Assembly (NCBI GenBank): GCA_902612965.1
Contig: CACMFN010000001.1
Span: forward strand, 1 to 64,000
Direction of reading: 5' to 3'
DNA from: an uncultured SAR116 cluster alpha proteobacterium
GTDB lineage: Bacteria > Pseudomonadota > Alphaproteobacteria > Puniceispirillales > GCA-002684695
Length of the DNA: 64,000 nucleotides
Part shown: positions 1 to 64,000 of the stretch, in pieces
Layout of the letters: each line of letters begins with the position of its first letter
Numbering within the stretch: the stretch's first letter is position 1
The notes under the pieces: generated by a model
Databases searched by the model: none
Told to the model about the DNA's origin: nothing
Seen by the model: the letters and a program-made list of their open reading frames with translations, nothing else
Made by a program: the position numbers and the translations under genes

Positions 1-3000
1 TAACTATTTACAGTGGTGAATTAACTGTCAACAATAATATTACCTCAAATAGTAGTGGATCAGATGTTTTATTTATTTCTTCAAATATTACATTAAATGC
101 TGCAATAACTTCTACCGGCACAAGTACTGTTACAATTAATTCATCAGGGAATGTTATTGATGGTATTAATGGTTCTTTTGTAGGTAAAATCATATCAACT
201 AATCTTTTGCTTACTGGTAACGGAAACGTTAATTTAGATAGTACAACAAATAATGTTTCTATTATATCGGCCGGATCTAATGCTTCTAGATTAGGCAGTC
301 TAAATTTTACTAATAGTAATGCCTTGGTTGTAGGATCAGTTGGAAGCAATAGTGGAATTTATACAACTGGTACTATCGCTATATCAACATTAACTGGTGA
401 TTTATCTGTAAGTCAGAACATAAATACTCAGAACACAAGTACGACAGCCCTTATACTTAATGCAAGTCAATCTACAGCAGCAGGTGTTTCATCTGGTGGT
501 GATTTAAAATTTTCGGGAGGTGCTTCAATTACAATAGGTGCCAACGCAAGAGCAAAACTTTACTCAGGGAGTATTTCAGGTAGCACGGGTTTAACTACTA
601 TAACTGGATCTGGTTCAAATCGTTTTAGATATAATAGTGATGAAAGTAACTCAAATTATTCACTATCATTAGGTACAGGCATACATGCAATCTATCGTGA
701 AAGACCTTCTTTAACTATTGTGGCTGATGATAAAACTGTAACTTATGGAACAGCACCTACCCTTACAACTACGGTTAATGGCTTACAAAATGGAGATACG
801 GCTTCACAAACTTTGAGTACAGTTGCATCCGTTGCTGTTGGCGGAAGTAAATCTTCATCTAATAATTATACTGCTGGAACACACGCGTTAACAGCTTCCT
901 CAGCAGTAGAACAGTTGGGATATTTAATTAGCAGTTACACAGAAGGAACACTTACAGTTAATAGAAAGAATGTTACAGCTTCATATACTGCATCCAACAA
1001 AACATATGACAGCACTGATTTTGCAACAGTGACTGGAAGTCTTTCAGGAGTTGTATCTGGGGATAGTGTCTCAGTTTCAAAAACAAGTTCGGTATTTTCA
1101 GATGCAAATGTGGCGGATGGTAAAACAGTTACTATAAGTGGTATAAGTATAGGTGCTACTGATGCAAGCAATTATACTCTTCAAAACACTACTACAACCA
1201 CAACAGCTAATATTTCTGAAGCAGTATTGCAAATTATAGCCAACGCTGATGCAAAGTTTGTAACTGAAAATGATACTGCTGGTTATAAGGGTGTAAGCTA
1301 TTTTGGTTTTGTAGGTAGTGAAAGTAGCTCTAATTTGAGTGGATCATTATCAATTGCTAGAAGCGATGCATCTAATAATGTTGCAGGAAGTTATTCTTTG
1401 ACGCCTTCAGGCTTAAGTTCATCAAACTACGACATTTCTTTCGTAAATGGGCTCTATACAATAGTACCTGCAAATGAGCTTTTAGTGGAGTTGTCAGAAA
1501 CTAGTGATGTTGTATACAGCAACACACCTACCTATTCAATTGAAACTGCTGAGTATTTGTTTTGTTCACGTTCTGACTGTAATGTTGGATTGGGATCGAC
1601 AAATACAATTTTTGATATGAAGTCTAAATCTACTTTGTCAGGACGATCATTTAGTTTAAATGATGGAGCAAATGGATCTGCGTCATTTACTATAGCACCA
1701 TCAGGGGGCTTCCCACAAAGCTCATCTGGTAACATTAGTGCAGGAAGTTATGCATTAACAGCAACTGATGTTACTGAGACACATGTGAATTTTAGTAACC
1801 AAATTACTTTAACTGGACAGGTAACATATACAAAAAAACCAGTAACAGTCTCTATTTCTGCTAGTAACAAAGTATATGACAGATTAGTCTCTGCTACAGC
1901 TTCTGCTAGCATGTCAGGTGTTATCGCCGGAGACACTGTTAATTTGATTACTCCAGCCGCTACTTTTTCAGATAAAGATGCTGCTAACGATAAAACAGTG
2001 ACTATGTCAGGTATAAGCATAAGTGGGACTGATGTTGCAAATTATGACTTGCAAAACTTTACTGCAACTACTACTGCAAATATCACTCCCAAACCTATAA
2101 CAGCTTCTTACACAGCTTCTAATAAAGTTTATGACAGGACAGTTCAAGCAACAGTTGATGGCAGCTTATCAGGTGTAATTTTTGGTGATACGGTTACAGT
2201 TACAAAAACGAGTTCAGTTTTCTCAGATATTAATGTAGGAAGTGGAAAAACAGTTACTGTTTCTGGCATAAGTATTGGTGGGCCAGGTTCGCCTAACTAT
2301 AGTCTGCAGAACAATTCAACAACAACTACTGCAAACATTTCACAAAAGTCTTTAACTGCTTCATATACAGCAGAAAATAAAGTTTATGATCGAAATAATA
2401 CAGCTACAGTAGCAGGTGAATTATCGGGTGTGATATCAGGTGATCAAGTTAGTTTATCTAATGCTTCTGCTGTTTTCTCAAATAAAAATGTTGCAAATAA
2501 TAAAACAGTTACTGTTTCAGGCTTAAGTATATCAGGAACATCATCATCAAATTATGCTTTACAAAACTCAATAGCTACAACCACTGCAAATATTTCTCCT
2601 AAATCTTTGATAGCTTCTTTTGAGGCCTCAAATAAAGTTTATGATAGAAATACATCAGCTGTAGTTACTCATTCTATTAATGGAGTAATTGATGGCGATA
2701 TTATTTCATTAGAAAATATTACTGCTAATTTCTCTGATAAGAGAGCAGGTAACAATAAAACTGTTACTGTTACTTCCAATATTTCTGGTGCTGATGTATC
2801 AAACTACCAGCTAAGCAATTCTACTGAATTTGTTTCTGCCAGTATTTCAAAAAAGCCTTTATATGCTTCATTTGAAGCTTCAAACAAAGTTTTTGATGGA
2901 ACAACAAAAGTAGAAGTGGATGGAAGTTCATCAGATGTTATTAACGGTGATAATGTAGAATTTGAATATGAAAATGCAAAATTTATTGACGATACTATAG

Positions 3001-3383
3001 GAACACAAAAGCAAGTTTTAGTCTCTGGCATCTCTCTTTCTGGAATAGATGCAGAAAATTATGATTTGCAAAATTTAACATATATAACTTCTGCAACAGT
3101 CGCAGCACCTGCTGACATTGCAGGAAGTGTTTACTATATAGATTGGTCTACACCAGAATTTTTTACTGGTGATGTTACTTGTCAGGGATGTATCGATTGG
3201 AAAAGTCTTTATAAAATGCTGAAAATTGAGGATAATATAAAATCTATAATTAATTATGTGAATTTATCAACAGCAGATGAAGAAAATAAGTCTGCTTCGA
3301 AAGAAAAACAAAAAAATGAATTGGAAAAGGACTTAAATCAATCAGTTTCAATATTTAGAAGGATAATGAAAATCTTGCTTTAA
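1..3383 (+). CDS. Large surface/secreted exoprotein with MBG and YDG repeats (5' end outside window)
   Basis: The reading frame is open from the first bases (codons in phase with position 3), so the true start lies upstream and only about 1126 C-terminal residues are visible. The first ~230 residues are Ser/Thr/Asn/Gly-rich short strands, like the beta-helix of filamentous-haemagglutinin-type exoproteins. Then come an MBG-type unit (about 705-960), a first YDG-type unit (about 966-1218), a second MBG-type unit (about 1228-1470), an MBG-like spacer containing two Cys, and five consecutive YDG-type units (about 1834-3110). Each YDG unit follows the pattern NKVYDR..., GVI.GD.V, VFSD.NV, KTVTVSGISI, NY.LQN. 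The C-terminus holds a CxxC pair, is charged, and shows no autotransporter barrel. Such proteins are usually exported by a two-partner system, but no TpsB is visible here. Role in adhesion is inferred. Confidence 0.75.
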   Translation, partial: TIYSGELTVNNNITSNSSGSDVLFISSNITLNAAITSTGTSTVTINSSGNVIDGINGSFVGKIISTNLLLTGNGNVNLDSTTNNVSIISAGSNASRLGSLNFTNSNALVVGSVGSNSGIYTTGTIAISTLTGDLSVSQNINTQNTSTTALILNASQSTAAGVSSGGDLKFSGGASITIGANARAKLYSGSISGSTGLTTITGSGSNRFRYNSDESNSNYSLSLGTGIHAIYRERPSLTIVADDKTVTYGTAPTLTTTVNGLQNGDTASQTLSTVASVAVGGSKSSSNNYTAGTHALTASSAVEQLGYLISSYTEGTLTVNRKNVTASYTASNKTYDSTDFATVTGSLSGVVSGDSVSVSKTSSVFSDANVADGKTVTISGISIGATDASNYTLQNTTTTTTANISEAVLQIIANADAKFVTENDTAGYKGVSYFGFVGSESSSNLSGSLSIARSDASNNVAGSYSLTPSGLSSSNYDISFVNGLYTIVPANELLVELSETSDVVYSNTPTYSIETAEYLFCSRSDCNVGLGSTNTIFDMKSKSTLSGRSFSLNDGANGSASFTIAPSGGFPQSSSGNISAGSYALTATDVTETHVNFSNQITLTGQVTYTKKPVTVSISASNKVYDRLVSATASASMSGVIAGDTVNLITPAATFSDKDAANDKTVTMSGISISGTDVANYDLQNFTATTTANITPKPITASYTASNKVYDRTVQATVDGSLSGVIFGDTVTVTKTSSVFSDINVGSGKTVTVSGISIGGPGSPNYSLQNNSTTTTANISQKSLTASYTAENKVYDRNNTATVAGELSGVISGDQVSLSNASAVFSNKNVANNKTVTVSGLSISGTSSSNYALQNSIATTTANISPKSLIASFEASNKVYDRNTSAVVTHSINGVIDGDIISLENITANFSDKRAGNNKTVTVTSNISGADVSNYQLSNSTEFVSASISKKPLYASFEASNKVFDGTTKVEVDGSSSDVINGDNVEFEYENAKFIDDTIGTQKQVLVSGISLSGIDAENYDLQNLTYITSATVAAPADIAGSVYYIDWSTPEFFTGDVTCQGCIDWKSLYKMLKIEDNIKSIINYVNLSTADEENKSASKEKQKNELEKDLNQSVSIFRRIMKILL
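963..3110 (+). repeat. Six YDG-type protein repeats, five in tandem
   Basis: Units begin near 963, 1834, 2089, 2343, 2597 and 2849. The tandem ones have a period of about 255 bp (85 residues). Each starts with a variant of ASYTASNKVYD and ends with a variant of TTTTANIS followed by P/Q/K-K. Unit 6 is the most diverged: VFDGTT replaces VYDR and its end lacks the T-rich tail. The units differ at many synonymous positions, so this is an old duplication rather than a recent expansion. Confidence 0.8.
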
Positions 3384-3489
3384 TAAGCCTTGAGAAAAAA
3401 AATGAGTTTTTATAAATACAATTTATCAACTATATTTCTTTTAAATTCTGATATAGAATCTTAATTTTAGATGGTTTTTAATTTTTAAT

Positions 3490-5460
3490 ATGCTCAAAAA
3501 ATTAAATTTTAAAATAACTATATTTAAAACAGTATTTCTGATTTTGCTGTTTCAATATGGTCTTGCCTTTTCTGATCTTTCAAATGATGTAAAATGGAAT
3601 GCAAATCTTGTTGTCGTTGAGGCTGCAATAAAGGCTGGCGATTACAGAGATGCTTTTGCTCTACTGCAAGGCCCTGCAAGAGAAGGTCATGCAAAATCAC
3701 AATACTATATGGGAATGTTTTATCATAATGGATTAGGCGTTCTTGAAGATGCTGTAGAAGCTTCAAAATGGTATAGACTTGCTGCTGAGCAAGGAGATGC
3801 AATATCTCAATTTTATCTTGGTTTTTTTTATGGCAATGGACTTGGCTTGGAAAAGGATAGTGAAGAAGCTTCAAAGTGGTATTTTAAAGCTGCTAGCCAA
3901 GGTGTGATGGAAGCGCAATATAATTTAGCTACTATGTATCAAAATGGTGTTGGTGTCATACAAAACTATGAGAAAGCTTTTGAATGGCATCTCAAAGCAG
4001 CTGAGCAAGGAATGCTTGGTTCACAGGTAAACGTTGGTATTATGTATGAGAATTCTATTGGCACAAAAAAAGATATTTCCAAAGCCATGGAATGGTATTT
4101 AATTGCAGCGGAAAGAAATGAGTCTCAGGCACAATTTAATTTGGCTGTTATTTATCACCAAGGATCAGGAAATAATAAGGATGTTGTTGATTTTGAAAAA
4201 GCCCTTAAATGGTATAACCGTGCAGCAAGACAAGGCTATGCTGATGCTCAAAATAATTTAGCAATTATGCATTACCTTGGTGAGGGTATAATACCAGACC
4301 CACTTCAGGCATATATGTGGTTAAATATTTCAGTTGCTAATGGTAATTTAAAAGCCATTAATTTAAGAGATACAGTAAAAAGAAATTTAAGCACTCAGCA
4401 AATAACTGAAGTTCAAAAATTAGCAAAGAAATGCTTGCAATCAAATTATGCTGATTGCTCTGACGATTTTTTTCAAGGTAATCTAAAAGTTATTGTTGAT
4501 AAGAATAAAGAATTAGAAGATGAACTTAAGATAACTTATGAGAATAAATTAAAAGAAGAAGAACAAGCAAAAATACAGGCAGAGGAAGAAGCTAGGAAGA
4601 AAGCTGAAGAGGAGGCCAGATTAAAGGCAGAGGAAGAGGCCAGAAAGAAAGCTGAGGAAGAGGCAAGGCTTAAGGCAGAGGAAGAGGCGAGAAAGAAAGC
4701 TGAGGAAGAACAAAGAATTAAAAACGAAAAAATAGCTCAACAAAAAGCAGAGGAAGAAGCCTTTTTAAAGGCAGAGGAAGAGGCGAGAAAGAAAGCTGAG
4801 GAAGAGGCAAGGCTAAAGGCAGAAGAAGAGGCGAGAAAGAAAGCTGAGGAAGAGGCCAGACTAAAGGCAGAAGAAGAGGCGAGAAAGAAAGCTGAGGAAG
4901 AGGCAAGGAAGAAAGTTGAAGAAGGAGCAAATTTAAATTCAGAAAAAACACCATTCGGTGATAATGCTGTTAATTGGTTTTTTGGTATATTTAAAAATAG
5001 TGAGCCTTCAACAGAGTCTGAGACTTTAAGAAAATATAAGGAAAAAGAAAACTTAATAAGAAGAGAACAGTTTAAACCCATTGGAGAAGAAACTGTTAAT
5101 AAAATATTTAATCAATTAGGAATTGATCCAAAGAGATTAGGCAATATTAATATTTTTGGTCCTGAAAAAAATAAAGACAATATCTCTGATATGAACAAAG
5201 ACACATTTGTTCCTATAGGGGATGAATTTATTAATAGTATAATTAATAGTTTTAGAAACAATCAAAATGAAAAAAGCTCAGATGATTGGTTTAATAATGA
5301 TCAAACATTTTATGAACAATTAAAAAGAAAATATAAATATACTACTGAAGATAAAAAAGGAATGATGTTTGATATCATTGTTAAAGAGATTAAAAAAGAA
5401 AAGAATATATCCGAAGATGAAGCAAAAAAAATAGCAAATAAAATACTTGAAATTAATTAG
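3490..5460 (+). CDS. Secreted Sel1-repeat protein with long charged octad-repeat helix
   Basis: This 656-residue protein has an N-terminal hydrophobic signal sequence (about residues 8-28). About seven Sel1-like (SLR/TPR) repeats follow at residues ~67-290, recognisable by A..QY..G..Y..G.GV and A..WY..AA.QG. A short segment with two Cys comes next, then a highly charged Lys/Glu/Ala/Arg helix (~363-474) built from an 8-residue unit. The C-terminal ~170 residues hold two copies of a PIG-[ED]-E motif and no recognised domain. Sel1 repeats are scaffolds for protein contacts, and TolA-like helices often span the periplasm, so a periplasmic or envelope scaffold is my inference. It lies 106 bp after the exoprotein gene on the same strand and could assist it, but nothing in the sequence proves this. 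Confidence 0.75.
   Translation: MLKKLNFKITIFKTVFLILLFQYGLAFSDLSNDVKWNANLVVVEAAIKAGDYRDAFALLQGPAREGHAKSQYYMGMFYHNGLGVLEDAVEASKWYRLAAEQGDAISQFYLGFFYGNGLGLEKDSEEASKWYFKAASQGVMEAQYNLATMYQNGVGVIQNYEKAFEWHLKAAEQGMLGSQVNVGIMYENSIGTKKDISKAMEWYLIAAERNESQAQFNLAVIYHQGSGNNKDVVDFEKALKWYNRAARQGYADAQNNLAIMHYLGEGIIPDPLQAYMWLNISVANGNLKAINLRDTVKRNLSTQQITEVQKLAKKCLQSNYADCSDDFFQGNLKVIVDKNKELEDELKITYENKLKEEEQAKIQAEEEARKKAEEEARLKAEEEARKKAEEEARLKAEEEARKKAEEEQRIKNEKIAQQKAEEEAFLKAEEEARKKAEEEARLKAEEEARKKAEEEARLKAEEEARKKAEEEARKKVEEGANLNSEKTPFGDNAVNWFFGIFKNSEPSTESETLRKYKEKENLIRREQFKPIGEETVNKIFNQLGIDPKRLGNINIFGPEKNKDNISDMNKDTFVPIGDEFINSIINSFRNNQNEKSSDDWFNNDQTFYEQLKRKYKYTTEDKKGMMFDIIVKEIKKEKNISEDEAKKIANKILEIN
4576..4911 (+). 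repeat. 24-bp tandem repeat (14 octads, KAEEEARx)
   Basis: Fourteen in-frame 24-bp units encode KAEEEAR followed alternately by K or L, which gives a 48-bp higher-order period. Units 6-7 are degenerate (KAEEEQRI and KNEKIAQQ) and split the array into two blocks. Adjacent units differ mainly by third-position GAA/GAG, GCC/GCG/GCA and AGG/AGA swaps. This fits slippage or unequal exchange with some later drift. Confidence 0.9.
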
Positions 5461-5522
5461 TTAATTTTAGTGAACTTATTTAATATTTAGTATTTTGCAA
5501 TTTATAAAGAAAGGAAAATAAC

Positions 5523-6674
5523 TTGCCCGTAATAGATGAAATTCAAAATTTTTCGGATGATCTTGTTAAAATTTTTCAAGACTTTCATCAGCACCCAGAA
5601 TTAGGTATGGAGGAAGTGAGGACCTCAAAAAAAGTAAATGAGTTTTTAAATGGTGTGGGAATTAAAACGTATACTGGCATAGGTAAAATGGGGGTTGTTG
5701 GTGTTTTAGAAGGAAATAAACCTGGAAAAACAATTGGATTAAGAGCTGATATGGATGCTCTACCAATTCATGAAAAAACAAATTTACCATATTCTTCAAA
5801 AAATCCTGGTGTGATGCATGCATGTGGTCATGATGCACATACAACAATGCTTTTAGGAGCAGCACGTTATTTAGCTGAAAACAAAAATTTTTCAGGAAAA
5901 GCAATCTTTATTTTTCAGCCTGCTGAAGAAGGTCTTGGAGGCGCTAAAGCCATGCTTGCAGATAAACTATTTGAAAAATTTCCATGTGATGAAATTTACG
6001 GTCTTCACAATTGGCCTACAGGAGAGCTTGGTAAAGTTGGGATAAAACCTGGAGTTGCAATGGCAGGAGCTGATTTTTTTGATATTACAATCAAAGCATT
6101 TGGTTCACATGCAGCTAGGCCTGAAGGTTCAAAGGATCCAATAATTATTGCCTCATCACTAATTTCACAACTGCAGACAATTGTAAGTAGAAATGTACCA
6201 CCTACTCAAACAATAGTGTTATCCATAACAAAAATACACTCTGGTAGTGCATATAATGTAATACCTTCAGATTGTTCTTTATCAGGTACTATGCGTTACT
6301 TTGATGAAGAGATTGCAAAGCTTGTAAGAAAAAGAATGCGAGAAATTATTGATGGAGTGAAAAAAAGCTATAATGTTGAAATCGAATTAGATAATAGAGA
6401 GATTTTTGACGTTCTCATTAATGATCAACAATTAAGTGAGGTTATGCATGAGGTTGCATCTGAAATTGTTGGTAAAGAAAATGCATTTTTCAGAACAGAC
6501 CTAGTTACTGGCTCTGAAGATTTTTCTGATATGTTGAAAGTTGTGCCTGGCGCCTACTGTAATATAGCACATGGAGGATCTCTACCTCTTCATAATGACG
6601 GTTTTATCTTGGATGATGGTATTTTACCGATTGGAGCATCAATTTACGCTAGATTAGTTGAAAAAAGAGGGTAA
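5523..6674 (+). CDS. M20 family metallo-amidohydrolase (hippurate hydrolase/IAA-amino acid hydrolase type)
   Basis: The 383-residue length is typical for the AbgB/HipO-like M20D group, which hydrolyses N-acyl or aryl amino acid amides in the cytoplasm. RADMDALP (74-81) and HACGHDAH (99-106) carry metal-binding Cys and His. PAEEG (133-137) holds the catalytic Glu, and LHNWP (~160) is also characteristic. The start is TTG at 5523, preceded at a good distance by an AAGGAA-like ribosome site; no nearby ATG keeps the N-terminal HPELGMEE segment intact. The substrate cannot be told from sequence. The gene abuts the convergent DMT permease with no intergenic base. Confidence 0.88.
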   Translation: MPVIDEIQNFSDDLVKIFQDFHQHPELGMEEVRTSKKVNEFLNGVGIKTYTGIGKMGVVGVLEGNKPGKTIGLRADMDALPIHEKTNLPYSSKNPGVMHACGHDAHTTMLLGAARYLAENKNFSGKAIFIFQPAEEGLGGAKAMLADKLFEKFPCDEIYGLHNWPTGELGKVGIKPGVAMAGADFFDITIKAFGSHAARPEGSKDPIIIASSLISQLQTIVSRNVPPTQTIVLSITKIHSGSAYNVIPSDCSLSGTMRYFDEEIAKLVRKRMREIIDGVKKSYNVEIELDNREIFDVLINDQQLSEVMHEVASEIVGKENAFFRTDLVTGSEDFSDMLKVVPGAYCNIAHGGSLPLHNDGFILDDGILPIGASIYARLVEKRG

Positions 6675-7613
6675 TTAAATACTCTCATTTTCATCATTAT
6701 AACTACTGTTTATTGCTATATTTATTCCTGCAAAAATTATTGCTAAAATCCCAATCATGCTCATCAAAGAGGGCATCTGGTCCCAAAATAACCAACCAAA
6801 GAAACCCGCAGAGATAAGATATGAATATTCATAAATAGAAGAGTAACTGGGTTTATATATTTGATATGCTAAGATGATGAAGTAAATAGCTAATGCAGCG
6901 CTTAAGCCCAGAAAAACCATTACATACCAGTAAAAAGCATTTGTTTGTTGCCAACCCATAAAAATAAAAGGCGCACTGTCAAAATGAACACTATTAACTG
7001 GATTAATTGTAAAAAAGATTGAAATTAATAAACCTACAACACCAATGGAACTAAGAAACATTAAAAGTAATGATAATGGGCTTTCATCTTTGCAATATTT
7101 GTTTGTTATTATGGTGCCCATTGCGTAAGTAGCTCCAGCTAATAAAGGCAGTGTATGGTAAATAGTTAGACTTGAAATTTGAGTTCCTAATATTAAAAAA
7201 ACACCTGTTAATCCAATTATGAAAGACGCTATTTGGATTATTTTTATTTTTTCTCCAAAAATTAAAAATGAAAATAATAAGACAAAAATAGGTGATGTAA
7301 ACAAACCAGCGCCTGCCTCAGCAATTGGCATCATGGGTATAACCCCAAAATATAAAATCATGGCAATTACATTGAAAAAAGTTCTTATTAAAACCATTTT
7401 TATGTTTTTTGGTCTAAGGTTTTCGTTAAAGTAAAAAGCAAAACAAATTACCGCCAAGGACGCTATAAGTGACCTTGAAAAGTGAAATTGACCCACGCCA
7501 ACCTGATCTGAAATCAACATAATAAAATTATCAGCAAATCCAAATATAGATAATCCTGCACAAAGCAATAATGCACTCTTTAATAATGGTGATAATGTTA
7601 CAATATATTTCAT
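6675..7613 (-). CDS. DMT superfamily permease (EamA type)
   Basis: This 312-residue protein has about ten hydrophobic segments and two EamA-like halves, the usual architecture of drug/metabolite transporters in the inner membrane. The first half contains the conserved proline/glycine-rich turn MPIAEAGAGLFTSPIF. Substrate is unknown. It is the last gene of a minus-strand run that includes an M24 peptidase-like gene and a P450. The gap to the M24 gene is only 38 bp, so co-transcription is likely. Confidence 0.85.
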   Translation of the reverse strand: MKYIVTLSPLLKSALLLCAGLSIFGFADNFIMLISDQVGVGQFHFSRSLIASLAVICFAFYFNENLRPKNIKMVLIRTFFNVIAMILYFGVIPMMPIAEAGAGLFTSPIFVLLFSFLIFGEKIKIIQIASFIIGLTGVFLILGTQISSLTIYHTLPLLAGATYAMGTIITNKYCKDESPLSLLLMFLSSIGVVGLLISIFFTINPVNSVHFDSAPFIFMGWQQTNAFYWYVMVFLGLSAALAIYFIILAYQIYKPSYSSIYEYSYLISAGFFGWLFWDQMPSLMSMIGILAIIFAGINIAINSSYNDENESI

Positions 7614-7651
7614 AAGTTAAGCATAATAATTTTTAAGTAATTAAGAGATTA

Positions 7652-8833
7652 CTAATTTATTATAGGTAATTCTTTTGGTGCTCTTGTTGTAAGTAACTGA
7701 GGGCCATCTTTTGTTACCAATATATTTTCTTCATGAACCATTAATTTCCCTGGTAAATATTCTAATCCTGGTTCAATTGTTAAAACCATGTTCTCTAAAA
7801 TTTTTGTTTCATTTTTAAAGCTGTGAGATGGTGGTTCGGTTAATTGTAAACCTAATCCATGGCCTAATCTCCCAACATTATTTTTTATAAGTTTTTTATC
7901 CTCAATAATTTTATTTATTGCAAGCCAAACATCCCCAGTAGTAGCCCCTGGTTTAGCTGCATTAATTCCAGCCTCAGTTGCTAACCATAATAAATCATAA
8001 ACCTCTCTTACCTCATCAGAGGCATTGCCTATTGCGTAATTTCTATCAAAATCACAAAAATAACCATCATAAGTTGATCCAGTGTCAATAAATAATAAAT
8101 CACCTTTCTCTAACTCTTTATCTGACGGACCACTTATTATTTGAGAAACACCATTTTGGCCAGATACAACAGGCATAAATGGTATACTATCAGCTCCACT
8201 ATCAATAATATTTTTTTTTAATTTTTCTGAAACTTGTCTCTCTGTTTCACCAAGATTAATAATTTTAGGCAAACTATAAAAACAACTGCTCACTGCCTTA
8301 CAAATAAAATTTATATGATTAATTTCTGCTTTTGTTTTTACTGTTCTTATTTCCCATATAGCTTGTGTTGCATCTAAAAAGGTTTGCTTCTGTTTTTCTA
8401 AAAGTTTGTTGAAGTCTATCCAAGGCATTCTCAAAGACATTTCCATTCCTAATTCTGCACCTACGGAATTAAATTTTATTTTTAAATCTTTGAAAACTGA
8501 AAATAATAAAGAAATTCCATCATCATTAGGATTAGGTGAATCCCATGTTCTAATATCCTCAACCCATGTCATCTCCATTAGAGTTTTTCCTATTTCAGGG
8601 ATAACAGCAATAGGCTTCTTATTATAAGGAATTACCAAAAACCAAGGCCTTGTTGGACTATGGAAAAATTGAGTATCAAAACCTGTAAAGTATCTTATAT
8701 TTGCCGGCATAGTAAGGAACAAAGCATCTAATTGATACTTATGCATTATTGAATGCGCTCTAAGTAATCGCCCTTCAAACTCAAATACCGAAAACCCTTT
8801 TTTGGGAGGTTCTAATTTTCTACTAATTTCCAC
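7652..8833 (-). CDS. M24 family peptidase/creatinase-like protein (Xaa-Pro peptidase fold)
   Basis: The 393-residue protein has the two-domain creatinase/prolidase layout: an N-terminal domain (~20-155, with RYFTGFD) and a C-terminal pita-bread domain (~175-390). All five metal ligands expected for M24 are present: D250, D261 (11 apart as in aminopeptidases), H325, E354 and E368 or E369. This favours a real metallohydrolase over a metal-free creatinase. Possible activities are Xaa-Pro dipeptidase or cleavage of a C-N bond in a small osmolyte (ectoine hydrolase and creatinase are relatives). The gene stands 29 bp downstream of the P450 gene on the same strand. Confidence 0.85.
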   Translation of the reverse strand: MEISRKLEPPKKGFSVFEFEGRLLRAHSIMHKYQLDALFLTMPANIRYFTGFDTQFFHSPTRPWFLVIPYNKKPIAVIPEIGKTLMEMTWVEDIRTWDSPNPNDDGISLLFSVFKDLKIKFNSVGAELGMEMSLRMPWIDFNKLLEKQKQTFLDATQAIWEIRTVKTKAEINHINFICKAVSSCFYSLPKIINLGETERQVSEKLKKNIIDSGADSIPFMPVVSGQNGVSQIISGPSDKELEKGDLLFIDTGSTYDGYFCDFDRNYAIGNASDEVREVYDLLWLATEAGINAAKPGATTGDVWLAINKIIEDKKLIKNNVGRLGHGLGLQLTEPPSHSFKNETKILENMVLTIEPGLEYLPGKLMVHEENILVTKDGPQLLTTRAPKELPIIN

Positions 8834-8862
8834 TCAAGCCATTTTAAAAGTTAAAATTTAGT

Positions 8863-10053
8863 TTATATTTTTTTTGTATCAAATGGAATAAATTTAGTTG
8901 GCAATTTTTGAAAACCACAAATTGTATTATTCAAAAGAGTTTCAGGGTTTTTAGTCTCTATTTTTTTTATAGAAGGTATCATAGCTTCAAGCAATGAACT
9001 CATTTCTAATTGTGCTAGATGCTTTCCAACACAGCTATGTATCCCATACCCAAAACCAAGATGCTCATTAAAACTTCTCTCTATATCAAACTTATGAGAA
9101 TTTTTGAACATTTCTTCATCTCGGTTAGCTGATGCAAACAACATCATTACACGTGAATTTTTAGGAATATGATAACCTTCAATATCAATATTTTTAATTG
9201 CCTTTCTAGAAAAAGACCTGATCGGTGATCCAAGTCGAATAGCTTCATTGATAGTATTCTTAATTAGGGATGAATTTTTTTGTAATTTTGACCATTCATT
9301 GTAATTTTCTGATAGCAAAAGTATTAAATGAGATATTGCAGAAATTGTAGTGTCTAAACTTGGGTTTATATAATCTCTTATTAAACGATTTCCTAAGTTT
9401 TCTTCTAATAAGCCATCCTTTATAAGCTGCAAAATTCTTCCAATCCAACTATTTTGTTTAACTGTTTTGAGATTTAATTTTCCGGTAATAAATTTTCTTA
9501 ATTTAATAATTTCTTCAACGCCTCTTTTTCCTCTTTGATTCTGCACACCTATTACATCAAAAGAGGCACCAGCCCAATTAAGCATATTATCTTTTCCAAA
9601 ATCTGGAACACCAACCAAATCACGAACAATATTCAGTGGTAAAAATTGAGCCAGATCAGAAACAGCATCAAATTCTTTTTGTTTTATTAATTTTTTTATT
9701 AATATAATAGATTCTTTTTTAACTATTGGGGATATTTTATTAATATTTTTTGGCATCAGAGGGGGCAACATTGCTTTTCTCATGACTTTATGAATAGGTG
9801 GATCAGATGAAACTATTTGTCCTTTTACGTACTTGCATCCTAACTTATCTGCAGCAATTCCATCACCACTACACAAAGATTCAAAATCAAATAGTGCCTT
9901 TTTCAATGCTTTAAATTTGGTAATAGCAAAGTTGTTTAATTGAGGAATATAAACGACAGGTCCAAGTTGTCTCATTTTGGTGTAATGATAATGTGGCATT
10001 TCAATAAACGCGTCTGAATAAAAATCACAATCATAATGTGGTATCGATTTCAT
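8863..10053 (-). CDS. Cytochrome P450
   Basis: This is a soluble bacterial class I-size P450 of 396 residues. The heme loop FGYGIHSCVG (334-343) places the thiolate at Cys341. The K-helix ExxR is E270/R273 (EAIR), and the I-helix has D234-T235-T236 for oxygen activation. DPPIHKVMR (~84-92) is the C-helix His/Arg region that contacts heme propionates. P450s insert one oxygen atom into a C-H bond or demethylate aryl ethers, and need ferredoxin and reductase partners that I do not see in this window. The neighbouring DMT permease gene ends just upstream, and an aryl-CoA-ligase-like gene lies beyond it. Confidence 0.93.
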   Translation of the reverse strand: MKSIPHYDCDFYSDAFIEMPHYHYTKMRQLGPVVYIPQLNNFAITKFKALKKALFDFESLCSGDGIAADKLGCKYVKGQIVSSDPPIHKVMRKAMLPPLMPKNINKISPIVKKESIILIKKLIKQKEFDAVSDLAQFLPLNIVRDLVGVPDFGKDNMLNWAGASFDVIGVQNQRGKRGVEEIIKLRKFITGKLNLKTVKQNSWIGRILQLIKDGLLEENLGNRLIRDYINPSLDTTISAISHLILLLSENYNEWSKLQKNSSLIKNTINEAIRLGSPIRSFSRKAIKNIDIEGYHIPKNSRVMMLFASANRDEEMFKNSHKFDIERSFNEHLGFGYGIHSCVGKHLAQLEMSSLLEAMIPSIKKIETKNPETLLNNTICGFQKLPTKFIPFDTKKI

Positions 10054-10080
10054 TTTAATATCTCAAATATTCAAACAATA

Positions 10081-10971
10081 TTAATTCTTTCTAATATTGA
10101 AAATAACTTCATAAAATCCTGCTAATAAAATGGCAAATGCACCTAGCCATTGGATAAAAAACATTTTTTCATCTGGTATTAAAATTGATGCAGAAAACAT
10201 TGCAACTATTACTTCTGACATCATTAGAATACCTACTCTTCCTGGTGATAAGAACTTTGCAGTAAAAAATATTATACAGAAGCTAGGCAATAACAGTAAG
10301 TTCGCCCAAATAAAAATAGTATATATAGAGTTAATAATTAGACTTAAGTCAGGTAAAATCTCAGGCACAAAATAAAGAGGAAAAAACAAGGAGAATATTG
10401 TAGAAAATATAAAACAGAACAAAGTTAATGGTATTATATTCATATTGGACCATCTATTTATGAAAGTTGCACCTAACCCCCAAAATATTCCTGACATTAA
10501 ACCATAAAAATCTCCAATATTTAGAGGCTTGCTCCCTGACTGACTACCGGATAAAAGTAGTAAAAGACCAATTATAGCAATTATAATTGAAGCAACTCTG
10601 CCGAATGTTAATTTTTCAGATAACCAGATTATACCAAATATGGTTGACCATATAGGTGTCAAATAAAATAATAATGTCGCTCTGATGACAGTAGTTTCTA
10701 CAAGCCCTTTGGAATAAAAAGTTATAGCCATTCCAATTGCAAGTGACGCATACAAAATTGGTTTTAGTGATTGCTTAAATTTACTGAAAAAAAGAAAAAA
10801 TAATGGAACTAATACAATAAGTGGAAATGCATTAAATATTATTACAGTCCATGCAGAACTTATACCAGAACTTTCAATCTGTCTTAGGGGTATCCAAAAT
10901 AAACCCCAAAAAGCTGCACTAATTGTTAATGCTATACTTAAATTTAATGCTGAATGAAATTTCGAAAACAA
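10081..10971 (-). CDS. DMT superfamily permease (EamA type)
   Basis: This 296-residue protein has about ten membrane segments in two EamA halves, including FWGLFWIPLRQ near the N-terminus and YGLMSGIFWGLGATFINRW in the second half. It heads the minus-strand run DMT - P450 - M24 - DMT, with 27 bp to the P450 gene. It is divergent from the CoA-ligase gene at 11058, with which it shares an 86-bp intergenic region. It is not a close duplicate of the other two DMT genes in the window. Substrate unknown. Confidence 0.85.
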   Translation of the reverse strand: MFSKFHSALNLSIALTISAAFWGLFWIPLRQIESSGISSAWTVIIFNAFPLIVLVPLFFLFFSKFKQSLKPILYASLAIGMAITFYSKGLVETTVIRATLLFYLTPIWSTIFGIIWLSEKLTFGRVASIIIAIIGLLLLLSGSQSGSKPLNIGDFYGLMSGIFWGLGATFINRWSNMNIIPLTLFCFIFSTIFSLFFPLYFVPEILPDLSLIINSIYTIFIWANLLLLPSFCIIFFTAKFLSPGRVGILMMSEVIVAMFSASILIPDEKMFFIQWLGAFAILLAGFYEVIFNIRKN

Positions 10972-11013
10972 AATTTAACCTTATTAAATTACTCATTTAT
11001 TGATTATTTAAAG

Positions 11014-11044
11014 AATGTTAAAAATTCAATATTAATTTAACATT
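11014..11044. promoter_or_regulatory. Palindrome in divergent intergenic region
   Basis: AATGTTAAA (11014-11022) is mirrored by TTTAACATT (11036-11044) across a 13-nt spacer. It lies between divergent DMT and CoA-ligase genes and ends 13 nt before the ligase ATG. It could be an operator for a dimeric regulator or a 5'-leader hairpin. The function is not shown. Confidence 0.4.
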
Positions 11045-11057
11045 TTTAAAAAAATTT

Positions 11058-12875
11058 ATGAATAATTCTAGGAAAGTAAACTTTGGAATCCCTAAACTAG
11101 AAGTCTTACATCAAAATGATGGATCAATAATCATAAAAAATATAATTACACCAGATGAATGGCCATCTAACATAATTTTAAAATTAATGCACTGGTCAGC
11201 AAAAACACCGGAAACAATATTTTTAGCTCAAAGAAATCATTCTAATTTATGGGAAAAAATCTCATATATAGAAACGCTTAAAAAAGTTAAAAGTATAGCG
11301 TATTTTTTATTAAATCATAGGTTATCAGAAAAGAGGCCATTATTAATTTTATCTGGAAATGACATTAATCACGCTTTAGTTGCATTAGCTTGCTTGTATT
11401 CAAAAATTCCTTATTCCCCAATATCGCCTGCTTACTCTCTTTTTGAAGATGATTTAGATAGGTTGGGAAAGATAAAAGAAATTTTAAGCCCTGGTTTTGT
11501 CTTTGCTGATGATGGAAAAAAATTTCAAAAAGCTATCAGTAAACTGGTTCCAGAAAATAAAGCTTTAGTTGCTAAAAATCCGTTATATGAAAATTATTTA
11601 ATTGATAAAATTGTTAATCAGAATTTAGATGTTGATCTAAAAAAAGTAGATACTAAACCGGTTGACATAGCTAAGTTTTTATTTACGAGTGGTTCTACAG
11701 GAACACCTAAAGCAGTTATACAAACTCATCAGATGTTATGTAGTAATATTTCGATGGCAACTAAAGCCTATGAATTTATTAAAGAAGAACCCCCTGTTTT
11801 GGTTGATTGGATGCCATGGTCTCATGTTGCAGGAGGAAATAAAGCTTTTAATTTGGCGTTATATAATGGAGGAACCTTTTATATTGATAATGGTTCTCCA
11901 AACCCAAATGATTTTGCGAAAACAGTAAAAAATCTCACTGACATTAGTCCTACATGGTACTTCAATGTTCCAAAGGGATATGAGCTTTTAGTAACAGAGA
12001 TGAGTAAGAATACTTTGCTTGCAAAATCATTCTTTAAAAGAATTAAGCTCTTGGTTTACTCAGGTGCATCAATGCCAAATCATGTTTTTAAGCAAATGGA
12101 AAAATTATCAGTGGAATACACAGGTGAGAAAATATTTTTTTCTGCAGCATATGGTGCAAGTGAGACTGCTCCAATGACTACAATGCCAACTTATAGATGT
12201 AACTTTCCAGGAAATATTGGAGTTCCGCAGTTTGGTACTGAAATGAAATTAATTCCATTTGGTGACAAATTTGAAGTAAGGCTGAAGGGACCGCATATTA
12301 CAACAGGATATTGGAATGATGAAATTCAAACATTAAAATCATTTGATAAGGATGGTTTCTTTAAAATTGGAGATGCACTTAAATTTCAAGATAAAAGTAA
12401 TCCAGATTTGGGGTTTTATTTTGATGGAAGACTGTCTGAAAATTTTAAATTAAATACAGGGACCTGGGTTTCTGTAGGGGCTGTAAGAAGCAAAATTCTT
12501 AATGCATTTGGTGGCATTGCAAATGATGTAATAATAGTTGGAGAAGATCAAGAATTTTTAAGTGCTATTATTATTCCAAATATTATTAATTGTGCTCAAA
12601 TTGCCAAATTAGATTATTCAATAAATAAGCAAGATATACTTTCAAATAATAAGTTAAAAAACAAAATAATTAAAATTTTGAAAGATTATAAGAACAAAAC
12701 TGAAAGTAAGTCACAATATATTAAACGAGTAATCTTTTTTTCTCACAAACTCTCAAGGTCAAAAGGAGAGATAACTGATAAAGGATCAATAAATCAAATG
12801 GCTTTTATATTGAATAGAAATAGTTTGGTAAAAAAATTGTATGCTAATAAATTAAAAAATGTAATTAATATTTAG
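11058..12875 (+). CDS. AMP-binding acyl/aryl-CoA ligase, feruloyl-CoA synthetase-like
   Basis: This 605-residue member of the ANL superfamily would activate a carboxylic acid as acyl-AMP and then transfer it to CoA. The phosphate-binding loop FTSGSTGTPKA lies near residue 210. VDWMPWSHVAGGN and LYNGGTFYIDNG (about 252-282) resemble the feruloyl-CoA synthase group, and GPHITTGYW is the region before the hinge Asp. SKGEITDKG near the C-terminus is the catalytic-lysine region. The length fits feruloyl-CoA synthetases (~600) more than short fatty-acid ligases. The nearby P450 and transporters suggest uptake and activation of a phenylpropanoid-like acid, but no enoyl-CoA hydratase/aldolase or vanillin dehydrogenase is next to it. 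Confidence 0.82.
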   Translation: MNNSRKVNFGIPKLEVLHQNDGSIIIKNIITPDEWPSNIILKLMHWSAKTPETIFLAQRNHSNLWEKISYIETLKKVKSIAYFLLNHRLSEKRPLLILSGNDINHALVALACLYSKIPYSPISPAYSLFEDDLDRLGKIKEILSPGFVFADDGKKFQKAISKLVPENKALVAKNPLYENYLIDKIVNQNLDVDLKKVDTKPVDIAKFLFTSGSTGTPKAVIQTHQMLCSNISMATKAYEFIKEEPPVLVDWMPWSHVAGGNKAFNLALYNGGTFYIDNGSPNPNDFAKTVKNLTDISPTWYFNVPKGYELLVTEMSKNTLLAKSFFKRIKLLVYSGASMPNHVFKQMEKLSVEYTGEKIFFSAAYGASETAPMTTMPTYRCNFPGNIGVPQFGTEMKLIPFGDKFEVRLKGPHITTGYWNDEIQTLKSFDKDGFFKIGDALKFQDKSNPDLGFYFDGRLSENFKLNTGTWVSVGAVRSKILNAFGGIANDVIIVGEDQEFLSAIIIPNIINCAQIAKLDYSINKQDILSNNKLKNKIIKILKDYKNKTESKSQYIKRVIFFSHKLSRSKGEITDKGSINQMAFILNRNSLVKKLYANKLKNVINI

Positions 12876-12896
12876 TTTGGTTATAAATTTTATTTG

Positions 12897-13319
12897 TTAC
12901 AAATTAGACTGGGATTCTTTTATCAATTTTTCCAATACTGACTTTGCAACAGGGGATAATTTTATTTTTTCAATATCTTTTAAGTTATGAAAGTTATTTC
13001 CTACAATAACTAGTCCTAACATGCCCATGTTGCCATGTGGCGTGCAATGATATAGATAAACTCCTGGTAAATCAAAATTGACTTTATAAAAAGAATTAAA
13101 CCCTGACTTTTCTGGAAGAGAATTCATGTTTGGGCTACCCAGAAATTCAACATTGTGATCAACATTAGGCAACCACTCTATGGTGTCACCAACATCAATA
13201 TGAGCAACTTCTATACTGTAGGTTTCATATGGAGTAAAATCAATTTGGATAGTTTTTGCATATATGGTTGGAGAAATTACCAATAATGATAATAGGAAAA
13301 AGTAATTAATTTTATTCAT
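12897..13319 (-). CDS. Pseudoazurin-like type I copper protein
   Basis: The 140-residue precursor has a signal peptide (~1-21, ending near YAK) and a cupredoxin domain. Likely copper ligands are H55 (DHNVEF), C92 and H95 (HCTPH), and M100; the CTPH..MGM spacing matches pseudoazurin. The C-terminal helical tail (KSVLEKLIKES) also fits that family. Such proteins shuttle single electrons in the periplasm. The start overlaps the stop of the DMSP-lyase-like gene by ATGA (13316-13319), which implies translational coupling. The partner reductase or oxidase is not visible. Confidence 0.85.
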   Translation of the reverse strand: MNKINYFFLLSLLVISPTIYAKTIQIDFTPYETYSIEVAHIDVGDTIEWLPNVDHNVEFLGSPNMNSLPEKSGFNSFYKVNFDLPGVYLYHCTPHGNMGMLGLVIVGNNFHNLKDIEKIKLSPVAKSVLEKLIKESQSNL

Positions 13320-13963
13320 TTTAAATTACTCCAATCACTTCGAGGAACGAGAATGCATTCACTTGATGAATTTTTAGGCCAACACCAAATTGATAGAAAT
13401 GGATTTTCATTCACTCGCATAGCATGTTCTTTAAATGGTTCATTATAAATAATAGAACCAGGTTCTTGAAATTGCCATCCTGAATTTCCAAATCTCCACT
13501 CAGTGCCATTTGTTAAATTTATATATAATTCAGGTGCTTCATGTTTATGGTCTTTGTAAAAAATATTTGGCTCCAAGAGAAATAGGCCTAGTCTAAGCTC
13601 TTCAGATTTAAAATGTCCAAATCTTGGACCAATCAACTCTGTATTCATATTTCCATTTAAATAATCATTACCAACATCACTATTTTTATTATAGAAAGAT
13701 CCATTGTCTACATTCCATTTTAATTGCTCTAAAGCTAAATGAATTTTTTCTTTTAACTTTTTAAGAGGCTCTTGAACTATTATTTCTAATGCTTTGTGAA
13801 GTGATTGTTCTTTAGGTGGATTATTTCCTTTAAAGTTTTGAAATTGCATTTCTTCAAGACTTAAAGTTTTTAGTTCGTTGAATATTTCTATCTGATTTTT
13901 ATTAGATTTGTATACATCTAAAAAATTAATTATTTCTAATATAAGATTTTTTATTTCATGCAT
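13316..13963 (-). CDS. dddQ: DddQ-like cupin, probable DMSP lyase
   Basis: This 215-residue protein has an N-terminal helical part (1-100) and a cupin barrel. The motif H139-x-H141-xxx-E145-x-Y147 followed by H180 matches the Zn ligands and catalytic Tyr described for DddQ (H125, E129, Y131, H163, numbering from memory). Y136 and W195 match its Tyr120 and Trp178 with almost constant offset. IGPRFG and LRLGLFLLEP are also typical of the DddL/DddQ/DddW group. The reaction would be cleavage of dimethylsulfoniopropionate to DMS and acrylate. No acrylate-utilisation gene (acuI, prpE) is adjacent. Some members of this cupin superfamily have little or no DMSP activity, so the function is probable rather than certain. 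Confidence 0.72.
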   Translation of the reverse strand: MHEIKNLILEIINFLDVYKSNKNQIEIFNELKTLSLEEMQFQNFKGNNPPKEQSLHKALEIIVQEPLKKLKEKIHLALEQLKWNVDNGSFYNKNSDVGNDYLNGNMNTELIGPRFGHFKSEELRLGLFLLEPNIFYKDHKHEAPELYINLTNGTEWRFGNSGWQFQEPGSIIYNEPFKEHAMRVNENPFLSIWCWPKNSSSECILVPRSDWSNLK

Positions 13964-13975
13964 AAGATTTTAAAG

Positions 13976-14935
13976 CTATTCTAGTTTAGGAGGTCTTTTC
14001 ATCATATTTTCAACCTCAGTCTGCAAATCAAAATTCTTATTATCAGCCTTTGAAACTAACTCCGTAATAGGCATTTCTATTTCAATTTTTTTTGCAATTT
14101 TTATAGCCATTTTTGATGAATTTAAGCCTTCTGTTAGTTTATCATCGATTGGTTGTTTTTTAGCTAGTGAAAAACCCCAAGAAAAGTTTCTTGAGGTCAT
14201 GCTTAAGCTGCTTAATGCCATATCACCAGCGCCTGCAAGACCAAAAACTGTCTTAGTTTGTCCCCCAAGGCCTCTAGCCAACTTAGCAGTTTCAGCAAGA
14301 CCCCTTGTAAGTATTGCAGCTCTTGCATTCTCTCCAAGTTCCAGTCCGTATACTATACCAGCGGCTATAGCGATAACATTTTTCATTGCTCCTGAGACCG
14401 ACGTTCCAATAATATCATTTGATCCATATACTCTAAATTCAGGCGTATGAAATAATTCAGTTGATTTCTCAATAGTTTCTAGTTCACCTGCAACAACCAC
14501 AGCTGTTGGTTTATAATCTATAACCTCTTGGGCAAAACTAGGGCCACTCAATACGCCTATTTTTTTATTATTAAGTCTTTCTTGAAGAATGCTTGATAAT
14601 AATTCACCATTAGGTCCAAAACCTTTGCTAGCAATTAAAATATGGCAGTTTTCCTCAGAATAATTATTAATTTGATTTGTAAATGAAAGCACCCGATTAA
14701 CTTCAGTTGCTAAAATAATTATTGAAGCATTTCCAAAAACTTTTACAGGGTCTGAGTGAGCTATAAGTTCATTTTTTGATTCTAAACTTTTAAACCTTGA
14801 TAAAAACTCATTATTAATCTGTTTAGCTCTTTTTGTTGAAGAGGTTAGTATAAAGGGAAAATAACCTTTTTTTAATATTGCTGACGCTAAGGCACACCCC
14901 CACGCACCACCACCAATGACAGCGATCTTATTCAT
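13976..14935 (-). CDS. gpsA: Glycerol-3-phosphate dehydrogenase [NAD(P)+]
   Basis: GpsA reduces dihydroxyacetone phosphate to sn-glycerol-3-phosphate, the backbone donor for phospholipids. The 319-residue length is normal. The Rossmann loop GGGAWGCALA is at residues 8-17. ASKGF (~103-107), LSGPSFAQEV, SGAMKNVIAIAAG (catalytic Lys region) and GLAGAGDM are all signature segments. The stop is 13 bp from the start of the DddQ-like gene, so the three genes gpsA - dddQ - cupredoxin could be one transcript. Confidence 0.96.
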   Translation of the reverse strand: MNKIAVIGGGAWGCALASAILKKGYFPFILTSSTKRAKQINNEFLSRFKSLESKNELIAHSDPVKVFGNASIIILATEVNRVLSFTNQINNYSEENCHILIASKGFGPNGELLSSILQERLNNKKIGVLSGPSFAQEVIDYKPTAVVVAGELETIEKSTELFHTPEFRVYGSNDIIGTSVSGAMKNVIAIAAGIVYGLELGENARAAILTRGLAETAKLARGLGGQTKTVFGLAGAGDMALSSLSMTSRNFSWGFSLAKKQPIDDKLTEGLNSSKMAIKIAKKIEIEMPITELVSKADNKNFDLQTEVENMMKRPPKLE

Positions 14936-14945
14936 GTTTTAAAAT

Positions 14946-15224
14946 TTAGTTTTTAATTTCAACTTCAATAAAGCTGTAGGGAAATTTATTATTATTAATA
15001 ACATTATGATTTACGCCCTTTTCTCTAAAATAACACTCACCTTTTTTAAGGTTAGAAATTGAAACAGATCCATCTTTGTCTACGATTTTGAGGGCACCGT
15101 CTAGCATAGGAACAATCACATAATCGTATTCATGAATATGCTGACCTGTTTCATCGTCTATTTCAAATGACCACATTGTCACACGCGTTTTGGAATTATC
15201 AATCATTAAATTTGATTTTGCCAT
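14946..15224 (-). CDS. Small cupin-domain protein
   Basis: This 92-residue single-domain cupin has GQHIHEYDYVIVP (His/His/Glu-like metal site, with Asp or Tyr in place of part of the classic set) and a second motif around NHNVIN. It would be a cytoplasmic six-strand barrel. Function is unknown. It lies 10 bp upstream of gpsA on the same strand and 26 bp after a zinc-ribbon gene, so it probably belongs to the same run. Confidence 0.65.
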   Translation of the reverse strand: MAKSNLMIDNSKTRVTMWSFEIDDETGQHIHEYDYVIVPMLDGALKIVDKDGSVSISNLKKGECYFREKGVNHNVINNNKFPYSFIEVEIKN

Positions 15225-15250
15225 AAAACATCTATACCCAAAATTTTTTT

Positions 15251-15442
15251 TTATAAATTACAGCTCATATCTTCCCCACAGCATAAGGGTGATTTTATTT
15301 TTCCATGATTATTTGGACATTTTGAAATTTGAACTTCTGAACCATTATCAAGTTTTAAAACATCATCAATCAAATCTTCATCACATTTAGCGCAACTTGT
15401 CTTTACTGACATTCCACATTTGTTGCATTCGTATATAGCCAT
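15251..15442 (-). CDS. Small zinc-ribbon protein
   Basis: This 63-residue protein is rich in Cys pairs: CNKCG (~6-10), CAKC (~17-20), then a Cys and CC nearer the C-terminus (~42-61). This arrangement binds one or two zinc or iron ions. AGGAGT-like bases precede the ATG. I do not recognise a named family and assign no function. The high Cys density and clean start make a real gene likely. Confidence 0.65.
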   Translation of the reverse strand: MAIYECNKCGMSVKTSCAKCDEDLIDDVLKLDNGSEVQISKCPNNHGKIKSPLCCGEDMSCNL

Positions 15443-15510
15443 AAAAACTCCTTTTCTGTTAACTTTAAATCAAGAAACAGTTTTTATCAAACTTGATAAG
15501 TGAATTTAAC

Positions 15511-16044
15511 TTAGGATAAATGCTTAATTGCTAATGCTATATCCTCATCTTGAATATTAATTGCAGCTCTTTTTAATCTTAATTCATGGGCTTTTTCTAG
15601 AACTTGAGCATATGATTTTCCGGAAGGGGGTTCAAATTTATAACTTGCAATTTCTACAAGCAGCCCCAATGGGTCCTTAAAATATAAAGAATCCATAAAC
15701 CCTCTATCTTTAATTCCGGTATTTGAAATTTTATTATTATTGAGATTTTTTTCAGCAATCCTTATTGTGCTTTGGCTTACCCATATAGCAACATGATGAA
15801 CGGACCCAGGTTCATTTTTATTTTTAAATTTAGCTGGTTTTCTATTTTCACTAGTGAAAACAGTAATTGTTCTTCCATCACCACAATCAAAATATAAATG
15901 GTTTATCGACAAATCATCTAAATTAGGTTGTTCAAAAATCAATTTCATTCCTAAGATATTTTGCCAAAAATTAATTGATGTTTTTCTATCTGCTCCATTT
16001 AAGGTTATATGATGGATGCCTTGTGATTGAATAATTGAATTCAT
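15511..16044 (-). CDS. VOC-superfamily protein (glyoxalase/extradiol dioxygenase fold)
   Basis: The 177-residue protein has two beta-alpha-beta-beta-beta modules. GIHHITL near the N-terminus, VHHVAIWV in the middle and LLVEIASY near the end supply the usual His/His/Glu metal site. FKDPLGLLVE is the standard VOC signature. A ~35-residue helical C-terminal extension is present. Substrates in this family range from methylglyoxal adducts to catechols and lactones, and the sequence does not decide. It stands alone, divergent from the TIGR03643-type gene. Confidence 0.8.
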   Translation of the reverse strand: MNSIIQSQGIHHITLNGADRKTSINFWQNILGMKLIFEQPNLDDLSINHLYFDCGDGRTITVFTSENRKPAKFKNKNEPGSVHHVAIWVSQSTIRIAEKNLNNNKISNTGIKDRGFMDSLYFKDPLGLLVEIASYKFEPPSGKSYAQVLEKAHELRLKRAAINIQDEDIALAIKHLS

Positions 16045-16133
16045 AAAAACTCTAAAAAATCGTAACTTAATCTAATATTTATATTTAAAAAGTAAATTTC
16101 AATACTATATCTTTAATGAAAGTTTTATAAATC

Positions 16134-16370
16134 ATGAAAACAAAAAAAAGATTTCCACCCTCTAACAATGTAATTTCGCTTGCTTGGTCAGATAAAGTAA
16201 GCTTTGAGGAAATTTTGATGAAAACAGGGAAATCAGAAAATGAAGTAATTAAAATTATGAGAAAAGAATTAACCCCTAATAGTTTTAAAAGTTGGAGAAA
16301 AAGAGTTTCTGGCAGAAAAGCCAAACATAGAAAATTGAATGAGTTAAAAGATGATTACAGTTTTTTATGA
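16134..16370 (+). CDS. TIGR03643/DUF2805 family small protein
   Basis: This 78-residue basic protein has a helix-turn-helix-like middle (WSDKVSFEEI...TGKSENEVIKIMR) and the ending SWRKRVSGRKAKHRK that marks the DUF2805 family. The function of the family is unknown. Its 3' end overlaps the DCC-protein gene by 20 bp, so the two are co-transcribed and probably coupled. A minus-strand ORF over the same bases is less convincing: it lacks recognisable domains and this frame has family signatures. Confidence 0.75.
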   Translation: MKTKKRFPPSNNVISLAWSDKVSFEEILMKTGKSENEVIKIMRKELTPNSFKSWRKRVSGRKAKHRKLNELKDDYSFL

Positions 16371-16716
16371 TGGAAAATGTGGCCTCTGTAGTAAGGAGAT
16401 TAACTACTATAAGACGATTGCTAATCCCAAAAAATTTACTTGGTTAGACGTTGCAAATAATCCAAATCATTTGAAATCAATTGACGTGACCTTATCAGAC
16501 GCTTTAATGCAATTACATGTTTTAGATAATGAAAATAATATTCATGTTGGAGTAGATGCATTTATCATAATTTGGAGTAATTTAAAATTTTGGCGTATTT
16601 TATCTTTTATAGTTGATCTTCCTATAATTAAACAAATTGCAAATTTATTGTATAAAAAGTTTGCTGAGCGCCGATTTGCTAAATTACCACACTGTCAGCT
16701 TAGCTTAGATAGGTAG
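16351..16716 (+). CDS. DCC-family thiol-disulfide oxidoreductase-like protein (DUF393)
   Basis: The 121-residue protein opens with VFYDGKCGLCSKEI, the DxxCxxC signature of the DCC family (DUF393, thioredoxin-like). The ending FAERRFAKLPHC is a variant of its C-terminal R...C motif. The proteins are presumed redox-active, but substrates are unknown. It overlaps the preceding DUF2805-type gene, and its stop abuts that of the convergent HAD-like gene. Confidence 0.82.
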   Translation: MITVFYDGKCGLCSKEINYYKTIANPKKFTWLDVANNPNHLKSIDVTLSDALMQLHVLDNENNIHVGVDAFIIIWSNLKFWRILSFIVDLPIIKQIANLLYKKFAERRFAKLPHCQLSLDR

Positions 16717-17370
16717 TCAAGTATTGTTAATAATTGAACTGATACTTTTTGAAATTTCATAATTTGGATTATCGTTTGTTCCTACTAAAGCGTATTCACC
16801 GGGATTTAAAAAGCATGTTATACCAAGTTCAATTGCTGCAGATTGATTTGCTTTAGTATCTTCAATAACATATACATCACTTTTGTCTAAACCAAGTTCA
16901 CTAAGTGCAAATGCATATACCTCACTGTCTGGTTTTGGATTTTTTACATCTTCAATTGAAGTGATAATGTCAAAACAAGAGAAATCTAGTTTTCCTAATA
17001 AAGCAGTTTTAATGCTATTAATATTGTTTAGAGATGTAGTTGTTATAAAACCTAATTTAATTTTGCTTTTAGTGCAGAGATCAATTATTTCTGTCACACC
17101 TTCTCTAGGTGATAAATTTTCTGATAAAAATTTCTCAAAGTATTCTTCTTTTTTTGAATGAATAAGATCTACGATATTTTCATTTAATACGCTTTTAGAA
17201 TAATTTCTGATTCTCTTTTTCCCGCCAGGCGCCCTCAATAGGTCACAATAAGTTGCAATGTTCCAATACCAGTTCAACCCTGCTTCTTTAAATGCCAAGT
17301 TAAACGATTGGCGTTGTATTTCAGATGTTTCTACAATTGTTCCAATTGAACCAAAAAATAAAGCTTTCAT
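16717..17370 (-). CDS. HAD-fold protein lacking motif I aspartates (CbbY-like family)
   Basis: This 217-residue protein has the cap and core of a CbbY/Gph-type HAD hydrolase. Motif II (FITTTS), motif III (KNPKPDSEVY) and motif IV (VYVIEDTKAN) are all present. Motif I, where DxDGT is expected, reads G7-S-I9-G-T, so the nucleophile and the general acid/base Asp are both replaced. I recall a conserved alphaproteobacterial/cyanobacterial HAD group with a similar FGSIGT start and QR..FN.AF, so this is probably a lineage trait rather than a sequencing error. It may be inactive as a phosphatase or use other chemistry. Confidence 0.75.
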   Translation of the reverse strand: MKALFFGSIGTIVETSEIQRQSFNLAFKEAGLNWYWNIATYCDLLRAPGGKKRIRNYSKSVLNENIVDLIHSKKEEYFEKFLSENLSPREGVTEIIDLCTKSKIKLGFITTTSLNNINSIKTALLGKLDFSCFDIITSIEDVKNPKPDSEVYAFALSELGLDKSDVYVIEDTKANQSAAIELGITCFLNPGEYALVGTNDNPNYEISKSISSIINNT

Positions 17371-17401
17371 TAATTTCTCTATTTAAAATTACTTACAAAA
17401 A

Positions 17402-17447
17402 AATTATAACAACATCTATTAGATAATTATAACAACATCTACTAGAT
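17402..17447. repeat. Two tandem 23-bp direct repeats
   Basis: Copies at 17402-17424 and 17425-17447 differ by one base (T/C at 17420/17443). A partial third copy (AATTATA) follows. They lie between the divergent HAD-like and CHI-like genes, so they could be paired operator sites or a simple slippage duplication. Confidence 0.8.
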
Positions 17448-17529
17448 AATTATAAAATATTAGTAAGTAAATTGCTAATTTAGAATTAATTATATGCTTA
17501 GTTGTAAACCAATATTTTATATAAAAAAC

Positions 17530-18060
17530 ATGCATAATATAGCAAAGATCCCATTTCTCTTAATTGTTATTTCTTGTATATTCTTTATTCCAGTTTCCCA
17601 AGGTAAAGGATGGTGGGATGAAAAATTAAAAAAACCATTTTTAATTGGTGAAGGTGTTCTTAAGGTCTTTGTTTGGGATATTTATGAATTAAGGCTTTTT
17701 TCTGAAACAAATATATATGATCGAAATGAAATTTTTGTATTAGAGTTTAAATATTTAAGGGACACATCTAAGGCATCAGTAATAAAGGCTTCAATAGTTG
17801 AATTAAAGAAATTAAACTTATCCAAGACTAAACTAGAACAATGGGAAAAGTATTTGGAAAAATCAATTAAAGATATGAAGGCAGGTGAAAAAGCTGCCCT
17901 TTTGTTTAGGCCAAATTTAGGCATAACTTTTTATGCTTCAGATAGATTTAATATTACGATAGATAATGTCGAATTTGCAAATTCATATATTGATATATGG
18001 CTTGGAGAGAATACAGCAAGACCGAAATTAAGAAAACAAATAACTGGGCAAATAAAATAG
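17530..18060 (+). CDS. Secreted chalcone isomerase-like protein (CHI-like fold)
   Basis: The best start is the ATG at 17530, because it begins directly with a signal peptide (HNIAKIPFLLIVISCIFFIP then QG); an in-frame ATG at 17494 would add 12 residues. The mature part matches the chalcone_isomerase-like family: GEGVLKVFVWDIYELRLF, LEFKYLRD near the first third, and a late GITFYASD/YIDIWLGE segment typical of the end of this fold. Bacterial members are periplasmic and of unknown function; they are not proven isomerases. An HDAC-family gene follows 50-60 bp downstream on the same strand. Confidence 0.75.
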   Translation: MHNIAKIPFLLIVISCIFFIPVSQGKGWWDEKLKKPFLIGEGVLKVFVWDIYELRLFSETNIYDRNEIFVLEFKYLRDTSKASVIKASIVELKKLNLSKTKLEQWEKYLEKSIKDMKAGEKAALLFRPNLGITFYASDRFNITIDNVEFANSYIDIWLGENTARPKLRKQITGQIK

Positions 18061-18119
18061 TTTTCTGGTCTCAATCAAGATATAAATTATAGTAAAAATT
18101 TTGGAGATTATTGCATTTA

Positions 18120-19034
18120 ATGAAAAAAATTAGCTGGGTCACTCACCCTCAGTACGATATTCCATTACCTAAAAATCATAAATTTACTTCAAGTAAATTT
18201 TCAGATTTATTAAGCGAACTTGAAAAAAGCGGACTTTCTGAATATGCAAATATTTTTTATCCGGAAAAAGCTACTATAAGAGATCTGCTTAAAGTTCATG
18301 ATAGGAATTATATTGAGAAAATTTTATACGGAACATTAGATCCTGCAGAAGAACGAAGGCTTGGGCTTAAGTGGTCACCTGAACTTTCTAATCGTTCATT
18401 TTTAGCCGTAAATGGAACCCTTCTTACAGCCAAGCTAGCAATGAAAGAGGGTATTGCATGCCATGTAGCTGGTGGAACACATCACTCACACTTTGATTTT
18501 GGATCAGGGTACTGTGTTTTTAATGATTTAGCATATACATCTAGGTCTTTGATAGAAAATAAAATTATAAGTAAAGTTTTGATTTTTGATTGTGATGTTC
18601 ATCAAGGCGATGGTACAGCAAAGATATTAGAGAAAAATAATGATATATTTACATGTTCTATTCACTGTAAAAATAACTTTCCTGCTCGAAAGGCAAAAAG
18701 TGACTTAGATGTTGAACTTGAAGATAATTTAGATAGTCATCAATATTTAAAAATCCTTAATCAAACATTAGAGAGATGTATGAACCTTTTTAATCCAGAG
18801 TTTGTTTTATATGATGCTGGCGTTGATATCCATCAAAATGATGAGCTTGGAAAATTAAAAGTTGATGATGCTGGTTTAATTAAAAGAGATGAAATTGTCT
18901 TACAATTCTTTAACAGTTTATCTATTCCAATTGCTACAGTTATTGGTGGAGGTTACTCAAAAAATAAGATTGAACTTGCAAAGAGACACGCTAGTATTTT
19001 TAAAGCAGCTAAAAATATATTCTTAGAAAATTAG
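18120..19034 (+). CDS. Histone deacetylase/acetylpolyamine amidohydrolase family protein
   Basis: This protein of ~304 residues is of the class II/bacterial HDAC type, a Zn hydrolase that removes acetyl groups from amines. GGTHHSHFDFGSGYC carries the charge-relay His pair. FDCDVHQGDGT carries the Zn Asp and His, and YDAGVDIH the second Zn Asp. GGGYS is the late glycine loop. The substrate could be acetylpolyamine, acetoin-pathway protein or another amide. A TTG at 18111 is 4 nt from a GGAG, while the ATG at 18120 is 13 nt away, so the true start may be 9 bp further upstream. Confidence 0.85.
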   Translation: MKKISWVTHPQYDIPLPKNHKFTSSKFSDLLSELEKSGLSEYANIFYPEKATIRDLLKVHDRNYIEKILYGTLDPAEERRLGLKWSPELSNRSFLAVNGTLLTAKLAMKEGIACHVAGGTHHSHFDFGSGYCVFNDLAYTSRSLIENKIISKVLIFDCDVHQGDGTAKILEKNNDIFTCSIHCKNNFPARKAKSDLDVELEDNLDSHQYLKILNQTLERCMNLFNPEFVLYDAGVDIHQNDELGKLKVDDAGLIKRDEIVLQFFNSLSIPIATVIGGGYSKNKIELAKRHASIFKAAKNIFLEN

Positions 19035-19042
19035 TTTATTAT

Positions 19043-19237
19043 TTAGTTATCTTTATTTTCCTTTTTTGTCCTAAACCAGTATAAACCTAAACATGCAAAC
19101 ATAAATACTATCCAAAATATAGGTGTATAGGCGGATAACTCATCATTATGTGAGGAGAGTTGAATAAAATATAAACTTCCAATGATAAAAGTATAAAAAA
19201 CTAATTTTTTTGGATCAAATATTCTCATACAAATCAA
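19043..19237 (-). CDS. Small hypothetical membrane protein, two TM segments
   Basis: This 64-residue protein has hydrophobic segments at about 12-26 and 38-53 and a positively charged tail (RTKKENKDN). It is not recognised. It follows the 133-residue membrane protein gene by 6 bp on the same strand, so the two are probably co-expressed and may act together in the inner membrane. Confidence 0.5.
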   Translation of the reverse strand: MICMRIFDPKKLVFYTFIIGSLYFIQLSSHNDELSAYTPIFWIVFMFACLGLYWFRTKKENKDN

Positions 19238-19243
19238 AGCATT

Positions 19244-19645
19244 TTAATTTATACTTCTTCGAGCGTGTATAAATGATAAAATACAAGCATAACAAAATAC
19301 TCCGCCTGTAATTAACATCATCAATTTTGATAAAGAAGCCCATATGCTACCCATAGCATTTCCAATTAAAAAACCTCTAATAAAATCAAGACCACCTAGG
19401 AAAATTAATGCACCTATAATAACTACTAAATGCATAAAAAGCTTTTGTTTTGTAGGAAAGACCTTTGATAAATAGGAAAAAACTAGAATGGGCAGACCAA
19501 GAATGCTTGGTATTAAAGAGGTAATAGAGTTACTTTCACTTATTATACTAATACTCATGCCCCATATTATAAGAAACATTGCATAAATAATTGATAGGTC
19601 TACTATATTTAATCTAATAAAAGTAAATTCTTTTTTTTCATCCAT
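19244..19645 (-). CDS. Hypothetical membrane protein, four TM segments
   Basis: The 133-residue protein has a charged N-terminus (MDEKKE) and about four hydrophobic stretches (near 12-32, 40-57, 70-86 and 102-125). No family was recognised. It is first of a two-gene minus-strand pair and is divergent from the DMT permease at 19742. The AT-rich 96-bp gap between them may hold both promoters. Confidence 0.55.
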   Translation of the reverse strand: MDEKKEFTFIRLNIVDLSIIYAMFLIIWGMSISIISESNSITSLIPSILGLPILVFSYLSKVFPTKQKLFMHLVVIIGALIFLGGLDFIRGFLIGNAMGSIWASLSKLMMLITGGVFCYACILSFIHARRSIN

Positions 19646-19741
19646 AAATTTATTCCCTAGATAATAATCATAACATAATCTTAATTAATCTATTTTATTT
19701 TTAAATCTATATTTTCATTTATAAAAATATTATTAACAGCA

Positions 19742-20650
19742 ATGCGAAATTTTAAACTAGACTACTTTAATTATCGAACTGTTTATTTTTTATCAATTCT
19801 AATATTTATTGGCATTGGATGGGGGTTGTCTTTTTCGATTTCGAAAATTGCTGTTTCTATGGGTGACAACCCAATATCAATTCTATTTTATCAAAATATA
19901 GTAAGTTTTCTTGTTTTGTTGTTTATTTCTTTATTCAAGCTTAAGAAATTTAAAATTGATATTAATATTATAAATTTTTTTTTATTGATATCATTTTCAG
20001 GGGTGGTCATACCTGGTACTCTGTTTTATATCGCTGCTAGTAGAGTTCCAGCTGGTATATTATCAATATCAGTAGCATTTGTTCCAATGCTAACTTATGT
20101 TTGCTCTCTATATCTAAAAACTGAAGATTTTGTAGTTTCAAGAATATTTGGAGTTTTATTAGGTTTCACAGCCATTCTATTTTTAGTTGGCCCACCGGAT
20201 AGTTTTGCAGATAGGTCTATAATTCCATGGGTGTTACTGGCTATGATTTGCCCAATTTGTTACACTTTTGAAAATATATTCATTGATATAAAAAAACCTA
20301 AAAATGTAAATTCTATCGTATTGTCATTAGGTTGTGCCTTTGTAACTATAATAATATTACTACCTTTTGTATTTTATTTTGATTTATTTATTACAATAAA
20401 TTACCCATTAGAAAAAATTGAATTATCGATAATATCTTTGGGTTTTATTACTGCAATAGCCTACACATTTTTTATCTACTTAATAGACAAAGCGGGTGCT
20501 GTCTTTGCATCAAACGTCGGATATGTTGTAACACTATCTGGGGTGATTTGGGGTATAATTTTATTTAATGAAAGCCATTCTTATTGGGTTTGGTTGTCTT
20601 TAATCACTATGATAATTGGACTTTTACTAGTATCACCTAGAAAAAATTAA
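19742..20650 (+). CDS. DMT superfamily permease (EamA type)
   Basis: The 302-residue protein has ten predicted membrane segments in two EamA halves. GIGWGLSFSISKIAV opens the first half, and a late AGAVFASNVGYVVTLSGVIWG segment (the usual A..A....P..A...G equivalent) is in the second. It is followed on the opposite strand by a decayed methyltransferase. Substrate unknown. Confidence 0.85.
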   Translation: MRNFKLDYFNYRTVYFLSILIFIGIGWGLSFSISKIAVSMGDNPISILFYQNIVSFLVLLFISLFKLKKFKIDINIINFFLLISFSGVVIPGTLFYIAASRVPAGILSISVAFVPMLTYVCSLYLKTEDFVVSRIFGVLLGFTAILFLVGPPDSFADRSIIPWVLLAMICPICYTFENIFIDIKKPKNVNSIVLSLGCAFVTIIILLPFVFYFDLFITINYPLEKIELSIISLGFITAIAYTFFIYLIDKAGAVFASNVGYVVTLSGVIWGIILFNESHSYWVWLSLITMIIGLLLVSPRKN

Positions 20651-20651
20651 A

Positions 20652-21051
20652 TTAAATATTAGCTGCTACCAACCCAGATGAAGTTGGCATCCAAATTCTA
20701 ATACTTTCTTCATAATTCTTAATACTTTGTTATTCAATCTCAATAGCAGTTGTCTTTTTACTAGTTACTAAATTATCTACTTTGCTTCTAACTTCTAAGA
20801 AAGCATCCACATAATCCATACCAAAAAATTATCCTTTATTATTTACTCTTTTAGATATTTCGATAAATATTACTTCCATATCCGCGACTTACATCAATTA
20901 CTTTCATTTCTTTTTTGATTGCAAGATTTGGCAGAACAGTTTTTGAATATCAGGAGAGACTACCTTGGCGAATGTGTCTATATTCTATATTTACTAAACC
21001 TAGCTCCAAGTTTTTAAGCGAAAATTTTACGGACTCAGTATTAGTTTCCAT
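20652..21051 (-). pseudogene. Decayed SAM-dependent methyltransferase gene
   Basis: No intact ORF lies in this ~400-bp gap, but the minus strand still reads as a class I methyltransferase if frames are joined. It starts METNTESVKF at 21051 and stops after ~33 codons. Another frame then gives VLPNLAIKKEMKVIDVSRGY, a degraded motif I (D-V-S-R-G-Y-G in place of DVGCGYG). After a stop comes VNNKG-stop-FFGMDYVDAFLEV, the beta-2 acidic region (GxDxxxxFLEVA). The tail NYEESIRIWMPTSSG ends at a TAA near 20652. At least three stops and frame changes, plus missing central sequence, show an inactivated gene. Confidence 0.65.
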
Positions 21052-21062
21052 CAAAAATTAAA

Positions 21063-21434
21063 TTAGTTTGCATGTTTCCAAGGTCCAAAATCTTTTCCAG
21101 TTTCGACAAACTCATATACTTCACAAGGTTCATCTCCAATAATCCAACCATCATGTCCTGGAGCAAAATAATAAGCATCACCAGGACCAACCTCAAGTTC
21201 GCTTCCATCATCATGGATACACTTCATTCTTCCTGATATTACAACGCCTACATGCCCTGCTTGGCAACTATTTCCACCAACAGTTGGCTTAATACATTCT
21301 GACCATCGCCATCCTGGCTCAAGTACAATTTTTGAAGCATTTACATTTCCTAGCTTCACTATTTGTGCTTGAGCTTTTGGAGGATTTTTTACTTCATCAG
21401 CATCATTAAAATTTTTAGCATATAAATTCTTCAT
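21063..21434 (-). CDS. Cupin-domain protein
   Basis: This 123-residue single cupin has the first motif region PGWRWSECIKP...CQAGHVGVVISGRM and the second PGDAYYFAPGHDGWIIGDEP. It resembles small cupins that bind a metal or small ligand in a stress or sensing role. A clear purine-rich ribosome site (GAAAGGTAAG) precedes the ATG. It lies 11 bp downstream of the decayed methyltransferase start but is not obviously linked to it. Function unknown. Confidence 0.75.
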   Translation of the reverse strand: MKNLYAKNFNDADEVKNPPKAQAQIVKLGNVNASKIVLEPGWRWSECIKPTVGGNSCQAGHVGVVISGRMKCIHDDGSELEVGPGDAYYFAPGHDGWIIGDEPCEVYEFVETGKDFGPWKHAN

Positions 21435-21534
21435 ATTTCTTACCTTTCAATAAATAATTTATTTATCTTAAAATAACGTTACTGCTAGTCAATAATTAAA
21501 ATGAAAAGAACGCAAATACTAAAAAATGAGTTTT

Positions 21535-24069
21535 TTATATTAGGAAATTTATAATAAATAGTATTATCAAAGCAGAGAATATTCCTGCGAGAACATCATC
21601 AAATATTATTCCAAATGCACCGCCTTTGTTTTCTAAAAATTTAATTGGACCAAGTTTTGTGATATCAAAAAATCTGAATAATACAAAAGACAACAAATGT
21701 AAGTATATGTTTAAACCAGCAGACGCTGAAGCTATAAGCTGACCTGCTGCTTCATCTATTACAACTTCTTTAGGGTCAGAATTAATATTCTGTCCTATAT
21801 ATTTTTTTGTAAACCAAAGTCCCAAAAAAATTAATAGAATTGATAATAATAGTGTATATTCCCATCCAAGCCTTAAATTGATATAATAACCTAAAATAAA
21901 GAAAAATATTGAACAAAAAGTTCCAGATGCAAATGGAAATTTTCCCAAAGGCCAAACTTGAACAATTTTTGATGTAAAGTCTTTCGGATAGTTCAATAAT
22001 TCTTTTTCTTCAAAAAAATTTATTTTTTTTGTTAATTTTCCGTGCTTCCTGAAAGTTGAGTTGATCGCTATTACAATGAAAATTATTAAGGATATTAATG
22101 CACTCATTACTGCATATCTATTAGCTGGATGATAAAAGATCAACATCATTTGAAGACCTAACCAATATAAAGATAGAAGAATTAGGTTTTTATTGAAATT
22201 TTCATATAACAAACGAATAAAATTCTTAAATCTTTTCAAAACTAATAAAATTGGAATCAAAATTGTTAACATAATTATTGACAACAATAAAATAATACCA
22301 CCAGGGCCAAGAATATATCTAGCAAAATGGTTTAATATATAAATTAATTTTTCATTGTTCCAATCTCCTTTAATTAATGCAAAAAAAGCCTGCGACCAAT
22401 AACTTGGTGGAGCTAGTATATTTTCTTTTATAGTTGCTGCTTTAGTAAAAATGACAAATTCATTTCCAAAAAACAGATTATGTATTAATGGAAAAAATGC
22501 TGGTGCAATACCTAAAGCTGAAAAAATAAAAACTTTATAATTTGGAAATGGCTTAGAAAAGGCTAAAAAACCTGCAATAAAAAGTAAGCTTGCAGGCAGT
22601 AAATTAGGTCTCACAAAAATTGATAAACCAAAGAAAAAAGAGCATAAAAATATATTTTTAAATATATCATTATTGCTTTCAGAATTGGTGATACCAAAAA
22701 TAATACCTAATAATGCAAGAAAATATCCTATACTTTCTGGGTAATGTGAAACAGATTCAGCATATGAGGGTACAATAATTAAAAGGATGATAATTGATAT
22801 CAATGAATGCAATGCAGGTAAAAATTTTCTCAAAATAAAATATAGTAAGCTAGGCATTAAAATTACTGAAAAGTAAGTTAATATTGAGCTTTCCCCAAAA
22901 ATTACCATTTCAAGACTTCTAAAATACCTATATCCAGGCATAAAGTAGTAGATTTTTTCAACACCTAAAAATGCTTCGTATAAGTTTCCAAGTTTAATAG
23001 ACTCTGTTATCCATTTACCAAAGCCCCAATGTAATAGTGGATCACCAACGCCATCTAAAAATAAATAGTAATGTGATTGAAATAGTTTTTCACCACCCCA
23101 AACAAAATTAGATAAAAATGATATTCCATATATGGGGAGAGCAAAATTGTATCTCGGTTTTATCCAAGAAAAAACAAATATCAGACAAGACAAAATTTTA
23201 ACTAATAAAACAACAATTTTAAATGTATTTAGTTTATTAGAAAGCTCGTACGAAACACTGAAACTATCATTTTGATCAAATTGCAGTCCTATCAATTCTA
23301 TTTGTAGGATGTTTTTTTTTAAAGTAATACAATTAAATTTAGAATTAAATTCAAAGATAAAATTTTTATTATTAATTTTTTTTGCGATATTGCCCTTAGT
23401 ACATAATTTACCTTTTGCATTTTCTGGAAAACGCCACTTAACAAAATAAGGTGCATCTTTTCTATTTGGATTTTTGTTTGAAAACCTATCAGAATACCAA
23501 TTTGAAATCGTATCACCATTTGGTGCAAGTGTATTTAAAAACCCTGTTCTACTTTTTAACAATTCATTTGAAGAAATTTCATATACAATTCTTGACATAT
23601 CAGTTTTTTGCCAAAAACCATCAGCCGAAAATGAAAAGGGTCTTTTAATATCCCCAAAAAATCTCCAACAACCATATATTTCCTTGTCACATTGTAATTC
23701 TTCAGGATATTTTAAATTGAACCTCTCTTTAGCAAGCTCATAAATGTTTTCAGGCAATGCTTTTTTTAACTCTTTGCTGTCATCTTCAACAAAAATTAAA
23801 TAATTATGACCCTCATGTATTTTTGGAAATGAAAAGAAAAAAGAAAATGAAAATATTATTATAGAAATTATACTTAAGACAAACGAATATTTATTGAATC
23901 TTCTAATTTCTCCGGTAAAAACAAATATTAAAAGAAAAAAAAATAAAAATATCAATATTGGATTTAAAATTGGTAATCTTAAAAACAATAAAACTATGGA
24001 TAATATTGATAACTTTATTAAAAAATTTAAAAAAAACATCATTAATTCTTTAATTATTTTTTTTTGCAA
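21535..24069 (-). CDS. Fusion: GT-C-like multi-membrane protein + C-terminal PgpA phosphatase domain
   Basis: This is one 844-residue ORF. The N-terminal ~80 residues have several TM helices. A soluble, presumably periplasmic, segment with Cys follows (~85-275), then about ten TM helices (~280-680). LFLDGVGDPLLHWGFGKW (~338-355) is a plausible acidic-loop motif for a polyprenyl-linked GT-C glycosyltransferase. Residues ~698-844 are a full-length PgpA domain: PFASGTF, DPKEVVIDEAAGQLIA, FVLFRFFD and GIIFDDVLAG. PgpA normally dephosphorylates phosphatidylglycerophosphate as a stand-alone ~150-170-residue enzyme. No internal start codon precedes the PgpA part, so it depends on fusion translation. 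The gene overlaps the methyltransferase stop by 20 bp. Confidence 0.85.
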   Translation of the reverse strand: MQKKIIKELMMFFLNFLIKLSILSIVLLFLRLPILNPILIFLFFFLLIFVFTGEIRRFNKYSFVLSIISIIIFSFSFFFSFPKIHEGHNYLIFVEDDSKELKKALPENIYELAKERFNLKYPEELQCDKEIYGCWRFFGDIKRPFSFSADGFWQKTDMSRIVYEISSNELLKSRTGFLNTLAPNGDTISNWYSDRFSNKNPNRKDAPYFVKWRFPENAKGKLCTKGNIAKKINNKNFIFEFNSKFNCITLKKNILQIELIGLQFDQNDSFSVSYELSNKLNTFKIVVLLVKILSCLIFVFSWIKPRYNFALPIYGISFLSNFVWGGEKLFQSHYYLFLDGVGDPLLHWGFGKWITESIKLGNLYEAFLGVEKIYYFMPGYRYFRSLEMVIFGESSILTYFSVILMPSLLYFILRKFLPALHSLISIIILLIIVPSYAESVSHYPESIGYFLALLGIIFGITNSESNNDIFKNIFLCSFFFGLSIFVRPNLLPASLLFIAGFLAFSKPFPNYKVFIFSALGIAPAFFPLIHNLFFGNEFVIFTKAATIKENILAPPSYWSQAFFALIKGDWNNEKLIYILNHFARYILGPGGIILLLSIIMLTILIPILLVLKRFKNFIRLLYENFNKNLILLSLYWLGLQMMLIFYHPANRYAVMSALISLIIFIVIAINSTFRKHGKLTKKINFFEEKELLNYPKDFTSKIVQVWPLGKFPFASGTFCSIFFFILGYYINLRLGWEYTLLLSILLIFLGLWFTKKYIGQNINSDPKEVVIDEAAGQLIASASAGLNIYLHLLSFVLFRFFDITKLGPIKFLENKGGAFGIIFDDVLAGIFSALIILFIINFLI

Positions 24070-24709
24070 TGACCCATTTATGAGAATACCAAAAAATAAT
24101 TTTTGAATCGACTTCTTGTATTATCAATCCATTTTCTTCAATTATATTTTTTAGTTTTTCAAATGAAAAATATTTAATAAGCTGTTTTGCAAAAATCAGA
24201 TCGTGTAAAATATTCATAAAAGCACAAAAAACTGGTCTTGTATTCATATCTTTTATGATTAATGTTCCACCGGGATTAATTTTATCTATAGTTTTTTTTA
24301 CGAACAAGTTCTGTTCTTCAGGTTTAATATGATGAAGAACATCTATTACTGTCACAACATCAAATTTATCTTCAGGCCAATCTAAAAAAGTTGAAATTTT
24401 TTTATACTTAACTCTATTAAAAACAGTCTTTACGGCATCTAAATCTGTATCTATTACATCAACACCATATAAAATTTTTGGTTTTCTTAACATTGCTATT
24501 AAATATAAAAAAACACCGTCTCCACAACCGATATCAAAAACACTTTTATTGTTAGGAATGCTAAAAATAAATTTTTCGAATGGACATATCCATGGTCTTG
24601 CCCACGAAAAAAATTTCTTAAATCCAAAAGAATATCTTAACTCTTTTATTATTTTATTCTTGTTAAATACTTTATTCAATCTATCATCCAAGTGAAACTG
24701 TTTGATCAA
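24050..24709 (-). CDS. Class I SAM-dependent methyltransferase
   Basis: In this 219-residue protein motif I is VFDIGCGDG (~62-70), beta-2 ends in GVDVID, and VVTVIDVLHH (~115-124) is motif IV. INPGGTLIIKDM follows, as in small-molecule and lipid methyltransferases. A hydrophobic or aromatic C-terminal third (IIFWYSHKWV) suggests a lipid-like or membrane-near substrate. The stop overlaps the start of the GT-C-PgpA fusion by 20 bp. The start is only 24 bp from the start of the divergent UbiA-family gene. Confidence 0.8.
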   Translation of the reverse strand: MIKQFHLDDRLNKVFNKNKIIKELRYSFGFKKFFSWARPWICPFEKFIFSIPNNKSVFDIGCGDGVFLYLIAMLRKPKILYGVDVIDTDLDAVKTVFNRVKYKKISTFLDWPEDKFDVVTVIDVLHHIKPEEQNLFVKKTIDKINPGGTLIIKDMNTRPVFCAFMNILHDLIFAKQLIKYFSFEKLKNIIEENGLIIQEVDSKIIFWYSHKWVIAKKNN

Positions 24710-24733
24710 ATACAGATTTTATAATAACTAATT

Positions 24734-25630
24734 ATGATTTTTACAAATTTAATTGAATTAATAAGGCCTACTCATTGGATAAAAAATTTTTTTGTTTTTA
24801 TTGTTCCAATATTACATTTCAAAGTTTTAAATTTTAATGAATTTAATAATTTACTCATAACTTTCTTATGCTTTTGCTTATTTTCATCCGCTGGATATGT
24901 ATTAAATGACTGGTTTGACAGGGAAAAAGATACATTCCATCCCAAAAAAAAATTAAGGCCTTTTGCATGTGGTAAAATGAACTTTTATCACATGACTATT
25001 ATTTTTGGATTGCTGTTGGGATTTGGTTTTGTTGCCCTAAATTTCATAAATGGTCTAGCAAAGATAGTTTTATTAATTTATTTATTTACAACAATTTTAT
25101 ACACATCATTTTTAAAATCAATTGCATTAGTAGACATATCTATTATTTCTTTTGGTTTTGTATTGCGCTTATATTCAGGTTCAATATCAACAAACTTAGA
25201 TGTAAGTGTAGAATTATTAATTATTACTTTTCTTCTATGTTTATTTTTACCATTGAGTAAAAGAAGGGATGATTTGATTATTGGATTAAATCAGAGACAT
25301 AGGGAATCATTAAATTATTATAGTAAAGATCTCATTGACAATTTATTAATATTTTGTCTTGCTTCATTTTTTTCAGTATTAATTTTTTGGTCAGTAAGCA
25401 AAGATACAATAGAAAGGCTTGGTACAAATGGTTTGCCTCTTCTATTACCATTTATATTAATTGCCATTTTCAGATACATGCAATTTATATTTGTTTTTAA
25501 AGAAACAGGCGATCCAATTATAATTTTTTTTAAAGACAAGCTTCTTCAAGTTATTTTGTTATTAATTTTGTTAATCTTTATTCTTATAAGGATTTACGAG
25601 TTTGATTTAAATACGATATCAATTTTTTAA
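24734..25630 (+). CDS. UbiA-family prenyltransferase, decaprenyl-phosphate phosphoribosyltransferase-like
   Basis: This 298-residue protein has about eight or nine TM helices. LIRPTHWIKN (~9-18) and N58-D-xx-D62-xxx-D66-xx-H69-P-x-K72 are the first Asp-rich region in the form typical of DPPR synthases such as Rv3806c. YTSFLKSIALVDI...GFVLRLYSG and FLPLSKRRDDL (~178) match the later signatures of the same group. The reaction would transfer phosphoribose from PRPP to a polyprenyl phosphate. Aromatic prenyltransferases such as UbiA or COX10 lack the DxxHPxK form. It is divergent from the methyltransferase and fusion genes. Confidence 0.8.
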   Translation: MIFTNLIELIRPTHWIKNFFVFIVPILHFKVLNFNEFNNLLITFLCFCLFSSAGYVLNDWFDREKDTFHPKKKLRPFACGKMNFYHMTIIFGLLLGFGFVALNFINGLAKIVLLIYLFTTILYTSFLKSIALVDISIISFGFVLRLYSGSISTNLDVSVELLIITFLLCLFLPLSKRRDDLIIGLNQRHRESLNYYSKDLIDNLLIFCLASFFSVLIFWSVSKDTIERLGTNGLPLLLPFILIAIFRYMQFIFVFKETGDPIIIFFKDKLLQVILLLILLIFILIRIYEFDLNTISIF

Positions 25631-25658
25631 GATAATTAATTTAAAACTTCTCAATAGA

Positions 25659-26456
25659 TTATTTTTTTTTATTTTTCCATTTGACAATGATATTTACAAT
25701 CTCATCCAATCCATCTGTAAGTGCAGCTGGTCCAGGTTGCAAAATAAGTGGAGACTTAATTTCATAAACTTGATCATTTTGAACTGCATTTATTTTATCC
25801 CAACCGTCCCTAAAAATTATTTCTTCTTTCTTAAGTTTCTTTCCACACCAACTTCCAATTATAATATCTGGGTTTTTTTTAACAATAATATCTGGGTTTT
25901 TTATAATTCTATTTAAAGCCAAAGGCTCGAATGATTTATTTTTAAAAATATCAATGCCGCCTGCAATTTCAATTAATTCTGAAACCCATTTTATTCCTGT
26001 TATTAGTGGGTCATTCCATTCTTCAAAATATACTTTTGGCTTAACTTTGAGCTTATTTGATGAACCAGATATTTGATCTAGTTTAATTTTTATCTTTTTT
26101 ACAAAACTCTGAGCTTTGTCGGCTTGGTTAATTATTCTTCCTAAAAGATTAATGACATTTAAAATTTCTTCTACGCTTCGTTGATTAAAACATAATACGT
26201 TAATTCCATTTTTAATAAGCTCAGAACAAATATCAGATTGAATGTCTGAGAAACCTAAAACCAAATCTGGTTTAAGTTCAATTATTTTATCTATCTTTGC
26301 ACTTGAGAAAGCGCTTACTCTTGGTTTTTCTTTACGCGCTCTCTTAGGTCTCACTGTGTATCCTGAAATTCCAACTATAAGATCTTCAGCACCCAATTCA
26401 TAGAGTATTTCTGTTGTTTCTTCAGTAAGACATATTATTCGATTAGGAAAATTCAT
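25659..26456 (-). CDS. BtuF-like cobalamin-binding protein without signal peptide
   Basis: This 265-residue periplasmic-binding-protein fold protein has TEETTEILYELG (~11-22), GISGYTVRP and RVSAF near the N-terminus. The family resembles BtuF/FhuD class III binding proteins. No signal peptide or lipobox precedes the domain, so it appears cytoplasmic unless the start is misplaced; the ATG directly follows the TauE/SafE stop. No ABC permease or ATPase is near. A small in-frame duplication gives KNPDIIVKKNPDII. The ligand may be cobalamin or another chelate; I cannot tell. Confidence 0.78.
   Translation of the reverse strand: MNFPNRIICLTEETTEILYELGAEDLIVGISGYTVRPKRARKEKPRVSAFSSAKIDKIIELKPDLVLGFSDIQSDICSELIKNGINVLCFNQRSVEEILNVINLLGRIINQADKAQSFVKKIKIKLDQISGSSNKLKVKPKVYFEEWNDPLITGIKWVSELIEIAGGIDIFKNKSFEPLALNRIIKNPDIIVKKNPDIIIGSWCGKKLKKEEIIFRDGWDKINAVQNDQVYEIKSPLILQPGPAALTDGLDEIVNIIVKWKNKKK
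25861..25902. repeat. Short direct repeat (18 bp identical, 24-bp period) inside the BtuF-like gene
   Basis: The 18-bp string starting ATAATATCTGGG occurs at 25861-25878 and 25885-25902. It keeps the reading frame and encodes a duplicated eight-residue segment, KNPDIIVK then KNPDIIIG. It looks like a recent local slippage duplication. Confidence 0.85.
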
Positions 26457-27224
26457 TTACAAAATTAATACCTTAATAGTTAATAAAAAACCGATCACAA
26501 TCAAAAAATAAAGAAATAATCTTTTGAAAAGATTTTCTTCAATTTTCATAGAAATTAAATTTCCTAGAAACATTCCTGTAAAAGCTGCAATGCAAGAAAT
26601 TATAGATAAATGTGAAAACTTTAAAGTTAAAAAACTATGAAAATAAAATTTTGATAAACCCAAAAACAGGGTTAACAAAGTAAAATGAATTCCTAGTGCT
26701 TGAATTAATTTCTCTCTATTAAATTGCAAGGCTTGAAAAAAAAATACTCCTGGAAATATTAATGAACCAGTTATTCCAGTAAAAAAACCATTAGATGAAA
26801 ATACAACTGATTTTATAAAAGGATTATTAATTTTATCAGCCAAAAATACTTTTCCCGATAGAGCAAAAAGACTATAAAAAATTATAACTAATGATAAAAG
26901 TAAAGTGGTTGTAGTTAAATTTAAAGCCTCAAAAAACACTGTCCCAAAGAAAACAAAAAATCCAGATATCAAAAAGAAAGACCAGTATTCAGTTATTAAT
27001 TCCTTTAGAAAGTTTCCGTAAATTCCTTGTAAGAAATTTGTTACGAAAGAGGGAATTATTATTAGAGTGATTGCCGTATTAAGATCTATAAATAATGTCA
27101 GTAAGAGTAGACTTATTGTTGGCAAGCCCATACCGATGACACCTTTTACAACACCTGAAAAAAGAAATATAATTAGTATATGCAGAATTATGTCTTCTGT
27201 TGCGTATATTTCTAAACCTATCAA
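26457..27224 (-). CDS. TauE/SafE family anion exporter
   Basis: This 255-residue protein has about eight hydrophobic segments. GVVKGVIGMGLPTISLLLL near the N-terminus and GFFTGITGSLIFPG in the second half are the duplicated G-rich family signature. Members export sulfite, sulfoacetate or related organic anions. The stop is next to the start of the BtuF-like gene, so the two are probably one transcript. The tRNA-Arg gene lies upstream on the same strand. Confidence 0.87.
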   Translation of the reverse strand: MIGLEIYATEDIILHILIIFLFSGVVKGVIGMGLPTISLLLLTLFIDLNTAITLIIIPSFVTNFLQGIYGNFLKELITEYWSFFLISGFFVFFGTVFFEALNLTTTTLLLSLVIIFYSLFALSGKVFLADKINNPFIKSVVFSSNGFFTGITGSLIFPGVFFFQALQFNREKLIQALGIHFTLLTLFLGLSKFYFHSFLTLKFSHLSIISCIAAFTGMFLGNLISMKIEENLFKRLFLYFLIVIGFLLTIKVLIL

Positions 27225-27255
27225 TAAGATATTATTAAATTACTAAAACATTTAG

Positions 27256-27332
27256 TGGCGCGCCCGAGAAGATTCGAACTCCTGACCCCTAGATTCGTAG
27301 TCTAGTGCTCTATCCAGCTGAGCTACGGGCGC
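27256..27332 (-). tRNA. tRNA-Arg (anticodon ACG)
   Basis: Read on the minus strand the gene starts GCGCCCG, which pairs with CGGGCGC at the 3' side. It continues with the D-arm GCTCAGCTGGATAGAGC, an anticodon stem CTAGA/TCTAG around loop CTACGAA (anticodon ACG), and a T-arm with GTTCGAATC. CCA is encoded (27256-27258). ACG is the wobble-deaminated arginine tRNA that reads CGN codons. A TATATT box lies 4-10 nt upstream, but its -35 partner is poor. Confidence 0.97.
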
Positions 27333-27444
27333 ATCAAATATACATTAGCTACTAAAAATCAATTAATAAAGTTGAAATATCTATAAAGATTATTTTTTTC
27401 TTCACAAACAAATAATCATTATGTATTCCATCTATTAAGAGTTT

Positions 27445-27450
27445 GGAGGT
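27445..27450 (+). promoter_or_regulatory. Shine-Dalgarno site GGAGGT of gpt
   Basis: This perfect GGAGGT lies 7 nt before the ATG at 27458. Such strong sites are rare in this AT-rich window. It decides the start against an upstream in-frame TTG at 27443, which overlaps the site itself. Confidence 0.8.
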
Positions 27451-27457
27451 AAACATT

Positions 27458-27928
27458 ATGGGTGCTTATGAAAAGAATTTTCCAGTTACCTGGGAGGAAC
27501 TTCACAGAAATGCAAAAGCTCTTGCTTGGCGATTAAATTCTTTAGGCCCTTTCAAAGGGATAATTTCAGTCACAAGAGGAGGACTAGTGCCCGCTGCAGT
27601 AGTTGCGAGAGAACTAGAAATTAGACTTATTGATACAATATGCATTTCTTCGTATGAGGGTGATAAACAAGAAGAATTAAATGTCATTAAAGATGTTCAA
27701 CTAGAAGAAGATGGCAGCGGTTGGCTAATTATAGATGACTTGGTTGATACAGGTGATACTGCTAGAGCAGTAAGAAAAATGCTTCCAAAAGCACACTTTG
27801 CTACTGTATACGCCAAACCTGCAGGAAGACCATTGGTAGATACATACATTACTGAAGTCAGCCAAGACACATGGATATTTTTTCCTTGGGATATGGAACC
27901 ACAGCCAGTAAAGCCTATTGTAAGTTAG
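27458..27928 (+). CDS. gpt: Xanthine(-guanine) phosphoribosyltransferase
   Basis: This 156-residue protein begins [32 protein letters not shown] and the PRPP loop [13 protein letters not shown] are typical of type I phosphoribosyltransferases of the Gpt group. FFPWDMEP is the Gpt hood and C-terminal signature. The enzyme salvages xanthine and guanine with PRPP to XMP and GMP. The stop TAG overlaps the stop of the convergent TVP38 gene by 4 bp. Confidence 0.93.
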
Positions 27929-28623
27929 CCTCTAATTTTCTTTTTAAGAAATTTATCAAAAATTATAGGACTTAAGCTTAAAATTGATAAAAGCAAAATA
28001 ATGAGAAAGTATTTGCTTGATGTAATATTGAATTCAGGTATTTGAGAATTTTGAAATAATTCTGAAAAGGTTATACCTGTAAATATATAAATTGTTGTTC
28101 CTGGTATAATTCCAATAAATGTCGCAAAAACATATGAGATAATTCTCATATTTACTATGCCTGCTAATATATTGACTATAAAAAATGGAGCAAAAGGTAT
28201 TAGCCTTAGAAATAAAAGATAATAGAAATGATTTTTACTGAAACCTTTTTCGAGACCTTTATATTTTTTTATAATTTTTTTTGAAAAATAGTTTGCGAGA
28301 ATACTCTTTGAAAGAATAAATATAATCGTAGCTCCAATTGTAGCGCTAATAACTACGACTGGTAATGCTAGCCAATTGAAAATTGCCCCACCAATAAGCG
28401 TCAAATAGCTTGCGACTGGAACAGAAAAAGCAACACATACAATATAAAGAAATGAATAAAAAATAATTGCTAATAAAAAATTACTATTAATTTGAGAATT
28501 TATATACTCAAATGCACCAAGTATAAATGCTGTCTCTTTGAAATAGATTTTCATTAATATTATCCAAAAAAACAAAATTAAGATAAAAATGACTGGCAAC
28601 AAATTATTTATTTTTAATTTCAT
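27925..28623 (-). CDS. TVP38/TMEM64 (DedA-like) membrane protein
   Basis: This 232-residue inner-membrane protein has about six hydrophobic stretches. [15 protein letters not shown] (near 70-84) and [17 protein letters not shown] (near 140-156), with F.....G..PGT..Y following, are the VTT-domain signatures. Relatives are lipid scramblases or of unknown role. It is convergent with gpt (4-bp stop overlap) and divergent from rpmH. Confidence 0.85.
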
Positions 28624-28653
28624 AATTTAACAATAAAATCTACAACTCATTAC

Positions 28654-28682
28654 TTGACTTATAGCTCACATAAGAGTATCTA
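28654..28682 (+). promoter_or_regulatory. Possible sigma-70-type promoter of rpmH
   Basis: TTGACT (28654-28659) is 17 nt from TATCTA (28677-28682), about 45 nt before the rpmH ATG. The -35 fits well, but the -10 fits poorly (3 of 6), so this is a suggestion only. Confidence 0.3.
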
Positions 28683-28726
28683 GCTATATTGTCAAAATAT
28701 AAAAAATATATATAGAAAGCTGTTCA

Positions 28727-28861
28727 ATGAAACGTACATTTCAACCAAGTAACTTAGTTAGAAAGCGAAGACATGGTTTTCGTTCTCGTATGTCGACTGT
28801 TGGTGGGCGTAATGTAATTTCTTCAAGGCGTTCTAAAGGTCGAAAAAAACTTTCGGCTTAG
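28727..28861 (+). CDS. rpmH: 50S ribosomal protein L34
   Basis: This 44-residue basic protein begins [19 protein letters not shown] and has [13 protein letters not shown] in the second half, the standard L34 sequence. It is too short for usual ORF cut-offs. rnpA follows after 38 bp, the near-universal order. L34 is an exit-side large-subunit protein and its gene is highly expressed. Confidence 0.98.
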
Positions 28862-28899
28862 CTGTTAAATCATATCGTTCTTGTGAAAGAACATTAGTG

Positions 28900-29232
28900 A
28901 TGATCAATAAAATTAGATTAAGAAAAGACTTTATTAATATCCAGAACAATGGAAACAAAAATGTTTGTTCTAGTTTTATAATTCAAAGTTATAAAAATAA
29001 TTCACATAATCAACCATCAAGATTTGGCTTTACAGCAAGTAAAAAAGTTGGTGGTGCAGTATTTAGAAATAAAGCGAAAAGAAGAATGCGAGAACTTGTA
29101 TATTCTTTAAAAGATAGATTTAAAGAGTTCGGATATGATTATGTTTTAATAGCAAGAAAAAATATAGTTGATAAAAAATTCGAAGATCTAAAAAAAGATC
29201 TTAATAATACTTTAAAGAAAATGTTTCCTTAA
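28900..29232 (+). CDS. rnpA: Ribonuclease P protein component
   Basis: This small basic protein (110 residues, or 111 from a GTG at 28897) has RFGFTASKKVGGAVFRNKAKRRMRE split across the RNR motif (RNKAKRRMRE), which binds RNase P RNA. It starts with KIRLRKDF, a common N-terminus. It assists the RNase P ribozyme in 5' processing of pre-tRNAs. Confidence 0.96.
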   Translation: MINKIRLRKDFINIQNNGNKNVCSSFIIQSYKNNSHNQPSRFGFTASKKVGGAVFRNKAKRRMRELVYSLKDRFKEFGYDYVLIARKNIVDKKFEDLKKDLNNTLKKMFP

Positions 29233-29245
29233 TAAATATACAAAA

Positions 29246-29998
29246 TTGAAAATTCATCCATATTTAAATTCAAATAAAAAACTGGCAATCGCTCATAGGG
29301 GAGGTATCTCACGATATCCCGAAAATACAATGGAAGCATTCCAGGAAGCTATAGACTTAGGTTACAAATACTTAGAGACTGATATTCAGGTAACAAGTGA
29401 CAATAAGTTAGTTATCTTTCATGATGACAAACTTGATAGACTAACTAAAGTTAGTGGAAAATTGAAAGAACGATCATGGGATGAAATAAAGCACACCAAG
29501 ATTAATGATAAATATTCTATCCCTATGCTTTCTGAATTGATAACTTCTTGGCCTGATATAAAAATAAATATTGATCCAAAAATTGATGATTGTATAGGGC
29601 CGTTGATTGATTTTTTGAAAAAAAACGATGTTTTTGATAGGGTTTGTATAGGCTCTTTTTCTCAATCAAGGTTAGATATCTTGAGAAAGCAGTTAGGTAC
29701 AAAGCTTTGTACATCTGCAGGTCCATCTGAGGTGTTTAAGATCAAATTTCCATTTTTAAGTTCTCTAAATAATCATATTAAAGCAAATTGTATTCAAGTG
29801 CCCGTAAAATATTATGGTATAAAAATTATAAATGAGAAATTTGTTAATTTTTGTCATAGCCAAGATTTGCAAGTTCATGCATGGACAATTAATGATCCTG
29901 AAGAAATGTTTAATTTATTAGATATTGGTGTTGACGGTATAATTTCTGACAATATTAATGAATTAAAGAATATTTTAGTGGAAAGTGAATTTTGGTGA
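29246..29998 (+). CDS. Glycerophosphodiester phosphodiesterase (GDPD family)
   Basis: The 250-residue TIM-barrel enzyme hydrolyses glycerophosphodiesters to glycerol-3-phosphate and an alcohol. AHRGG (near 17-21), PENTMEAF, LETDIQVTSDN and FHDDKLDRLT contain the metal and catalytic His/Glu/Asp. VHAWTIND near the end is also conserved. No signal peptide is present, so it is cytosolic. The start is TTG at 29246, since no ATG precedes the conserved core. It sits between rnpA and yidC, where many bacteria have yidD. Confidence 0.9.
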   Translation: MKIHPYLNSNKKLAIAHRGGISRYPENTMEAFQEAIDLGYKYLETDIQVTSDNKLVIFHDDKLDRLTKVSGKLKERSWDEIKHTKINDKYSIPMLSELITSWPDIKINIDPKIDDCIGPLIDFLKKNDVFDRVCIGSFSQSRLDILRKQLGTKLCTSAGPSEVFKIKFPFLSSLNNHIKANCIQVPVKYYGIKIINEKFVNFCHSQDLQVHAWTINDPEEMFNLLDIGVDGIISDNINELKNILVESEFW

Positions 29999-30143
29999 TC
30001 TAATTCTATAGAAATTTAGAAGAAAATAATTTATTTTAAAAGATTATTTTACTTTATTTTTGTTTGCATATATTCATCTTTTTAGTTACGTAAATTTTAA
30101 ATTAAAAATATTATAAAGTTGTATGTATTGGGGGTCCATGTAA

Positions 30144-31856
30144 ATGAACCAAGATAATAGAAATCTTGTACTAGCCATTGTTTGTTCTGCTCTTCTCGTA
30201 ATAGGGTATCAAATTTTTTATGAGCTCCCAAAGCAACAAGCTCTTGAAGAACAGGCACTACTGGAGCAAAAGGATCTAATTTTAACTGCACCAGAGCAAA
30301 CATCAAATAATGAAAAAATTGCGGAAACTTCTATACAGCAAACTGAAATTGTAAACGCACCTAGAATTTCGATTGACACCCCTTCAATAGAAGGTTCTAT
30401 ATCACTAGCTGGGGCTAGAATTGATGATATTGTTTTAAAAAACTATACAAAAACACTTGATGAAAACTCATCGAAAATTAGGTTTTTTAACAGAATTGAT
30501 GATACAAAGCCTTATTTTGCTGAGTTTGGTTGGATTGGGTCTGAAGAAATTAATCTGCCAAATTCGACAAGCATATGGAATACCAATCAATCAGTTCTCC
30601 AGCCAGGAAAACCTGTTACTTTATCCTATGAAACAACTAGTTTAAAATTTACCAGAGTTTTTGAGATAAATGAGGATTATTTAATTAAAATAACAGATAA
30701 AGTAAAAAATACAGGTACATCTGATACAACACTTTATCCCTATGGTTTAGTTCGTAGAACTGGCCTCCCAAAAGTAGACGGGCTATTTATTTTACATGAA
30801 GGGCCCATCGCTGTTATCAATGAAGAGCTCAAAGAAGTTGATTACAATGATTTAATTGATGATGGAGATGAAATCATATCATCTGAAATAGATGGTGGAT
30901 GGATAGGAATAACTGATAAGTATTGGCTTGCAGCACTCATTCCAGACCAAAAAGATAGATCTGAATTTGCTTTTAGGTATTCAAAGAAATCTACTGGTCA
31001 GTGGCAAAGTGATTGGAGAGGTTCTGCCAAGATTTTGTCATCTGGATCAGAAATAGAAACAACTTCACACCTATATGCAGGAGCAAAAAAATTAGCACTA
31101 CTTGACAAAGTTGAAGAAGATATTGGTGCTTATAGATTTGATTTAGCCATTGATTTTGGTTGGTTTTATTTCCTTACAAAACCTTTTTTCTATACATTAA
31201 ATTGGCTAAGCAAATATTTAGGAAATTTTGGTTTAGCTATTATTGGTCTTACAATTATTATTAAAATTTTATTTTTTCCACTCCAAAATGGGTCTTATAG
31301 ATCAATGGCTAAAATGAGAGCCTTACAACCCAAACTCACAGAATTGAGAGAGAGGTATAAAGGTGACCAACAAGCTCTTAATAAGGCAATGATGGAAATG
31401 TATAGATCTGAGAAAGTAAATCCTGCTGCTGGTTGCTTACCTATTTTTATACAGATACCGGTCTTTTTTGCTCTTTATAAGGTTTTATACGTAACTATTG
31501 AAATGAGGCATGCTCCATTTTACGGATGGATAAATGATCTTTCAGCGAAAGATCCAACATCTATTTTAAATTTATTTGGGTTATTACCTTATTCTGTTCA
31601 GAATTGGCCTATTCCTGATTTCTTTCAGTTAGGTGTTTGGCCTATTATTATGGGAGCTTCAATGTGGTTACAATTTAGACTTAACCCAACCCCCCCTGAT
31701 CCAATTCAAGCAAGAATATTTGCATGGATGCCCGTAATTTTTACATTTTTACTTGCTACTTTTCCTGCGGGTCTGGTGATTTACTGGACAATTAACAATT
31801 TGTTGAGCATAGGTCAACAATGGCTAATAATGAGACAGACAAACAAAGCAAAATAA
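30144..31856 (+). CDS. yidC: Membrane protein insertase YidC
   Basis: This 570-residue Gram-negative-type YidC has an N-terminal TM (~9-26), a variable linker, a large periplasmic beta domain (~75-330) and the 60KD_IMP core (~345-565). The core has FGLAIIGLTIIIKILFFPL, KMRALQPK, AAGCLPIFIQIPVFFALYKVL and PAGLVIYWTINNLLS. The core Arg expected in the groove is probably the one in YRSMAKMR. It works alone or with SecYEG. The last 37 bp overlap engB. A GGGGG run near 30130 provides the ribosome site. Confidence 0.97.
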   Translation: MNQDNRNLVLAIVCSALLVIGYQIFYELPKQQALEEQALLEQKDLILTAPEQTSNNEKIAETSIQQTEIVNAPRISIDTPSIEGSISLAGARIDDIVLKNYTKTLDENSSKIRFFNRIDDTKPYFAEFGWIGSEEINLPNSTSIWNTNQSVLQPGKPVTLSYETTSLKFTRVFEINEDYLIKITDKVKNTGTSDTTLYPYGLVRRTGLPKVDGLFILHEGPIAVINEELKEVDYNDLIDDGDEIISSEIDGGWIGITDKYWLAALIPDQKDRSEFAFRYSKKSTGQWQSDWRGSAKILSSGSEIETTSHLYAGAKKLALLDKVEEDIGAYRFDLAIDFGWFYFLTKPFFYTLNWLSKYLGNFGLAIIGLTIIIKILFFPLQNGSYRSMAKMRALQPKLTELRERYKGDQQALNKAMMEMYRSEKVNPAAGCLPIFIQIPVFFALYKVLYVTIEMRHAPFYGWINDLSAKDPTSILNLFGLLPYSVQNWPIPDFFQLGVWPIIMGASMWLQFRLNPTPPDPIQARIFAWMPVIFTFLLATFPAGLVIYWTINNLLSIGQQWLIMRQTNKAK

Positions 31857-32515
31857 TAGACGACAACTATTTAAAAAATCCCAATTTTGATTTTACAGAC
31901 GAAATAGTTGAAAAAGGCAAAAAATTATTTTCTCAATCAGTAAAATTTATAGCAGGATCCAATTCTATGAATTCTTTACCTGAAGAAACCGTAAGAGAAA
32001 TCGCTTTTTCAGGTAGGTCTAATGTTGGCAAATCATCGCTTATAAACTCTATTACTGGAACTAAATTCACCGCTCGTACGTCACAAAATCCAGGAAGAAC
32101 ACAACAATTAAATTTTTTTGAGGTTGGTAATGGACAGATAAGGCTAGTTGATTTTCCAGGGTTTGGATATGCTAAGGCATCTAAGTCATCTATTCAAAAA
32201 TGGAATAATTTAATAAAATCTTATATAAAGTATAGATCGTCATTGGTAAGAGTTTTTTTATTAATTGATTCAAGAAGAGGTATAACTAACCCAGATAGAG
32301 ATGCGATGGAAATTTTTAACAAACTTGCGGTTTCATATCAAATCGTATTAACAAAAATTGATAAACTAAAATCAAGTGAGCTTATATCAACTTTAGAGGG
32401 GGTAATTAAAGAAAGCCATAAAAATGTAGCTGCGCACCCATTTATACATTTAACTTCATCAGTAAAGGGAATTGGTATAAATTTTCTCAGAGCAGATATA
32501 GCTAAATTACTGTAA
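31820..32515 (+). CDS. engB: Ribosome biogenesis GTPase EngB (YihA/YsxC)
   Basis: This 231-residue TrmE-Era-type GTPase has G1 GRSNVGKSSLI (near residue 69), G3 DFPGFGYA and G4 TKIDKL. It starts inside the yidC 3' end, 37 bp before that stop, which suggests translational coupling. EngB acts late in 50S subunit assembly. An N-terminal extension of about 45 residues precedes the conserved part, slightly longer than in E. coli. Confidence 0.95.
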   Translation: MANNETDKQSKIIDDNYLKNPNFDFTDEIVEKGKKLFSQSVKFIAGSNSMNSLPEETVREIAFSGRSNVGKSSLINSITGTKFTARTSQNPGRTQQLNFFEVGNGQIRLVDFPGFGYAKASKSSIQKWNNLIKSYIKYRSSLVRVFLLIDSRRGITNPDRDAMEIFNKLAVSYQIVLTKIDKLKSSELISTLEGVIKESHKNVAAHPFIHLTSSVKGIGINFLRADIAKLL

Positions 32516-32535
32516 ATTAAACCTTAGAGAGACAT

Positions 32536-33432
32536 ATGTCATATCAAAATGAGAGTAATCAATGGTTAAAAAAGGTAGAATTTTTATCTGAATTTTTACC
32601 ATACATGCATCAGTATAATGGTTCATCAATTGTTATTAAATATGGTGGACATGCGATGACAAATAAAGAAATGCAAAGTTCTTTTGCTAAAGACATAGCT
32701 TTGTTACAACAAGTTGGCACAAAACCTGTGGTTGTTCATGGTGGTGGGCCACAGATTGAGACAATGCTTGAAAAACTTAATATTAAAACAGACTTTGTTG
32801 ATGGTTTAAGAGTTACAGATAAAGACACTGTAAATGTTGTTGAGATGGTATTATCAGGTGCAATAAATAAATCTATTGTTGCAGCTATAACTTCTGCTGG
32901 TGCTAAAGCAGTAGGCATCTCAGGTAAAGATGGGGGGCTAATTAAAGCAGAAAAAATTAAGTCAAGAAGAGATCCAAATTCAGCCATTGAAAAAGTTGTT
33001 GATCTTGGATTTGTTGGAAAGCCAACTAATATTGAAAATAAAGTTCTTAATGCTCTTATGGAAGGTAGTTTGATACCAGTGGTTGCACCTTTGGGATTAG
33101 GTAATGATGGTCAAACCTATAATATAAATGCAGACACTGTAGCAGGAGCAATTTCAAGCTCTCTCAATGCAAAAAGGATGTTGATGTTAACTGACGTACC
33201 AGGTGTTTTAGATAAAAATGGTAAACTTATTAAAGAACTAAGTTCTGAAGAAGCAAAAAAATTGATTGATCAGAAAGTAATTACCTCTGGCATGATACCA
33301 AAAGTCGAGACATGTATTGAAACAGTTGAAAATGGAACTGATGCGGCAGTTATTTTAGATGGAAGAGCCCCGCATGCTACTTTAATGGAACTATTTACAG
33401 AGCATGGTGGAGGAACTCTTATTAGAAAGTAA
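32536..33432 (+). CDS. argB: Acetylglutamate kinase
   Basis: This 298-residue amino-acid kinase fold enzyme phosphorylates N-acetylglutamate in arginine synthesis. IVIKYGGHAM (~31-40) is the ATP loop, VVVHGGGPQI binds substrate, NINADTVAG and LMLTDVPGVLD are further signatures, and GMIPKVE is near the C-terminus. The AGAGAG ribosome site is 6-10 nt before the ATG. It has the alphaproteobacterial position after yidC-engB. The argG gene of the same pathway is at 61496. Confidence 0.97.
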   Translation: MSYQNESNQWLKKVEFLSEFLPYMHQYNGSSIVIKYGGHAMTNKEMQSSFAKDIALLQQVGTKPVVVHGGGPQIETMLEKLNIKTDFVDGLRVTDKDTVNVVEMVLSGAINKSIVAAITSAGAKAVGISGKDGGLIKAEKIKSRRDPNSAIEKVVDLGFVGKPTNIENKVLNALMEGSLIPVVAPLGLGNDGQTYNINADTVAGAISSSLNAKRMLMLTDVPGVLDKNGKLIKELSSEEAKKLIDQKVITSGMIPKVETCIETVENGTDAAVILDGRAPHATLMELFTEHGGGTLIRK

Positions 33433-33443
33433 AGCACCATTTT

Positions 33444-34097
33444 ATGAGTAAAAATTTTAATCATGAAGATTTTTCACATTGGATTTTTGATTTAGATAAT
33501 ACCCTATATCCTGAAGATGAAAATATCTTTCCACAGGTAAAAAAAAGAATTATTGAATTTATTTCTCTTGAATTTCAAATTGATAAAGTATCTGCAAACA
33601 AAAAGCGACAAAGATTGTATAATGAGTATGGTACTTCTCTTCGTGGTTTGATGTCAGAAAATAAAATTAATCCAGACAAATTCCTAGAATATGTTCACGA
33701 TATAGATTTATCCATAATCAACAAAAATTTGAAATTAAATAGGACTTTAAAAAAAATCAATGGAACAAAATATATCTTTACAAACGGTTCTTTTAAGCAT
33801 GCTGAAAGTGTTCTTCAAAAACTAGGTATTGAGAAAAATTTCCACAGCATACATAGCATAGAAACATCTGGTTATATTCCTAAACCCTCAAAACATGCTT
33901 ATGAAAAAATGATGTTACAAGAAAATATTGATCCATTAAGAGCAATAATGTTTGAAGATACAAAATGGAACCTTAAAACAGCAAAGATGCTTGAGATGAC
34001 AACAGTATTAATTAGTTCGAAAAATGATCTTTTAGAAAATGAGAAAAATGACTATATTGATTATACAATTACTGATTTAGAAGAATTCCTTTCATAA
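33444..34097 (+). CDS. HAD-family pyrimidine 5'-nucleotidase-like hydrolase
   Basis: This 217-residue protein has intact HAD motifs: WIFDLDNTLYP (motif I, both Asp present), FTNGS (motif II), IPKPSKHAYEKM (motif III Lys) and MFEDTKWNLKTAK (motif IV). The Ppp1-type NTLYP signature is that of the SDT1/YjjG-like pyrimidine 5'-nucleotidase group, common next to dapD in alphaproteobacteria. It removes phosphate from UMP/CMP-like nucleotides. It is 11 bp after argB and 27 bp before dapD. Confidence 0.87.
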   Translation: MSKNFNHEDFSHWIFDLDNTLYPEDENIFPQVKKRIIEFISLEFQIDKVSANKKRQRLYNEYGTSLRGLMSENKINPDKFLEYVHDIDLSIINKNLKLNRTLKKINGTKYIFTNGSFKHAESVLQKLGIEKNFHSIHSIETSGYIPKPSKHAYEKMMLQENIDPLRAIMFEDTKWNLKTAKMLEMTTVLISSKNDLLENEKNDYIDYTITDLEEFLS

Positions 34098-34124
34098 GTA
34101 AACATATTAAAATTGGAGAAAAAA

Positions 34125-34985
34125 ATGGATGTATCAAAACTTGAAAATATAATTAATGATGCATGGGAAAATAGAGATACGATTAGTACTGATACTACAG
34201 GTGAAGTTAGAAAATCAGTTGAAGAAGCTCTTAACGGTTTAGATAGTGGTTTATTCAGAGTCGCAGAACCGATTGGCGATCATCAATGGAAGGTTAATCA
34301 ATGGCTTAAAAAAGCTGTCCTTTTATCATTTCGTTTGAATGATATGGGATTGATCTCTGGTGCACCTGAAACTCCAAGTTTAGGTAAATCTTTTTGGTGG
34401 GATAAAATCCCTTCAAAATTTGCTGGTTACACAGAGCAAGACTATAGAAAAGCCGGCTTTAGATCTGTACCAGGATGCGTTGTAAGACATTCAGCATATA
34501 TTGCAAAGGGAGTTGTTTTAATGCCTTGCTTTGTTAATATTGGAGCAAATGTAGGAGAATCTACAATGGTTGATACTTGGGCAACTGTTGGATCTTGTGC
34601 ACAAATTGGGGCTAACGTACATCTTTCTGGAGGTGTTGGTATTGGGGGTGTATTGGAGCCTCTACAAGCAGGTCCTGTTATAATAGAAGACGACTGTTTT
34701 ATAGGCGCTCGGTCAGAAGTTGTTGAAGGCGTTATTGTTGAAAAAGGGGCTGTACTTTCAATGGGTGTTTTCATAGGTGCTTCTACAAAAATTATTGATA
34801 GAAGCACAGGAGAAATACACATTGGAAGAGTACCTGCTTACTCTGTAGTTGTTCCAGGAAGTTTACCTGGTAAAAATTTACCTGATGGATCTCCTGGCCC
34901 TAATCTTTATTGTGCTGTAATTGTGAAAAAAGTAGATGCACAAACAAGGGAAAAAACATCCATAAATGATTTATTGAGAGATTAA
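34125..34985 (+). CDS. dapD: 2,3,4,5-tetrahydropyridine-2,6-dicarboxylate N-succinyltransferase
   Basis: This left-handed beta-helix acyltransferase of ~286 residues belongs to the succinylase branch of lysine and diaminopimelate synthesis. Hexapeptide repeats run from about 115 to 230 ([28 protein letters not shown]). [20 protein letters not shown] is the typical C-terminal loop. The start at ATG 34125 is supported by GGAGA 5-9 nt upstream; an in-frame TTG at 34113 overlaps that site and is unlikely. Confidence 0.97.
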
Positions 34986-34988
34986 TTG

Positions 34989-36140
34989 GTGAACTCTGAT
35001 CCTGTAGATCTATTACTAAAACTTATTAAATGTAAATCAGTTACTCCAAATGATGATGGTGCATTAGCAGTAATTGAAAATATTTTAAAAAAGAATAATT
35101 TCAAATCTCAAAGATTAACTTTTGGGACTGGTCAGGATAAAGTTGAAAATTTATTCCTAAGGTTAGGAAGCAAACGCCCACATTTATGTTTTGCTGGTCA
35201 TACAGATGTTGTACCTGCAGGTGATTATAACTTATGGGAGCACTCACCATTTGGGGGTGATATCAAAGGAAACAAAATTTTTGGTAGGGGTGCTGTAGAC
35301 ATGAAGGGTGCAATTGCATCATTTGCAAGTGCAGTAATTAATTGGATTAAAGATAATAAAAAATTTACAGGAAGTATAAGTTTTTTGTTAACTGGTGACG
35401 AAGAAGGCCCAGCAATAAATGGTACATCAAAAGTTTTAAAATGGATGGATGAAAATAATCAAATACCTGATATGTGTATTGTCGGGGAACCTACAAATAA
35501 AGAAGAGATTGGTGACACAGTTAAAATAGGAAGAAGAGGGAGTTTAAATGGCAAGTTAGTTGTGTATGGAAAACAAGGCCATGTTGCTTATCCGCACCAA
35601 GCGTTAAGCCCATTTACAATAATGCAAAAAATGATAGAGCCGTTATTAAAAGGAGAATTAGACAAAGGAAGTAAAAGTTTCCCCCCTACTAATGCTTCTA
35701 TTACAAGCATAGACACTGGTAATGATGCAGTAAATGTAATTCCTTCAAAAGTTGAGGTAAAATTTAATATTAGGTTCAATGAAAAGCAAAGCCCTGAAAA
35801 ACTTGAAAAATTTTTACGATCACATTTTGATCGTGTGCATAAAGACTATAAAGTTGAATTTACTTGTAATGCTAGGCCATTTATTACAAAACCAGGTAAA
35901 CTCATAAACTATATTAGTGATGCTATTAAGCTGAAAACTAATTCCTCAATTGATTTGTCAACAACTGGTGGAACTTCTGATGCAAGATTTATTTCTCTAT
36001 ATTGCCCAGTTATTGAATTTGGTTTAGTAGGCAAAACAATGCATCAAGTTAATGAGCATGCTCTAATAAAAGATCTAAAACTATTAACTGAAATTTATTA
36101 TGAGTTTTTAAATAAAACATTTATTGAGGTTACTAAATGA
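34989..36140 (+). CDS. dapE: Succinyl-diaminopimelate desuccinylase
   Basis: This ~383-residue M20A di-zinc hydrolase has FAGHTDVVPAGD (first His and Asp), GRGAVDMKGAIA, LTGDEEGPAINGT (catalytic Glu pair) and a late TTGGTSDARF and MHQVNEHA. It follows dapD with only 3 bp between the stop and the GTG start; a TTG at 34986 is an alternative. The product feeds LL-DAP to peptidoglycan and lysine. It ends in an ATGA overlap with the next gene. Confidence 0.97.
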   Translation: MNSDPVDLLLKLIKCKSVTPNDDGALAVIENILKKNNFKSQRLTFGTGQDKVENLFLRLGSKRPHLCFAGHTDVVPAGDYNLWEHSPFGGDIKGNKIFGRGAVDMKGAIASFASAVINWIKDNKKFTGSISFLLTGDEEGPAINGTSKVLKWMDENNQIPDMCIVGEPTNKEEIGDTVKIGRRGSLNGKLVVYGKQGHVAYPHQALSPFTIMQKMIEPLLKGELDKGSKSFPPTNASITSIDTGNDAVNVIPSKVEVKFNIRFNEKQSPEKLEKFLRSHFDRVHKDYKVEFTCNARPFITKPGKLINYISDAIKLKTNSSIDLSTTGGTSDARFISLYCPVIEFGLVGKTMHQVNEHALIKDLKLLTEIYYEFLNKTFIEVTK

Positions 36141-36718
36141 TTCCTTCAATTAGCCAACTTACATCTGGTTTGAGTTTCGCATTTTCATTATTACGAGGGA
36201 GACCATTTGATTTAATTAAATCTCAAGTAAACACAGGACCACTTGGTTTATGGCATGTTCTATTTATTACTTGTATAATTTCTATTTTAGCGAAATTAGC
36301 TATTTTCCAAATAGCTATACCTCATGAACTTCCAATAAGAATGATATTATCAACAATCCCGTTAATGGTAATTGAACTGTCCTTATTTGTTTTTTTTGTT
36401 TTTTATCTCTTGAGAATTATAAACAGAATTAATTATTTTTATAATTTTACAATTGCATTTTTTTGGTTGGTTACATTGCAATCCTCATTAGTGTTAGTGG
36501 TTACTATTCTATTGTGGGTTTTGCCAGGTATTTCTCTTTTGGTTGCAATAATAGGTGCAGTCATAAGTATTCAAATACTAATATCTCAATTTAAAATTGC
36601 CAAACAACTATTAGATGTTTCAACTTTAGCAGCAATTGGAATTGTTTTTGGCAATATAATTATTGGCTTAATAGTTGGATTTTTAGATCAGATATTTTAT
36701 GGTTTTTTTGTGGGATAA
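36137..36718 (+). CDS. Hypothetical membrane protein coupled to dapE (Yip1-like topology)
   Basis: The 193-residue protein has a charged N-terminus with RGRPFDLIKSQ, then about five hydrophobic segments. It starts at the ATGA overlap with dapE (36137-36140). The topology is Yip1-like, but I cannot assign a function. Linkage with dapE/truA is seen in several alphaproteobacteria, to my knowledge. Confidence 0.65.
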   Translation: MIPSISQLTSGLSFAFSLLRGRPFDLIKSQVNTGPLGLWHVLFITCIISILAKLAIFQIAIPHELPIRMILSTIPLMVIELSLFVFFVFYLLRIINRINYFYNFTIAFFWLVTLQSSLVLVVTILLWVLPGISLLVAIIGAVISIQILISQFKIAKQLLDVSTLAAIGIVFGNIIIGLIVGFLDQIFYGFFVG

Positions 36719-36720
36719 AT

Positions 36721-37476
36721 TTACAAATAAATTTCTTGAGGAAATTCAATCTTTACTAATGTAAGCCCACATGCTGGAGCAGTTGGACCAGCTGAGGTTC
36801 TATCCTTTTTTTCAAAAATTAATTTAATATCTTCTGGTTTATATTTTTCAGAACCAACAAGTTGCAAAGTTCCAACAATATTTCTTACCTGGTGGTGAAG
36901 AAAAGATTTAGCTTTTGCACGAATGAATATTTTATTTTCTTTTTGTACAACTGCAAGTTCATCGAGAGTTTTAACTGGACTCTTACTTTGGCACTGTGTA
37001 GCTCTAAATGAAGTAAAATCGTGGGTCCCTAAGAAATAACTAGCTGCTTCCTGCATTTTTTTAATATTAAGTATTCTTCTCTGATGCCAAACTTTACCTT
37101 CCTCAATTGCAGGTGGTGCAGAACGATTTAATATAACATATTCATATTCTCTGCTTAGTGCGGAAAATCTTGCATGTGCATCATCTATAGTTTTTCTTAC
37201 ATCTGTAACTTTTATCTTATGGTCTAACAAATAAGCATTAATAGCGTCCATCAATCTATTTTCTTCAAATTCTTTTGTTATGATATCAACATGAGCAACT
37301 TGACCAGTAGCGTGTACACCAGCGTCTGTTCTGCCAGATCCATAAATATTCAAATTTATTTGAATGATTTTATATATGCTATTTTCAACAACCTCTTGAA
37401 CAGATAAACCAGAGTTTTGTCTTTGCCAGCCAATATATTCAGATCCATCATACTCGATTGTAAGAAAAAATCTCAT
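36721..37476 (-). CDS. truA: tRNA pseudouridine(38-40) synthase
   Basis: This 251-residue enzyme modifies U38-40 in the anticodon arm. YDGSEYIGWQRQ (~9-20), GRTDAGVHATGQVAH (catalytic Asp), FLHHQVRNIVGTL and AGPTAPACGLTL are TruA signatures. It follows fmt with 3 bp between, in the order def-fmt-truA. Confidence 0.97.
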   Translation of the reverse strand: MRFFLTIEYDGSEYIGWQRQNSGLSVQEVVENSIYKIIQINLNIYGSGRTDAGVHATGQVAHVDIITKEFEENRLMDAINAYLLDHKIKVTDVRKTIDDAHARFSALSREYEYVILNRSAPPAIEEGKVWHQRRILNIKKMQEAASYFLGTHDFTSFRATQCQSKSPVKTLDELAVVQKENKIFIRAKAKSFLHHQVRNIVGTLQLVGSEKYKPEDIKLIFEKKDRTSAGPTAPACGLTLVKIEFPQEIYL

Positions 37477-37479
37477 AAA

Positions 37480-38451
37480 TTATATTTTATCTCTTATAAA
37501 TTTATCACCAATATTGATCTTATATCCTCTTAGAAAATCTTGACTATTCATTTTCTTTTTTCCTTCTTTTTGGATTTGAGTAATTTCCAAAAAGGAATTG
37601 CTTCCACATTGTATTATTGGTGAACCATTACCAGAATAACCAATAAACTCACCAGGTTTTATATTTTCTTTGCCAGCTGAGAATTCAATTTTCTTTGCCT
37701 CATGAATTCTAATCCTATTATGATTATGGTAAGTCCATCCTCCAGGCCAATTAGAAAGTGATCTTAACTTTCTTAATATTTCTTCATTGTTTTGAGACCA
37801 ATTAATTAAAGTATCGTTAGATGTGATTTTATTTGCATATGTGATACCAGTAATTTTTTGTTTAATTGGTTTGTATTTGTTTTGGATAATTTTATCAATA
37901 GATTCGACAAGAACATTTGCAGTCAGTTTTGATAACTTATCATGAAGTGTACTTGCTGTATCTTTATTTAGGATGTTAATTTTTTTCTTAGCTATAACAG
38001 GTCCTGTATCAAGGGTTTCTTCCATAATCATTGCACATGCTGCAGTTGTTTTATCTCCAGCTTCAATTGCTCTTTGAATAGGAGCAGCCCCTCTCCACCT
38101 TGGCAAATCTGACGCATGACCATTAAGACAGAAAAAATTGGGAATATCTAATACTGTTTTTGGAAGAATTATTCCATATGCTACAACTATAATAAAATCA
38201 GGTCTTAGATTTTTAATTTCTTTAATAATATCAAAACTTTTGAAATTTTGAGGTGTTTTAACAGGTAAATTATAGTCATTTGATATTTCATGTATTGGGT
38301 TAAGTTTTGTTCTTAATCCTCTCCCAGACTTTTTTGGAGGCTGTGTATATACACTTAATAGATGATATTCCTTGTGTATCTTTTCTAGACTTGGAACAGC
38401 AAAGTCGGGCGTACCCATGAAAATAACACTTTTTTTATTTCTCATTTTCAC
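37480..38451 (-). CDS. fmt: Methionyl-tRNA formyltransferase
   Basis: This 323-residue enzyme has the formyltransferase fold. FMGTPDFAVPSL is at the N-terminus, LNGHASDLPRWRGAAPIQ contains the Asn-His catalytic region, and DTGPVIA is the 10-formyl-THF loop (D). The C-terminal OB-like domain includes NWPGGWTY and GCF-type segments. It charges initiator Met-tRNA with formyl, the partner activity of def, with which it overlaps by 17 bp. Confidence 0.96.
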   Translation of the reverse strand: MKMRNKKSVIFMGTPDFAVPSLEKIHKEYHLLSVYTQPPKKSGRGLRTKLNPIHEISNDYNLPVKTPQNFKSFDIIKEIKNLRPDFIIVVAYGIILPKTVLDIPNFFCLNGHASDLPRWRGAAPIQRAIEAGDKTTAACAMIMEETLDTGPVIAKKKINILNKDTASTLHDKLSKLTANVLVESIDKIIQNKYKPIKQKITGITYANKITSNDTLINWSQNNEEILRKLRSLSNWPGGWTYHNHNRIRIHEAKKIEFSAGKENIKPGEFIGYSGNGSPIIQCGSNSFLEITQIQKEGKKKMNSQDFLRGYKINIGDKFIRDKI

Positions 38452-38950
38452 GGATTTGTTTTTTTACTTTTCTGAGAATTATATCTCTTTTTAATCTGGA
38501 AATATGATCAACAAACAGCACGCCATTTAGATGATCTATTTCATGTTGAATACATGCTGATAGAAGACCTTCTGCATCTATAATTTCTTCTAAGCCTTCA
38601 ATATTCAAAAATTTAACTTTTATATTTGAAGGTCTTTTAACTATCGATTTATGTTCTGGAATTGAAAGGCATCCCTCTTCAAGTTCAGAAATTTCAGACG
38701 ATGAAAATATTATTTCTGGGTTTATCATTTTAATGAGGTTGGGATCTTCATCATCTTTTGAGCAATCCATAACAATTAACCTTTTAAGAATCCCAACTTG
38801 ATTTGCTGCTAACCCAATTCCTGGAGCATCATACATTGTTTCTGCCATATCATTCAAAACTGAAATAATATCATTGGTAACAACTTTAACAGGTTCAGCT
38901 TTTTTTCTTAAAACGGGATCAGGGATAAGTTTTATTTCTAAAACGGTCAT
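38435..38950 (-). CDS. def: Peptide deformylase
   Basis: This 171-residue metalloprotease removes N-formyl from nascent proteins. The three motifs are GIGLAANQVG, EGCLS and QHEIDHLNG (HExxH metal site). The full-length, clean start lies opposite rmuC, with a 111-bp divergent gap. It overlaps fmt by 17 bp, so the operon def-fmt-truA is translationally linked. Confidence 0.97.
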   Translation of the reverse strand: MTVLEIKLIPDPVLRKKAEPVKVVTNDIISVLNDMAETMYDAPGIGLAANQVGILKRLIVMDCSKDDEDPNLIKMINPEIIFSSSEISELEEGCLSIPEHKSIVKRPSNIKVKFLNIEGLEEIIDAEGLLSACIQHEIDHLNGVLFVDHISRLKRDIILRKVKKQIRENEK

Positions 38951-39061
38951 ATTTTATTTTAACATTTATTAAATTTCATTAATCAAATATTTGAGCCTTT
39001 ATGTTTCGTCAAGATAAAGTAATATGATAAAAAAATAAATTAATTTAAAGTATAATTTTGA

Positions 39062-40138
39062 ATGGATAGCTCACTTATTATTATATTAATACTTTCTCTT
39101 TTGAGTTTTTGTTTCTTGATAATTTTTTTGATATTCAGGTTACGAAGCAATAAAAATTTACAAGAGTTAAATGAAATAAAGGCGCAACTTAATATTTTAG
39201 CTTCAGTTGGTAGTCAGAGCCAGCAAGCTGTATCGGACGCTTTATCAAAACAACAAGAAACTCTTAATAAAGGTCTAGAAAGCTCTTTAGCAAACTTATC
39301 AGACAGGCTTAACGTAAGGCTAACAGATCAGACCGCCCAGACCACTAAAGAGTTGTCTGAAATGCATAAAAGGTTGGCTGTTATTGATGCTGCTCAAAAA
39401 AACATTCTCGAATTGACACAGCAAGTATCTGGTTTGCAAAATATACTTTCTAATAAACAGGCTCGTGGAAGTTTTGGTGAAGTCCAATTAGAGAGTATCA
39501 TTAAAGATATTTTATCTGAAAATTCATATTCCTTTCAACATACTCTTAGTAATGGTAAAAGGGTTGATTGTTTAGTAAAAATGCCAGGTCCGCCCGGTAA
39601 TATATGTATTGATAGTAAATTTCCTTTAGAAGCTTGGAGGTCTTTTATTGAGAGTGAAAATCAAGATGAAAGATCTAATGCTTTAAAAAGACTGAAAATT
39701 GATGCCGAAAAACATATAAAAGATATTTCAGAAAAATATATTTTATCAGGTGAAACAGCTGACACGGCAGTAATGTTTTTGCCTTCTGAGTCTGTCTATG
39801 CTGGTATTAATATACACCTACCTGAAAGTATTATATTAGGAAGGCATAAAAGAGTTTTTATGGCAGGTCCTGATAATTTGATGTTATTATTACATACTGT
39901 TCGCGCAGTATTGAGGGATGCTAGTATGAGTGAAATGGCGGATGCTGTTCAGTCTGAAGTTTCAAAAATGATGGATGATGTTGGACGATTGGATGATAGA
40001 GTTAGTAAATTAATAAATCATTTTACCCAGGCTCAAAGTGATTTAAATGCAATTCAAATTTCTAGCAGAAAAATTACAAGTCGTGGGCAAAAGATTGAAG
40101 AAATAGAAGTTAGTAAATTACCTTCTGTAGAAAATTAG
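39062..40138 (+). CDS. rmuC: DNA recombination protein RmuC family
   Basis: This 358-residue protein has an N-terminal TM helix (~4-25), a coiled coil (~30-135) and the RmuC nuclease-like domain (~140-330). RGSFGEVQLE, YIDSKFPLE-like CIDSKFPLEAW and MFLPSES are the domain signatures. RmuC limits inversions and recombination in E. coli by an unclear mechanism. The gene stands alone, divergent from def. Confidence 0.9.
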   Translation: MDSSLIIILILSLLSFCFLIIFLIFRLRSNKNLQELNEIKAQLNILASVGSQSQQAVSDALSKQQETLNKGLESSLANLSDRLNVRLTDQTAQTTKELSEMHKRLAVIDAAQKNILELTQQVSGLQNILSNKQARGSFGEVQLESIIKDILSENSYSFQHTLSNGKRVDCLVKMPGPPGNICIDSKFPLEAWRSFIESENQDERSNALKRLKIDAEKHIKDISEKYILSGETADTAVMFLPSESVYAGINIHLPESIILGRHKRVFMAGPDNLMLLLHTVRAVLRDASMSEMADAVQSEVSKMMDDVGRLDDRVSKLINHFTQAQSDLNAIQISSRKITSRGQKIEEIEVSKLPSVEN

Positions 40139-40142
40139 TAAA

Positions 40143-40676
40143 TTAATTTTTCTTTCGAAAAAAAAGTGTAACAGTAGCTATATTTAAACCAAATTTATTT
40201 ATTGTTGCTTTGTTAATGATAGTGCTTTCGTCAATTCTAAACATCCAGTCATTAAAATTTACCCTCAGTTCTCCAAAGCCTAAGTCTAAATCCATTTTAT
40301 ATTTCATATTAAATGCATTCCCTTGCTCTTTGGCGACTGCTTCTCCAATAATATCATTAGCCAAACCTTTATAAGATTTTTCATCAAATTTACTAAATTT
40401 CCAAATTCTTTTATCTATCTCGCCATCTGCATACACAAAATCTTCTTCTAAAGTCAGGGTGTCATTTTCGATAACTCCTGTCATATCAACAGTAAATTGT
40501 CTTCTTAAATTACCAAAGCGATCTTCAACTATTCCCCAAGCTTGAACTTTACCTTCAAAAAATTCCATTAAGTTGAATTCAGGTTTTGCATTCGCAAAGT
40601 TTTCAATTTTCATGTTTGAGCATCCTAAAAGAGTAAATATTATTATAAAATAAGGTAATTTTTTAAACCAATACAT
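40143..40676 (-). CDS. DUF3833-type lipoprotein
   Basis: The 177-residue protein has a type II signal peptide ending in the lipobox LLGC (Cys near 19). The mature part matches DUF3833: FFEGKVQAWGIVEDRFG and LEEDFVYADGE with W-x-F segments. It is probably an outer-membrane- or periplasm-facing lipoprotein of unknown role. It is convergent with rmuC and divergent from sodB. Confidence 0.8.
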   Translation of the reverse strand: MYWFKKLPYFIIIFTLLGCSNMKIENFANAKPEFNLMEFFEGKVQAWGIVEDRFGNLRRQFTVDMTGVIENDTLTLEEDFVYADGEIDKRIWKFSKFDEKSYKGLANDIIGEAVAKEQGNAFNMKYKMDLDLGFGELRVNFNDWMFRIDESTIINKATINKFGLNIATVTLFFRKKN

Positions 40677-40727
40677 AATTGTTGCCTAAAAATTTATAAA
40701 GTACTTAATAGATAGCTGAAAATAATA

Positions 40728-40763
40728 ACAAATCAAAATAATTTTGATTTGTAATTTACAAAT
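40728..40763. promoter_or_regulatory. Overlapping palindromes upstream of sodB
   Basis: A perfect 11-bp inverted repeat (ACAAATCAAAA at 40728-40738, TTTTGATTTGT at 40742-40752) overlaps a second one (ATTTGTA at 40747-40753, TACAAAT at 40757-40763). The half site ACAAAT/ATTTGT therefore occurs three times. The cluster lies in the divergent DUF3833-sodB gap, about 55 nt before sodB, and looks like a metal- or redox-regulator operator. No T-run follows, so a terminator is unlikely. Confidence 0.5.
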
Positions 40764-40816
40764 TTCATTATTAAATCTATCTATAGAAATACGAATTAAC
40801 AATAGGATACTTTAAA

Positions 40817-41407
40817 ATGCTAAATCTTCCAGAATTACCTTATGCATATGATTCATTAGCACCATATATGTCAAAAGAAACTTTAGAGTTTCATCATGAC
40901 AAACATCACAATACATATGTTGTTAATGCAAATAAAATTATTGAAGATAATAATATTAATTATGATAATTTAGAGTCTTTAGTAAAAAATTCACATAGTT
41001 CAAATCAAGGTTTATTTAACAATGCTGCTCAGCATTGGAACCATATTGAATTTTGGCAATGGATGAAACCAAATGGAGGAGGAAATATCCCAAGTGAACT
41101 GGAATCTAAAATAGTAGAAGATTTTGGTTCATTTGATAAATTCAGAGCAGACTTTATCGCTGCTGGTGCAACTCAATTTGGCTCAGGTTGGTGTTGGTTG
41201 GTAAAAGGTGCAGATGGAAAACTTTCTGTAACTAAAACACCAAATGGAGAAAATCCAATTGTACATGGCCAAAAAGCTTTATTAGGATGCGATGTTTGGG
41301 AACATTCTTATTACATAGATTATCGAAATGCTAGACCTAAGTACCTTGAAGCATTTATTGACAACTTAGTTAACTGGGAAAGAGTTGCTGAATTGTTCGG
41401 TTCTTAG
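40817..41407 (+). CDS. sodB: Superoxide dismutase, Fe type
   Basis: This 196-residue cytosolic enzyme has metal ligands in FHHDKHHNTYV, AAQHWNHIEFW and DVWEHSYYIDY, in order His, His, Asp, His. The Gln before HWNH and GSGWCWLV are features of iron SODs. AGGA lies about 10 nt before the ATG. An upstream palindrome cluster suggests control by metal or redox state. The following membrane-protein gene begins 42 bp later. Confidence 0.95.
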   Translation: MLNLPELPYAYDSLAPYMSKETLEFHHDKHHNTYVVNANKIIEDNNINYDNLESLVKNSHSSNQGLFNNAAQHWNHIEFWQWMKPNGGGNIPSELESKIVEDFGSFDKFRADFIAAGATQFGSGWCWLVKGADGKLSVTKTPNGENPIVHGQKALLGCDVWEHSYYIDYRNARPKYLEAFIDNLVNWERVAELFGS

Positions 41408-41449
41408 TTTGTAAAGATTAATGTTAATTTAAAATTTAAATCTTATATC

Positions 41450-42034
41450 ATGGGATTTTTAAGTGATTTAAAATCTACTGTAAGTTTAAGTTTTATTTTT
41501 GGTGTACTATTTATTCTTTTGATCATTTTTCTTGGGGACTTTCAAGGAATAGATTTTTTTTGGATTTGGTTATTAAGGTTTTTGCATGTAGTGGCTGGTA
41601 TAATATGGGTTGGCTTATTATTTTATTTTAATTTTGTTCAAATACCAAACTTAAATAAAATACCTGAAAATCAAAGACCTGCTGTTGTAAAGTTTATAGC
41701 ACCTACAGCTCTTTTTTGGTTTAGGTGGTCTGCTTTGATTACTATCTTCTTAGGTATATTGTTAGCTTATTTTCAAGGGTATTTATTAGAGGCGTTCACA
41801 CTATCTGAAACACACTGGATTATTGGAGTTGGAATGTACCTAGGCATATTAATGTTTTTAAATGTTTGGCTTATTATTTGGCCTAATCAAAAAAAAGTGC
41901 TTGGGATTACTGTTGTTGAAAATGAAGAAAAAAATATTGCTGTGAAAAAAGCATTTAAATATTCAAGGATAAACCTAGCTCTCTCTATACCAATGTTAAT
42001 TTCAATGACAGTTCACCAAAATTTATTTTCATAG
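41450..42034 (+). CDS. Integral membrane protein with PuuD N-terminal-like (Urate_ox_N) domain
   Basis: The 194-residue protein has about five TM helices. RFLHVVAGIIWVGLLFYFNF with the next QIPNL (near 43-68) and APTALFWFRWSALIT are similar to the membrane part of PuuD-type urate oxidase, though without the C-terminal cytochrome c domain. Whether it binds heme or works on urate is unknown. Several His/Trp positions in the helices could bind heme. It is followed after 3 bp by a TauE/SafE gene. Confidence 0.65.
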   Translation: MGFLSDLKSTVSLSFIFGVLFILLIIFLGDFQGIDFFWIWLLRFLHVVAGIIWVGLLFYFNFVQIPNLNKIPENQRPAVVKFIAPTALFWFRWSALITIFLGILLAYFQGYLLEAFTLSETHWIIGVGMYLGILMFLNVWLIIWPNQKKVLGITVVENEEKNIAVKKAFKYSRINLALSIPMLISMTVHQNLFS

Positions 42035-42037
42035 AAA

Positions 42038-42856
42038 ATGGATTTTTCAACATTAACTACTCTTATTATTCCAATATCAATTGGTGGTATTTTATCAGGT
42101 ATCATTGCAGGGCTTTTTGGAGTTGGTGGGGGAATAATATTAGTTCCTTCTATTGTATTTACTCTTGAATTTCTAAATTATGATCAAACTATAACTATGC
42201 ATATAGCAGTTGCTACTTCTCTGGCTCTAATCATTCCTACTGCAATTTCATCTTCATGGGGGCATTTTAAGAAAAATGTTGTAGATTTTAATATTATCAG
42301 AAATTTTTTTATAGCTATAATAATTGGTTCAATTCTTGGTGCTTTATTTGCTCAAAGAATTTCAGGAGATGGACTGAGAATTTTATTTGGTATAATGGCT
42401 ACTTTTGCATCTTTTAATATGCTTCAAAGAAATCAATTTATTCTTGGGTCTGAAATGCCTAGCAGTTTATCTTTTAATTCATTGATTGGTTTCATTATAG
42501 GATCATTTTCTTCGATGGTTGGAATTGGGGGTGGTGCGTTATCAATTCCCATTATGAATTGTTTTTCTGTACCCCAACATAAAGCAACAGGAACAGCATC
42601 AGCACTTGGGCTGATAATTGCTATCCCAAGTACAATTGTCTATTTATTGTCTAATACTAGTAAATATGCTTTTCCAGACTGGAGTATTGGTATGGTTTAT
42701 TTACCAGTATTTATGGTATTTTTTCCATTAACAATTATTGGCGCGCAAGTAGGTGTGATTTTAGCACATAAAATTAATGGTTTAATTCTGAGAAGAATTT
42801 TTGCTATTTTTTTATTAATAATGGCGACAAGAATGATATATATTGCTTTTCAATAG
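42038..42856 (+). CDS. TauE/SafE family anion exporter
   Basis: The 272-residue protein has eight TM segments and two glycine-rich signatures: GIIAGLFGVGGGIILVP and GSFSSMVGIGGGALSIP. This is the canonical duplicated motif, more typical than the copy at 26457. The probable substrate is sulfite or an organosulfonate. It is packed between the PuuD-like gene and the FMN reductase gene. Confidence 0.9.
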   Translation: MDFSTLTTLIIPISIGGILSGIIAGLFGVGGGIILVPSIVFTLEFLNYDQTITMHIAVATSLALIIPTAISSSWGHFKKNVVDFNIIRNFFIAIIIGSILGALFAQRISGDGLRILFGIMATFASFNMLQRNQFILGSEMPSSLSFNSLIGFIIGSFSSMVGIGGGALSIPIMNCFSVPQHKATGTASALGLIIAIPSTIVYLLSNTSKYAFPDWSIGMVYLPVFMVFFPLTIIGAQVGVILAHKINGLILRRIFAIFLLIMATRMIYIAFQ

Positions 42857-42865
42857 GAGATCATT

Positions 42866-43444
42866 TTGCAAATTTCAATTATATCAGGTAGTAACAGAAA
42901 AAATTCGCAATCAATAAAGATATCACAAATTTATTTTGAAAAATTAAATCGTTTAGATGCATCTGTTAGTTTAATTAACTTGGAAAAAGAGAGGCTTCCT
43001 TATTGGGAAGATGACTATGAAGGCTACATTCCACCACACAAAGAAGCATTCAAAAATATTTCAATTAAATTACATGAATCTGAAGGTTTTGTTTTTGTGG
43101 TTCCTGAGTGGGGCGGTATGGTTCCGTCTCAGGTAAAAAATATTTTCTTATTAGCATCAAATAATGAGTTTGCTCATAAACCAGGATTAATAGTTACACT
43201 TTCTGAGTCATTAGGGGGCTCTTATCCCGTCGTAGAATTAAGATCATTTTCTTATAAAAATACTAAAATTTGTTGGATACCTGATCATGTTATAATTCGC
43301 AAAGTAAAAGAATTTGATCCCGATCAAGATCTGCGTTTGAATTCCAGACTGGATTATAGCTGTAAAATGCTTTTAGAATATTCAAAAGCTCTAGTGTCTG
43401 TAAGAAATACAGCTGATTTAAAAACTTTTAAAAATGGTATGTAA
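42866..43444 (+). CDS. NADPH-dependent FMN reductase family protein
   Basis: This 192-residue flavodoxin-like protein has the FMN loop SGSNRKNSQS near the N-terminus, and VPEWGGMVPSQVKN matches the middle signature of the family. The start is TTG at 42866 with AGGAG 6-7 nt upstream. It may reduce FMN or quinones. The C-terminal LEYSKALV helix is slightly longer than in the shortest members. Confidence 0.78.
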   Translation: MQISIISGSNRKNSQSIKISQIYFEKLNRLDASVSLINLEKERLPYWEDDYEGYIPPHKEAFKNISIKLHESEGFVFVVPEWGGMVPSQVKNIFLLASNNEFAHKPGLIVTLSESLGGSYPVVELRSFSYKNTKICWIPDHVIIRKVKEFDPDQDLRLNSRLDYSCKMLLEYSKALVSVRNTADLKTFKNGM

Positions 43445-43519
43445 TTAAATTTTTATTTTTACAATGAAAATCTTAATATCTCTTGTTGCTATTTTAATTG
43501 CAAAATAAGGAAGGAGTTC

Positions 43520-44794
43520 TTAGGACCATTCTATAGAACCTATGTTATCACAATTACTACATTTTATTGACCAAAAATCATAAGAAAAGCCACAAGAGCT
43601 ACATACCCAGGCTTGAGAAGGATTTGCTTCTAATGCTTTTTCAAGTTCTTGATTAGATTTAGTTTTGTCATTACTTTGATCAGCTAATCTGCTCATTAGT
43701 TGGTGGTAAGTTTTATTATGTTGTTCTGTAGAAATTTTACTAAGTTGATCATTTGCTTCACCTTTTAAGCCAGCTGAAATAGCTTCATCAGCTATAATAA
43801 GTCTTGCTTGTGAATTGGCATTATCTTCTGTAAGGTTAATTAAGTTTGCTATATTTACTGAAGCTCTCTCATTTTTCCAAATTAGTTTTAATGTTTGTGC
43901 AATCTCAGGGTGTGGTTTTATTTTCCAAACCTTTGAAAGGAGAGAGAGAGCTTTTCTTTGATTGTCTTTGCCAATAAAAATTTTAGATAGTGATATAACA
44001 GCTGGAATAAAATCTGTTTTTTCTCTAAGTGCTAATGCAAATGATTTTTCTGCCTCACTTAATTGATTTTCTTCTAGTTTTTTCATTCCAATTTTAGTAT
44101 GTAAAGCTGCTGCTAGACTTTGGGCTTTTTCTTCCTCAATTGAACCAATCCTTCGTCCCTTTTGAAGAACTTCTATAGCTTCTTCAAAGTGCTCTTTCTT
44201 TGCCTCCATCATTACAAGCAAAGAATTTAATTTTGGATTTCTAGGTTGTATAGAATTTGCTGCTCTAGCTCTTATTAGTGCTTCATCATGATCGTTATTT
44301 TCTATAGCAAGTCTCATTAATCCTAACTGGCCATGAAATTTTGTACTACTTCTATTTGCTAAATTATTAAAATATTTAACAGCTGCATTTTTATCACCTG
44401 ATAAATGAGCTGCATGAGCAGATAACATTTCCGTTAAATCTTTATTATCTAAAAGTCGTTGTGCCTGAGCTGCATATTTTTGGGTACTTTCAATATCTCC
44501 TGCGGAAGATGCTGCAAGACCATAAGCAAGGGCATTATAACCTGTTTTTTGTCTATTTTCCTTTACTAATTTACTAATATTTGTTGGAAGATTAATTATT
44601 AATTTCCACAAATTATGAAGCCATAGAATTATAATGATTAATAGTAAAAAACCTCCAAAAAGTATTGATGTTGGGATTTCCATTTTCCAACCGACCCAAA
44701 CAATTTGTGAGTTGCCTTCCTGATTTGCAATAAATGCGACAATTATACAAATTGATATTATTTTAAGGGACCACCAAATTAATCTAATTATCAT
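43520..44794 (-). CDS. hemY: HemY-like TPR membrane protein with C-terminal zinc ribbon
   Basis: This 424-residue protein has two TM helices (~8-24 and ~42-60), the HemY_N signature VWVGWKMEIPTS, then TPR repeats (~85-350). At the end is a zinc-ribbon-like CSSCG...CSNC (near 399-416). HemY of proteobacteria is attached to the heme operon with unclear role; here the order hemC-hemD-mitofilin-hemY is complete. The ATGA start overlaps the mitofilin-like gene stop. The zinc ribbon resembles the one in LapB, so a regulatory scaffold role is possible. Confidence 0.88.
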   Translation of the reverse strand: MIIRLIWWSLKIISICIIVAFIANQEGNSQIVWVGWKMEIPTSILFGGFLLLIIIILWLHNLWKLIINLPTNISKLVKENRQKTGYNALAYGLAASSAGDIESTQKYAAQAQRLLDNKDLTEMLSAHAAHLSGDKNAAVKYFNNLANRSSTKFHGQLGLMRLAIENNDHDEALIRARAANSIQPRNPKLNSLLVMMEAKKEHFEEAIEVLQKGRRIGSIEEEKAQSLAAALHTKIGMKKLEENQLSEAEKSFALALREKTDFIPAVISLSKIFIGKDNQRKALSLLSKVWKIKPHPEIAQTLKLIWKNERASVNIANLINLTEDNANSQARLIIADEAISAGLKGEANDQLSKISTEQHNKTYHQLMSRLADQSNDKTKSNQELEKALEANPSQAWVCSSCGFSYDFWSIKCSNCDNIGSIEWS

Positions 44795-45765
44795 TTAATG
44801 AAATTCCTATAATTATTTGTAATTGAATTAATTGAATTGTTTACAGAAATTCTTGAATTTACATTTTTAAACCAATCAAGTGCAGGCTTTTTCATCGTTG
44901 CTGGAAGATTTTCAAAGTTATCTACAACCTTATCTAAGTTTTCTTTATCTAAATAGTATTCAACATTGGATAAAAAATCATAGGGTTCATTACCATCAGA
45001 AATTTCTGACTTTCGTAACTTTATTGAACTTATTATCCAATTAATTTTATCATTTAGAAAACTTTTATTTTGTGAAGGTAAGTTTTGAAGAATAGATGGT
45101 AACAATACATTAAAGCTAAATTTTAATTCATCAAGTGTTGGTGGTGGAATATAGGCATAATTTTTTAAAACATCTAAATCTCTTGAGAAATGGTTTATAA
45201 AACTTTCATTATTATGTTCAAAAATAGCTTTAATTTCTTTACTCCAATTTTTATTTTTTTGAAAATTTAAATTTAAAGTTTCTAAAACTTGTTCCAAATC
45301 AGTTTCATGAATTTGTGTAGGATTTTTTGTTTCTTTATTAATATTTGGAGAATTATTAATTTTTACCTTTTGGTCTAAATCTTTAACTAAGCTATCAATC
45401 TTATTTTCTAGTTCTTTTAGTTGAGAAATTATTTTTTGATTATTCAATTCGGTTGTATTTTGCCGATCTTCTAGTTTAAGTGAAACATCTGTAAGTTGAG
45501 TTATTTTTTTTGAATATAAATTATTGATTTCGTTTGAGAGCTCTAAGTTATTTTTTCTTGAATTTTCTTTAATTTCATCAAAAATACTTTCCTTTAGTTC
45601 TAAAAGGAGTTCCTCATTATTATTGTTTTTAAAATTAATCCAGATATATGCAGAAAATCCGATAGAGCACAATAAAATAACAAATAATAAAAAGTTGAAA
45701 ATAAAAATGAAATTGTTGTTTTTATTTTTCTTATTTTCTAAAAGTTTTGGTTTCTCATCACTCAT
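44791..45765 (-). CDS. Mitofilin (Mic60)-like inner-membrane protein
   Basis: This 324-residue protein has a short cytoplasmic N-terminus, one TM (~19-38), a coiled coil (~45-130) with many Glu/Lys/Asn, and a C-terminal helical domain (~150-320) of mitofilin type. Position between hemD and hemY is the known location of alphaproteobacterial Mic60, which bends intracytoplasmic membranes and is ancestral to mitochondrial cristae protein. Primary sequence is diverged, so the call rests much on position and architecture. Confidence 0.75.
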   Translation of the reverse strand: MSDEKPKLLENKKNKNNNFIFIFNFLLFVILLCSIGFSAYIWINFKNNNNEELLLELKESIFDEIKENSRKNNLELSNEINNLYSKKITQLTDVSLKLEDRQNTTELNNQKIISQLKELENKIDSLVKDLDQKVKINNSPNINKETKNPTQIHETDLEQVLETLNLNFQKNKNWSKEIKAIFEHNNESFINHFSRDLDVLKNYAYIPPPTLDELKFSFNVLLPSILQNLPSQNKSFLNDKINWIISSIKLRKSEISDGNEPYDFLSNVEYYLDKENLDKVVDNFENLPATMKKPALDWFKNVNSRISVNNSINSITNNYRNFIK

Positions 45766-46481
45766 TATGAATTTTCTAAATTTTTATAAATTTCTAAACC
45801 TTTTGAAAGTACGGAAGCCCTTCTTTTCCTTCTTGAGATATAAACATTATCTAATTTTAGTTTTTTCAAATAATTAAAGATAGAATTATTTATCACAACA
45901 TAATTAATTTTATATATAGATTTAGTTAAATTTGATTTCTTTATCAATTCAATCCAAATTTTTGCGCTAATAAGGGAGAAAAATAGTATTACCGAAACTT
46001 TATTTTTTTTTATTAAATTAAGTGAATCACTGTCAATTGTATTTAAAGAAGATACTCTATAAAATGTTTTCTTAAATAAATGAAAATTATATTGTTTAAA
46101 TTTCTTTTCAATCAAATCATTTTTTTGATTATTAGATGGCCACAAAATACTTGATCCATTTTTTAAAACGCTTTTTATTAGAGAAATTAGGTGCAAAGCA
46201 TCAGAGTTTCCTATGATTAAGTTTGTTGCTCCAAAAGATCTAGCAATTTTTGCAGTGGAGCTTCCAACGCAGAATATTGGAATATTTTTATCTTTTAAAT
46301 TTTTAACTATATGAGCAGCATGTCTACTAGTAAGAAATATTCCGTCAAAATTAAAATTAATATGTGGATTTTCCTTTTTAATTTTCATTGAAGGAGATGC
46401 TATAGCATTTACACCTCTTTTATTGAGAATTCTACAATCATTTAAAGCATCTTCGATAGGACGAGTAGTTATTAAATACAT
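45765..46481 (-). CDS. hemD: Uroporphyrinogen-III synthase
   Basis: This 238-residue two-domain protein cyclises hydroxymethylbilane. The family is poorly conserved, but ITTRPIEDA at the N-terminus and ILFFSLISAKIWIELI near the end fit. Its position just after hemC (8 bp) makes the call firm. The stop TAA overlaps the ATG of the mitofilin-like gene by one base. Confidence 0.88.
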   Translation of the reverse strand: MYLITTRPIEDALNDCRILNKRGVNAIASPSMKIKKENPHINFNFDGIFLTSRHAAHIVKNLKDKNIPIFCVGSSTAKIARSFGATNLIIGNSDALHLISLIKSVLKNGSSILWPSNNQKNDLIEKKFKQYNFHLFKKTFYRVSSLNTIDSDSLNLIKKNKVSVILFFSLISAKIWIELIKKSNLTKSIYKINYVVINNSIFNYLKKLKLDNVYISRRKRRASVLSKGLEIYKNLENS

Positions 46482-46489
46482 TTAAAAAA

Positions 46490-47377
46490 TTATTTCATTT
46501 GATTTATAATTTTGAAAGCTAAATCTTTACCTAGTTTTTCTGCATCTTTGTAAAATCCAGAAATATTGTTTTTAGTGATTAAAACTCCATCTGGGGTAGC
46601 CAATGCACCATAAAGCTCTAATATTTCATTAGAAATTTTTGCAGAAGCTCCTATAGGCGAGCTACAAGTCCCGTTTAAATTAAACACGAAAGATCTTTCA
46701 GCTAAAGTTTCATATTTTGTCTGCTCATGATTTAAAGGTCTTATTAAGTTAAGTATTTGTTTATTATTAGATCTACATTGTACAGCAATAGCTCCCTGTC
46801 CTGCACTTGGAAGCATAATGCTTTCATCAAATTCTGCATATTTGGTCTTTAAGTCTAATCTCTCAACACCAGCTTGAGCTAAGACAATTCCATCAAATTT
46901 ACCACTGTTATATTTATTGATTCTTGTATTTATATTTCCCCTTAATATTGAAATATTTAAGTCAGGCCTCTCTGATAAAATAAAAGCTTTTCTTCTGACA
47001 GAGGATGTTCCTAATTTTGCATTTTTAGGAAGTTCATAAATAGATTTATATTTACTTATTAAAATGTCTTTTCTAGACCCTCGTTGTAAAAAAGCTGCTA
47101 TTTCAAGCCCCTTAGTTTCGTTCCATTCCATATCTTTTAATGAGTGGACAGCAATGTCCGCTACGTTATCGATTAAAGCCTGTTCCAGTTTTTTTATGAA
47201 TAAACCCTTTCCTCCAATTTCTTGGAGACTTTTATCTTGTATCTCATCACCTTTAGATACGATTTTGATAATTTTAGTTTTTAAAGATGGTAATTTCTCA
47301 ATAAGAATTTCACACTGCTTAATAGCTAGTGGTGAAGACCTAGTAGCTATTCTAATTTCACTATTAAATGAATACAT
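46490..47377 (-). CDS. hemC: Hydroxymethylbilane synthase (porphobilinogen deaminase)
   Basis: This 295-residue enzyme joins four porphobilinogens. RIATRSSPLAIKQ and SKGDEIQDKSL are N-terminal signatures, and AVHSLKDM contains a key catalytic Asp/Lys region. LGTSSVRRKA and LNGTCSSPIGA (Cys attaches the dipyrromethane cofactor) are also present. It starts the minus-strand hem operon and is divergent from tsaD. Confidence 0.97.
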   Translation of the reverse strand: MYSFNSEIRIATRSSPLAIKQCEILIEKLPSLKTKIIKIVSKGDEIQDKSLQEIGGKGLFIKKLEQALIDNVADIAVHSLKDMEWNETKGLEIAAFLQRGSRKDILISKYKSIYELPKNAKLGTSSVRRKAFILSERPDLNISILRGNINTRINKYNSGKFDGIVLAQAGVERLDLKTKYAEFDESIMLPSAGQGAIAVQCRSNNKQILNLIRPLNHEQTKYETLAERSFVFNLNGTCSSPIGASAKISNEILELYGALATPDGVLITKNNISGFYKDAEKLGKDLAFKIINQMK

Positions 47378-47488
47378 TTTGAAAATTAATTCTAATTACC
47401 AATTAATAAGTTAATGTAGTTTTTTTATTTTTAATTATAGTTTAACATGAACTATTTAGTAAAACATACACCTATAATTACCAAAACT

Positions 47489-48583
47489 ATGAATAATATT
47501 CTAAATAAAAATATTAATGTTTTAGGAATTGAAACAACTTGCGATGAAACTGCAGCTGCAATTGTTTCATTAAATGAAAAAGGTGAAAGTAATTTACTTT
47601 CAAATATAGTTCATAGCCAATATAATGAGCATTCAAAGTTTGGTGGTATTGTCCCAGAAGTTGCTGCAAGATCTCATCTTAAGAATATTTCATTTATAGT
47701 TGAAGAGGCCATTAAACAAGCAAATATTTCCAATGAAGAAGTTAACGCTGTTTCTGTTAGTTGTGGTCCAGGACTAATAGGTGGCTTATTAGTAGGTTCT
47801 ATGTTTGGCAAGGCCTATAGCCTAAGCAAGTCAATTCCATTTATCCCAATAAATCATCTAGAAGCACATATTTTATCACCTAGACTTTTTCAAAATATTG
47901 ATTTTCCTTATTTGGCTCTATTAGTTTCTGGAGGCCATACCCAATTACTATATGTAGAAGATTTAGATAAAATTAGCAGAATTGGAACTACATTAGATGA
48001 TTCTGTAGGCGAGGCATTTGATAAAGCTTCAATAATTTTAGACTTAGGTTGGCCTGGTGGGAAAAATATTGAGAAAGCTGCTGAGAATGGAGATCCACAA
48101 AGCTACAACCTACCAAGACCAATGATTAAAAGAAATAATGCTGATTTTTCTCTTTCAGGTTTAAAAACTGCACTTTTTAGAATAGCTGAAAAAGAAACTT
48201 TAAATAAAAAAGTTAGAAGTAATCTCGCAGCCTCATTTCAGTCTGCTGCAACAGATGTTATAGAGGACAGATGCTTTAACGCTTTTAAAATAATCAAAAA
48301 AATCAACAATAATTGTAAAAATTTTGTTGTTGTGGGCGGTGTGGCAGCTAATAAAGTTATTCGTAAAAGACTAACAAATCTATCTAAAATGAAAAATTTT
48401 TCACCATACTTTCCTCCTGTTGAAATTTGTACAGATAACGGAGCAATGATTGCTTGGAATGGTATAGAAAAAATTCTTAAATACGGAATTTCAAATATTA
48501 ATGATCCTGATTTTGAACCTCGAACAAGGTGGCCGCTTGATCCAATGGCTAAACCAATTAGAAATGCAAAAGAACCAAGATAA
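47489..48583 (+). CDS. tsaD: tRNA N6-adenosine threonylcarbamoyltransferase subunit
   Basis: TsaD transfers threonylcarbamoyl to A37 of ANN-decoding tRNAs with TsaB and TsaE. IETTCDETAAAIV is the N-terminal signature, NHLEAHILSP has the His-x-Glu-x-His metal pair, and SGGHTQLLY is the next conserved segment. The start at ATG 47489 (MNNILNKNINVLGIETT) gives a typical ~364-residue protein; the ORF can extend to 47447. It is divergent from hemC across a ~70-110-bp gap. Confidence 0.96.
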   Translation: MNNILNKNINVLGIETTCDETAAAIVSLNEKGESNLLSNIVHSQYNEHSKFGGIVPEVAARSHLKNISFIVEEAIKQANISNEEVNAVSVSCGPGLIGGLLVGSMFGKAYSLSKSIPFIPINHLEAHILSPRLFQNIDFPYLALLVSGGHTQLLYVEDLDKISRIGTTLDDSVGEAFDKASIILDLGWPGGKNIEKAAENGDPQSYNLPRPMIKRNNADFSLSGLKTALFRIAEKETLNKKVRSNLAASFQSAATDVIEDRCFNAFKIIKKINNNCKNFVVVGGVAANKVIRKRLTNLSKMKNFSPYFPPVEICTDNGAMIAWNGIEKILKYGISNINDPDFEPRTRWPLDPMAKPIRNAKEPR

Positions 48584-48645
48584 AAATTATAGTTTAATTC
48601 TTAATAATTGATATAGTAGTATAAAATTTTTTTGTGGTAATTAAA

Positions 48646-49065
48646 ATGGCTTATTGGCTATTAAAATCTGAACCTGGCACTTGGTCTTGGGATGATCAAT
48701 TAAAAAAAGGTGATGAAGGTGAGGGTTGGGATGGTGTAAGGAACTATCAAGCTTCAAATAATATGAAGAAAATGGAGATTGGTGATCTAGCTTTTTTTTA
48801 TCATTCCGTAAATGAGAAGAGTATTGTAGGAATTGTTTCAATAATAGAGAAATATCAAGATGACCCAACTGACAAAACTGGACGTTTTGGAATGGTAGTT
48901 GTAAAGGCTGTTAAATCTTTTACTAAGTCAGTTTCATTATCTGAAATTAAATCTAATCAAAAATTGCAAGGGATTTCACTGATAAAGCAATCAAGACTTT
49001 CAGTTATGCCAATTACAAAAGAACATTGGGACATTATATTAGAAATGGGTGAAACGTCGATCTAA
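48646..49065 (+). CDS. EVE domain protein
   Basis: This ~139-residue single EVE/PUA-like protein begins MAYWLLKSEPGTWSWDDQ. GVRNYQASNNMKKMEIGDLAFFYHS and GIVSI are classic. EVE domains bind modified bases in DNA or RNA, so a role in sensing nucleic-acid modification is likely. ATG 48646 is better than GTG 48634 because the conserved protein starts MAYWL. The stop overlaps the convergent LAB_N gene. Confidence 0.92.
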   Translation: MAYWLLKSEPGTWSWDDQLKKGDEGEGWDGVRNYQASNNMKKMEIGDLAFFYHSVNEKSIVGIVSIIEKYQDDPTDKTGRFGMVVVKAVKSFTKSVSLSEIKSNQKLQGISLIKQSRLSVMPITKEHWDIILEMGETSI

Positions 49066-49439
49066 GCTCCATTTGTTTTTTTCTCTTTGAAAATAAGATA
49101 TAAATTTCTAAGATAGATAAATAATCCAAGTCCTTGGCCGCAAATAAATACAGGGTCTTCCCTCCAAATTGCATATATAAGCATTACAGCACCTCCTCCA
49201 ACTGAACAGTACCAAAATCCGATGGGTATAATACTTCTTCCTACGCTCTCTGAAGAAATCCATTGAATAATAAATCTGCTTGCAAATAAGGCTTGACCGC
49301 CAAAACCAACAATCAACATGATGACTTCAGGCCTTTCAGTTAGATACGTTGTGGTGAATGGCAAAAGCAAAATTATAAAACTAGCCAACTTCTGACTTCC
49401 TATAGTTATTAAGTCTGATAAATACGAGATCATATTCAA
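49062..49439 (-). CDS. Lipid A biosynthesis N-terminal (LAB_N) domain protein
   Basis: This 125-residue membrane protein has about three TM helices. GFGGQALFASRFIIQWISSE and SVGRSIIPIGFWYCSVGG are the LAB_N signatures, a domain linked to lipid A or envelope sugar export. It is the third gene of the minus-strand set GT39-GT2-LAB_N, in the usual gene order, with GT2 just 3 bp upstream. Function is presumed flippase-like or accessory. Confidence 0.85.
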   Translation of the reverse strand: MNMISYLSDLITIGSQKLASFIILLLPFTTTYLTERPEVIMLIVGFGGQALFASRFIIQWISSESVGRSIIPIGFWYCSVGGGAVMLIYAIWREDPVFICGQGLGLFIYLRNLYLIFKEKKTNGA

Positions 49440-49442
49440 TTA

Positions 49443-50186
49443 TTATTTTGTTTCTTCAAAAAAAGTAATGTCTTTAGGGGTTCTTTTTAAAACCCACAAT
49501 ACACCCAAAACGTCTATAATGCCTACCATAGCTCTTCCTAAGTTAGAATATTTTGATTTCCCTTTAACTCTTTCCCGATGGTTAACGTTAACTCCTATTA
49601 CATCAGCATTATATCTCAATGCTAAAATAGTGAAAAAACGATGCATATGATTAAAAAAAGGAAGAGAAGAATATAATTCTTTACTAAATACTCTTATTCC
49701 ACATCCTGAGTCTGGGTGTGTGTCAGAAAATAAAATTCTTCTAATGTATCTCGCAAAAATAGATGCAATCTTTTTGCTTAAAGTGTCTTTTCTTTTATAT
49801 CTAATTCCGGCAACCAAAGTTAATTTACTATTACTTTTAAAATAAGCTTTAATCATTGCAGGTAAATCACTTGGGTCATTTTGTCCATCACCATCAAGTG
49901 TAGCAATTAAATCACAATTCGATTTTAAAATACCAGATCTCATTGCAATTGACTGTCCATAACATTTTTTATGAACTATCAATCTTACTTGTTTCAAATT
50001 ATTTAAAGCTAAAACTGAATTTCTAGTGTTGTCTTTACTGCCATCATCAACAAAAATTATTTCATGTGAAAAATTCTCTAGTGCTTTATCAATTTCATAA
50101 GCTAACTCTTTTATATTCTGTTCTTCATTCAATACCGGTATAACTACAGAAAGCTCTAATTTTTTTGTTTTGGTTTTCATAAACAA
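49443..50186 (-). CDS. Glycosyltransferase family 2 (polyprenyl-phosphate sugar transferase-like)
   Basis: This 247-residue GT-A fold protein has VVIPVLNEEQNI near the N-terminus, FVDDGSKDNT (first Asp pair) and ATLDGDGQNDPSDLP (DxD-type). SGCGIRVFS is the acceptor loop. It resembles DPM1/ArnC-like enzymes that charge undecaprenyl phosphate with a sugar, but it lacks the two C-terminal TM segments of ArnC. The partner would be the GT39 enzyme upstream, which could use the lipid-linked sugar. Confidence 0.87.
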   Translation of the reverse strand: MFMKTKTKKLELSVVIPVLNEEQNIKELAYEIDKALENFSHEIIFVDDGSKDNTRNSVLALNNLKQVRLIVHKKCYGQSIAMRSGILKSNCDLIATLDGDGQNDPSDLPAMIKAYFKSNSKLTLVAGIRYKRKDTLSKKIASIFARYIRRILFSDTHPDSGCGIRVFSKELYSSLPFFNHMHRFFTILALRYNADVIGVNVNHRERVKGKSKYSNLGRAMVGIIDVLGVLWVLKRTPKDITFFEETK

Positions 50187-50250
50187 GCTAATAATTTATT
50201 TTATATTTCATAAACTTCATTCAAATAAACCGCAAGTTAAGTATTATAAT

Positions 50251-52038
50251 CTATTTATTTAAAATAGGCTTTATAACATTTATTTTAACTTTTTCTCCCT
50301 TAGCTAAATTATAACCTGAGAAACTTTTCAAATTCAAAAACTCACGATTAAAACTTTCCATTATTTTTTTAACCTCCTGCATCGCTTTTTCCTCAACTAT
50401 AGCAATTGTATTATCTCCTTCAATTAAAACAATTGCTGTTTCTTCAGGTCTAAGTAATAAAGTATCTCTTCCAAGAGCAAACACAAGAGACGGTTCATGA
50501 TAACCTGTAGCAACAATAGTGTCAGGTTTAATATCAAAACTTTCAATAAAACTCTCAATTTTTGAAGTAACATGAATTCTGTCAAGATTTGGAAAAATCA
50601 TTGAAAAAAAAACGATGTTTGATAAACCAGCTAAAATGGCCATTAAATACAAAGGAGCAAGCTTTTGTCGTGATAAGTTAAAAAAATAAGTGTTGCCGGC
50701 AGTTATTGAGGCAAGAATTAGAACTGAAAATAAAATAGCATAAAAAATATTAAAAATATTTGAAGAAAAAATGAATGTGAAATAGATAATAGCTAAACCT
50801 AAAATTATACTAAATATGAAAACAAAAATTCTAAAAACTATGCTTAGTTTATTATATATATCTCTTCCACTAGGTGGTGAAGACATTCCTAAATAAACTA
50901 GTAATAGTATTCCGGGGTAAATCGGTAATATATAGTGTGGTAATTTTGTTGGTGTTAATTCTAAAATAAACCAAAATGGTAATATCCAAGATATCAAAAA
51001 TCTTATAAAACGATGATGTTTCCAATCAAAAAGGGCTCTTGCGGCATATGGAACAAACAAAACAATTGGCCATAATGTTAAAAATAAAAGCAATATATAA
51101 GTACCAAAAGGCCCCCAATGATTTTCTTGCCCACTCTTGATTTTATTAATAAAGTCACCTTTAATTGCATTTAAAATTAATGAGCCATCTGTTGCTTTCC
51201 ATGCTAAATAAACCCATGGTATTGTAGTAACAAAAATGATCAAAAGTCCCTGATGCCATAAGAATAAACGCACCCACGAAAGGTTCCATTCCTTTTCTAC
51301 AAATCTATCAAGAAGGACTACACTTATAAATGTAAGAAAAAAAAGAAGTGGAGAGATAGGTCCCTTAATAAGAATACCTAATGCTAAAATAAACCAAAAC
51401 AATCTTACTAGCCATGCATGATCATTATGTTTGTAAATATTCCAGCTTTCTTTGCCATAATTATATATTTTCCAGAAAATAAGTTGTTGTATAGTGCATA
51501 GCATTAAAAGAATACTGTCTGTTTTTGCTTGTTTAATTTCTATAGCAAAACCAAAAATTATTGATAGCAATATGCTCGTAAGCAATGAATAATTAATAGC
51601 TGTTGAGAAAGCTACATCAAAATACCTGTATGCAATATTATAAACAAAAGCACTAAAAACTAACGTTAAAGTTATGAAAGCAATAACGTTGGGTATACGA
51701 TATGAAGTTATACTTTCTTTTCCAAAAATATAAGCACTCAACGATTGAACCCAGTATATTCCAATTGGTTTTTTTTCTCTTAATTCATCTTGGAATTTAA
51801 TAACAACATAGTTCTGATCCTCCAACATTTGCTTACTAGCTTGTGAAAATCTTGCTTCATCTCTATCTAATGGAGGGATAGACTTTATACCAGGCAAAAG
51901 AAAACAAATTACTAAAAATGAAACAATTAGATATTTTAAATACATTGGAAGCTTTTCAACAAAGTCTCCAAATCCATCAGTAAAAACTATTAATTTTGAA
52001 TTAATAATAGATAATATTGGAAAATTAAATTTATGCAT
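50251..52038 (-). CDS. ArnT/PMT-type (GT39/GT83) membrane glycosyltransferase
   Basis: This 595-residue protein has about twelve TM helices. PPLDRDEARFSQASKQMLE near residue 55 is the acidic first loop characteristic of ArnT (DExRYA). FQDELREKKPIGIYWVQ is the next conserved block. ArnT-like enzymes move a sugar from polyprenyl phosphate to lipid A in the periplasm. The C-terminus (~470-595) is a soluble domain. It is the first gene of the cluster with GT2 and LAB_N. Confidence 0.87.
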   Translation of the reverse strand: MHKFNFPILSIINSKLIVFTDGFGDFVEKLPMYLKYLIVSFLVICFLLPGIKSIPPLDRDEARFSQASKQMLEDQNYVVIKFQDELREKKPIGIYWVQSLSAYIFGKESITSYRIPNVIAFITLTLVFSAFVYNIAYRYFDVAFSTAINYSLLTSILLSIIFGFAIEIKQAKTDSILLMLCTIQQLIFWKIYNYGKESWNIYKHNDHAWLVRLFWFILALGILIKGPISPLLFFLTFISVVLLDRFVEKEWNLSWVRLFLWHQGLLIIFVTTIPWVYLAWKATDGSLILNAIKGDFINKIKSGQENHWGPFGTYILLLFLTLWPIVLFVPYAARALFDWKHHRFIRFLISWILPFWFILELTPTKLPHYILPIYPGILLLVYLGMSSPPSGRDIYNKLSIVFRIFVFIFSIILGLAIIYFTFIFSSNIFNIFYAILFSVLILASITAGNTYFFNLSRQKLAPLYLMAILAGLSNIVFFSMIFPNLDRIHVTSKIESFIESFDIKPDTIVATGYHEPSLVFALGRDTLLLRPEETAIVLIEGDNTIAIVEEKAMQEVKKIMESFNREFLNLKSFSGYNLAKGEKVKINVIKPILNK

Positions 52039-52125
52039 GAAAACTATTGATAGGAATTATAATTGTTTTTAGGAAATAGCTTAAGATAATAACTTAATTC
52101 TTTCAATTGAACTTTGTTAAAGAAA

Positions 52126-53466
52126 ATGAACTTATCACAAATATATAACAAAAGCCCTTCTTTTATATCTATTTGGAAAATAACATGGCCAATAATTATT
52201 GCAAATTTAACATTGCCAGTTGTTACAGCAACGGACACAGCTGTCATGGGGCGTGAACAAAGTTCTACTTTTATTGCTGCAATTGCATTAGGTGGTATAG
52301 TTTTCAATATAATTTATTTTTCATTAAACTTTCTTCGAATGAGTACAACTGGTCTGGTATCCCAAGAGGAAGGTAGAAAAAACGAAGAAGAGATAAAAAA
52401 AATTATAAGGTTGACACTAAGTATTGCTATCGCAATTGGTTTTTTAATAATCTGTTCTTCATATCCTTTGATCGAAATTGCAAAAATTTTAATCTCAGGA
52501 TCTGAGCAAGCTGAACATTTAATGTCAGAATATATATTTTATAGATCCTTTGCTTCTCCTGCGACATTAATGAATATGGTATTCTTAGGAGCATTTATTG
52601 GAATTGGATCTGCAAAATTTGCAATGTTTCAATTAGTATCAATAAGTATATTAAATGCAATTCTAAGTATAGTCTTTGTATTACACTTTAGTTTAGGGGT
52701 TTTTGGTGTTGCTTTAGGGACTGTAATAGCTCAATGGGCAGGTTGCTTGTTAAGTATATTTATGCTCATAAGAATTATAAATTATGAACATATAAATTTT
52801 AAAACTTTTTTTAAATTTAATTTTTACAGTGATAAAAAATTTTATTCAATTTTCAACATTTCAAAAGATCTATTTATAAGAACTTTATGTATTGTTTTTG
52901 GTGAATTTATATTAATTAATAATGCTGCAAAATTAAACATGAACTCTTTAGCTGTAATACAAATATATATAGTTTTATTAGGTTTTGTTGCCTATATACT
53001 AGATGCCTTTGCGCATTCAGCGGAAACACTCTTAGGCCAATCAATTGGCAACAAAGATAAAAGTACTTCTTTAGTAGTAATATTTAAAACATTTATTTTT
53101 TCTCTATTGCTAGCAATATTTTTATCAATTTTGATTTTTTTGATTGGGTTCAATATTTTTGAGATATTTACTTCATTAGATGTAATATTAAATGAATGTA
53201 AGAAATTATTTCCTTATTTATTATTATTACCAATTGTTTCCGTTTGGGCATTTATGCTGGATGGATTTTTTGTAGGTGCGGCTAAGAGTAAGCCAATGCG
53301 GAATTCTACATTACTAGCATTCTGTGTCTTTATAATTCTTAATTACTTCATTATGTTGATAAATCCAAATATTCAGTATCTTTGGCTGAGTTATTTAATT
53401 TTTCTTCTATTAAGAGGAGTTTTTTTATCATTCTATTTTAACTCTCTTTTTGTATATGATAATTAA
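52126..53466 (+). CDS. MATE family efflux transporter (DinF-like)
   Basis: This 446-residue protein has twelve TM helices in two halves. WKITWPIIIANLTLPVVTATDTAVMG starts the first bundle within two conserved groups (WPIIIANLTLP, TDTAVMG), and AHSAETLLGQSIGNKD begins the second. It is a Na+- or H+-coupled exporter of cationic compounds. The ATG at 52126 is preferred over TTG 52114, because the family begins shortly before the first helix. It is divergent from the ArnT-like gene. Confidence 0.9.
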   Translation: MNLSQIYNKSPSFISIWKITWPIIIANLTLPVVTATDTAVMGREQSSTFIAAIALGGIVFNIIYFSLNFLRMSTTGLVSQEEGRKNEEEIKKIIRLTLSIAIAIGFLIICSSYPLIEIAKILISGSEQAEHLMSEYIFYRSFASPATLMNMVFLGAFIGIGSAKFAMFQLVSISILNAILSIVFVLHFSLGVFGVALGTVIAQWAGCLLSIFMLIRIINYEHINFKTFFKFNFYSDKKFYSIFNISKDLFIRTLCIVFGEFILINNAAKLNMNSLAVIQIYIVLLGFVAYILDAFAHSAETLLGQSIGNKDKSTSLVVIFKTFIFSLLLAIFLSILIFLIGFNIFEIFTSLDVILNECKKLFPYLLLLPIVSVWAFMLDGFFVGAAKSKPMRNSTLLAFCVFIILNYFIMLINPNIQYLWLSYLIFLLLRGVFLSFYFNSLFVYDN

Positions 53467-53488
53467 CTACTAGGAAAAGATAAATAAT

Positions 53489-54925
53489 ATGGAATATGCA
53501 CAAAATTTAACATTAGATATTAATCCTCAAACAGGACTCACAACAAATTTAAAAAATGTAATTAAATTAAGGTTGTTAAGGGATTCACAATTTGCAAAAT
53601 GGCTAAGTGAATGTTCTGAAAGTCTCAAAAATTGGATTATTTCTAATAATCTTGAACCAAAACCTGGTTCTATACTGAGAGTACCAGATAAGGACATGCG
53701 GATTATTGAAGTCATAGCAATAATAGGCAACGAAAATAACTTCTGGGATATTTCAAGAATAAATAAACAACTTTCCTCTGGAAATTATCAGATCGAATTT
53801 ATTTATAATGATAAAAATGAAAGTAAAAAAAACCTTGCTATAGCTTGGGCACTAGAAAACTATTTATTTTCTCCATTTAATGCTGGATTTAATAAACCAG
53901 AAAAAAAAGTAGAGCCCTTAAAATTAGTTTTAAAAAGATCTGAAATTAAAAGTATTGCACCATTACTAAATGGTATTTTCTTGACTAGAGACTTAATCAA
54001 TTCTCCTGCAAACATTGTTAAACCTAGTATACTTGAAGAATTATGCAAAAAGTTGGCAAAACTGCATAATGCAAAGTTTAAAGTGATAAAGGATAATAAT
54101 CTTGAAATTAATTTTCCTTTAATTCATACAGTAGGACGTGCAGCTGAGGATAAACCAAGGTTAATTGAAATTTCTCATATTAAAAATAAGTCCTTTCCAA
54201 ATATTACGATCATAGGAAAGGGAGTTACATTTGACAGTGGTGGCCTTGATTTAAAACCACCTAAAGCAATGGAGCTTATGAAAAAGGACATGGGAGGAGC
54301 AGCAATAGCAATTGGCCTTGCTCATTCTTTATTTATGGAAAACCTTGATCTAAACCTTCGATTATTAGTTCCAGCAGTTGAAAATGCTGTATCAAGTAAG
54401 TCTATGAGACCTCAGGATATAATTCACTCAAGATCTGGTATTGATGTTGAAATTGGTAATACAGATGCAGAAGGCAGGCTAATCTTAGCAGACACTCTCT
54501 TCTATGCAGATGAGAAACCAACAGATCTTATTATAGATTTTGCAACTCTCACTGGAGCAGCCAGAGTTGCTTTAGGAACAGAACTTCCTGCATTATTTTC
54601 CAATGATAATGATGCAAGTACAGACATAATTTCGTCTGCAGAAGAAGTTGGAGACCCATTGTTTCGCCTACCATTATATAAACCTTATAAAAGATTTTTA
54701 GAAAATAAAAATGGCTCGATTTCTAGTATTGGATCATCACCATATGGCGGTGCAATTACAGCTGCTTTATTTTTACAAAAGTTTATAAAACCAAATACTT
54801 CTTGGATGCACTTGGATATTATGGCTTGGAATTTAAGTTATCAACCTGGAAGGCCTATTGGTGGGGAGGCAATGACTTTGAGAGCCTTCCATCATTATTT
54901 AAAAAAATTTATAAGAAAACATTAA
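53489..54925 (+). CDS. M17 leucyl aminopeptidase family protein
   Basis: This 478-residue hexameric di-zinc aminopeptidase has a non-catalytic N-terminal domain (~1-165). The catalytic signatures are GKGVTFDSGGLDLKP, MKKDMGGAA, NTDAEGRLILAD (the M17 signature) and ATLTGAARVALG. It resembles PepB/LAP type peptidases and cleaves N-terminal residues from peptides; it starts 23 bp after the MATE gene. It ends in a shared TTAA with the convergent GhrA-like gene. Confidence 0.92.
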   Translation: MEYAQNLTLDINPQTGLTTNLKNVIKLRLLRDSQFAKWLSECSESLKNWIISNNLEPKPGSILRVPDKDMRIIEVIAIIGNENNFWDISRINKQLSSGNYQIEFIYNDKNESKKNLAIAWALENYLFSPFNAGFNKPEKKVEPLKLVLKRSEIKSIAPLLNGIFLTRDLINSPANIVKPSILEELCKKLAKLHNAKFKVIKDNNLEINFPLIHTVGRAAEDKPRLIEISHIKNKSFPNITIIGKGVTFDSGGLDLKPPKAMELMKKDMGGAAIAIGLAHSLFMENLDLNLRLLVPAVENAVSSKSMRPQDIIHSRSGIDVEIGNTDAEGRLILADTLFYADEKPTDLIIDFATLTGAARVALGTELPALFSNDNDASTDIISSAEEVGDPLFRLPLYKPYKRFLENKNGSISSIGSSPYGGAITAALFLQKFIKPNTSWMHLDIMAWNLSYQPGRPIGGEAMTLRAFHHYLKKFIRKH

Positions 54926-55866
54926 TACCCATTACTTCTATTTATCTGATTCGGCGCTTCCAAACCATCAGTTATACATCTCGCTGCATTAACAATTTGA
55001 TCAATTGAAGTTAATGTATTGGTTTGAGCTGAAACATGTGGCCAAACATAGACACTTTTATGTTCCCAAAAACTATGATCTTCTGGTAAAGGTTCAGTTT
55101 CAAATACGTCTAAATAGGCATTTTTTATATGACCCTTATTAATCATTTCTAAAAGATCAGTTTCATTTACGTGCCCACCTCTTCCAGCATTTATGATTGT
55201 AGATCCTTTAGGAAGTAATGATAATGTTTCCTTACAAATAATATGCTTTGTTTCACCAGTGAGTGGTAAAAGGCAAACTAAAATGTTACAATCTTCAAGC
55301 ATTTTGTGAAGCTCTTCTTTTCCAGAATAGCATTCAACGCTTTGAATATTTTTTTTATTTTTTGACCAACCTTTAATCTTATAACCAAAATTTGTTAGTG
55401 ATTTAGCAACATGTGATCCAATTGCTCCAATACCCAATATACCAATTGTCCAGTTATTTCCTGGAATAAAGTTTACTGTTTTCCAAATTTTATTCTTTTG
55501 TTGTTCTAAATAATCATTGAGAAAACAGGTTTCTCTCAAAATTTGAAGAGACACCCATCCAGCCATTTGCTTGGACATGTCTTCATCAACCAGCCTAATT
55601 ATTGGAAGTTTGTCAGGCACAACTCCTGGTTTTAATAAATGATCTACACCTTGGCCAAGATTTATTACACCCTTTAGGTTTTGAAATTTTTTAAGAAAAC
55701 CCTCTGGTGGAAGCCAAACTAGTGCAACGTCAATATCATCTTCTATACAATTATCTTTATTAAAAACCTTAATTTCAGGTGCTTTTTCACTGAAAATTTT
55801 TTGCCATGATTTGTATCCTTCAGCATCCCAGTAATAAAGTAAATTTATGTTTTTTTTCATGTTCAT
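54922..55866 (-). CDS. 2-hydroxyacid dehydrogenase, GhrA-like (glyoxylate/hydroxypyruvate reductase)
   Basis: This 314-residue NAD(P)-dependent enzyme has the Rossmann loop GILGIGAIGSHVA, INAGRGGHVNE, and AYLDVFETEPLP with H-x-x-V-x-x-W-P-H-V-S near the end. Catalytic Arg (GRG), Glu (FETEP) and His (WPHVS) are in place. GhrA members reduce glyoxylate and hydroxypyruvate. It overlaps the stop of the IMPase-family gene by one base (TAATG). Confidence 0.9.
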   Translation of the reverse strand: MNMKKNINLLYYWDAEGYKSWQKIFSEKAPEIKVFNKDNCIEDDIDVALVWLPPEGFLKKFQNLKGVINLGQGVDHLLKPGVVPDKLPIIRLVDEDMSKQMAGWVSLQILRETCFLNDYLEQQKNKIWKTVNFIPGNNWTIGILGIGAIGSHVAKSLTNFGYKIKGWSKNKKNIQSVECYSGKEELHKMLEDCNILVCLLPLTGETKHIICKETLSLLPKGSTIINAGRGGHVNETDLLEMINKGHIKNAYLDVFETEPLPEDHSFWEHKSVYVWPHVSAQTNTLTSIDQIVNAARCITDGLEAPNQINRSNGY

Positions 55867-56639
55867 TAATTTCCAATAATGTCCAAGACTTCTTTGTGGA
55901 GGAATTTATTGCTAGATGCAATTATACCACCATCACTTTCAGAATCAATTTTTACTCCATTCCAGTCTGTAACTAAGCCACCGGCCTCTTCTATAATAGG
56001 TATTGTTGCTGCAATATCATGCCAAGATAAATTATGTTCTATAACAATATCGATAAAACCAGCTGAGAGTAAAGCAAAGTTGTGACAATCACCTCCCCAT
56101 ACAGAATTTATGCATTTATTCTCTACATTTTTAAAAAGCTTTAATTGCTTTTCATTGAACATGTTTGGTGAAGTGCATGCAATCGAAGCTGAGTGAATTG
56201 ATCTAGTATTTTTTGTTTTTATTATATTTCCATTTAAATATGCACCATATCCTTTGACCCCAATATAGGTTTCTTCAAGCACTGGTATGTCAATTAAACC
56301 AGCTATTGGTTTATTCCTATCGTATAAACCTACTAAAGTCCCAAATGTTGGTTTTCCAGTGATAAAAGAGCGAGTCCCATCTATAGGATCGATTATCCAG
56401 TTATATTTAGAACCTGTAATTTTATCAGGAAATTCTTCACCTCTTATTTCGTCGTCAGGGAAATTTTTGTAGATTAAACTTCTAATATTTTTTTCAGCTG
56501 ATTTGTCAGCTTCTGTAACAGGGCTTAAATCTGCTTTTGTCTCTACATCTGTAATTTTTCTAAATAAAGGAAGTATTATCTTTCGATTTTCTAAAACTAA
56601 TAAATTAAGAAAGTCATTTAATTTATTAAATTCTACCAA
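55866..56639 (-). CDS. hisN: Inositol monophosphatase family, histidinol-phosphatase HisN-like
   Basis: This 257-residue Mg/Li-type phosphatase has SPVTEADKSAE, IRGEEFPD, WIIDPIDGTRSFITGKPTFG and WGGDCHNFALLSAG, then LSWHDIAATIPIIEEAGG. The segment FITGKPTFGTLVGL after the DPIDGT motif is typical of HisN-type histidinol phosphatases rather than SuhB. It is next to the GhrA-like and cytochrome c genes on the same strand. Confidence 0.82.
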   Translation of the reverse strand: MVEFNKLNDFLNLLVLENRKIILPLFRKITDVETKADLSPVTEADKSAEKNIRSLIYKNFPDDEIRGEEFPDKITGSKYNWIIDPIDGTRSFITGKPTFGTLVGLYDRNKPIAGLIDIPVLEETYIGVKGYGAYLNGNIIKTKNTRSIHSASIACTSPNMFNEKQLKLFKNVENKCINSVWGGDCHNFALLSAGFIDIVIEHNLSWHDIAATIPIIEEAGGLVTDWNGVKIDSESDGGIIASSNKFLHKEVLDIIGN

Positions 56640-56642
56640 ATT

Positions 56643-57263
56643 TTATGAACCCATTCCTTCTTTTTCTTTTTGGATTTCTTCATCTGATGGGAGATTAGCA
56701 GGTGTATCAGCCAGACTTCTTAACCAAAGTAATATATTCGCTCTGTCTTTTTCTTTTTTAAGACCAGCATAATTCATCTTAGTCCCCTTCATGTATTCTT
56801 TGGGCTTGAGTAGAAATTGATTTAGGGAAGAGTAATCCCATTTACCACCAAAGGCCATCAATGCTTTCGAATATTTGTAACCATCAACTTGGCCCATTTC
56901 ACGATTAAGAACATTCCATAGATTAGGCCCTACCTTATTAGGACCGCCAGCATTAAAACTATGACAAGCTGCACATTTTTTTGATAGTTTTTTACCAGCA
57001 TCAATGTCAGCATTTGCTATCATTGCTAAAATTGGCACAATTTTAATAGGTGCTGAAGCAACTGCTGAGGCTTCAGTAATTGCACCCTCAGGAACTTCAA
57101 TTGGGTATGAATTTTTTGATGAATGTTTATCATCCGAATGGTGGTCGTCATGGTGACCATCTGCTCCTTGCATAAAAGATGCAAACTTACCTGCGCCTAT
57201 CATTAAAAGGCACGCGCATAGAAAACCAGCAACAACTTTATTAAATGCTAAAGGATCATTCAT
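56643..57263 (-). CDS. Membrane-anchored cytochrome c (CycM/c552-like)
   Basis: This 206-residue protein has an N-terminal TM anchor (~8-25), a His/Asp-rich linker (HHDDHHSDDKHS, ~34-46) and a class I cytochrome c domain (~85-185). CAACHSF is the heme c site, GPNLWNV follows, and KGTKMNYAG carries the axial Met. In alphaproteobacteria CycM-type proteins link complex III to aa3 oxidase. It is divergent from kdsB, the classic neighbour, with a 143-bp AT-rich gap that has no other recognised element. Confidence 0.92.
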   Translation of the reverse strand: MNDPLAFNKVVAGFLCACLLMIGAGKFASFMQGADGHHDDHHSDDKHSSKNSYPIEVPEGAITEASAVASAPIKIVPILAMIANADIDAGKKLSKKCAACHSFNAGGPNKVGPNLWNVLNREMGQVDGYKYSKALMAFGGKWDYSSLNQFLLKPKEYMKGTKMNYAGLKKEKDRANILLWLRSLADTPANLPSDEEIQKEKEGMGS

Positions 57264-57406
57264 AGAAAAAACTCATTTATTAAATAATTAAAAATTATGC
57301 TATTGTTATATTTTACTTTAAAATACAAATTAATCTCAACAAAATTTATTCATAATGATGATATATATAAAGCAAGCAAAAGTTGCAAGATTAAGATCCA
57401 AATAAA

Positions 57407-58150
57407 ATGTTAAAACCCATAATAATAATCCCATCAAGATTAGGATCAACCAGACTACAAAAAAAAGCACTGAAAATAATCAATGGCAAACCTATGATTT
57501 GTCATGTCTGGTCAAATGCATTAAAGGCTAATTTAGGACCGGTAGTGGTAGCCACTGATTCAGAAAAAATAAGCAATGTTATAGATGCCAAAGGTGGAAA
57601 TGCAATTCTCACAGATGCTAATCACCATTCTGGTTCTGATAGAATTTATGAGGCACTTAGTAAGTTTGACCCTGATTTCAATTATGATTTAATTATAAAT
57701 TTACAAGGTGATATGCCAATATTTGACCCCGGAGTATTGCAAAATTTAGTGTCAAAAATTAAAAGTGAAGATATTACTACTTTAGTTTGCAAAGCCAACT
57801 TTGATGAAATTTCTGATCCAAATGTAGTTAAAGCAGTAATATCATGGGATAAAAGTGACGATGATTATGGAACAGCTCTTTATTTTAGCCGAACGCAAGT
57901 TCCATACAATGCATACACCTACTGGCATCATGTCGGAATTTATGCGTGGAAAAGAAAAAGTTTAAAAAAATTTATTTCATTTCCTGTGTCTAATCTTGAG
58001 AAAACAGAAAAATTAGAGCAACTTAGAGCTTTAGAGAATGGTATGATAATAAAAGTAGTAAAAACTAAAGATCACTTTATTGGGGTTGATACTCAAAAAG
58101 ATTTAAATAAGGTAAGAAATAAAATTAAAAATCAATCTGAAAGTAGTTGA
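57407..58150 (+). CDS. kdsB: 3-deoxy-manno-octulosonate cytidylyltransferase
   Basis: This 247-residue enzyme activates KDO with CTP for lipopolysaccharide core synthesis. IIIPSRLGSTRLQKKAL is the nucleotide-binding start, VVVATDS follows, and NLQGDMPIFDP and TEKLEQLRALENG are signature blocks. The start codon is followed 0-1 bases after its stop by pheA, so the two are co-transcribed. Its presence shows that the cell makes KDO-containing LPS. Confidence 0.96.
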   Translation: MLKPIIIIPSRLGSTRLQKKALKIINGKPMICHVWSNALKANLGPVVVATDSEKISNVIDAKGGNAILTDANHHSGSDRIYEALSKFDPDFNYDLIINLQGDMPIFDPGVLQNLVSKIKSEDITTLVCKANFDEISDPNVVKAVISWDKSDDDYGTALYFSRTQVPYNAYTYWHHVGIYAWKRKSLKKFISFPVSNLEKTEKLEQLRALENGMIIKVVKTKDHFIGVDTQKDLNKVRNKIKNQSESS

Positions 58151-59014
58151 ATGTCTCAAAAAGTAAATAACCCAGATAATACTATAGCTTTTCAAGGTAT
58201 CCCAGGTGCTTATTCTGAAATGGCTTGTTTAAGTAATTTTAATACAATGGAAACTTTAGCATGTCCTTCATTTGAACAAATGATTTCTAGCGTTCAAGAC
58301 AATAAAGCTAAATTAGCAATGGTGCCTGTTGAAAATTCAACTGCAGGCAGAGTAGCTGACATACATCATTTACTTCCTGAGTCTGGATTATTTATTATTG
58401 GAGAAACTTTTTTTAGAGTAAATCATATGCTTTTGGGCCCAAAAGGTTCAAAATTAGAAAACTTAAAAGAGGTAAGGAGCCATGCACAAGGTTTGGCTCA
58501 ATGCAGACAAAATATAAATAATCTAAATCTAATTCCTGTAATTCACCCTGATACTGCTGGAGCAGCTAAGGAGGTTTCAGAGTTAAATCATAAATCTATT
58601 GGTGCAATAGCATCTCATTTAGCAGCTAAACGATATAATTTAGAAATTCTTAAAGAAAATTTTGAAGATAGTAGCCACAATACGACACGATTTTTAATAA
58701 TGAGCAAATCATTTGAAATGCCAAAAATTAGCAAAAAGAAATATATAACAACAATTGTTTTTTCAACTAGATCAGTTCCTGCGGCACTTTATAAAGCCTT
58801 AGGTGGTTTTGCAACAAATGGAATCAATTTAACAAAGCTAGAATCATATATGATTAATGGTAGTATGACAGCAACTCAATTTTATGTAGATATTGAAGGT
58901 CATCCTGAAACATCAGCAATGAAACACGCTTTAAAAGAGTTGGAGTTCTACTGTGGTGAGAAGAAAGTTAAAATCTTAGGAACTTATTTAGCATCACCAT
59001 TGAGGAAAAGCTAA
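58151..59014 (+). CDS. pheA: Prephenate dehydratase
   Basis: This 287-residue monofunctional enzyme converts prephenate to phenylpyruvate. AFQGIPGAYSEMA is at the start, VPVENSTAGRVAD and NTTRFLIM carry the catalytic Thr region, and the ACT domain (~200-280) has TRSVPAALYKALG and NLTKLESYM. No chorismate mutase is fused at the N-terminus. It follows kdsB directly. Phenylalanine feedback through the ACT domain is expected. Confidence 0.96.
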   Translation: MSQKVNNPDNTIAFQGIPGAYSEMACLSNFNTMETLACPSFEQMISSVQDNKAKLAMVPVENSTAGRVADIHHLLPESGLFIIGETFFRVNHMLLGPKGSKLENLKEVRSHAQGLAQCRQNINNLNLIPVIHPDTAGAAKEVSELNHKSIGAIASHLAAKRYNLEILKENFEDSSHNTTRFLIMSKSFEMPKISKKKYITTIVFSTRSVPAALYKALGGFATNGINLTKLESYMINGSMTATQFYVDIEGHPETSAMKHALKELEFYCGEKKVKILGTYLASPLRKS

Positions 59015-59037
59015 ATAATTAAATAGAATATTTATAC

Positions 59038-59063
59038 TTGAAAGTTTCCTTGAACTGTATCAT
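59038..59063 (+). promoter_or_regulatory. Possible promoter of the 4.5S RNA
   Basis: TTGAAA (59038-59043) is followed by TATCAT (59058-59063), which is preceded by TG. The 14-nt spacing is short, but TG before the -10 box could compensate. Transcription would start about 8 nt later, close to the expected RNA 5' end. Confidence 0.3.
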
Positions 59064-59071
59064 ACAGACAT

Positions 59072-59161
59072 GGGAAGCTGTTTGGACAGATGTCTTGCGA
59101 ACTCGGTCAGGATCGAAAGGTAGCAGCCGTAACAAGTTTTATTTGGGTCAGGCAGTTTCCT
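59072..59161 (+). ncRNA. ffs: 4.5S signal recognition particle RNA (small bacterial type)
   Basis: The core GGTCAGGATCGAAAGG then TAGCAGCCGTAAC is the conserved SRP apical domain, with the GGAA-like tetraloop replaced by GAAA and the AGCAG/GUAA asymmetric loop. Outer ends GGAAGCTG (59073-59080) and CAGTTTCC (59153-59160) pair with one G-U. The ~90-nt length fits the 4.5S type without an Alu domain. It binds Ffh for co-translational targeting. The location directly before dnaX is common in alphaproteobacteria. Confidence 0.95.
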
Positions 59162-59192
59162 GCGTAAATGATTCTAAGAGCATTTCAATTTG

Positions 59193-60866
59193 ATGGTTAA
59201 CGAAAATAAAAATAATGTTACAGATTCTATTCATAGAGTTCTTGCAAGAAAATATAGGCCTCTAAATTTCACAAAACTTGTTGGCCAAAATAATTTAATC
59301 AAAACATTATCTGGATCAATTGAAAGAGGCAGATTAGCACATGCTTACATACTTACAGGCGTAAGAGGCGTCGGTAAAACATCAACAGCTAGAATTATTG
59401 CAAAGTTATTTAATTGCACAAATCCAGAGAAATCATCTGAAATTGCCATTAACCCTTGTGGTGTATGTGACTCTTGTTTGGGAATTGCGGAAGGGAAAAA
59501 TATAGATGTTCTGGAAATTGATGCAGCTAGTAATACAGGTGTAGATAATATCAGGGAGTTAATTGATGGAGTTGGATACAAACCTTTAACATCTAAATTT
59601 AGAGTTTATATAATAGATGAAGTTCATATGCTATCAAAAGGTGCATTTAATGCACTCCTGAAAACTTTAGAAGAACCACCAGAACATGTTAAATTTATAT
59701 TTGCAACTACCGAAATTAGAAAAGTTCCAATAACAATACTTTCAAGGTGCCAAAGATTTGACTTACAAATAGTTCCTTCTAAAATTTTAATTGACCATCT
59801 TAAATGGGTTTGTGAAGAGGAAAAGATAAATTTTACCTTAGAAGCACTTCAAATAATTGTTAGGGTATCTGGAGGATCGGTTAGAGACGCTCTTTCTTTA
59901 TTAGACCAGTCAGCCTCAATAAGTGGTGATGACATTAAATCTGAAACTATATCCTTTATGCTAGGTTTACCAAGCAGGGTATCAAGTATTGAAATTTTAG
60001 AAAATATTTTTGATAGTAACATAGAAAATGCACTAAAGATTTATGACAACGTTATTAATCATGGTACTAACGGTGAAATCCTAATTGGAGATATGCTTGA
60101 TATAATACATTTGTCTACCCGCATAAATATCAGTGGTGAAAAAAATTTAGATACTTTTATGAACTCAATTCCAGATGGTGAAAAAGCTGGTATTTTAAAA
60201 ATTTCTAAAATATCTCTCCCGGGTTTAACAAGAGCATGGCAAATTTTATTAAAAGGAATTGAAGAAATAAGGGCTGCACCTAATCCAGATGAAGCAGGTT
60301 CGATGATACTTATTAGGTTAGCTTATTCTTGCAATTTACCAGACCCTGCTTCTTTAGTGAAGAAAATCCAAGCTTCTCTCGAAGATAATAAATCAACATT
60401 TAACGATTCTTTAGAAGAAAAGGATGATGGTAAAAAAAATACATCTGAGATTATTAATGACCTGCAAGAAATAAATTCTATTGATAACAAAACAACTTTA
60501 GCAGATGTCAATACTTTTGAGGATCTTGTTGAAATATTTAAAATTAAAGGAGAGTTACTTCTTCATGCTCAATTATTGTCTTGCGTTCATTTAATTTCTT
60601 TTGAAAAGGGAAAATTAGAAATTAGTATTAGTGGTAATACCAATAATAATATTGCAAAGGATATATCGAAATTTTTAAAAAACTGGACTGGTGAAGATTG
60701 GTTTATAAGTATAGTCGATGACCAAGGCACTGAAACTTTAGATCACAAAAATGAGAGAAAAGCTCAAGAAGAAATTGAAAATACAAAAAACACGCCAGAA
60801 ATGCAAAAAGTTTTAAAAGCCTTTCCAAATGCAGAATTGAAATCAGTAAATAATAAAAATAAATGA
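59193..60866 (+). CDS. dnaX: DNA polymerase III subunit gamma/tau
   Basis: This 557-residue clamp-loader ATPase has ARKYRPLNFTKLVGQ, the P-loop GVRGVGKTSTARI, a Zn-binding C..C..C..C cluster (CTNPEKSS...CGVCDSC), DEVHMLSKGAFNALLKTLEEPP with Walker B, and the arginine finger region LSRCQRFDL. The C-terminal tau-like part (~380-557) is low in conservation. ATG at 59193 is preferred over TTG 59190. The C-terminal domain is short compared with E. coli tau. Confidence 0.96.
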   Translation: MVNENKNNVTDSIHRVLARKYRPLNFTKLVGQNNLIKTLSGSIERGRLAHAYILTGVRGVGKTSTARIIAKLFNCTNPEKSSEIAINPCGVCDSCLGIAEGKNIDVLEIDAASNTGVDNIRELIDGVGYKPLTSKFRVYIIDEVHMLSKGAFNALLKTLEEPPEHVKFIFATTEIRKVPITILSRCQRFDLQIVPSKILIDHLKWVCEEEKINFTLEALQIIVRVSGGSVRDALSLLDQSASISGDDIKSETISFMLGLPSRVSSIEILENIFDSNIENALKIYDNVINHGTNGEILIGDMLDIIHLSTRINISGEKNLDTFMNSIPDGEKAGILKISKISLPGLTRAWQILLKGIEEIRAAPNPDEAGSMILIRLAYSCNLPDPASLVKKIQASLEDNKSTFNDSLEEKDDGKKNTSEIINDLQEINSIDNKTTLADVNTFEDLVEIFKIKGELLLHAQLLSCVHLISFEKGKLEISISGNTNNNIAKDISKFLKNWTGEDWFISIVDDQGTETLDHKNERKAQEEIENTKNTPEMQKVLKAFPNAELKSVNNKNK

Positions 60867-60899
60867 GTTTCATATTCTTCTTAATAAATAAAAAAAGAC

Positions 60900-61499
60900 A
60901 TGATCAACTCTGAAATTGATCATTTAGTGAGGCTGATTTCAAAATTGCCTGGCTTAGGGTTGAGATCAGCAAGAAGAATTGTTTTGCATTTGTTAAACAA
61001 TAAAGAAAAAGAAATGCTAGTCCTTTCTGATGAAATAAAGGATGTTGCTGAACGTGTTAAATTTTGTGTTATTTGTGGGAATATGGATACAAGCGAAGAA
61101 TGTTATATTTGTAAAGATGAAAAAAGAGATGTATCCACTATTTGTGTTGTTGAAAATGTAGGTGACTTATGGGCTATTGAAAGGTCAGGTGTTTTTTCTG
61201 GGAAGTATCATGTTCTTGGTGGTGTCTTATCAGCATTAGATAATATAGGTCCTGATGATTTAAAAATTGGTCAATTGGTTCAAAGAGCAAAAAGTGAAAA
61301 AATAAAGGAAGTAATTTTAGCTAATTCAGCAACGGTTGATGGGCAAACCACAGCGCACTATATAGCTGATCAACTAAGTAGTACAGATATAATACTATCA
61401 AGATTAGCACAAGGATTGCCAATGGGAGGTGAGTTAGATTTTCTTGATGATGGAACAATTACTCAAGCTTTAAGAGCAAGGTCAAAATTACAAAATTAA
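60900..61499 (+). CDS. recR: Recombination protein RecR
   Basis: This 199-residue protein has an HhH region ([20 protein letters not shown]), a Cys4 zinc finger ([16 protein letters not shown]) and a Toprim domain ([15 protein letters not shown] ... YHVLGG). It works with RecO/RecF in gap repair. It follows dnaX after 33 bp, without the ybaB gene that most genomes have between them. Its stop overlaps that of argG by TTAA. Confidence 0.97.
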
Positions 61500-62704
61500 A
61501 TTTTTTTGTTTTTTATTAATCGAAGAGCGTTTAATTTAATAAATCCTTTTGCATCAGTTTGATCATAATTGCTGTTACTGTCTTCAAAAGTTACCAAAGA
61601 TTGATCATATAAGGAATTTTCCGATTTTCTACCTGTTATAATGATATTACCTTTATAAAGTTTGAGTCTAACAACACCATTAACACTCATGGAAGCCTTA
61701 TCAATTAAAGCTTGCATCATTTCACGTTCAGGTGAAAACCAAAACCCATTATAAATTAATTTTGCATACTTAGGCATGATTTCATCTTTTAAGTGGGCTT
61801 CTTCTCTATCAAGAGTAATGGATTCAATAGCTCTGCGTGCGTAAAGTAAAATAGTTCCACCTGGAGTTTCATAAACACCCCTTGATTTCATGCCAACAAA
61901 TCTATTTTCAACAATATCAATTCTTCCAATACCGTTTTTCCCTCCAAATTCATTCAATTTTTTTAAAATTTGTGCTGGTTCTAATTTTTTTTGATTTAAT
62001 GCTATGGGGTCACCTTTACTAAATTCAATTGTTATCTCAGTAGGTTTATCTGGAGCTTCCATTGGATTGACTGTTCTTGAATATACATATTCTTCTGGTT
62101 CTATCCATGGATCCTCAAGAATTTTACCTTCTGCCGAAACATGAAGTAGATTTGCATCAACGCTAAAAGGAGCCTCGCCCCTTTTATCTTTTGAGATTGC
62201 GATTTGATGCTTTTCTGCATATTCTATGAGTTTTGTTCTTGAAGAAAGCTCCCATTCTCTCCAAGGAGCTATAACTTTTATGTCGGGGTCTTGGGCAAGG
62301 TAAGATAGCTCAAATCTTACTTGATCGTTTCCCTTTCCAGTGGCACCATGTGCTACTGCATCAGCTCCCTCAAATTTAGCTATTTCAATTTGGCGTTTTG
62401 CAATCAGTGGTCTTGCTATACTCGTTCCTAATAAATACATTCCCTCATAAATTGTATTACATCTAAACATCGGAAATACATAGTCTTTGACAAATGTATT
62501 TTCTAAGTTTTCTATATATATTTTTTTTACACCAAGGGTTTGAGCTTTCTTTCTTGCTGGTTCAACTTCTTCACCCTGACCAATATCAGCAGTGAAAGTA
62601 ATAACTTCACACTGATACTTTTCTTGTAACCATTTTAATATTACTGAAGTATCTAAGCCTCCGGAATAGGCTAATACAATTTTGGAAGGATTATGAATAT
62701 TCAT
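61496..62704 (-). CDS. argG: Argininosuccinate synthase
   Basis: This 402-residue enzyme joins citrulline and aspartate with [20 protein letters not shown] is the ATP pyrophosphatase loop, [14 protein letters not shown] (near 117-130) is the substrate region, and [17 protein letters not shown] follows. It is the arginine-pathway partner of argB in the window. It is convergent with recR and divergent from the pterin dehydratase gene. Confidence 0.97.
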
Positions 62705-62810
62705 TTATTTTGGCTTTCTAATTTAAAAATTACTGACTTAAATTGAAGCTATAACTTGTTCTTAAAATTAATTACTTTTATAATTTGCATAATAACTACA
62801 GGAGCTATTT

Positions 62811-63098
62811 ATGGCAAAGGTTTTATCACATGAAGAGATTATACAAATTTTAAAGCAATTTGATGAAAAGTGGGAGATTGAAGATAATGGAAAAAAGTTG
62901 AAAAAAGAATTTAAATTTAAGTCTTTTATAGAGGCATTCTCTTTTATGACCAAAATTGCAATTTATGCAGAAAAAAAAGATCATCATCCAGAATGGTCGA
63001 ATGTATATAACAGAGTTGAGATTTGTTTAACTACTCATGATGCGGGTGGAATAACAGAAAAAGATGTTGATTTAATTAATTTTATTGAAAAAAAATAA
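62811..63098 (+). CDS. phhB: Pterin-4a-carbinolamine dehydratase
   Basis: This 95-residue protein has the family triad in [23 protein letters not shown] (His, His, Pro-Glu-Trp, and the later His-Asp), split around NRV. It recycles the carbinolamine formed by pterin-dependent hydroxylases such as phenylalanine hydroxylase, or acts in cobalamin-type C1 metabolism in other bacteria. An AGGAGC ribosome site lies 6-11 nt before the ATG. No hydroxylase is seen in this window. Confidence 0.93.
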
Positions 63099-63101
63099 TT
63101 T

Positions 63102-63536
63102 ATGCTAAAAAAAAGAGTACTTGAAAATCCTCAAATACTTGGTTGGTTAGGAATTCTTCCATTTATTTTTACATCTTTTTTTGTTTTGTTTGAAATCAGG
63201 TTTTCATTAGAATTAAAAGTCTTGGGATTACTTTATGCTTCGTCTATTTTAGGGTTTTTAGGTGCTGTTTACTGGGGCTATCTTCTAAAATCTGAGACTC
63301 ATGAAAGCATTCTATGGGCATGGGGAATTGCAACATCATTAGTAGCTTGGTTTTCATTAATAGTTATATTTTTATTTAACTACTATTTATTGGCCTCATT
63401 AATATTATCTTTAGGTTTTATTATTTCGCTGATTGTCGATAATAAGAATTTTTCCTCTTATAGTTGGTATGTTAATTTAAGATTAAAGCTCACATGTGTT
63501 GCAATTATATGCACATTAATAAATGGTTTATTTTAA
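63102..63536 (+). CDS. DUF3429 family membrane protein
   Basis: The 144-residue protein has about five TM helices. LGWLGILPFIFTSFFVLF near the start, and YASSILGFLGAVYWGYLLK (near 44-62) with WAWGIATSLVAWFSL are typical of DUF3429. The function is unknown; it is widespread in proteobacteria and related to TMEM69. It is 3 bp after the pterin dehydratase gene and 4 bp before the SpoU-type gene, so the three may be co-transcribed. Confidence 0.8.
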   Translation: MLKKRVLENPQILGWLGILPFIFTSFFVLFEIRFSLELKVLGLLYASSILGFLGAVYWGYLLKSETHESILWAWGIATSLVAWFSLIVIFLFNYYLLASLILSLGFIISLIVDNKNFSSYSWYVNLRLKLTCVAIICTLINGLF

Positions 63537-63540
63537 AAAA

Positions 63541-64000
63541 ATGAGAGGCTACTTTGGAATTGGTGTTGAAAATGTATCTAAAGCAATGAATGCTGGCGCT
63601 GTTATGAGAACGGCACATGCTTTTGGAGCAAACTTCTCATTTTTTGTTGGAGGACCACTAAATAAAGATGAAATAAGGTTGTCAGATACATCAAATACAG
63701 AAAATAGCCTGCCTACTTATTATTTTAATGGCGTTAAAGATTTAAGTCTTCCAAAAGGATGCAAATTAGTTGGTATTGAGTTACTTGATGATGCAGAATA
63801 CTTACCATCATTTAAGCACCCAAGATTAGCAGCGTATATTCTTGGGTCTGAGAGATATGGTTTAAGTAAAGAAATATTGGAGAAATGTGATAAGATTATA
63901 AAAGTTCCTACGAAATTTTCATTAAACTTAGCACTTACTGGAGGTATTGTTTTATATGATAGGATAATATCTATGAAAAATTTTGATAACCGGCCATTAA
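63541..64000 (+). CDS. SpoU/TrmH-family RNA 2'-O-methyltransferase (3' end outside window)
   Basis: The ORF starts MRGYFGIGVENVSKAMNAG and stays open for 153 codons to the window end. AGAVMRTAHAFGANF is the first SPOUT motif (N replaced by A-V-M-R). YILGSERYGLSKEIL is motif 2 (LG.E..GL) and IKVPTKFSLNLALTGGI is motif 3 (IP....SLN.A....). The small size before the end suggests a near-complete TrmH-like protein of ~180 residues. The target (tRNA or rRNA) cannot be told. It follows DUF3429 by 4 bp. Confidence 0.88.
   Translation, partial: MRGYFGIGVENVSKAMNAGAVMRTAHAFGANFSFFVGGPLNKDEIRLSDTSNTENSLPTYYFNGVKDLSLPKGCKLVGIELLDDAEYLPSFKHPRLAAYILGSERYGLSKEILEKCDKIIKVPTKFSLNLALTGGIVLYDRIISMKNFDNRPL

Follow-up and report, generated by a model that had tools for sequence, protein, structure and literature searches.

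A pathway for lipid-linked pentofuranoses has already been described for Gram-negative bacteria, namely the three-component system of Citrobacter youngae O1/O2, in which an optional epimerase sets the sugar and the GT-C transferase belongs to family GT136 (Kelly et al. 2024, PMC11127046). The least settled step of the phosphoribosyl-lipid pathway is the phosphatase, a role demonstrated or suggested for Rv3807c, HAD domains and other proteins. The window analysed here, a stretch of 64,000 nucleotides from an uncultured SAR116 alphaproteobacterium (genome G000), probably encodes a pathway of the type of Kelly et al. with PgpA in place of the HAD phosphoribose phosphatase. Given the earlier description of the pathway type (PMC11127046), the novelty lies in the family of the phosphatase and in its fusion to another cassette protein. 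Three open reading frames were confirmed, with the following features:

24734..25630, forward strand: UbiA-family protein of 298 aa, a probable polyprenyl-phosphate phosphoribosyltransferase (DPPRS-like; NCBIfam and PDB matches)
24905..24931, forward strand: NDxxDxxxD motif (N58, D59, D62, D66), invariant in alignment A1
24050..24709, reverse strand: class I methyltransferase (Methyltransf_23, UbiG-like), 219 aa as called, TTG start
21535..24069, reverse strand: fusion of 844 aa, GT-C-like membrane domain plus PgpA (ORF, Pfam)
21998..24036, reverse strand: GT-C-like membrane domain (alignments A4/A5, hydropathy, model and weak GT-C structural matches)
21553..21957, reverse strand: PgpA phosphatase domain, residues 705-839 (PF04608)
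21673..21777, reverse strand: PgpA catalytic residues D765, D772, E773 and R799, aligned with E. coli D86, D93, E94 and R121

The methyltransferase and the fusion are encoded in one operon that adjoins UbiA. As called, their reading frames overlap by 20 bases; comparison with the sister genome indicates that the fusion probably starts about 10 codons downstream.

The UbiA protein is DPPRS-like, as the first-pass annotation had proposed from two signature motifs. Both motifs are present, namely NDWFDREKDTFHPKK, which holds N58, D59, D62 and D66, and LSKRRDDL, with K176 and R177; the equivalents of NDxxDxxxD in DPPRS form the metal and PRPP site (PMC11127046). In addition, the protein matched PF01040 (UbiA) above the Pfam cut-off, and its best NCBIfam models were those of DPPRS (193 bits), compared with 42 bits for heme O synthase (CyoE) and 30 bits for UbiA proper; it does not group with ubiquinone or heme O synthases. 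The score lies under the curated DPPRS equivalog cut-off (193 versus 234 bits), which is a naming threshold and no biochemical criterion; the UbiA part of a HAD-UbiA fusion (L036) likewise stays under the cut-offs of the DPPRS models (157 versus 207). Its only PDB matches were the DPPRS structures 8j8j/8j8k (E 7e-23). A relative of the UbiA protein is encoded in one phage record.

The PgpA domain scored 112 bits against PF04608 (cut-off 28), and 117 bits over positions 21553-21960. Its catalytic D, D, E and R are kept in all six PgpA domains aligned, and E. coli PgpA is inactive when D86, D93, E94 or R121 is mutated (PMC13148334). Neither the UbiA protein nor its neighbours contain a HAD domain; PgpA is found in its stead. 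The GT-C-like domain had no match in the Pfam search; hydropathy indicates an extracytoplasmic loop of about 200 residues. An AlphaFold2 model of this domain alone, built from ten sequences, reached a pLDDT of 72 and a pTM of 0.75; the model of the whole 844-aa fusion, from three sequences, was discarded (pLDDT 36). The best full-length structural matches were GT-C enzymes, at weak values (E 0.03 to 0.6, TM about 0.3); no PDB structure matched at E 0.001 or better, viral structures gave no useful match, the family profile gave no meaningful match to any chain among the PDB sequences and the plasmid collection held no relative of the fusion. The family was found in 9 of 385 Alphaproteobacteria genomes, in six of them within about 1 kb of UbiA. 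Of the phosphatase/GT-C-like fusion read earlier beside UbiA, the PgpA part is real and the co-occurrence of the other part with DPPRS holds; its GT-C fold is putative, the structural matches being weak. The family probably represents Pfam-less polyprenyl-P-sugar transferases.

The neighbourhood recurs outside this contig, with a GT-C-PgpA protein beside UbiA in two SAR116 relatives as well. A third relative has a UbiA cassette with a fusion of PgpA to a sugar epimerase, and a fourth has a second PgpA, a stand-alone one, which overlaps UbiA. A DPPRS-type UbiA was retrieved from nine SAR116 genomes, each time with a phosphatase fused or adjacent: PgpA is the locus phosphatase in five (G000, G002, G054, G080 and G013), and a HAD protein, fused or adjacent, in the other four (G005, G055, G058 and G072). 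In G080 and in G058 and G072, the phosphatase, either PgpA or HAD, comes after the epimerase, in the same slot. Similarly, the distant alphaproteobacterium G280 encodes a HAD-UbiA protein, a GT-C-like protein and a methyltransferase in a row, which is the set of the window with the phosphatase on the other partner. These arrangements support the view that the PgpA domain occupies the slot filled by a phosphatase at other DPPRS loci. Furthermore, a PRPP synthetase gene adjoins UbiA in G462, relatives of the methyltransferase adjoin UbiA in other genomes, and G054 and G080 encode an ArnE/F-like protein. In the PgpA tree, the cassette copies occupy at least two positions, none of them among the housekeeping copies of SAR116; a polysaccharide locus that lacks UbiA holds one PgpA of the same clade.

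The first-pass annotation had noted the absence of DprE1/DprE2 genes from the window and suggested that the sugar might stay ribose. In the G000 assembly (83% complete), neither a true DprE1, with only weak GlcD-type matches, nor a cassette epimerase was found, and SDR matches were too numerous to single out DprE2; in the sister genome G002, a DprE1-like gene lies about 7 kb away from the one for UbiA. As the G000 assembly yielded neither a DprE1/DprE2 pair nor an epimerase in the cassette, the most probable sugar is ribofuranose.

In the proposed pathway, the UbiA protein would move ribose-5-phosphate from PRPP to polyprenyl phosphate at the cytoplasmic face, a step for which the homology is strong. 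The PgpA domain, to judge from its context and intact catalytic residues, would then remove the 5'-phosphate, its predicted location being the same face; the active site of E. coli PgpA is also predicted on the cytoplasmic face. The substrate would resemble PGP, on which PgpA usually acts, in being a lipid phosphodiester with a primary phosphate monoester on its head group. The resulting polyprenyl-P-ribofuranose would be moved outward by a flippase, none of which occurs among the three cassette genes, and the GT-C-like domain may pass the pentofuranose to an extracytoplasmic acceptor. Lastly, and as the weakest step, the methyltransferase might methylate the sugar or the acceptor. Alternatively, the GT-C-PgpA fusion could act as one coupled machine that dephosphorylates polyprenyl-P-ribose-5-P at the cytoplasmic face and hands the lipid to its own outward-facing transfer site, phosphate removal gating export, so that the cassette would need no separate flippase; this elaboration is highly unlikely.

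PgpA and HAD proteins (as in PgpC) both dephosphorylate PGP in E. coli and belong to unrelated families. If PgpA serves in the pathway proposed here, each of the two would have been put to use on an analogous lipid, in addition to PAP2-related proteins. This would offer an easy way to recognise pathways of this kind, together with an enzyme that lends itself to a clean test, and would predict pentofuranoses among the surface sugars of marine SAR116 bacteria.

The fused PgpA may instead be an ordinary PGP phosphatase, its link with UbiA and the GT-C-like domain being incidental or serving membrane targeting only. The retention of all catalytic residues is consistent with this, as is the lack of a canonical ispDF-pgpA-cinA copy in the genus of the window; moreover, the canonical pgpA of G054 is a decayed remnant and the fusion is the sole intact PgpA found there, so that the domain might also serve PGP. 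However, the scenario raised by the first-pass annotation, a PgpA domain that is the only PGP phosphatase of the cell, is weakened by a second PgpA in G000. The complete genome G013 keeps the canonical pgpA in addition to the cassette PgpA, which is a second copy there, and the tail of a canonical copy is visible in G080, making a second copy probable; no PgpA at all was found in three congeners, and sister loci have a HAD phosphatase in this position. Such a role for the fused domain is unlikely. A slim chance is left to a dual enzyme, with the phosphoribosyl-lipid reading being right and PgpA acting on both that lipid and PGP: E. coli PgpA accepts PGP and also small sugar phosphates (PMC11629553, PMC13148334) and the canonical copy was lost in G054, but G013, and probably G080, retain a second PgpA in addition to that of the cassette.

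It is scarcely probable that the UbiA protein is an aromatic prenyltransferase acting with the UbiG-like methyltransferase in quinone synthesis. Quinone pathways are common to UbiA proteins and UbiG-like methyltransferases, and UbiG is the best NCBIfam match of the methyltransferase, albeit under the cut-off. Against this, the profile, PDB and motif evidence points to DPPRS, two other UbiA-family proteins of the same genome fit PF01040 far better, and relatives of the UbiA protein sit with genes for HAD, GtrA, DprE1/E2 or ArnE/F-like and epimerase proteins.

The replacement of HAD by PgpA in a lipid-linked pentofuranose pathway, as preferred here, can be set against four known systems. As in the C. 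youngae system (PMC11127046), a probable PRPP-dependent polyprenyl-phosphate phosphoribosyltransferase is encoded together with a phosphatase and a putative transferase of the GT-C type, but C. youngae has a HAD domain on UbiA instead of PgpA on the transferase, and the cassette lacks the MATE flippase and has an extra methyltransferase. The rhizobial NoeN, a proposed phosphatase (PMC5080398), was rejected as a PgpA, as the gene after UbiA in its operon carries the annotation GtrA family and the surrounding genes include none annotated as PgpA. Compared with the mycobacterial DPPRS pathway (Rv3806c, Rv3807c, DprE1/DprE2, AftB), the UbiA protein is homologous to DPPRS (8j8j), and in both cases a phosphatase of a separate family and a GT-C enzyme would act on a lipid-linked pentose; the phosphatase family differs from that of Rv3807c, and no DprE1/DprE2 was found in the assembly of the window (83% complete). 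The HAD-UbiA (PRK08238) arabinose loci of SAR116 G005 and G055, from the same order, likewise combine a DPPRS-type UbiA with its own phosphatase, although HAD is fused to UbiA, GtrA, DprE1 and DprE2 are added, and each genome has a single PgpA, outside the HAD-UbiA locus. Finally, the PgpA domain belongs to the same family (PF04608) as canonical PgpA and has the same catalytic residues, but it lies away from the ispDF-pgpA-cinA locus, in a DPPRS cassette, where it is joined to a domain resembling a membrane transferase.

All three genes that the first-pass annotation had assigned to a lipid-linked pentofuranose system were retrieved exactly where it had placed them:

21535-24069, reverse strand: fusion of a GT-C-like membrane domain with a PgpA domain (844 aa)
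24050-24709, reverse strand: methyltransferase
24734-25630, forward strand: UbiA-family protein (298 aa)

The host is a SAR116-type alphaproteobacterium, and the fusion protein is 95% identical in its nearest named relative, the SAR116 isolate AG-899-J15. The UbiA protein indeed resembled decaprenyl-phosphate phosphoribosyltransferase (DPPRS), as had been proposed from its motifs. Its top NCBIfam models were those of DPPRS (193 bits; the equivalog cut-off of 234 was not reached), with heme O synthase and UbiA proper scoring 42 and 30 bits, respectively, and its only solved relatives were the M. tuberculosis DPPRS structures 8j8j/8j8k. Residues N58, D59, D62, and D66 match those tested in ORF15 of the three-component pentofuranose system of Citrobacter youngae (Kelly et al. 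2024; PMC11127046). Moreover, two further UbiA-family proteins of the source genome matched PF01040 better (190 and 212 bits, versus 73 bits for the protein in the window), so that the latter is not required to account for quinone or heme synthesis. A phosphoribosyltransferase function of this protein is very likely.

DPPRS-type UbiA proteins were found in nine SAR116 genomes, with a phosphatase fused or adjacent in all nine. This phosphatase was PgpA in five genomes and a member of the HAD family, as in the known pathway, in the other four. The neighbourhood thus recurs beyond this contig, and the GT-C-PgpA fusion itself was also present in G002 and G054.

Phosphatases and partner genes at the DPPRS-type UbiA loci of SAR116 genomes
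G000 (source genome), G002 (sister genome): PgpA; GT-C-PgpA fusion
G054: PgpA; GT-C-PgpA fusion, separated from UbiA by an epimerase and an ArnE/F-like protein
G080: PgpA; epimerase-PgpA fusion, with an ArnE/F-like protein
G013: PgpA; stand-alone, overlapping UbiA and adjoining a methyltransferase
G005, G055: HAD; HAD-UbiA fusions with GtrA, DprE1, and DprE2
G058, G072: HAD; UbiA, ArnE/F-like protein, epimerase, HAD

Both PgpA (G054 and G080) and HAD (G058 and G072) come after the epimerase, and so occupy the same slot. In a phylum-wide sample, DPPRS-type UbiA occurred in 57 of 399 genomes, mostly in ORFs of at least 440 aa, the length of HAD-UbiA fusions (HAD being confirmed only in the loci read). 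PgpA was present at none of the 51 DPPRS-type loci read outside SAR116 (mostly ~8 kb on each side, less at contig ends). A DUF212 (divergent PAP2) protein, encoded directly after DPPRS-type UbiA in two distant proteobacteria (L073:4322-4786 and L124:8488-8979), is another candidate for the phosphatase step. At a further locus (L128:7691-10135, genome G875), the DPPRS-type UbiA lies within an open frame of ~815 codons without other Pfam domain.

Within the fusion protein, the PgpA domain spans residues 705-839, and D765, D772, E773, and R799 correspond by motif spacing to D86, D93, E94, and R121 of E. coli PgpA, the alanine mutants of which are inactive (PMC13148334). The last loop ahead of this domain contains nine Lys/Arg versus four acidic residues, so that by the positive-inside rule PgpA is predicted to be cytoplasmic, the side on which the E. 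coli enzyme is also predicted to have its active site. The first ~690 residues, forming the membrane domain, had no Pfam match; judged by hydropathy, three helices at the N-terminus are followed by a ~200-residue loop and then by a helical body. The best full-length PDB matches to a model of this domain (ten sequences; pLDDT 72, pTM 0.75) included the GT-C enzymes OST-A, PglB, ALG3, and ALG9, though only at E 0.03 to 0.6 and TM ~0.3; a GT-C fold is probable. This putative GT-C-like domain is likely the transferase.

A profile search retrieved the GT-C-like domain in nine of 385 Alphaproteobacteria. In six of these nine (G000, G345, G261, G462, G280, and G214) it was encoded within ~1 kb of a DPPRS-type UbiA; given genome sizes of 1.4 to 5 Mb, such proximity is far beyond chance, as estimated rather than computed. 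The gene order in G280 (HAD-UbiA, GT-C-like, methyltransferase) comprises the three activities of the window, except that the phosphatase is fused to UbiA rather than to the GT-C-like protein, and in G462 the next gene encodes a PRPP synthetase. In G325, the GT-C-like gene has an epimerase gene and one for an ArnE/F-like protein as neighbours; UbiA is encoded on a different contig. The family is not confined to pentofuranose loci: in G368 and G295 it occurs near a family-2 glycosyltransferase in place of UbiA (L116:5123-9020 and L117:5363-8930), suggesting that it may also use other polyprenyl-P-sugars. This context fits a transferase of such donors.

PGP is the usual substrate of PgpA, and in the SAR116 genomes inspected a canonical pgpA lies between ispDF and cinA. 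Phylogenetically, the cassette PgpAs (those at UbiA loci) of G000, G002, G054, and G080 formed a clade apart from the housekeeping copies (support 100/99). This clade included a second, stand-alone PgpA of G000 (L038:4248-4739; contig C2, ~99250-99740), located without UbiA in a polysaccharide locus with O-antigen ligase-like, GT4, and UDP-glucose dehydrogenase genes. The cassette PgpA of G013 was placed elsewhere on a long branch; the tree suggests at least two recruitments into cassettes, to be read with caution as long branches are poorly placed. The complete genome G013 (100%) retains both cassette and canonical copies, and in G080 the tail of the canonical gene is visible at a contig end. 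In the genus of the window (G000-G004, completeness 61-88%), neither cinA nor a canonical pgpA at the usual SAR116 locus was found in any of the five genomes, and three contained no PgpA at all. This genus therefore probably uses another PGP phosphatase, with the uncertainty that such completeness entails. A clean division of labour is counted against by G054, where the canonical pgpA has decayed to a remnant (L051, contig C36, between ispDF and cinA) and the only intact PgpA found is that of the fusion. E. coli PgpA also removes phosphate from small sugar phosphates, glucose-6-phosphate excepted (PMC13148334, PMC11629553), a precedent for other substrates. On balance, the fused PgpA domain would probably act on a phosphoribosyl lipid.

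Concerning the sugar, systems without epimerase yield Ribf, those with an SDR epimerase (ORF13) Xylf, and those with DprE1/DprE2 Araf (PMC11127046). The source assembly (2.14 Mb in 60 contigs, 83% complete) gave only weak GlcD-type matches to DprE1, and its cassette contained no epimerase, leading to a prediction of Ribf. The earlier proposal that the sugar might stay ribose accordingly stands for this genome, at about even chances, and is qualified by the sister strain G002, in which a DprE1-like gene (234 bits, cut-off 500) and an SDR lie 5 to 7 kb from UbiA and another pentofuranose is possible. Besides the DprE1-like oxidase and the SDR, the island adjoining the G002 cassette (L035:32-8260, contig C18) encodes a membrane protein and a GT2; it is absent at the equivalent place in the window. 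Elsewhere, a cassette of UbiA, ArnE/F-like protein, and SDR epimerase without DprE1/E2 recurs (L033:7272-9542, L034:6871-9600, L099:5852-8825, L100:5625-8626, and L068:299-2595); if its epimerase acts like C. youngae ORF13, this cassette may serve xylofuranose donor synthesis.

Genes adjoining or close to UbiA encode relatives of the methyltransferase (METHYLTRANSFERASE) in G485 and G280, at 28% and 30% identity, respectively, and a weaker relative occurs in such a position in G013. The link with UbiA recurs; the enzyme may methylate the sugar or the acceptor. Two further proteins of the window are possible flippase candidates without linkage to the cassette: a VTT/DedA-domain protein (27925-28623), encoded 2.3 kb away from UbiA, and a MATE transporter (52114-53466), at a distance of 26 kb. 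Another gene (207-3383) encodes a probable surface protein of 1058 aa that contains MBG domains and six YDG repeats.

A Gram-negative pentofuranose pathway has already been published (PMC11127046). The main text of that paper does not mention PgpA, and none of the matches listed by a full-text literature search joined PgpA with pentofuranose sugars. Compared with the known pathway, the gene set of the window is probably a genuine pentofuranose-lipid system in which PgpA replaces the HAD phosphatase.
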